A stretch of DNA of 21,975 nucleotides, from positions 1 to 21,975 of IMG/VR virus record IMGVR_UViG_3300030104_004182; one strand, 5' to 3'. Source of the DNA: a virus. Positions 1-21,975 of this stretch are shown here, in pieces (within the stretch, counting starts at the first letter, position 1; every line of letters starts with the position of its first letter). Under the pieces are notes generated by a model. It was not told where the DNA came from and did no database searches. It saw only the letters and a list, made by a program, of their open reading frames with translations. Made by a program: the position numbers and the translations under genes.

Positions 1-219
1 CGTCCGGCCTCAGATGACTTTAGCACCACGGCATTTAATGCCTCAATGTCACTACTCACCGGTCAGATGAGGGCAGATGATCTAAGCCGAGCCGGGGATC
101 AGGCACGACTGCAAGGACAGATTGGTGCGTTCAGTACAGCGTCTATGGCTCTTGCAACAGCCGGTTCTATAGGTGGAAAAGATGGTATTGCCCCAACACT
201 TAAAAAGTGGCTTGCCTAA
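1..219 (+). CDS. C-terminal end of a small virion protein (partial)
   Basis: The frame is open from the first base and ends with TAA at 217-219, giving the last 72 residues (ending ...TLKKWLA). The piece is rich in Ala, Gly, Ser and Gln and predicted largely helical. I do not recognise a domain. It directly precedes the first large internal virion protein, with the start codon of that gene overlapping its stop (TAATG). By position it could correspond to the T7 gp14 slot (small internal/ejection protein), but this is inference from gene order only. The N-terminus lies outside the window. Confidence 0.75.
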   Translation, partial: RPASDDFSTTAFNASMSLLTGQMRADDLSRAGDQARLQGQIGAFSTASMALATAGSIGGKDGIAPTLKKWLA

Positions 220-2162
220 TGGCCCAAACTTTTCGTCCATATCAGTCACAGGGAATAGGCTTAAATCAGCTTAATTTGCCCCAGGGAACCGAGGCACAGG
301 AGTCCTCTAGGACTATGCAAGTTCTATCCCAGGGTTTGAATAGGATGTCGGATTTTGCTTTAAAGCAAGCGAATATACAGGCTCAAGAGGAAGGAGCTAA
401 ATGGGGAGTAGAGAATGCCCCTACTCTAGCCAGTATTAAAAAAGCACAGAAAGACGGAAAAGATACCAATGATTTATTTGAGTTTGGTAACACTACCTTT
501 GGACGATATGCCCGGCAGTCGGCTCTTAAAACCCTAGAGAATGAAGTTTTACTAACAGCTACAAATGATATTAATGATCTGGTTTTCCAAGCTATACAAA
601 ACAATACAGCCCCATCAGTCTTAGAAAATCAACTTAATGCCACTATTATGGGTATGACGGATGCTATTGCCCCTTCTGCCCCGGAACTAGCAAGTCTTCT
701 TAAAGCTAGACTAGGATTGCAGACAGCCGGTGAGTTTGACCGCTATAGAACAGCCCATGCCAAAGGATCAGTGGGAAATGTTACAGCCGGACAAAAGCAA
801 AGAGCAAATAACTTTCTCAACAGTCTTCCTAATTTATTAACGAGTATTTTAAAAACTAAAGGAGAACTTAGCGGAGAGGAATTAACAAATCAAATTGCAT
901 TACTAAAAGCAGATGGATTAAAGGAGTTCGTTTTAGCCGGATTTACTAAGGGATCATTGCAAACCAAACTCAATGAAATGGATGAAGGTGTAAAAGACTG
1001 GTTTGTAACGCAATTTTCAACAGAATTATTTGAACGAGATATCAGTACGTCCTCAGACTTTTCTACACCAACTATTCTAATACAAAATCTACGAAATGGT
1101 GACTATCAGGGAGATGACCGAGAGGCCAAGCGAATAATGGAAGTGTTAAACTTTGCAGAAAAAAATCCAAAAAAAATGCAAGGTATCCGGTTACCTACCT
1201 ATGCCGATCTTGAAGAGGCAGTAGCTAAAGATTTTGACAGAAGAATGACTGTAGAAAGATCAACCACAAATTTAGCTATCAAAAGAAAAGAACAAAACAG
1301 AGAGGCTATAAAAACGAAGTGGGTAAATTTATTAGATACTGATGACGTTTTTGATGAAGACAAAATTAAAAAGGCAAATAAACTAATCAGCGACATGGAT
1401 GCACTCGGTATATATTCTGAGGAAGTAGAAGCAATGCGAGAGGCATTAGCACCTTTATCAGCCGGAGAGTTTTCTTTCCCTCCCCAATCAGACACTGAAA
1501 CTAAGTTTAAAATTGAACAGAAAATAGCTGACTTTCAAGTCACATACTTTGACCTGGTAAATGCTAGACGAGCTTTAAAATACGAAGATTACAGAAATTT
1601 TGTAACTGCGGTTGAGGCGAATATAGATGAACGCGTGCAAAGTGCTAGAGACAAGATTGTAGAAAGAGTAGGCTTAGATCCTGATATTTTAAAGCAAGGG
1701 TTAGCACTATTAACGCCAGACCAACAGGCACAAAAACGGCAGTTTAATATTGTCTATAACGAACTTAAAGAGCAATGGGATACGGCTAGAATTGAGGGTG
1801 AGGCTTTCTATCCTAAAAAAGCTGTATTAAAAATTATTGCAGATACTTTAGGGCCTATCAAAGAAATTGAACGCAAAGAAAATGTGCGAGTTGGCATATT
1901 TACAATAGACAATATCATCAAAGAATTAAAAGAAAAGGGTGTTGATACAGAGGCTTTAAGGGGCAAGACTGACGAAGAGACCCTACAAATCTGGATTACT
2001 CTTTTTGAGTCGTGGGCTGAATTTGACGACTTTAAGAAGATACCACAGGACTATTATCAAAATAGTCTAACATTTCAAGATTGGTGGGAAAGAGATGCCT
2101 GGAAATCAACTATAAATTCTAAGCTTTTAACATTTAAAAAGGGATTGCCGGATGGACAATAA
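219..2162 (+). CDS. Internal virion (ejection) protein, gp15-like position
   Basis: This encodes a 647-residue soluble protein with no signal peptide, no membrane segment and no catalytic motif that I can see. It is rich in charged residues and predicted almost wholly helical, with long heptad-like stretches around residues 330-420 and 440-560. It sits between a small virion protein and two very large proteins upstream of the tail fibre, which is the place of the T7-like internal core/ejection protein gp15. The ATG at 219 overlaps the previous stop and gives MAQTFRPY; the in-frame GTG at 207 is less likely. The last 11 bases overlap the next gene, so translation is probably coupled. Function is inferred from gene order and size, not from a motif. 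Confidence 0.6.
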   Translation: MAQTFRPYQSQGIGLNQLNLPQGTEAQESSRTMQVLSQGLNRMSDFALKQANIQAQEEGAKWGVENAPTLASIKKAQKDGKDTNDLFEFGNTTFGRYARQSALKTLENEVLLTATNDINDLVFQAIQNNTAPSVLENQLNATIMGMTDAIAPSAPELASLLKARLGLQTAGEFDRYRTAHAKGSVGNVTAGQKQRANNFLNSLPNLLTSILKTKGELSGEELTNQIALLKADGLKEFVLAGFTKGSLQTKLNEMDEGVKDWFVTQFSTELFERDISTSSDFSTPTILIQNLRNGDYQGDDREAKRIMEVLNFAEKNPKKMQGIRLPTYADLEEAVAKDFDRRMTVERSTTNLAIKRKEQNREAIKTKWVNLLDTDDVFDEDKIKKANKLISDMDALGIYSEEVEAMREALAPLSAGEFSFPPQSDTETKFKIEQKIADFQVTYFDLVNARRALKYEDYRNFVTAVEANIDERVQSARDKIVERVGLDPDILKQGLALLTPDQQAQKRQFNIVYNELKEQWDTARIEGEAFYPKKAVLKIIADTLGPIKEIERKENVRVGIFTIDNIIKELKEKGVDTEALRGKTDEETLQIWITLFESWAEFDDFKKIPQDYYQNSLTFQDWWERDAWKSTINSKLLTFKKGLPDGQ

Positions 2163-4653
2163 GTACAGTTTATTCCCTCATTATGAAGAAAGTGTTAACC
2201 TCAGAACAAATGGTGAGTTTGATTATGTGTACTCTGGCTCAAATCTTTCCATAGGCAAAACACATTTATTCCCAGAAAACAGAACCCAGGATTATTCCCA
2301 GTTGAATGAAGCCATTGTTAAGCAGGGAGAAGAAAATACCAAAAATTTAACAGAGCTTATGGGCAAGGCTAGTGAGATAAAGGCTCATCCCCAGGGTTAT
2401 TTACCTTTTAATATTCCTTTCCCAACCAGATATCAAATGAGTAACTTTGTGACATCGGCTCTTAACAATTTAGGAGTCCCAATGGAAGGCTCAATGTTTG
2501 TGTCTGAATTATTAACGGATGTAAATCAAAAAGGATTTGGCATACTACACGCAACTGGATTAGGGGAATTAGCTGAAGTAGCCGAAGGGTTCCCAAAATT
2601 TCAAGCAGGATTATCGCTAAAAGACCCAGGTGTTGCTACTGAAGGCTTACTGCAAACTGTATTTGGGGGTGTAGGTGCCTACCCTTTTGTAAAAGATTTT
2701 TTAAAACAACTTACTCCTAAAGCAAAAGAAGGTCTATCTTGGATGGCAGGAAAAGCTAGAGAATACAAAGCTAATCAGGCACCCGGAACCAAACTGCTCT
2801 CCACCGATCCAACTGATCCCGCAGTAGATGCTATCATTAAGCTAGATGAAATGGTGAACAAACCACAAGGGCCAGAGTTAATAGGGTCAACAGATGTAGT
2901 GGTTGGGGATGTAGTTACATTTAAGCAAGATGTTTTTGGAGGTAGTCTTAGAAATCCTAAAAGAATAGGAGAACGACTAATTAAGGGGGAAGTTGTTAAA
3001 GAGAGCTATGGAAAAGACAAACAACAACATACATTTACAATAAGACCTATAGAAGTTTTTGGAGATAATGCCTCAGAAATTATGAGTAAGAAAACATTTC
3101 GGATAAAGGGCAGAAATCTATATCGTTATGGGGTAGATAGGGAAAAATGGGCTGATGAAAATGCTCGTAAAATAGTTGCAGATGAAAAGCACCAAAGAGG
3201 TGATAAAGCAAGGTTAGAAAGAAATATTAGAAAAGAAGGTAGTCCTTCTCAAACTATTCAACAAAATCAAGAAATTTTAAAGCCTATAGGGCAAAAAGTA
3301 ACTCATCCTAAATTTGGTGATGGAGAAGTTATTTCTCACGATAAAGCTGAAGGAAGTTCTATAATTAATGTAAAATTTAATGATGGTAAAATTATACCCA
3401 TACATAATAACTATGTAAATGTTCAGGCAATAGATGAAACAATCAATCCTCAAAATATTTCTAACACTGGAAAGCCACCAGGAAATCTATTAGTTGAGGA
3501 AGACCTTAAAGTTGTTTTGCAGGAAAGAGCAAAGCAGATGGATCTTAAACCAAAAGACAGGGTACAACCATCTAACCAAGATCCATTGTTCGACACCTCG
3601 CCAGAGAGTTACGAAAATATAATGGTGGAGCAGAAAGAGACATACGTTCCGAGAAATACCAAGACTAACACAATGCCTCTTAATAACCGAACAAATAAAG
3701 TAGTTGAAAAAACAGATGAGATTGCAAGAGTACTAGCCGAAAGAATAGAGCCGTTTAAAGGTACAAACGTACAATACTTCTACCACACTGGGCCAATAAT
3801 ACAAAAGGCAGTAGATATGGGAGTACCTAAAGAACAAGCAGAAAAGCAACTTTACGAGTTTGCATTAAATTATGCCGTTACTAGCCCAAGAACTATAACA
3901 GAGCAAAACCTTAGAAATGCATCACTGGTAGCCACCAAAGAAACCTTAGACATTCCTCTAACAGAAATAGTTGGCCCCGGAATGGAAAAAGGTATTAATG
4001 AAAAGGGCTTTCCAATGATGATTGGCCCCACTGGCATACATAAGAAGCTAACAGATGAAAAGAAACGTAATGAGTTGAATCCTGACCTTAATCCAAAGCC
4101 GATTACCTTTGCCCAAAATGTGTTGGGTAACTTGGAGGGTGTTACAGTTGACACTCATGCTATCAGAGCAGTGTTTGATGTTATGAATGAGCTAGAGCCT
4201 GGATCAGTGCCTATAGAGTTTATTGGCGGTAAGAATGCAAAAGATACTAAGAAATTTAGAGAGATGTATAAAAAAGATCCTAGCACATTAGATGTATCTA
4301 CGATGATTGCTGACACTTTAGGCACACAAATGATTGAGGGTAAAGCTATGCAAACTGAGTACGCAATATTCTCCGATGTTTATAAAAAGGTAGCAGAGAT
4401 TGCAGGAGTAAGACCGGCAGAAGCACAGTCATTAAGTTGGTTTGCCAATGGTAACAAAACAGGACTCTCATCAGAGCCAAAGACTGTAGTTGATCTTATA
4501 AACGATAGAGTTGATGTTACCGCACAAATATTAAAGCAAGATAAAGAGACAGTATTTAAAAAGTTTTTTGAAGGCAAGTTACCATTATTGTCGGTTCCGG
4601 CAGGAGTGACATTATTAGACACCGGAGCAACGATGGAGGGTGATGATGGTTAA
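2152..4653 (+). CDS. Large virion-associated protein with two SH3/Tudor-like segments
   Basis: This encodes an 833-residue protein that starts inside the previous gene (ATG 2152, with GGGA 7 bases upstream). Three parts can be told apart. Residues 1-240 have hydrophobic and glycine-rich helices. Residues about 245-330 are a beta-rich segment containing KGEVVKESYGKDKQQHTFTI. Residues about 380-430 contain VTHPKFGDGEV followed by VKFNDGKI, which resembles the Tudor-like domain at the C-terminus of UvrD/PcrA helicases. The C-terminal third has VTVDTH (664-669) and a Y...Y...A...G..P.E.Q...W pattern (737-764). I associate that pattern with an uncharacterised phage family (possibly DUF7178, from memory). 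Position implies a virion or ejected protein. Nucleic-acid binding is a guess from the Tudor-like segment. No lytic transglycosylase motif is visible, unlike T7 gp16. Confidence 0.6.
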   Translation: MDNKYSLFPHYEESVNLRTNGEFDYVYSGSNLSIGKTHLFPENRTQDYSQLNEAIVKQGEENTKNLTELMGKASEIKAHPQGYLPFNIPFPTRYQMSNFVTSALNNLGVPMEGSMFVSELLTDVNQKGFGILHATGLGELAEVAEGFPKFQAGLSLKDPGVATEGLLQTVFGGVGAYPFVKDFLKQLTPKAKEGLSWMAGKAREYKANQAPGTKLLSTDPTDPAVDAIIKLDEMVNKPQGPELIGSTDVVVGDVVTFKQDVFGGSLRNPKRIGERLIKGEVVKESYGKDKQQHTFTIRPIEVFGDNASEIMSKKTFRIKGRNLYRYGVDREKWADENARKIVADEKHQRGDKARLERNIRKEGSPSQTIQQNQEILKPIGQKVTHPKFGDGEVISHDKAEGSSIINVKFNDGKIIPIHNNYVNVQAIDETINPQNISNTGKPPGNLLVEEDLKVVLQERAKQMDLKPKDRVQPSNQDPLFDTSPESYENIMVEQKETYVPRNTKTNTMPLNNRTNKVVEKTDEIARVLAERIEPFKGTNVQYFYHTGPIIQKAVDMGVPKEQAEKQLYEFALNYAVTSPRTITEQNLRNASLVATKETLDIPLTEIVGPGMEKGINEKGFPMMIGPTGIHKKLTDEKKRNELNPDLNPKPITFAQNVLGNLEGVTVDTHAIRAVFDVMNELEPGSVPIEFIGGKNAKDTKKFREMYKKDPSTLDVSTMIADTLGTQMIEGKAMQTEYAIFSDVYKKVAEIAGVRPAEAQSLSWFANGNKTGLSSEPKTVVDLINDRVDVTAQILKQDKETVFKKFFEGKLPLLSVPAGVTLLDTGATMEGDDG

Positions 4654-7600
4654 TCCACTTAATCCATTTAAAAAACCGATCTCTGATTTTTTCGATTATG
4701 CCGGAAAAATTATGGACAATGTCGGTAAGACTACAGAAGAAAAATACCTTGGAGATGTTAAAAAGCCAACGATAGTGGGAGACTTTGTTAGGCTTCCTTC
4801 TACACAAGAAAACGATATGGAGGCTCTAAATAAAGGGCTGAAGGCTATAGGATACAAAGGCAAAAGTGTTAACTTTGAACGAATAGCAAAATTTATGGAT
4901 GAAGCTGATGGCCTCGATCCAGAAGACCCAGAATTTTACAGCCGGGTTGTTACAAATATGGTTGAGAATAATAAGGAATTATTTGAGTGGTCGAGGCAAA
5001 AAGGCACACTGACCATTGATGAAATGATCGCAATATCGAACGAAAAGGGTATATCAACAATAGCCAAAGAGATATTGACAATGAACAGGGGGGAACTCCT
5101 ACCGGCTACAGATTTAGTGGGTGGGATAGTTCTTGCAAAAGCCCTTTTATCTGAGATGAAGTATATTAATAATCAAATAGCTAATTATAGTCCTTTTATT
5201 CTAGCTGAAGAAAGAAAACGATTATTAAACCAAAACCGAGTTATGAGTGGTATGGTCCTTCAAGTCCTAAATAAAATAGGAGCTAGTGGAACGGAAACAG
5301 GGCGAAGTCTTGGTGTTTTTGCAAACATAAATACTATTTTTGGCAGAAACCTAGACCAACTTGTAGAGCAATCTAGAGCAGTAATTAATGAAACAGACCC
5401 GGCATTACAAGAGTTAATGCTAGTACGTCTGACTGAAATGGATGTAGCTGACCAACCTAAGTTCTGGGGAAAGATAATGAGTAAAGTTTCAAGGGGTGCT
5501 AAATTAACTATAGATGTTATCCAGGAAAGTTACATCATGGCTCTTCTTTCTAGTCCAGTTACCCACACAGTAAATATGTCCGGAAACATTGCCATGCAGA
5601 TTATGCGATTGGCTGAAAACGGAGTAGCCGGTGGTATTGGTGAGGCCAGAGAGCAAGTAGCTAGATTGGTAGGCGGTGAAAAAGCTAGAGCAAAAGTCTA
5701 TATGGATAGAGCATATATGTCAGAAATGTTTGCCGGTATGGTTGGAGATTTTTATGGAGTTTTTGTTGATGGCCCAAAGTTAGCCTCTAGGGCATTAATT
5801 AAAGGAGAAGGAAGTCAGCTAAGAAGTAAACTCGATATAAGAGTACCGGCTATAGGCACTACTAATGACTTAACTAAAATAATGGAAATGGCCTCTAAAG
5901 GACAATGGATACCATTTTATGTAAATATGTTGGGTGTTGCCAATAGACTGCCCGGTAGAGCATTATTAGCGGAAGATGAGTATTTCAAAGGTATAATTAA
6001 ACAGAAAATTCTTTATCAGGAAGCCACACGGACAGCAATGACACTGTCTAAAGAATTAAGAGGCATGAAAGCAAAGAATGGGTCCCCTTTGTATACAAAA
6101 CGTGAGATATTCAAAAAAGTAAAAAAGAAATTATTTGATACCATAAGCAACCCTACGGAAGAGATTATTGCTAAACAGGACAAAATGGGATTAGACGAAA
6201 CCTTCCAAGGTGATCTAAAAAGACCATTTGTACATATGTCTCCGGTATTTAATAACTGGTTCAGCCGATTATTCTTAACAGCATTTTATAAAACTCCATC
6301 CAATATATTTACACAAGTAGGAGAACGGACTGTAGATTTCGGCCCTCTTAAACAAGCTATAGAAAAGGGGCAAGGTCGAGAGTTTGACGAGGCTATGTCT
6401 AAGTTAATAGTAGGTTGGGGAACTATTCTTTTTGGCGGTCATTTAATGAATAAGACTTTTGGTGATGATATCATTATCACAGGTGTTGGTCCTACAGATC
6501 CTAAAGTACAAAGAATTATAGGTAAAGGAGCCGAGGTGCCAAAAGGAGCTATTGGAGTAAAACAGCCAGATGGTTCTTATAAATTTACTGTAGTTGAAAG
6601 AATGGACCCATTATCTAGGTTTTTCATTATGTCAGCAGACTTTCATAACTATAACCAGTTTAGAGATGTCTATCATCAAGAAGGATTTATGGAAGACCCT
6701 GCCGGATTTATGCAAAATCAAGGAGACAAACTATTATCTTCTTTGTGGATAGGTGTAACGCAACACGCATTAGACATCCCCTTTATGCAGGGATTAAAAG
6801 AATTTCAAACGATGTTAACAAGAGAACATGAAGATGGAGAGGGATGGTCAGAGCGTGTCGGTGAATATATAGCCTATAGATTTGGAGGTGTAGTCCGGAA
6901 TGCCTCTGGTCAGCTAGAAGATTCTATTAGATTAATAAATCCCGACAAATTAGCTAAATGGGGCATTTCTAAAACTTTAGAGCAAATTAACTTAGAGGCT
7001 GACTATCTTGATCAGTTCCAAGTATTTCCTCTAGGGACTAACTCATGGCAAAGGACAGTAGAAAGAATAACCTATCCTGAAAGAAATAACACTATGATAA
7101 CTAATGATCAGTTAGCAGAGATGGGTAAGATGCGTTTAGAGGACATCAATCCAATGGTTAAGGGTTGGTATAAATCGTATAATCAACACATGGCAGGTCA
7201 TGTATTACACTCACCGGATATGCCAAAAGCATTTAATTTCTGGGGTGAGCCATTAACAGCAATAGAGACAAAAACGATTGAGGAACACGGCAGACAGCAA
7301 TGGATGTTTAATCCCTTTAGAATACAGTATGGACGTTACAGCAAACTAGATGAGGAAATTATTAAGATTAATGAAATGTCCGGGGATATGTTTGATTACC
7401 ATCCTAGGAGATTATCAATTAACTTAAATACCAACCCTATGGGCAAAGCAAATACGAATATTTACCAATTAACTGCGGATGAATATAACCGGTACGTTTA
7501 TGTTATTAATAATATTGACTCCCAAAAAAGAATAAAACCCAACCCAGATTTAGGTATTGATGGTCATCCTGGTTACGATGAAAGTAAAAATATGATTAAT

Positions 7601-7780
7601 GCTTTAAATGATCGTGCCTTTGGTGGCAGAGATGATAAATATGCTCTAGCTAATTATGAGGATCGAATGAAGTACCTGAAGTCGATAATAAGTGATTATA
7701 GGGGAATGGCTAAAGACTGGAGTTTCAAAAACGAATATAGATTAATGAGTATGACCGATGTTGATAGACTTGTTAAATAG
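4646..7780 (+). CDS. Very large internal virion/ejection protein, gp16-like position
   Basis: This encodes a 1044-residue protein, the last of the ejection-type set before the tail fibre. The ATG at 4646 lies 6 bases after GGAGG (4635-4639); GTG 4640 and ATG 4643 are in frame just upstream. It overlaps the previous stop by 8 bases. Around residues 299-312 is LSSPVTHTVNMSGN, which resembles a segment found in 'large polyvalent protein'-type phage proteins (from memory). It is followed by helical, membrane-active-looking stretches. Another hydrophobic stretch (GWGTILFGGHLM) lies near residue 590. The rest is charged and helical, with many aromatic residues towards the C-terminus. The T7 equivalent forms the DNA-ejection channel in the cell envelope; assigning that role here rests on size and order only. 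Confidence 0.6.
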   Translation: MVNPLNPFKKPISDFFDYAGKIMDNVGKTTEEKYLGDVKKPTIVGDFVRLPSTQENDMEALNKGLKAIGYKGKSVNFERIAKFMDEADGLDPEDPEFYSRVVTNMVENNKELFEWSRQKGTLTIDEMIAISNEKGISTIAKEILTMNRGELLPATDLVGGIVLAKALLSEMKYINNQIANYSPFILAEERKRLLNQNRVMSGMVLQVLNKIGASGTETGRSLGVFANINTIFGRNLDQLVEQSRAVINETDPALQELMLVRLTEMDVADQPKFWGKIMSKVSRGAKLTIDVIQESYIMALLSSPVTHTVNMSGNIAMQIMRLAENGVAGGIGEAREQVARLVGGEKARAKVYMDRAYMSEMFAGMVGDFYGVFVDGPKLASRALIKGEGSQLRSKLDIRVPAIGTTNDLTKIMEMASKGQWIPFYVNMLGVANRLPGRALLAEDEYFKGIIKQKILYQEATRTAMTLSKELRGMKAKNGSPLYTKREIFKKVKKKLFDTISNPTEEIIAKQDKMGLDETFQGDLKRPFVHMSPVFNNWFSRLFLTAFYKTPSNIFTQVGERTVDFGPLKQAIEKGQGREFDEAMSKLIVGWGTILFGGHLMNKTFGDDIIITGVGPTDPKVQRIIGKGAEVPKGAIGVKQPDGSYKFTVVERMDPLSRFFIMSADFHNYNQFRDVYHQEGFMEDPAGFMQNQGDKLLSSLWIGVTQHALDIPFMQGLKEFQTMLTREHEDGEGWSERVGEYIAYRFGGVVRNASGQLEDSIRLINPDKLAKWGISKTLEQINLEADYLDQFQVFPLGTNSWQRTVERITYPERNNTMITNDQLAEMGKMRLEDINPMVKGWYKSYNQHMAGHVLHSPDMPKAFNFWGEPLTAIETKTIEEHGRQQWMFNPFRIQYGRYSKLDEEIIKINEMSGDMFDYHPRRLSINLNTNPMGKANTNIYQLTADEYNRYVYVINNIDSQKRIKPNPDLGIDGHPGYDESKNMINALNDRAFGGRDDKYALANYEDRMKYLKSIISDYRGMAKDWSFKNEYRLMSMTDVDRLVK

Positions 7781-7799
7781 TGTTATAGAATCTAGAAGG
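7777..7799 (+). promoter_or_regulatory. Late-operon motif, copy 1
   Basis: A 23-bp stretch starting ATAGTGTT and ending AATCTAGAAGG overlaps the stop codon of the large virion gene and precedes the tail fibre gene. It matches 20 of 23 positions with 11728-11750. It occupies the only gap over 20 bp between the first gene and the fibre. It may be a late promoter, an RNA processing site or a translation enhancer. TTATAGAAT inside it is -10-like, but no good -35 is seen. Confidence 0.4.
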
Positions 7800-7809
7800 T
7801 ACACATAGG

Positions 7810-10800
7810 ATGACCAATATAACGTCAACAGTTCGATGGAAGAGTTACACCGGGAACGGATCAGCCGGTCCATTTGATTTTGCCTTCCAGATTAATGCCT
7901 ATACAGAGGTAAAGGTCTATGTTGATAGCACTCTTAAAACAGCCGGTAGTCATTACAATGTAGAGAACTCTGACAGTGAAAGTTCTAAGATTAATGCAGA
8001 TGGTACCGGAAGGGTACGGTTTACGTCTAGCAACTTTCCAACCTCTTCACAAACAATAACGATTGTCTCTAATGTACCTCTTTCAAGAACGTCAGTGTAT
8101 ACCACATCTGGCCCCTTAACAGCCTCTGCCCTAGAGACTGACTTTGATACAAGCCTTATGCACCACCAACAAATTAGCACAAGAATTGATAGAACTGTGG
8201 TTGCTCCAGAAAGTGACCCAGACACTATCTCTATGACCCTTCCGGTAGCATCTACTAGAGCAAATCATTTTTTAAAATTTGATGCCAATGGAAATGTTAC
8301 GACTACTTTAACGCCATCGGATTTGGGAATAGGTGCAAGCATTATCTTTGAGGGTGCAACGGCTAATGATTATGAAACAACTGTAACTGTTACTGACCCA
8401 ACGGCAGACAGAACCTGGACAATACCAGACGCAACCGACACTTTTGTAGGTAAGGCAACAACTGATACGCTGACAAATAAAACACTCACAACTCCAGTCA
8501 TTACGGAAATAGACTCCGGGTCTACTATTACCCTGGATGCCACTACTGATATTATTTTAGATGCTGATGGCGGTGATATTTTTTTTAAAGATTCAGGAAC
8601 TACTTTTGGCTCGGCTACGAATACCTCTGGTAACTTAATAATTAAATCAGGAACAACTACAGCTTTAACCTTTAGTGGAGCCAATGTTACTTCTGGTGGA
8701 AATTTTACTGTCACTGGAGATCTGACTGTTAATGGCGATACTGTAACGGTCAACACAGCAACACTATCAGTAGAAGACCCTCTCATAATTTTAGCCAAGG
8801 CTAACAATAGTTCTGACAGTGTGGACATTGGTTTTTATGGATTGTATGACACTTCCGGTTCCCAAGATTTATATGCCGGACTATTTAGAGATGCCGGGGA
8901 TAGTGGCAAATGGAAGCTATTCAAAGACTTACAATCCGCTCCAACAACTACAGTAGATACTAGCGGAACTGGTTATGCGGTTGGAACTCTCGTTGCTAAC
9001 GTAGAAGGGAGTGTCACTGGAGATGTTACTGGCAATGTTAGTGGAACAGCTGGAATAGCAACAAGTATTACAGCCAGTGCAAATAACGCAACTGATGAAA
9101 CAGTCTATCCCACATTTGTGGATGGTGCTACTGGAACTCAGGGTTTAGAAACAGACACAGGCTTAACCTATAATCCCTCTACTGGTGTGTTAACCGCTAC
9201 ACAATTTACTGGAGCATTATCAGGCAATGCCACAAGTGCTACAAGTGCTACAACGGCTACGAATGCTAACCATATTTCTGTTGCTGATAATGAAAATACA
9301 GACGAAAATAATCTTATACCCTTCATTGAAGATGCCTCTGCTACTGGGAATGTAGGTTTAGAAAGCGATGGAGATTTTCATTACAATCCTTCTACCGGCA
9401 GACTTAGTGCCACACAATTAGCAGGAACATTACAAACCGCTTCTCAAACAAACATCACTGGCGTAGGTACAATCTCTACTGGTGTATGGAATGGTACAGC
9501 AATAGCTGATACTTACATTTCCTCTCAAGCTACCTGGAACGCTAAGATTGATACTGGTGGAACTGGGTTAACTAAGGCCGGTACAACTCTTAATGTTGAT
9601 GCATCGCAATCTGGGATAACATCTGTTGGTACATTAACAAGTGTAACAACTTCTGGCGACATTACAGCCAAGACATCTGATGGTGCAATTCTTAAACTAC
9701 AAACGTCTGATACTGATGTAACAGATGGAGAAGTCTTGGGTGCTATTGAGTTTTCTGCCCCTGATGAATCTGGTGGTACAGACGCTATTTTAACTGGTGC
9801 CTCAATCGTAGCCGAGGCCGATGCAACTTTTGCTTCAGATAACAATCAAACAGATCTAGTATTTAAATTAGGCTCCTCTGAAACGGCCACTGAAAAATTA
9901 AGACTACATCATAACGGTGATGTAGAGTTAGCCGGGGGGAAACTAATTGGGGCAACATCTGGCACGGTTGAGGTTGATGAACAAGTCTTCACTAGTAGTG
10001 GCACTTGGACAAAGCCAGAGGGTGCTATAATGACTTACATTTACTGTGTCGGTGGCGGTGGAGGGGGTGCATCGGGTGGCCGTGGATCGTCTTATGACAG
10101 CGGAGGCGGTGGTGGTGCCGGAGGTGGTGTAGACTACCAACAATTTATTTCCGCAAGTCTGCAAGGAACAATGTCTGTGGTGGTGGGGTCGGCAGGATCA
10201 GGTGCTGTAGCAATGAGTACCGACTTTATCGGTAATGAAGGTACTAATGGTGGGACCAGTTATGTTCAGGATAATAGTGTTACAATTTGCTCCGGTAACG
10301 GAGGGGCAAAGGGTAGCGGTGGCGGTCTTTATTACGCAACTGGTGGATCTACTATAAACAGAGGGTTTTTTCAAAATTGGGAGGCAGGTTCTTCAGATTC
10401 TATCTACAACAATAGCTGGGGATCTGGCGGTCATGGGGATGATACTGATGACGCAGGTGCAGGAACGCCCGGTATTGGCCCGGGAGGCGGTGGCGGTGGC
10501 ACAGGTGAGTACGACTCTACTTATCGTGGTTCTCCTGGCGGTAGAGGATCAAACCACTTTGCAGGAGTGGGATCTCCTGCGGTAGTTCAGGACTTCTCTG
10601 TTAGCTCAGGTGTGATTAGAGGCGAGGATTGGAGGCCATACTACGATAGTACATATTCAGTTTATGCCGGAAACGTTTTTTGGAACTCAAGTTATCGTAA
10701 TAAATACAGAATACTTGGAGGTGGCGGTGGCAATGGCGGTTCCTCTGACGGAGGCTCTGGTTCAAACGGAACTGACCGAACTTATGGTGGCGATGGCGGT

Positions 10801-10977
10801 GGTGGCGGTGTACATGGTGCATCTGGAACTGCCGGTGGATCTGGTGGCAATGGTGGCTCTCCCGGAGGGGGTGGTGGCGGTGGCGGTTCACAAAGATCTG
10901 GTGATGCCAACTCTGGTGCCGGAGGTGCTGGCGGTGCAGGAAAAGTTTGGATTTGGACTGTGAGGTTTGTGCAATGA
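7810..10977 (+). CDS. Tail fibre with T7 gp17-type N-terminus and glycine-rich tip
   Basis: This encodes a 1055-residue receptor-binding fibre. Residues about 1-135 (WKSYTGNGSAGPFDFAFQI, then the DFDTSLMHHQQI region) match the phage T7 tail-fibre N-terminal domain, which anchors the fibre to the tail. Residues about 140-720 are Thr/Ser/Gly-rich beta repeats, including a duplicated module at 426-470 and 495-541 sharing YNPSTG.L.ATQ..G.L. From about residue 721 (EQVFTSSGTWTKPEGA) the rest is a glycine-rich domain with many runs of four to six Gly. That architecture is seen in phage adhesin tips that form polyglycine helices. The start ATG follows the shared late motif. The next gene, a likely fibre chaperone, begins inside its stop codon (ATGA). 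Confidence 0.9.
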   Translation: MTNITSTVRWKSYTGNGSAGPFDFAFQINAYTEVKVYVDSTLKTAGSHYNVENSDSESSKINADGTGRVRFTSSNFPTSSQTITIVSNVPLSRTSVYTTSGPLTASALETDFDTSLMHHQQISTRIDRTVVAPESDPDTISMTLPVASTRANHFLKFDANGNVTTTLTPSDLGIGASIIFEGATANDYETTVTVTDPTADRTWTIPDATDTFVGKATTDTLTNKTLTTPVITEIDSGSTITLDATTDIILDADGGDIFFKDSGTTFGSATNTSGNLIIKSGTTTALTFSGANVTSGGNFTVTGDLTVNGDTVTVNTATLSVEDPLIILAKANNSSDSVDIGFYGLYDTSGSQDLYAGLFRDAGDSGKWKLFKDLQSAPTTTVDTSGTGYAVGTLVANVEGSVTGDVTGNVSGTAGIATSITASANNATDETVYPTFVDGATGTQGLETDTGLTYNPSTGVLTATQFTGALSGNATSATSATTATNANHISVADNENTDENNLIPFIEDASATGNVGLESDGDFHYNPSTGRLSATQLAGTLQTASQTNITGVGTISTGVWNGTAIADTYISSQATWNAKIDTGGTGLTKAGTTLNVDASQSGITSVGTLTSVTTSGDITAKTSDGAILKLQTSDTDVTDGEVLGAIEFSAPDESGGTDAILTGASIVAEADATFASDNNQTDLVFKLGSSETATEKLRLHHNGDVELAGGKLIGATSGTVEVDEQVFTSSGTWTKPEGAIMTYIYCVGGGGGGASGGRGSSYDSGGGGGAGGGVDYQQFISASLQGTMSVVVGSAGSGAVAMSTDFIGNEGTNGGTSYVQDNSVTICSGNGGAKGSGGGLYYATGGSTINRGFFQNWEAGSSDSIYNNSWGSGGHGDDTDDAGAGTPGIGPGGGGGGTGEYDSTYRGSPGGRGSNHFAGVGSPAVVQDFSVSSGVIRGEDWRPYYDSTYSVYAGNVFWNSSYRNKYRILGGGGGNGGSSDGGSGSNGTDRTYGGDGGGGGVHGASGTAGGSGGNGGSPGGGGGGGGSQRSGDANSGAGGAGGAGKVWIWTVRFVQ
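9085..9432 (+). repeat. Duplicated fibre module
   Basis: Two related segments, 9085-9219 and 9292-9432, encode about 45-residue units that share the pattern N.TDE......F.(D/E)......GLE.D....YNPSTG.L.ATQ..G.L. The DNA itself has diverged, so this is an old protein-level duplication in the fibre shaft. A short in-frame repeat of ACAAGTGCT lies between them (about 9231-9250). Confidence 0.7.
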
Positions 10978-11357
10978 CACAGTATGTACTGCTTAATTCA
11001 GATAATATTATTCTTAATAAAGTCATGTATGACCCTAGCAGTGACTGGGAACCGCCCTCTGGGCAAACACTAGTTGAAATACCAGATAACATTCTGCTTG
11101 ATATTGGCGGTAAATGGGATGGAAAAAAATACACTGCACCAGTTGTAGAAGAAATGCCAGATGCTACAAAGAAAAAGGTAAACGCAAAACTAGCAAAAGA
11201 ACAATTAAAAGAGAGCGATTGGGTTGGGTTAATTGATGTTCGGGAGAAACTTTCTAACCTCAGTGATTGGGATACATATAGGGCATCACTAAGAGATTTT
11301 ATAATAAACCCAAAGCCTGATGAACTGCCTTTAAAGCCAAAGGTAATTTGGAAATAG
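10974..11357 (+). CDS. Probable tail fibre assembly chaperone-like protein
   Basis: This encodes a 127-residue protein that begins MTQYVLLNSDN. Its ATG overlaps the fibre stop codon (ATGA at 10974-10977), so it is translationally coupled to the fibre. The N-terminal half looks beta-rich; residues 72-110 are helical (KEQLKESDWVGL). The C-terminus has W.TYRASLRDFIINP followed by a proline-rich end (LPLKPKVIW), as in tail fibre assembly (Tfa-like) proteins and caudoviral fibre chaperones. The gene order of fibre followed by its chaperone supports this. I am not certain of the family, and an unrelated small structural protein is possible. An in-frame upstream start at 10947 would lie inside the fibre gene and is less likely. 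Confidence 0.55.
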   Translation: MTQYVLLNSDNIILNKVMYDPSSDWEPPSGQTLVEIPDNILLDIGGKWDGKKYTAPVVEEMPDATKKKVNAKLAKEQLKESDWVGLIDVREKLSNLSDWDTYRASLRDFIINPKPDELPLKPKVIWK

Positions 11358-11365
11358 GAGAAATT

Positions 11366-11563
11366 ATGACCGAAGAAAAAAAAGTAACTATCGATGGGAA
11401 AGATTATAAAGTGTCAGACCTTTCAGAAAACGCTATGAAGCTCATCACACAAATCACATTAGTCACCAATAAAAAAAATAGCCTTCTTCAGGAAATAGAT
11501 ATATTGGATAGAGCTAGTAGTGCGTATTCTGCAATGTTGAAATCGGACTTGGAGACACTATGA
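11366..11563 (+). CDS. Small conserved phage protein (DUF6447-like)
   Basis: This encodes a 65-residue protein, start chosen at the ATG 5 bases after TAGGAG (11355-11360). The N-terminus VTIDGKDYKVSDLSENA is followed by a helical stretch with heptad spacing (LITQITLVTNKKNSLLQEIDIL). This arrangement, an 'IDGK.Y...DLSE.A' opening plus a coiled coil, is what I remember for DUF6447, a family common in marine phages; the family name is from memory. The function is unknown. It is in the late operon between the fibre chaperone and the small membrane proteins. Confidence 0.65.
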   Translation: MTEEKKVTIDGKDYKVSDLSENAMKLITQITLVTNKKNSLLQEIDILDRASSAYSAMLKSDLETL

Positions 11564-11739
11564 CTAAGCAAGATATAAATGTAATACTTATGGAACTCAG
11601 TGTTCTTAAAAATGATATGTACCACTTTCGTCAAGATATGGAAAAGAGAGTTTCCCGGCTAGAAAGAATTGTTATATCAATCACCGCGTTTTATGTCATC
11701 AGTTCTTTTGGTGTCATCTTTAATACTATAGTGTTGTAA
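11560..11739 (+). CDS. Small coiled-coil protein with C-terminal membrane segment
   Basis: This encodes a 59-residue protein whose ATG overlaps the previous stop (ATGA, 11560-11563). Residues 1-38 are charged and helical (LSVLKNDMYHFRQDMEKRVSRLER); residues 39-59 are a hydrophobic stretch (IVISITAFYVISSFGVIFN) likely to cross the membrane, leaving almost no tail. A soluble N-terminal coil with a C-terminal anchor is common among small late proteins near phage lysis cassettes. The family is not recognised. The tight overlap and continuous reading support it being real. Confidence 0.65.
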   Translation: MTKQDINVILMELSVLKNDMYHFRQDMEKRVSRLERIVISITAFYVISSFGVIFNTIVL

Positions 11740-11750
11740 AATCTAGAGGG
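11728..11750 (+). promoter_or_regulatory. Late-operon motif, copy 2
   Basis: This begins ATAGTGTTGTA and continues AATCTAGAGGG. It is identical to 7777-7799 at 20 of 23 positions and likewise overlaps the stop codon of the gene before it. The gene downstream starts at 11762, after a G-rich ribosome-binding region. The repeated placement suggests a regulatory element rather than chance. Confidence 0.4.
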
Positions 11751-11761
11751 GGGTTTTAGAA

Positions 11762-12259
11762 ATGGATCCGGCAAGTATTGGAATAGCCCTCACAGTTGCC
11801 TCTAAGGCGATGTCAAAAATTACAACCTTCTACAATCACGGAAAAGATTTAAGTGTGATGACCGGAGAGATTCAAAAGTGGATGGGAGCTTGCTCTGATG
11901 TAGACAACATAGAGAAACAAGCCAAGAACCCTTCCCTATTTAGAAAGATGGTTAGCGGTAAAGGTATAGAAGGAATAGCTTTTGAGGCACTGACCGCTCG
12001 TAAAAAATTAGAGGAAGACCGCCAGACGCTCAAGGTTATGATTCAAATGCGGTATGGGTCCCAAGCATGGTCGGAATTAATTGCCATTGAAGGAAGGGTC
12101 AGAAAAAAATTGCAGGAAGAAAAATATGCTCGTGAAAAATTTAAAGAAAAGGTGATTAGCATTGTGGCAATTACTACTACGTTGGTTGTGGGTTCTATTG
12201 TACTGGGCTTTTTTGCATACACACTCTGGCTCCACGATCAAGGCGAACTCACAGACTGA
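11762..12259 (+). CDS. C-terminally anchored membrane protein of unknown function
   Basis: This encodes a 165-residue protein. Residues 1-130 are soluble and helical with a strongly charged central part (ALTARKKLEEDRQTLK) and a basic stretch before the membrane (KEKV). Residues 131-157 form one hydrophobic segment (VISIVAITTTLVVGSIVLGF). About eight residues follow, so topology is probably N-in with a short outer tail. I recall similar proteins in marine phages next to the holin and endolysin, without known function. The N-terminal coil and position would allow a role in lysis timing or envelope binding, but there is no spanin-like N-terminal anchor or lipobox. The ATG follows a G-rich ribosome-binding region (11747-11752) by 9 bases. 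Confidence 0.7.
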   Translation: MDPASIGIALTVASKAMSKITTFYNHGKDLSVMTGEIQKWMGACSDVDNIEKQAKNPSLFRKMVSGKGIEGIAFEALTARKKLEEDRQTLKVMIQMRYGSQAWSELIAIEGRVRKKLQEEKYAREKFKEKVISIVAITTTLVVGSIVLGFFAYTLWLHDQGELTD

Positions 12260-12273
12260 AAGGAGAATTGATA

Positions 12274-12468
12274 ATGTTACGCTTACTAAAATATCTATGG
12301 ATGATCCCACCATTTCCATTTGCAAGCTGGTTCAAGAAGTCAGAAACAAAAGCCCCGGTCAAGACCTCACCGAAGTCTTTTGTCTCTACAAAAAAGAAAC
12401 CAAGGAAACCAAGATCACCATCGAAGAAGGCTTCTGCGAAAAAGAAATCTACTGCTAAAAAGAAATGA
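12274..12468 (+). CDS. Small lysine-rich protein with hydrophobic N-terminus
   Basis: This encodes a 64-residue protein, start chosen at the ATG 8 bases after AGGAG (12261-12265); the in-frame TTG at 12268 is too close. Residues 1-20 are aromatic and hydrophobic (LLKYLWMIPPFPFASW). The rest is extremely basic, with 18 Lys and 3 Arg overall, and is built from histone-H1-like Ser/Pro/Ala/Lys words (SPSKKASAKKKSTAKKK). The stop overlaps the next start (ATGA). The family is not recognised. A membrane-attached polycation could bind DNA or phospholipid, but that is speculation. Another open frame overlaps it (see rejected items); the ribosome-binding site favours this one. Confidence 0.6.
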   Translation: MLRLLKYLWMIPPFPFASWFKKSETKAPVKTSPKSFVSTKKKPRKPRSPSKKASAKKKSTAKKK

Positions 12469-12668
12469 CACCAGAAACTTTTGATAAATTTAAAATCCTA
12501 CCCAGAGCAATGATGGTTGTAATAACCGTTATGAGTTACCGGGTGGCTGAATGGTTTATGTCTCTACCTGATCCCACTATAGAGCAGTCTGGTTTCTGCT
12601 CAATCGTATTAGGATGTCTCACGGGTTCTTTCGCAATATGGATGGGTAAGGAGGCCCAAGGAAAATGA
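12465..12668 (+). CDS. Small two-segment membrane protein in lysis region
   Basis: This encodes a 67-residue protein. It overlaps the lysine-rich gene upstream (ATGA) and the holin gene downstream (ATGA). Two hydrophobic segments are visible: residues 12-31 (LPRAMMVVITVMSYRVAEWF) and 43-60 (FCSIVLGCLTGSFAIWMG), separated by a short polar loop. Size and topology resemble small class II holins, but the neighbour downstream has the better holin signature, so this could be an antiholin, a second holin or an unrelated membrane protein. A strong AAGGAGG lies near its 3' end and serves the next gene. Confidence 0.65.
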   Translation: MTPETFDKFKILPRAMMVVITVMSYRVAEWFMSLPDPTIEQSGFCSIVLGCLTGSFAIWMGKEAQGK

Positions 12669-13060
12669 TTAAAGGAATATTAAGTAGTGTCGCACCAATA
12701 GTTGATAAATTTATTGAGGACAAAGATAAATCAAACGAATTAAAAGCCCAGTTAGAACAATCTATTATTGGACTACAGAAAGCACAAGCAGACATTAACC
12801 TAGCTCAAGCTAAACATTCTAGCATATTCGTAGCCGGGGCAAGACCGGCAATAATGTGGATATGTGCTTTAGGTTTAATGTGGTCATTTTTTATTGCACC
12901 TATTGCTAATTGGATTGTTGCAGTTAGTGGAGCAGATATTCCTCTCCCGGAAATTCAGACAGAAGGATTACTCACTTTAACTCTTTCATTACTAGGACTG
13001 TCAGCCAGTAGAAGTTTTGAAAAGTTTAAAGGAGTGGCAAGAAATAACTTAAAGGAGTAA
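12665..13060 (+). CDS. Holin of the GTA_holin_3TM type
   Basis: This encodes a 131-residue protein. It opens with a charged helical part (DKDKSNELKAQLEQ, residues 19-32), followed by ARPAIMWICALGLMWSFF, a first membrane stretch, then a second at LTLTLSLLGLSASRSFEKF. The 'ARP.I.W......' and 'LGL...RSFEKFKG' words are typical of the 3TM holins described from gene transfer agents and many alphaproteobacterial phages. Holins open the inner membrane at a set time so that the endolysin can reach the cell wall. The endolysin gene follows after 3 bases. The start overlaps the previous stop and is preceded by AAGGAGG. Confidence 0.8.
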   Translation: MIKGILSSVAPIVDKFIEDKDKSNELKAQLEQSIIGLQKAQADINLAQAKHSSIFVAGARPAIMWICALGLMWSFFIAPIANWIVAVSGADIPLPEIQTEGLLTLTLSLLGLSASRSFEKFKGVARNNLKE

Positions 13061-13063
13061 ATT

Positions 13064-13585
13064 ATGGCAGATACATTTGAGGTAGCAATTAAGGAAGTTC
13101 TTAAACATGAAGGTGGCTATGTTTTTCACCCTAGTGACCCAGGGGGAATGACAAATAGAGGTGTAACTAAAAGAGTATATGAGAAGTGGATAGGTCGAGA
13201 GGCAACTGAGCAGGAGATGCGTGACCTCACTGAAGAGACAGCCATTGCCATATATAAAAAGAACTACTGGGATCGCAATAGATGCGACATGGTAGAGGAT
13301 GCGAGTTCTCCCGGTGTTGCCTACTTCCTCCTAGATTTTGCTGTCAATGCCGGGAGACAGGGTGCTAAATGCCTTCAGAAATCTATAGGAGCTAATCCAG
13401 ATGGTGCTATTGGGCCAAAGACTATTGCTATATTAAAAGATCAGAACCCTAAGTATGTGCTTGAGAAAATGCATGAGTTACGACAGTCCTTTTATGAAAG
13501 TCTCAAGACATTTGAAACCTTTGGTAAAGGGTGGACTAGACGTAACGATGAGGCTTTAGAGAAGGCAAAAAAAATGGGCAGTTAG
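13064..13585 (+). CDS. Endolysin, GH108 muramidase
   Basis: This encodes a 173-residue lysozyme that cuts the glycan of peptidoglycan. The N-terminal domain carries KHEGGYVFHPSDPGG with the catalytic Glu at residue 16 (EGGY motif), then GVTKRVYEKW and the conserved KKNYWDRNRCDM region, as in glycoside hydrolase family 108. Residues about 90-165 (FAVNAGRQGAKCLQKSIG, DGAIGPKT) match the peptidoglycan-binding domain that usually follows. No signal peptide is seen, so export depends on the holin. AAGGAG lies just before ATG 13064. The last codons (GGC AGT TAG) form part of a terminator hairpin that acts on the opposite strand. Confidence 0.92.
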   Translation: MADTFEVAIKEVLKHEGGYVFHPSDPGGMTNRGVTKRVYEKWIGREATEQEMRDLTEETAIAIYKKNYWDRNRCDMVEDASSPGVAYFLLDFAVNAGRQGAKCLQKSIGANPDGAIGPKTIAILKDQNPKYVLEKMHELRQSFYESLKTFETFGKGWTRRNDEALEKAKKMGS

Positions 13586-13593
13586 ACTGCCCA
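13567..13593 (-). terminator. Intrinsic terminator of the leftward operon
   Basis: An 8-bp perfect stem, TGGGCAGT (13575-13582) with ACTGCCCA (13586-13593), encloses a 3-base loop. On the - strand it is followed by eight T (13574-13567), the classic Rho-independent form. It would stop leftward transcripts 32 bases after the LexA-like gene. The T tract is only on the - strand side, so it should not stop rightward late transcription. The loop is the endolysin stop codon. Confidence 0.85.
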
Positions 13594-13624
13594 AGGTTGG
13601 AAGGATACAATGATTAAAAATCAA

Positions 13625-13867
13625 TTATATTCTAGCAGAACCGTCTAGATTCTTCAACAAACGAATAGCCATTTGCCTTCCTTTTTGCCGTTCAATAAAA
13701 CCTTTTTCTTCTAAGGCTACCAAGTGCCTATTCACAACACTTAACGAACTTATGTTGGCTGTCTCTCCGATTTCCCGGTGAGAGGGCATTGTAAAATTTT
13801 TTGTGTAATAATCATCAAGAATTCGAAATATATCTAGCTGTCTTTTGGTTGGGGGAAAATTAGTCAT
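13625..13867 (-). CDS. LexA-type winged-helix DNA-binding protein without protease domain
   Basis: This encodes an 80-residue protein consisting almost only of a winged helix: PTKRQLDIFRILDDYY, then MPSHREIGETANISSLSVVN (turn and recognition helix), then HLVALEEKGFIER and a short wing. This order matches the LexA N-terminal DNA-binding domain. The S24/LexA autoprotease part is missing, so it could not be inactivated by RecA in the usual way. ATG 13867 lies 6 bases after GGAGA; it overlaps the ERF stop by 8 bases. It is the last gene before the terminator. It may repress this operon or modulate host SOS genes; this is inference. A TTG at 13870 is also in frame. Confidence 0.8.
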   Translation of the reverse strand: MTNFPPTKRQLDIFRILDDYYTKNFTMPSHREIGETANISSLSVVNRHLVALEEKGFIERQKGRQMAIRLLKNLDGSARI

Positions 13868-14507
13868 CAAACTTCTCCAATTTACTATATACCTGGTTGT
13901 AACTCTCTACGTTATGCTCCTTAATTTTTTCCATCAAATCAGCATTTTTAGTTTTCATAATCGTACCAATCTTCACTCTCTCCTCACCCTGGTATTTCTC
14001 TAATTGTTTACTAAGTACGGAATTAAATGCCATGATAGCATTTTCTATGTTGTCATAACCCTTAGAATCACTTGAGGTATGCATAATAAACTGTTTGATT
14101 TTATTGGGTTTATTCGGTCTGTTCACATTAGGAACAGGCTTAGTTTTCTCGGCATCGTCATCCTCAGTACCCAGGTTGCAGAGCATTGATACACCATATC
14201 TCCGGGCATAGGAAATGGCCGAGCCAAGACCCTGCATATTTTTACTCTGATTAATAAGATGAACCCTCGTTTCAAACATACCACCGGTTTCGTGCATTAG
14301 CATCGTGTCACAATATATTCCATGCTCATCAGTACCTTGCCGGTGAGATAAGGCAAAGCCATTACTTGCTAATATTGGTTTAACTGTATCCAACACAGAT
14401 CTCAATGTAGCATATTTGGCAAAGGCTCCCTTCTCATCCTTCTTAGCATGATCCATTTCACCTTGTGCTTTAGACAAGGCTTTGATTGCTGTCTTCATAT
14501 CATTCAT
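13860..14507 (-). CDS. erf: ERF-family single-strand annealing protein
   Basis: This encodes a 215-residue phage recombinase that anneals complementary single strands during homologous recombination or genome circularisation. The ERF signature is clear: AFAKYATLRSVLDTVKPIL (28-46), NGFALSHRQ (49-57) and GSAISYARRYGVSMLCNL (95-112) followed by the acidic EDDD (115-118). The C-terminal part after residue 125 is basic and Pro/Asn-rich, then helical, and is probably used for protein contacts. The start overlaps the stop of the exonuclease gene (ATGA), so both are made together, as in other exonuclease/annealing protein pairs such as lambda Exo/Bet. The ribosome-binding site is weak (AAGAAGAG), consistent with coupling. 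Confidence 0.9.
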   Translation of the reverse strand: MNDMKTAIKALSKAQGEMDHAKKDEKGAFAKYATLRSVLDTVKPILASNGFALSHRQGTDEHGIYCDTMLMHETGGMFETRVHLINQSKNMQGLGSAISYARRYGVSMLCNLGTEDDDAEKTKPVPNVNRPNKPNKIKQFIMHTSSDSKGYDNIENAIMAFNSVLSKQLEKYQGEERVKIGTIMKTKNADLMEKIKEHNVESYNQVYSKLEKFDD

Positions 14508-15436
14508 TGGATTGTCTCTTCTTTATTAATTTTTATTGTTAATCTCTCGTAAGGTTCCCCAGCCGGTTTAGCCGGGACAACTCGTTCCGGTGTGGCCTTA
14601 CGTTGGATCTTAGCGAGTTTAAGTGTGTAGGGGCCGATAATGCCCTGGTCACACTCCATTTTTCTTAGAACATCTTTAATAGTGTTCTCAATTTCTTCAT
14701 ACTGACGATCAAAATTCATCTTCTGAGCTTTAAAATGCATTAGCTGTTCTGTTGCGTATTGCAGTTCATCGGCTTTATCTAAGGTATTGAGATCGGCAAT
14801 ATAATTATTATCATTTGCTATTGGATAGGGATCATCTTCCTCAACTCGTCTCCAGAAATCAGCTACCAATTCTAGATAATCAGCATCCCATTCTTTATCT
14901 CGTTCATAGGGATACATATTCATCTCTAAGTTGGGACCGAGCTTGGTAATGATACCGAACTGTGCATCAAGACAAATCATTTGGTGCCGGTTTTGAGCCT
15001 CATGGTCTTTATGCGGTTCGCCTTTGTTGTAACCATCGGTCTTAATTTCAACCGGAACCACTCCAGACATTGTAATAATATTGTCCGAAACCGGGCATTT
15101 AACATCGATAGGTTCAGAGAGAAATAATTTGAGATCACAACTAGAGGCAATCTTATACTTGTCGTGTAAGTCAGCCTTGTTATTATCTATAACTTTAATT
15201 TCAGACTCAGACAGTCTCTGAAGCTCACTGAGAGTCCATTCGGCTAAAGCAGGTTCCAATACATCTCCCCTGGTTAATGCCTTCTGAGAGCCGAAAAATC
15301 CACCCTCTCCTACGGTGTTATTTACTAAGGATAGTCTTTGATCCTCATTGGTATGTCCGAAACGATTAGAGCCATATGCAATCTTACACGCATCGGAAGA
15401 CCCAAGGTGGGTATAACTGTTTGTTAATTTTGGCAT
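14504..15436 (-). CDS. YqaJ/lambda-exo-type 5'-3' exonuclease
   Basis: This encodes a 310-residue nuclease that should resect double-stranded DNA for the annealing protein downstream. Motifs in order: LGSSDACKIAYG (11-22), GDVLEPALAEW (57-67), the metal-binding Asp in SSCDLKL (Asp101), VEIKTDG (129-135, the ExK catalytic pair Glu130/Lys132) and AQNRHQMICLDA (147-158, with the conserved Gln). This is the PD-(D/E)XK arrangement of the YqaJ viral recombinase family. The C-terminal 100 residues include a coiled-coil stretch (FKAQKMNFDRQYEEIE). The ATG at 15436 was chosen because it lies 2 bases after the stop of the upstream gene, as for re-initiation. An in-frame ATG at 15466 would add ten hydrophobic residues and has no ribosome-binding site. 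Confidence 0.85.
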   Translation of the reverse strand: MPKLTNSYTHLGSSDACKIAYGSNRFGHTNEDQRLSLVNNTVGEGGFFGSQKALTRGDVLEPALAEWTLSELQRLSESEIKVIDNNKADLHDKYKIASSCDLKLFLSEPIDVKCPVSDNIITMSGVVPVEIKTDGYNKGEPHKDHEAQNRHQMICLDAQFGIITKLGPNLEMNMYPYERDKEWDADYLELVADFWRRVEEDDPYPIANDNNYIADLNTLDKADELQYATEQLMHFKAQKMNFDRQYEEIENTIKDVLRKMECDQGIIGPYTLKLAKIQRKATPERVVPAKPAGEPYERLTIKINKEETIQ

Positions 15437-15438
15437 TG

Positions 15439-15705
15439 TTAAACACCATAAAAGGTGGTAAAACATTCGTCAGAGAATAAGCAGGAGCCAACCAACAAAA
15501 AGTACAAAGAGATTGAAATCAATATCAGGGCGATAAAATCTAGGCTGACTAGATAAGCCCAACTGACTAGGTCAGACTTTTTGTTTAGGTAATTTAGGTG
15601 AGTGCTACTGGTTGGATTAACACTATATATATTATGCGCCAATTTTGGGTCTAAAGAAGACTCCGGTTTTGGATGCACCTTATTTGTATGACTTTTTATA
15701 ATCAT
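15439..15705 (-). CDS. Small membrane protein of unknown function
   Basis: This encodes an 88-residue protein. Residues 1-45 are polar; residues about 48-76 (WAYLVSLDFIALILISISLY) form one strong hydrophobic segment, with two Cys just after it and a short tail. The ATG is 8 bases after AGGAAAG. Its stop is 2 bases before the exonuclease start. I do not recognise the family. A single-pass membrane protein inserted between unknown genes and recombination genes of a temperate phage could act in exclusion of other phages, but nothing in the sequence proves it. Confidence 0.6.
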   Translation of the reverse strand: MIIKSHTNKVHPKPESSLDPKLAHNIYSVNPTSSTHLNYLNKKSDLVSWAYLVSLDFIALILISISLYFLLVGSCLFSDECFTTFYGV

Positions 15706-15796
15706 GCTACTTTCTTTCCTGTATTGCAGTTTCTAAAAGGCTACTGCTCTATTATTTTCACTTTCAGCAAAGACCCTACTAGGTTCTGCTCAAGCT

Positions 15797-16198
15797 CTAT
15801 TTGATGTTATAGAAAGCCCCGGTTCTCGGATCAGCCCCGGCCTCAAGTTTTAACTCATGGTTAAGATTGCGTACTGCGTGTTGGGCATGGAAAAGAAATT
15901 CCCAATCGGTAATCTTTTTCTCCCGCACACGCTTAACCAAATCATTTAACTCATTCGATAAGGCACGAAATCCCCGACTAGCCCGTTGCACTTGTGTTTT
16001 GGACACCATCGGGACGGTAACCCGACACGCCATTCCAAGACCGGCATTTTGCATATACTGGACACCATTGTGGAGTTGCTTGTGATATTGGCGAACCTGG
16101 ATATCCGTCATTGGCTCCCCTTTTTCAGGCAACCTACGCATAACCATCTTATCTTTTGCACTAAACACAATCGTTTCTTTCGCTCTCTTTGTCATCAT
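15797..16198 (-). CDS. Unknown basic protein, first gene after the internal promoter
   Basis: This encodes a 133-residue protein, helical and basic (KTQVQRASRGFRALSNELND, VKRVREKKITDWEFL), with no membrane segment or Cys cluster. I do not recognise it. Starts are possible at 16198, 16195 (both ATG) and 16207 (GTG). GAGAAG just upstream favours one of the ATGs, 16195 having the best spacing. It begins about 70 bases downstream of a promoter with a consensus TATAAT and is followed by a 91-base gap without a clear signal before the membrane protein gene. Possible roles include binding DNA alongside the recombinases; this is only suggested by charge and place. Confidence 0.6.
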   Translation of the reverse strand: MMTKRAKETIVFSAKDKMVMRRLPEKGEPMTDIQVRQYHKQLHNGVQYMQNAGLGMACRVTVPMVSKTQVQRASRGFRALSNELNDLVKRVREKKITDWEFLFHAQHAVRNLNHELKLEAGADPRTGAFYNIK

Positions 16199-16240
16199 TC
16201 TTCTCACTTTATCTGTTTAAGTTTCTCCAGTCATTGGTAA

Positions 16241-16258
16241 TCTTTACCAAGGGTAGAA
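16241..16258 (+). repeat. Inverted partial copy of the 18-bp repeat
   Basis: TCTTTACCAAGGGTAGAA reads, on the other strand, as the TTCTACC/TTGGTAAAG word found at 16345-16362, with one extra C. It lies in the presumed 5' leader of the leftward transcript that starts near 16269. It could be an operator for a regulator that also binds the tandem copies. Confidence 0.4.
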
Positions 16259-16275
16259 GCCAAAAATCGGCAAAT

Positions 16276-16303
16276 ATTATAGATATTGTGCGTATTACGT
16301 CAC
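16276..16303 (-). promoter_or_regulatory. Leftward promoter for the recombination genes
   Basis: On the - strand, GTGACG (16303-16298) is followed after 16 bp by a perfect TATAAT (16281-16276). The predicted start is near 16269, about 70 bases before the next gene. It would drive the unknown basic protein, the membrane protein, exonuclease, ERF and LexA-like genes separately from the serine recombinase genes upstream. The -35 box matches consensus at 4 of 6 positions. Confidence 0.55.
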
Positions 16304-16307
16304 GTTA
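16295..16307. promoter_or_regulatory. Operator-like dyad over the -35 box
   Basis: TTACGTCACGTTA is symmetric about 16301 apart from one base pair, with perfect ACGT half-sites. It covers the -35 hexamer of the leftward promoter, the usual place for a repressor site. The 217-residue winged-helix protein encoded beside it and the LexA-like protein at the end of the operon are the candidate binders. It could instead be part of a recombinase site. Confidence 0.4.
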
Positions 16308-16320
16308 TCGCTAGATATAG

Positions 16321-16974
16321 CTATTTACCCTTGGAAATGTTTTCTACCTTGGTAAAGTTTTCTACCTTGGAAATGTTTTCTAGGGGTTCGTCTATAAAGC
16401 TATAATCGTTGTGAGGACATGTAGCAACCTTACCCGTTTGTTGCTTATACATATCCGAAACTCTCCAGAAATGGGTTAAGTCGAGAAGAAAATTTCTTAT
16501 CTTTGGGTCATCCATATAAAGAATGTGCATATATTTCTCATAGATTTTTATAGATAATTCTGTGGATCTAAAATACAGCCTCTGATCTCTGTCCCTTTTA
16601 TCTGGATTTTCATACAGCTCAACTGAATTAAGATCCATGTAATCCATCAGAATTTCCCTTGCCATCTTATCGGAACAGCCAAGCTCTGTGACAACATCAG
16701 CCAAACTCACATAGGTATTTTCAAGTCTCGCAATTATCGTTAGTCTGGAAAAAGCTCTGGTATAAGTCCCGGAGTTAGCATATTCAATAATCTTTCTCTC
16801 TTCTTCTGTATCGCCATGCACCACTCTGTGTTGCTTAGTAAAAATTTCTTTTTCTCTATGAGCCAGATAATAAATTATTCTCCGAAAAAGTGACTTCATA
16901 GTCTTGTCTAAAATTTTTGCACTTGTTCCAAAATGCTCATCAAATTCACTTATGCCAAATTTTTTATTGTCCAT
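16321..16974 (-). CDS. Winged-helix DNA-binding protein paired with the serine recombinase
   Basis: This encodes a 217-residue protein. Residues about 72-137 look like a winged helix: TRAFSRLTIIARLENTYVSL, then ADVVTELGCSDKMAREILMD (helix-turn-helix), then a wing with LYENPDKRDRDQRLYFRS. Flanking helices (25-45 and 138-190) could dimerise, and the ISEFDEHFG opening is acidic. The last 20 residues repeat the words VENISK and VENFTK, encoded by three tandem 18-bp units. The start ATG shares a base with the last base of the recombinase stop codon (TAATG), so the two are co-translated. It could be a recombination directionality factor or the repressor of the adjacent promoter. The family is not recognised. 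Confidence 0.65.
   Translation of the reverse strand: MDNKKFGISEFDEHFGTSAKILDKTMKSLFRRIIYYLAHREKEIFTKQHRVVHGDTEEERKIIEYANSGTYTRAFSRLTIIARLENTYVSLADVVTELGCSDKMAREILMDYMDLNSVELYENPDKRDRDQRLYFRSTELSIKIYEKYMHILYMDDPKIRNFLLDLTHFWRVSDMYKQQTGKVATCPHNDYSFIDEPLENISKVENFTKVENISKGK
16327..16380 (-). repeat. Three tandem 18-bp repeats at the 3' end of the winged-helix gene
   Basis: The units at 16380-16363, 16362-16345 and 16344-16327 read GAAAACATTTCCAAGGTA with two to three changes between copies. They encode six-residue words (ENISKV, ENFTKV, ENISKG). Their number, the 18-bp period and an inverted copy nearby at 16241 suggest either binding sites or a slipped-strand expansion. Confidence 0.8.
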
Positions 16975-17846
16975 TACTTTTTCCCTTCCACTTTTTTTGT
17001 CCTTAATTTAACGTCTGGATTTCTGCGGTAATAGGGATTGTCTGGATTATTTGGACTACCCAATTCCACTCTTTTTATAAGTTTGGTTATAGATGCCGGG
17101 TTCCACTCACCGCCATTCGGTCTCGGAAAACGATCCGGGTACGCATTAAATTCCTCACAAATGGCTCGATAGCTATAGCCATCACCGATGCGGTACATAA
17201 TATCTCTATAGAAAAAATAGGCATAGGCATCGGCTTTGAATGTCTTACGCTCACTGGCTATCTCTCTGGCCTTATCCATATTATCGTGCATACCGAGCTT
17301 AACGATGCGATTGCCCTGCTTGGATACCTTAAAGCCCTTATCGTTGATCTCTGACCGGATAGCATCTAGTGCTTGTTTGGTCTTACGTCCGGTATCGGTG
17401 GCATATTCCTCGGCTTTCCGTGCTTCTTCCTTCAACAGAATGATCTTTGTCCGGGTATCCACCATCTCGAGATGAGGCATATCGCAGACAATCAAGTTGC
17501 ACCTGTCTCTCTTTAGCTCCTCTTCAAAAAACCTATAGGAATGCCATACTTTTCGTGAAAATCGGGAGATATCGGCAACAATAAGGTTCCCCTTCCCCCC
17601 CTTGCGTTTATTCTTAAACGCATCATCAAGGCATCTCTTCAGCCCTGGTCGTTGCTCGGGCGGTAACGTACCGCTGAAATCTTCATCGGAATACCACTTC
17701 ACTTCATGTTGCCCACCGTTGAGATACTTGCGGATCATATCCTGCTGTCTTTCCAGAGTCTGCGTATCCGTACTAACCCGACAGTATGCATGGTAGACTC
17801 CTCTATGTGCCTGTCCGGCTAAATTGTCGTATATATTATGTGCCAT
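16974..17846 (-). CDS. Serine recombinase (resolvase/integrase type)
   Basis: This encodes a 290-residue site-specific recombinase. The catalytic domain shows YCRVSTDTQTLERQQDMI with the nucleophile Ser25, then LIVADISRFSRKVW (89-101) with the conserved Asp and Arg residues, and the long helix KEEARKAEEYATDTGRKTKQ. Residues about 205-260 (RDIMYRIGDGYSYRAICEEF, then NGGEWNPASITKLIKR) match the 'Recombinase' DNA-binding domain of larger serine integrases. At 290 residues it is longer than invertases and resolvases (about 185-200) but lacks the zinc-ribbon and coiled-coil part of large integrases (450 or more). It is the only integrase candidate in the window. Its ribosome-binding cassette is the same as that of the small genes upstream. 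Confidence 0.85.
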   Translation of the reverse strand: MAHNIYDNLAGQAHRGVYHAYCRVSTDTQTLERQQDMIRKYLNGGQHEVKWYSDEDFSGTLPPEQRPGLKRCLDDAFKNKRKGGKGNLIVADISRFSRKVWHSYRFFEEELKRDRCNLIVCDMPHLEMVDTRTKIILLKEEARKAEEYATDTGRKTKQALDAIRSEINDKGFKVSKQGNRIVKLGMHDNMDKAREIASERKTFKADAYAYFFYRDIMYRIGDGYSYRAICEEFNAYPDRFPRPNGGEWNPASITKLIKRVELGSPNNPDNPYYRRNPDVKLRTKKVEGKK

Positions 17847-17860
17847 TAGCTTTGCTCCTA
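17844..17860 (-). promoter_or_regulatory. Repeated ribosome-binding cassette, serine recombinase copy
   Basis: On the - strand this reads TAGGAGCAAAGCTAATG, ending in the recombinase start codon. The core AGGAGCAAAGCTAATG is identical to the copies before the genes starting at 18378 and 18572. The TAG at its start is the stop codon of the upstream gene. Confidence 0.75.
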
Positions 17861-18103
17861 TTGTAGTTCAAAACATTTATTGGTTACGTCACTAGCAAAC
17901 TGTTCAAGATGATCAGTAAGCAGACTTTCAAGGTGATCCTCGTCAATGTCCTCGTTTCCATATTCCTCAACATAATCATCTCTAAAACTTGGGTCATCCA
18001 AAGTATCAAGGACATCAATATTTCCATTAGGGTAAAGTTTCATAATAAGTTTGGCACACTGATTAACAACGTATGACCACGATCCTACTGTTTCATTTTC
18101 CAT
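17858..18103 (-). CDS. Small acidic protein of unknown function
   Basis: This encodes an 81-residue, strongly acidic protein. The N-terminal half has a helical part (SYVVNQCAKLIMKLYPNGNI); the second half is dominated by Asp and Glu (VEEYGNEDIDEDHLESLLTD). No domain is recognised. It begins MENETV inside a variant of the repeated ribosome-binding cassette (GAGGAAAGCTAATG) and lies directly upstream of the serine recombinase. Small acidic proteins expressed early by phages often mimic DNA or block host enzymes, but there is no direct evidence for that here. Confidence 0.65.
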   Translation of the reverse strand: MENETVGSWSYVVNQCAKLIMKLYPNGNIDVLDTLDDPSFRDDYVEEYGNEDIDEDHLESLLTDHLEQFASDVTNKCFELQ

Positions 18104-18117
18104 TAGCTTTCCTCTAT
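18101..18117 (-). promoter_or_regulatory. Repeated ribosome-binding cassette, diverged copy
   Basis: On the - strand this reads ATAGAGGAAAGCTAATG. It keeps AAAGCTAATGGAAAA but has GAGG in place of GGAGC. It encodes the end of the upstream protein (EES, stop) and the start of the acidic protein. Confidence 0.6.
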
Positions 18118-18378
18118 TTCATAATTAATCTTGTGATAAGTGCAGTAACCGATGACTGCATACATTGGAGCATGATCTACATAACTGGAATTAATAAGTA
18201 CGTTAACTGTACCACTGTCATCTATAATAATATTTAACCAATAGTTACCTTTGGCCCAATGAACATTAGAACACCAGGATATCATCCTGCCGTCACTTGT
18301 TATTGCATCGTAAGACTGACCGGCTAAAGCTGAAAAAGCCGATACTGTTTCTAAATGAGTTTGATTAAATTTTTCCAT
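18103..18378 (-). CDS. Small protein of unknown function
   Basis: This encodes a 91-residue protein beginning MEKFNQTHLE. The middle looks like a compact beta-rich fold (DGRMISWCSNVHWAKGNYWL, then NIIIDDSGTVNVLIN) with several Trp and Tyr; the C-terminus is YHKINYEIEES. No membrane segment is seen. I do not recognise the family. It is overlapped by one base at both ends by its neighbours through TAATG junctions within the repeated cassette, so the whole set is read as one translationally coupled unit. Confidence 0.65.
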   Translation of the reverse strand: MEKFNQTHLETVSAFSALAGQSYDAITSDGRMISWCSNVHWAKGNYWLNIIIDDSGTVNVLINSSYVDHAPMYAVIGYCTYHKINYEIEES

Positions 18379-18392
18379 TAGCTTTGCTCCTT
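18376..18392 (-). promoter_or_regulatory. Repeated ribosome-binding cassette
   Basis: On the - strand this reads AAGGAGCAAAGCTAATG, identical over all 17 bases to the copy at 18570-18586. It encodes KEQS and the stop of the upstream protein as well as the start codon of the next. Confidence 0.8.
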
Positions 18393-18572
18393 AAATACAC
18401 CGCCATAAACTTGGCCATCTTCAGCGTCAATAAACTCAATTTCGCCTTCTCTAATTACCTCATCGGCATCAAAATCATATTGCTTGGCATATCTTCTAAG
18501 TTCTCTACGTCCCCAAATGGCAGTCCTACCGCCACCATCCTGAAACCACATTGTGAACCATTCTTTTTCCAT
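18378..18572 (-). CDS. Small protein of unknown function
   Basis: This encodes a 64-residue protein beginning MEKEWFTMWFQDGGGRTAIW, with a helical middle (RRELRRYAKQYDFDADEVI) and a short beta hairpin (GEIEFIDAEDGQVYGG) before the cassette-encoded end FKEQS. The aromatic N-terminus and mixed charge look like a folded small domain. I do not recognise it. It is flanked on both sides by identical copies of the repeated ribosome-binding cassette, as if it were an exchangeable unit. Confidence 0.65.
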   Translation of the reverse strand: MEKEWFTMWFQDGGGRTAIWGRRELRRYAKQYDFDADEVIREGEIEFIDAEDGQVYGGVFKEQS

Positions 18573-18586
18573 TAGCTTTGCTCCTT
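18570..18586 (-). promoter_or_regulatory. Repeated ribosome-binding cassette
   Basis: On the - strand this reads AAGGAGCAAAGCTAATG. It encodes the last residues KEQS and stop of the 82-residue protein and the start codon of the 64-residue protein, followed by GAAAAA as in two other copies. Confidence 0.8.
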
Positions 18587-18820
18587 TGCTTTGATCTTGT
18601 TAAGGCTGTAGTTCAATATCTCCAAACTTCCTGCGGATGTAAGTTCCCTAGTCCAACTCCTATTGGACACAACCCAGACTTTCTTTTCCTTACTCAGAAA
18701 CCAACCTTGATCAGTCCACTCCTTAGATAAGACAGCAATCCAAGTCTTTCTCTGGGTAAGAGCAGACTTCTTGGATATCCAATCAATGTTATTGAGTTTA
18801 TCCTTCAATGCTTTTCTCAT
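18572..18820 (-). CDS. First gene of the leftward operon, unknown function
   Basis: This encodes an 82-residue, basic protein beginning MRKALKDKLNNIDW. Trp-rich beta-like stretches follow (KTWIAVLSKEWTDQGWFLSK, then KVWVVSNRSW) and a helical end (LEILNYSLNKIKAKEQS). No family is recognised. The ATG at 18820 is preceded by AAGGAGCAAAGATA, a one-base variant of the repeated cassette. The longer in-frame start at 18871 would lie upstream of the predicted transcription start near 18862 and is rejected. It should be the first gene made from the leftward promoter. Confidence 0.65.
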   Translation of the reverse strand: MRKALKDKLNNIDWISKKSALTQRKTWIAVLSKEWTDQGWFLSKEKKVWVVSNRSWTRELTSAGSLEILNYSLNKIKAKEQS

Positions 18821-18834
18821 TATCTTTGCTCCTT
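18818..18834 (-). promoter_or_regulatory. Repeated ribosome-binding cassette, first copy
   Basis: On the - strand this reads AAGGAGCAAAGATAATG. It differs from the identical copies downstream only at one base (GATA for GCTA). It is the copy closest to the leftward promoter. Confidence 0.75.
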
Positions 18835-18868
18835 CTCTTAACTTTCCTAAAAGTTTCTCTCTATACAA

Positions 18869-18897
18869 CATATATCAATTTGCTATCGTTATTGCAA
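18869..18897 (-). promoter_or_regulatory. Leftward early promoter
   Basis: On the - strand, TTGCAA (18897-18892) and TATATG (18874-18869) are separated by 17 bp. The predicted start near 18862 leaves a leader of about 40 bases before ATG 18820. The -35 hexamer is a palindrome shared with the rightward promoter. Confidence 0.6.
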
Positions 18898-18920
18898 GTC
18901 CTAGATGTGACTTTTATTAA
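18892..18920 (+). promoter_or_regulatory. Rightward early promoter
   Basis: TTGCAA (18892-18897) and TATTAA (18915-18920) are separated by 17 bp. The predicted start is near 18927, 22 bases before the ATG of the ribbon-helix-helix gene. It should drive the whole replication operon. Confidence 0.6.
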
Positions 18921-18926
18921 AATAAA

Positions 18927-18937
18927 TGTTAATAACA
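18927..18937. promoter_or_regulatory. Operator-like dyad at the rightward start site
   Basis: TGTTAATAACA has perfect five-base arms about one central base and lies at the predicted rightward transcription start. A repressor bound here would block the replication operon. The ribbon-helix-helix protein made from this transcript is the obvious candidate, by inference. Confidence 0.4.
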
Positions 18938-18948
18938 AAAGAAAAGAT

Positions 18949-19203
18949 ATGGAAAACAACAGCTTAGAGAATGAAACAAAGAGTCTATTTTTACGGGTAG
19001 ACCCGGTTTTACACGCATTATTAAAGGAAATTGCTAAGGAACAGGGCAACAGACGGACAGTAAATCAACAGGTTCAGGTAATGCTGTGGGATTGGATACG
19101 AGCCAATAAAAACAAACAGCCGGTAGTGTATGACGAAAAGAAACTCACACAGAACTTAAACCAGGCCATCGATACGATGGTAGCCAGGGATTTCAGCCGG
19201 TGA
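18949..19203 (+). CDS. Ribbon-helix-helix regulator
   Basis: This encodes an 84-residue protein. After a polar lead (MENNSLENETK), residues 12-50 fit the Arc/CopG fold: a short strand SLFLRVDP, helix VLHALLKEIAKEQG, a turn, then helix TVNQQVQVMLWDWIR. Such proteins bind as dimers with the strands in the major groove and often control their own promoter. A basic, helical tail (KKLTQNLNQAIDTMVA) follows. ATG 18949 is used because it lies after the predicted promoter and near GAAAAG; the longer open frame from 18808 begins upstream of the promoter. It is the first gene of the replication operon and overlaps the next start (GTGA). Confidence 0.75.
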   Translation: MENNSLENETKSLFLRVDPVLHALLKEIAKEQGNRRTVNQQVQVMLWDWIRANKNKQPVVYDEKKLTQNLNQAIDTMVARDFSR

Positions 19204-19592
19204 ACTGGAATAAACATAAATACAGGGCCGTTAAGACCACAATAGACGGCATTACGTTTGCGAGTAAACGAGAAGCCAAAAGGTACACAGAGCTAAAGAT
19301 TTTAGAGAAGGCCGGAATGATAACGCACCTGGAGTTACAGCCGGAATATTTAATAACAATAAATGGAATAAAGATATGCAGATACATAGCCGATTTCAGG
19401 TACTTCACAGTTCGACAAAAAGAGAACTTTTACGGAAAGGACTCGAAAGGGAACTATTACACGAAAACTATGACCGGGGACACGGAAGGTCAGGTAGTGG
19501 AGGACTCCAAAGGGTTCAAGACACCTATCTATCGACTGAAGAAGAGGTTGGTCGAGGCGTGTTATCCCGGCACTTTTATCAAGGAAGTGTAA
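19200..19592 (+). CDS. DUF1064 nuclease-like protein
   Basis: This encodes a 130-residue protein starting with GTG inside the stop of the previous gene. NKHKYRAVKTTIDGITFASK followed by REAKRYTELK.LEKAG.I..LELQPEY is the usual opening of DUF1064. The layout fits a PD-(D/E)XK nuclease like T7 endonuclease I: Glu25, Asp65 in YIADFRYF, and Glu101/Lys104 in VVEDSKGFKT. A Holliday-junction or branched-DNA cutting role is suggested by the fold and by its frequent place in phage replication modules; no activity is proven by the sequence. The ending (YPGTFIKEV) is coded by the ribosome-binding site of the next gene (AAGGAAG). Confidence 0.8.
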   Translation: MNWNKHKYRAVKTTIDGITFASKREAKRYTELKILEKAGMITHLELQPEYLITINGIKICRYIADFRYFTVRQKENFYGKDSKGNYYTKTMTGDTEGQVVEDSKGFKTPIYRLKKRLVEACYPGTFIKEV

Positions 19593-19594
19593 GT

Positions 19595-19894
19595 TTGCAG
19601 AAGTTTATACATTATTTTGACCAGGTAAGCACCCTACCCTTCCACGATTTTGCCCACCACAAAAGAGCCAAGGCAGAACAGGTAAAGTATAGAGCTTTAT
19701 TCACAGCATTAGCCAGGCGAATAGGATTGTTTTCTTTTCCGCAGTTGGGACAGTTATTCAAGAAGGACCACACCACAATCATTCACTACCAAAAAAGACA
19801 TTTGGAGATGTTTGAAAACGATGATGCTTATGCCCTCATTTACATGGACTTGGAAGAGAACATTAAGAAGTTGATTGAGGAGAAAAGTAAATGA
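19595..19894 (+). CDS. Stand-alone DnaA domain IV-like DNA-binding protein
   Basis: This encodes a 99-residue protein. Residues 40-70 (ARRIGLFSFPQLGQLFKKDH, then TTIIHYQKRHL) match the DnaA C-terminal DNA-binding domain, including the signature DHTT (58-61) that reads the DnaA box, and the LG..F helix before it. There is no AAA+ ATPase part. The start is probably the TTG at 19595, 7 bases after AAGGAAG and 2 bases after the stop of the DUF1064 gene; upstream frame is out-of-frame DUF1064 sequence. Two perfect DnaA boxes lie in the origin-like region 1.9 kb downstream. It may compete with host DnaA or load at the phage origin; this is inference. Confidence 0.8.
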   Translation: MQKFIHYFDQVSTLPFHDFAHHKRAKAEQVKYRALFTALARRIGLFSFPQLGQLFKKDHTTIIHYQKRHLEMFENDDAYALIYMDLEENIKKLIEEKSK

Positions 19895-20109
19895 ACTGTT
19901 TTTACTGCTCTACAGAACTGGAGTTTCACGGTCATCAGGACATTAAAAAGCATCAGGATTATTATGCACAGGTCGGCATTACGAATGTGAAATCCGACTA
20001 TTCAATAGTTACAAATCTTTCCTGCCCAAATTGTAAAGCCTATGTCGAAATATATAAACCTACGGTTAGCCAAAGAGAATTTCGGGAGATGCGTGATGGA
20101 GAGGATTGA
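19891..20109 (+). CDS. Small zinc-ribbon-like protein
   Basis: This encodes a 72-residue protein overlapping the previous stop (ATGA). Two CxxC pairs, Cys3/Cys6 (CFYC) and Cys45/Cys48 (CPNC), could hold one zinc ion in a ribbon. His residues at 13, 15 and 21 lie between them. The end is charged (SQREFREMRDGED). The family is not recognised. Such small zinc proteins in phage early operons often bind nucleic acid or RNA polymerase, but this is general knowledge, not evidence from this gene. Confidence 0.65.
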   Translation: MNCFYCSTELEFHGHQDIKKHQDYYAQVGITNVKSDYSIVTNLSCPNCKAYVEIYKPTVSQREFREMRDGED

Positions 20110-20287
20110 TGGTATCTGCTGTGATATTTGTCACAACTTCCCGGCAATCTGCAAAACCAAAGGAAGGGTTATAGAAGTGGTTGAGGGTAAGAAAAGGGAA
20201 CGGCAAAAGGTTATCTGCTCCAGTTGTGCTTATAAGCTGATCTTTGGCGATACTATAAATAAGAGGAAGCAGAAGAGAGCCTTATGA
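20096..20287 (+). CDS. Second small Cys-rich protein
   Basis: This encodes a 63-residue protein, start chosen at ATG 20096, 7 bases after GGGAG; the longer in-frame ATG at 20042 lies deep in the previous gene. Cys9, Cys12, Cys41 and Cys44 (CDIC and CSSC) form a likely zinc site, with extra Cys at 8 and 19. The C-terminus is basic (NKRKQKRAL). It overlaps the gene before by 14 bases and the gene after by an ATGA junction. The family is not recognised. The two Cys-rich genes side by side differ in sequence, so they are not a recent duplication. Confidence 0.65.
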   Translation: MERIDGICCDICHNFPAICKTKGRVIEVVEGKKRERQKVICSSCAYKLIFGDTINKRKQKRAL

Positions 20288-20496
20288 CAGCTACTATATT
20301 CATAACATTTCCTCTGTATCTCATTCTGGTTCCGGACATCGAAAAGGAAGAATACGTTGTTCATCGTCTTCAGTTTGAAAAGCAGGATGTCTGTTTGCAT
20401 TTTGCAAAAGCACTGGACCAAGTCCGTGATCCGATAGCCCGGAAGAAACAATGCCGGCCTATAAAAAACTATACCTATCCAGAGAAAAACAAATGA
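20284..20496 (+). CDS. Small protein of unknown function
   Basis: This encodes a 70-residue protein starting at an ATGA overlap. The first 17 residues (MTATIFITFPLYLILVP) are hydrophobic and could be a signal anchor or a buried strand. The rest is mixed and basic near the end (IARKKQCRPIKNYTYPEKNK). No family is recognised. The next gene starts inside its stop codon, again ATGA, so it is probably translated, but its sequence gives no clue to its role. Confidence 0.55.
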   Translation: MTATIFITFPLYLILVPDIEKEEYVVHRLQFEKQDVCLHFAKALDQVRDPIARKKQCRPIKNYTYPEKNK

Positions 20497-21311
20497 GTTT
20501 TACCTTATCAGAACCGCATCCAAACCCGGATATACGGATTATTAGTTTAGGAGCCGGTGTGCAATCGACTGTACTAGCATTAATGGCGAGTAAGGGCGAG
20601 ATTGGGCCACTGCCCGATTGTGCAATCTTTGCTGATACTGGGTACGAACCGCAAGGCGTGTATGATCATCTTGAGTGGCTAATAAAAGAACTCCCCTTCC
20701 CCACGTATATTGTAGCAAGTGGCAACATAAAGCAGGATATTGAGAAGGGTGTAAACTCGTCAGGCACTCGGTTTGTCGCAATGCCTTTCTTTACTAAGGA
20801 AGGTGGCATGGGCATGAGACAATGCACAAATGAATATAAGATTGTACCACTAAAGAAAAAGACCAGAGAATTACTAGGATTAAAATATAAACAGAGAGCC
20901 ACAACGCAGATATCCGAAACATGGCTTGGCATATCCTGGGATGAAATGCAGAGGATGAAGGAGAGCAGAGACAAGTTCATCTATCATCGGTTTCCGCTCA
21001 TTGAAAAGAAAATGCGAAGGCATCATTGTATGACATGGTTTGAAGAGCATTATCCGGGTAGAAGTCTAGCTAAATCTGCCTGTATAGCCTGTCCCTTTCA
21101 CGATAATGCAACGTGGCGAGATATTAAGATTAATGACCCGGTGTCCTGGAATGATGCTGTTGAGTTTGATAAAACAATTCGACATAAAGCCGATCATGCC
21201 CAGTATGTGCATCGTAGTCTAAAGCCATTGGCTGAGGTTGATTTTGATAACGCAGAGGATAAGGGGCAGATGTCATTCCTAGATGAGTGCGAGGGTTTTT
21301 GCGGAATATGA
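20493..21311 (+). CDS. PAPS-reductase-like ATP-pyrophosphatase family protein
   Basis: This encodes a 272-residue protein. ISLGAGVQSTVLALMA (17-32) is the variant PP-loop of phage proteins usually annotated as phosphoadenosine phosphosulfate reductase family. It is followed by CAIFADTGYEPQGVYDHLEW (43-62), RQCTNEYKIVPL (109-120, Cys111), ISWDEMQRMK (147-156) and SACIACPFHDNATWRDI (195-211, Cys197 and Cys200). The three conserved Cys could bind a metal or take part in sulfur transfer. The true substrate is unknown; roles in sulfur use or nucleic-acid modification are both possible. Because it sits in a replication operon, DNA or nucleotide modification is worth considering. ATG 20493 overlaps the previous stop; an earlier in-frame start at 20451 is less likely. 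Confidence 0.8.
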   Translation: MSFTLSEPHPNPDIRIISLGAGVQSTVLALMASKGEIGPLPDCAIFADTGYEPQGVYDHLEWLIKELPFPTYIVASGNIKQDIEKGVNSSGTRFVAMPFFTKEGGMGMRQCTNEYKIVPLKKKTRELLGLKYKQRATTQISETWLGISWDEMQRMKESRDKFIYHRFPLIEKKMRRHHCMTWFEEHYPGRSLAKSACIACPFHDNATWRDIKINDPVSWNDAVEFDKTIRHKADHAQYVHRSLKPLAEVDFDNAEDKGQMSFLDECEGFCGI

Positions 21312-21975
21312 ACGATAGTGCAGAACTACAGAAGATTAAGGAAGCCCGTTATGAGATACTGAGGCCACCGCTAGAGCATTGTACATCGGTGGATAATAAT
21401 CTGGCCCCTGGCCCCTACTCTGTTTTGCCTTCACGATGCTTTGCCGATAACAGGCTAAGGGGAGCCACCTTTAGAGTTTTGGGTATTCTATGCAGTCATA
21501 CCAACCAGAGATCCGGATTGGTGTACGTTAATCAGCTAACCATTGGCAATCGATTGGGTATCTCTAAACAGGCGGTGAGCCGGCAAATGCGAGTGCTAGA
21601 GACATCAGGATATATAAAGAAGATCTGGAAGGAAAACCCCCTCAGGAAACAGGGGAGAAAGGGAGCAACGTGGCGATTAATCTATGACCCGGCAGTCACC
21701 GATGAGGACATTCTAGCGCATAATAAACCCAAATATGTCGAGGCTCAAGATGCTAAAGAGACGCTGGAAGTGATACAAAAGGCTGTGGATAACTCGGCTA
21801 AATCTGTGGATAACTCGCAGAAAGTCATCCCCCAGGTTGACTATGGAGATACAAAAGTCATCCCACAGGTTGACCAGGGAAGTACAAAAGTCATCCCCCA
21901 GGTTGACTCAAAGGGTAAAAAAGTTGCTCCACAGGTTGACCATAACAATATAACTTATAGTTATAAAAGGAATAA
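21308..21975 (+). CDS. Lambda-O-like replication initiator (partial, origin inside)
   Basis: This is the first 222 residues of a protein that runs off the window; ATG 21308 overlaps the previous stop (ATGA). Residues about 56-107 form a winged helix: FRVLGILCSHTNQRSGLVYV, NQLTIGNRLGISKQAVSRQM (recognition helix), then RVLETSGYIKKIW. From residue 160 the chain becomes low complexity: two VDNS words, then four 11-residue repeats beginning KVIPQVD or KVAPQVD (172-211). The DNA coding these contains two DnaA boxes and four iterons, as in phage lambda where O binds iterons inside its own gene. A C-terminal domain that recruits a helicase or helicase loader would be expected next. Family assignment rests on the winged helix, the position and the embedded repeats. 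Confidence 0.8.
   Translation, partial: MNDSAELQKIKEARYEILRPPLEHCTSVDNNLAPGPYSVLPSRCFADNRLRGATFRVLGILCSHTNQRSGLVYVNQLTIGNRLGISKQAVSRQMRVLETSGYIKKIWKENPLRKQGRKGATWRLIYDPAVTDEDILAHNKPKYVEAQDAKETLEVIQKAVDNSAKSVDNSQKVIPQVDYGDTKVIPQVDQGSTKVIPQVDSKGKKVAPQVDHNNITYSYKRN
21784..21792 (-). other. DnaA box 1
   Basis: TGTGGATAA on the + strand is TTATCCACA on the - strand, the exact consensus DnaA box. It is part of a 14-bp direct repeat (CTGTGGATAACTCG, 21783-21796) that recurs 21 bp downstream. Confidence 0.75.
21805..21813 (-). other. DnaA box 2
   Basis: This is a second perfect TTATCCACA on the - strand, same orientation, start to start 21 bp from the first, which is two helical turns. Both boxes therefore face the same side of the DNA. 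It lies 7 bases before the first iteron. Confidence 0.75.
21821..21940 (+). repeat. Four origin iterons at 33-bp period
   Basis: Units lie at 21821-21841, 21854-21874, 21887-21907 and 21920-21940. The core is GTCATCCCCCAGGTTGAC. Units 1 and 3 are identical over 21 bp, unit 2 has one change, unit 4 has five or fewer in its left half. The core is an imperfect dyad with GTCA and TGAC ends. The 12-bp spacers are not conserved. Likely binding sites for the initiator encoded by the same gene. Confidence 0.8.
21941..21975 (+). other. AT-rich segment next to the iterons, likely unwinding region (partial)
   Basis: After the last iteron the sequence drops to almost pure A and T, with a perfect 6-bp inverted repeat ATAACT (21950-21955) and AGTTAT (21959-21964) around a 3-base loop. 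In lambda an AT-rich stretch beside the iterons melts first. The window ends here, so its full length is unknown. Confidence 0.6.

Follow-up and report, generated by a model that had tools for sequence, protein, structure and literature searches.

In bacteriophage lambda the replication origin is embedded in the initiator gene: four iterons in O bind dimers of the O protein, and a 40-bp A+T-rich tract lies next to them (PMC5043065). Two DnaA-box-like sequences have been footprinted downstream of pO, as cited in PMC3985674, which places DnaA-binding sites near the lambda origin; in principle, therefore, origins of the lambda kind were already known to involve DnaA. In the origins of iteron plasmids, too, DnaA boxes adjoin iterons and an A+T-rich tract, as in P1, F, pSC101 and RK2 (PMC3155836, PMC5043065), while in repABC plasmids oriV lies inside repC, i.e. 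within the coding sequence of the initiator, but contains neither iterons nor DnaA boxes there (PMC3155836). The Methylophilales phage MEP301 possesses tail tubular and internal virion proteins and has no RNA or DNA polymerase genes (PMC8024684), hence the phage group considered here, of which it is the nearest cultured relative, appears to rely on the polymerases of the host.

The window analyzed here is a virus record of 21,975 bp, which ends within a gene encoding a putative replication initiator. The features relevant to the prediction of an origin are as follows (coordinates, strand, description):

19595..19894, plus strand: gene for a predicted stand-alone DnaA domain-IV (DNA-binding domain) protein of ~99 aa; TTG start deduced, ATG at the same codon in the relatives L049 and L053
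21308..21975, plus strand: rep, replication initiator gene, starting with the ATG at 21308 and running off the contig
21452..21616, plus strand: winged-helix (HTH_36) domain of the initiator according to Pfam, residues 56–110 of the ORF counted from 21287
21784..21792, minus strand: DnaA box 1, TTATCCACA, reading TGTGGATAA on the plus strand and encoding Val-Asp-Asn
21805..21813, minus strand: DnaA box 2, TTATCCACA, in the second copy of a 21-bp module
21824..21841, plus strand: iteron 1, GTCATCCCCCAGGTTGAC
21857..21874, plus strand: iteron 2, GTCATCCCACAGGTTGAC, one base off cores 1 and 3
21890..21907, plus strand: iteron 3, same sequence as iteron 1
21923..21940, plus strand: iteron 4, degenerate, GTTGCTCCACAGGTTGAC
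21941..21975, no strand assigned: A+T-rich tract, candidate unwinding element, 83% AT over 35 bp, cut by the contig end

The initial annotation of this DNA had described most of these elements correctly. The two perfect DnaA boxes, 21 bp apart and in frame, are right in coordinates and sequence; the four iterons follow each other with an exact 33-bp period, though the fourth is degenerate; the 18-bp cores exhibit the partial dyad symmetry ascribed to them (6/9, 6/9, 6/9 and 3/9 pairs in cores 1–4); and cores 1 and 3 are indeed identical over 21 bp, every third position included. The AT-rich hairpin that had been counted among the origin elements fared less well: TATAACT-TAT-AGTTATA is present at 21949–21965, inside the A+T-rich tract, but 12 of 200 shuffled sequences fold at least as well (z -1.67) and the hairpin is not conserved in the relatives, hence it was rejected as an element of the origin.

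Compared with the layout of iteron plasmids, the array in the window is wholly coding and lies inside the initiator gene, whose product matches phage families and not RepA or RepE. The likeness to the lambda origin is closer, with four dyad iterons of ~18–19 bp placed in the initiator gene past the part encoding the DNA-binding domain and followed by an A+T-rich tract. On the other hand, the iteron period is 20–24 bp in lambda and 33 bp in the window, the iteron sequences differ, the initiator belongs to HTH_36 instead of Phage_rep_O, exact DnaA boxes occur within the gene, and a P-type helicase loader is not evident beside rep in the relatives of the window. The claim that lambda has no such pair of boxes holds in that we found no exact consensus DnaA box in lambda 37,900–40,300, but must be qualified by the DnaA-binding sites mentioned above. 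A lambda-like in-gene origin with an initiator from outside the lambda O family is well supported, and would carry the lambda scheme, in which the initiator gene contains the origin, over to marine podoviruses with HTH_36 initiators. What appears to be new is the pair of exact boxes inside the gene, together with a DnaA domain IV encoded by the phage.

The assignment of the initiator is based on a Pfam match to HTH_36 (32.6 bits against a cut-off of 25; 7e-8); apart from this family, only general winged-helix families matched, and Phage_rep_O (PF04492) did not. The PHROG matches comprise replication initiation, DnaD-like and O-like proteins, of which the O-like ones are weak. The rep product has 303–314 aa in complete relatives. 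In the relatives rep is followed by genes for small proteins and then for the terminase large subunit; judged by gene order and size, no helicase loader of the P or DnaC type is evident beside it. Structure prediction yielded a model of low confidence (pLDDT 50), which was therefore kept out of fold searches. The iteron-coding stretch falls in a region modelled with low confidence, which separates the winged helix from a C-terminal part made of helices. Taking together this model and the fact that the repeats are flanked by conserved parts of the protein, the iteron array probably encodes a flexible linker.

A search with the single sequence of the window initiator revealed no viral relative, and no named phage matched the complete window in a megablast search. 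Relatives were reached via the DnaA-like neighbor first and then via an initiator alignment, which had no relative among bacterial and archaeal genomes. Ten other distinct initiators were recovered in this way by protein similarity, ~56–67% identical over the aligned part. The nearest cultured relative is MEP301, with T7-like virion genes, a winged-helix gene 38% identical over 105 aa, and a terminase 63.5% identical to that of one of the relatives (L048). Its homologous gene differs from rep in having no in-gene repeats and no exact boxes; like another more distant homologue, L066, it retains the winged helix and lacks such repeats. The opinion that the combination of such an origin with a T7-like virion is unusual has to be corrected, as small marine podoviruses, e.g. 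MEP301, do combine a T7-like virion with host-dependent replication (PMC8024684).

We consider it likely that a small marine podovirus replicates from an origin in the linker-coding stretch of rep, at which Rep acts together with a DnaA-type box binder. We infer binding, unwinding, helicase loading and the identity of the box user as follows. By analogy with lambda, the winged-helix initiator, probably as a dimer, would bind the 18-bp palindromes of the iteron array, which recur about every three helical turns, and the resulting initiator-DNA complex would destabilize the A+T-rich tract just downstream, where the host helicase and replisome would then be loaded. The two boxes immediately upstream would attract a DNA-binding domain of the DnaA type, which could belong to the host DnaA or to the phage domain-IV protein, and the bound domain may stabilize the opening, aid the delivery of the helicase or regulate initiation. 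The prediction makes it possible to address experimentally how phages with neither a polymerase of their own nor an evident helicase loader capture the host replication machinery, and offers a testable mechanism by which the start of host replication may be borrowed or blocked by small phages.

The domain-IV gene, located 1.4 kb upstream of rep, had been missed in the initial annotation. The Pfam family Bac_DnaA_C scores slightly below its cut-off on the product (30.0 bits versus 31.5; 5.5e-7), and sequence-profile searches of the PDB matched DnaA chains only (best 1j1v, E 0.0013). The AlphaFold model is of high quality (pLDDT 92.9), and Foldseek identified DnaA structures as all eight best PDB matches, with 3pvp and 1j1v, both DnaA bound to box DNA, at the top (3pvp: probability 1.00, TM 0.80/0.85; the best E-value is 0.016, for a small domain); good matches to the fold come from DnaA alone. 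Thus, the protein is predicted to fold as the DNA-binding domain of DnaA; it comprises domain IV alone, with no AAA+ ATPase domain.

This gene is found upstream of rep in every relative in which both genes are on the contig, and also in the distantly related L299. The co-inheritance of a DnaA DNA-binding domain raises the question of whether the host machinery is captured with the host DnaA or against it. One answer is that the target of the protein is the host chromosome, where it would block oriC or promoters regulated by DnaA, while the boxes in the phage are used by the host DnaA. A protein devoid of the AAA+ domain could indeed compete with DnaA, and relatives that have no consensus box keep the gene too, which means that the protein has another target there. 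Against such a role, the gene is always upstream of rep, and the recognition motif takes the forms DHTT in the window and DHST in L299, both with paired boxes, and DHAS or DHSS in the others; the paired-box forms retain more of the DnaA motif, albeit in a small sample into which L055 (one box, DHAS) does not fit. On balance we find the chromosomal role doubtful, if quite conceivable. Alternatively, the phage domain-IV protein could itself occupy the in-gene boxes, creating a two-protein origin independent of the host DnaA, served by the O-like initiator and a DnaA domain IV devoid of its ATPase, and compete with the host DnaA at the chromosome as well; we regard this combination as rather unlikely.

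The slot between the domain-IV gene and rep (20451–21311) contains a PAPS-reductase-like gene and small ORFs in the window. Among the relatives examined for this slot (L044, L045, L046–L053), L044, L045 and L047 have a different gene there and most others no large gene. The slot is a swap site for accessory genes.

The DnaA boxes themselves vary among the relatives. Their starts are 21 bp apart, both lie within a 14-bp direct repeat, CTGTGGATAACTCG, and they are the only exact DnaA boxes in the whole 21,975 bp, whereas sites with at most one mismatch occur at the level expected by chance (9, including the two exact ones, versus 7.1). Among the 11 members of the protein-similarity set, exact boxes in the module are found in the window (two), L054 (one) and L055 (one), and in none of the other eight. 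The single boxes of L054 and L055 belong to the 21-bp module and are at the same distance from the start codon as in the window (gene position 477). In L054 there is one more exact box, toward the 5' end of rep (L054:282–290), and a one-mismatch version of it occurs at that site in the window and four relatives. Judged from these sequences, the boxes are a variable module that is gained and lost within the group. Being absent from 8/11 members, they are not an obligatory part of the group's origin; of the lambda-type origin with DnaA boxes that had been proposed, the lambda-like location inside the initiator gene is supported, the boxes not fully.

This absence would be easily understood if the boxes were by-products of a Val-Asp-rich linker with favorable codons and bound nothing, the more so that the encoded Val-Asp-Asn is akin to the Val-Asp of the repeats. 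However, when synonymous codons were shuffled under the same protein sequence, both boxes arose in only 66 of 20,000 shuffles (0.3%). Moreover, the initiator of L299, a homologue with 31% identity over nearly the whole protein, has TTATCCACAGAGTTATCCACA at the equivalent position, inverted and in another coding frame. Its two boxes are encoded as Leu-Ser-Thr, and after them a palindrome of another sequence, ACAACC-N6-GGTTGT, occurs twice. Unrelated initiators have boxes ahead of palindromic repeats as well, albeit in loci selected for boxes. Since the boxes recur in L299 and in the unrelated initiators of L109, L282 and L294, mere coincidence is unlikely, and so, in our opinion, is an origin of the boxes as by-products of the linker.

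The unrelated examples come from 210 viral tandem-box loci, some of them near-duplicates, which were picked for having boxes and hence demonstrate recurrence and not frequency. In nine of them (L105, L109, L213, L271, L282, L284, L291, L294 and L299) tandem boxes lie inside a winged-helix initiator gene, after the winged helix, and in four (L109, L282, L294, L299) palindromic repeats follow. The locus L109, with a Phage_rep_O initiator, has three boxes with a 12-bp period, GGTAACTAATCAGTTACC twice and a variant (reverse complement of 1684–1840), and then three GGTAAC...GTTACC palindromes as iterons, which occupy two frames and precede an A+T-rich tract; by its sequence it is an independent example of the layout with boxes, iterons and an A+T-rich tract. 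Tandem consensus boxes stand right after the winged helix, as in the window, in L109, L213/L282/L294, L299, L105 and L284, but the sequence of the iterons and the number, spacing and orientation of the boxes differ from one of these initiators to the next. Searches of open-licence papers turned up no description of boxes plus iterons inside phage initiator genes. Winged helix, DnaA boxes, palindromic iterons and A+T-rich tract, all coding, thus form a recurring layout in several unrelated initiators.

The iterons could also be an autoregulatory operator array or a copy-control locus of the initiator, with the origin located elsewhere. In iteron plasmids, iteron arrays can serve copy control and autoregulation too, and the GC skew does not point to the array. 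The skew check proposed in the initial annotation was carried out and decided nothing: the cumulative skew changes sign 1–3 kb before the array, at the point where the genes reverse direction, and because it tracks gene orientation it speaks neither for nor against the array as the origin. The array, however, is ~500 bp inside the gene, away from the promoter; it is followed by an A+T-rich tract in every relative (70–78% AT over 40 bp); and the layout matches that of the experimentally proven lambda origin (PMC5043065). A purely regulatory array therefore seems to us very unlikely. Downstream of the iterons in L046 (2999–3040), there are runs, e.g. TAGTAGTAATAGTAGTAATAA, that look like the DnaA-trio elements of bacteria. 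This reading of post-iteron runs, e.g. TAGTAGTAATAGTAGTAA in L045, L046 and L052, was rejected, as the trios are replaced in L050, L051 and L053.

The DNA of the iterons is itself under selection according to the comparison with the relatives. Within the window, the four iteron 21-mers share 110/126 pairwise identities versus 95.1 +/- 3.4 in synonymous shuffles (10/20,000 reach 110/126), but duplication explains part of the likeness between repeats of a single gene, which makes this synonymous identity weaker evidence than its p-value implies. The family iteron is an 18-bp palindrome, GTMAAC-N5/6-GTTGAC, from which the best iterons of the window deviate by one base (GTCATC instead of GTCAAC); palindromic iterons of the family consensus were observed three times in the window versus 0.04 expected under synonymous shuffling, a count reached in 0 of 1,000 shuffles. 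The argument is carried by the relatives, which are not statistically independent of one another: Val is encoded by GTT in all 36 repeat units versus 34/172 (20%) elsewhere in the same genes (Fisher 4e-21), and Asp by GAC in 34/36 versus 47/139 (34%) (Fisher 1e-11).

The same palindrome is read in two frames, as K-V-N...V-D or, one base shifted, as K-S-Q-P-D-V-D, so that the left arm GTCAAC specifies Val-Asn in some units and, one base later, a part of Ser-Gln-Pro in others. In addition, the cores of the KVNLGVD and KVNPQVD forms, GTCAACCTGGGGGTTGAC and GTCAACCCCCAGGTTGAC, match each other exactly as reverse complements while encoding different peptides. A palindrome spanning two frames, reverse-complement forms and near-fixed codons are not the product of constraint on the protein alone. 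The assertion that the DNA and not only the protein repeat is conserved thus finds its confirmation in the synonymous-site identity kept by the relatives. That the repeats were selected only as a repetitive protein linker, with no DNA element, is suggested by their being in frame with an 11-aa unit, but is extremely improbable given codons that are nearly invariant within the repeats and variable outside, and a palindrome that persists when the frame is shifted or the sequence reverse-complemented, although other amino acids are then encoded.

Elsewhere in the window, no match to tRNAs or Rfam families was found. The minus strand of 13860–17846 contains a leftward block encoding an Erf-like annealing protein, a RecE-like exonuclease and a resolvase-type serine recombinase with no evident large-serine-integrase partner domain, as reported for MEP301. 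At 16329–16382, in the 3' end of the minus-strand gene 16321–16974, there are three tandem 18-bp copies of CCTTGGAAATGTTTTCTA, in frame (ENISKVENFTKVENISK); located beside the recombinase gene, these repeats are possibly another in-gene DNA element.
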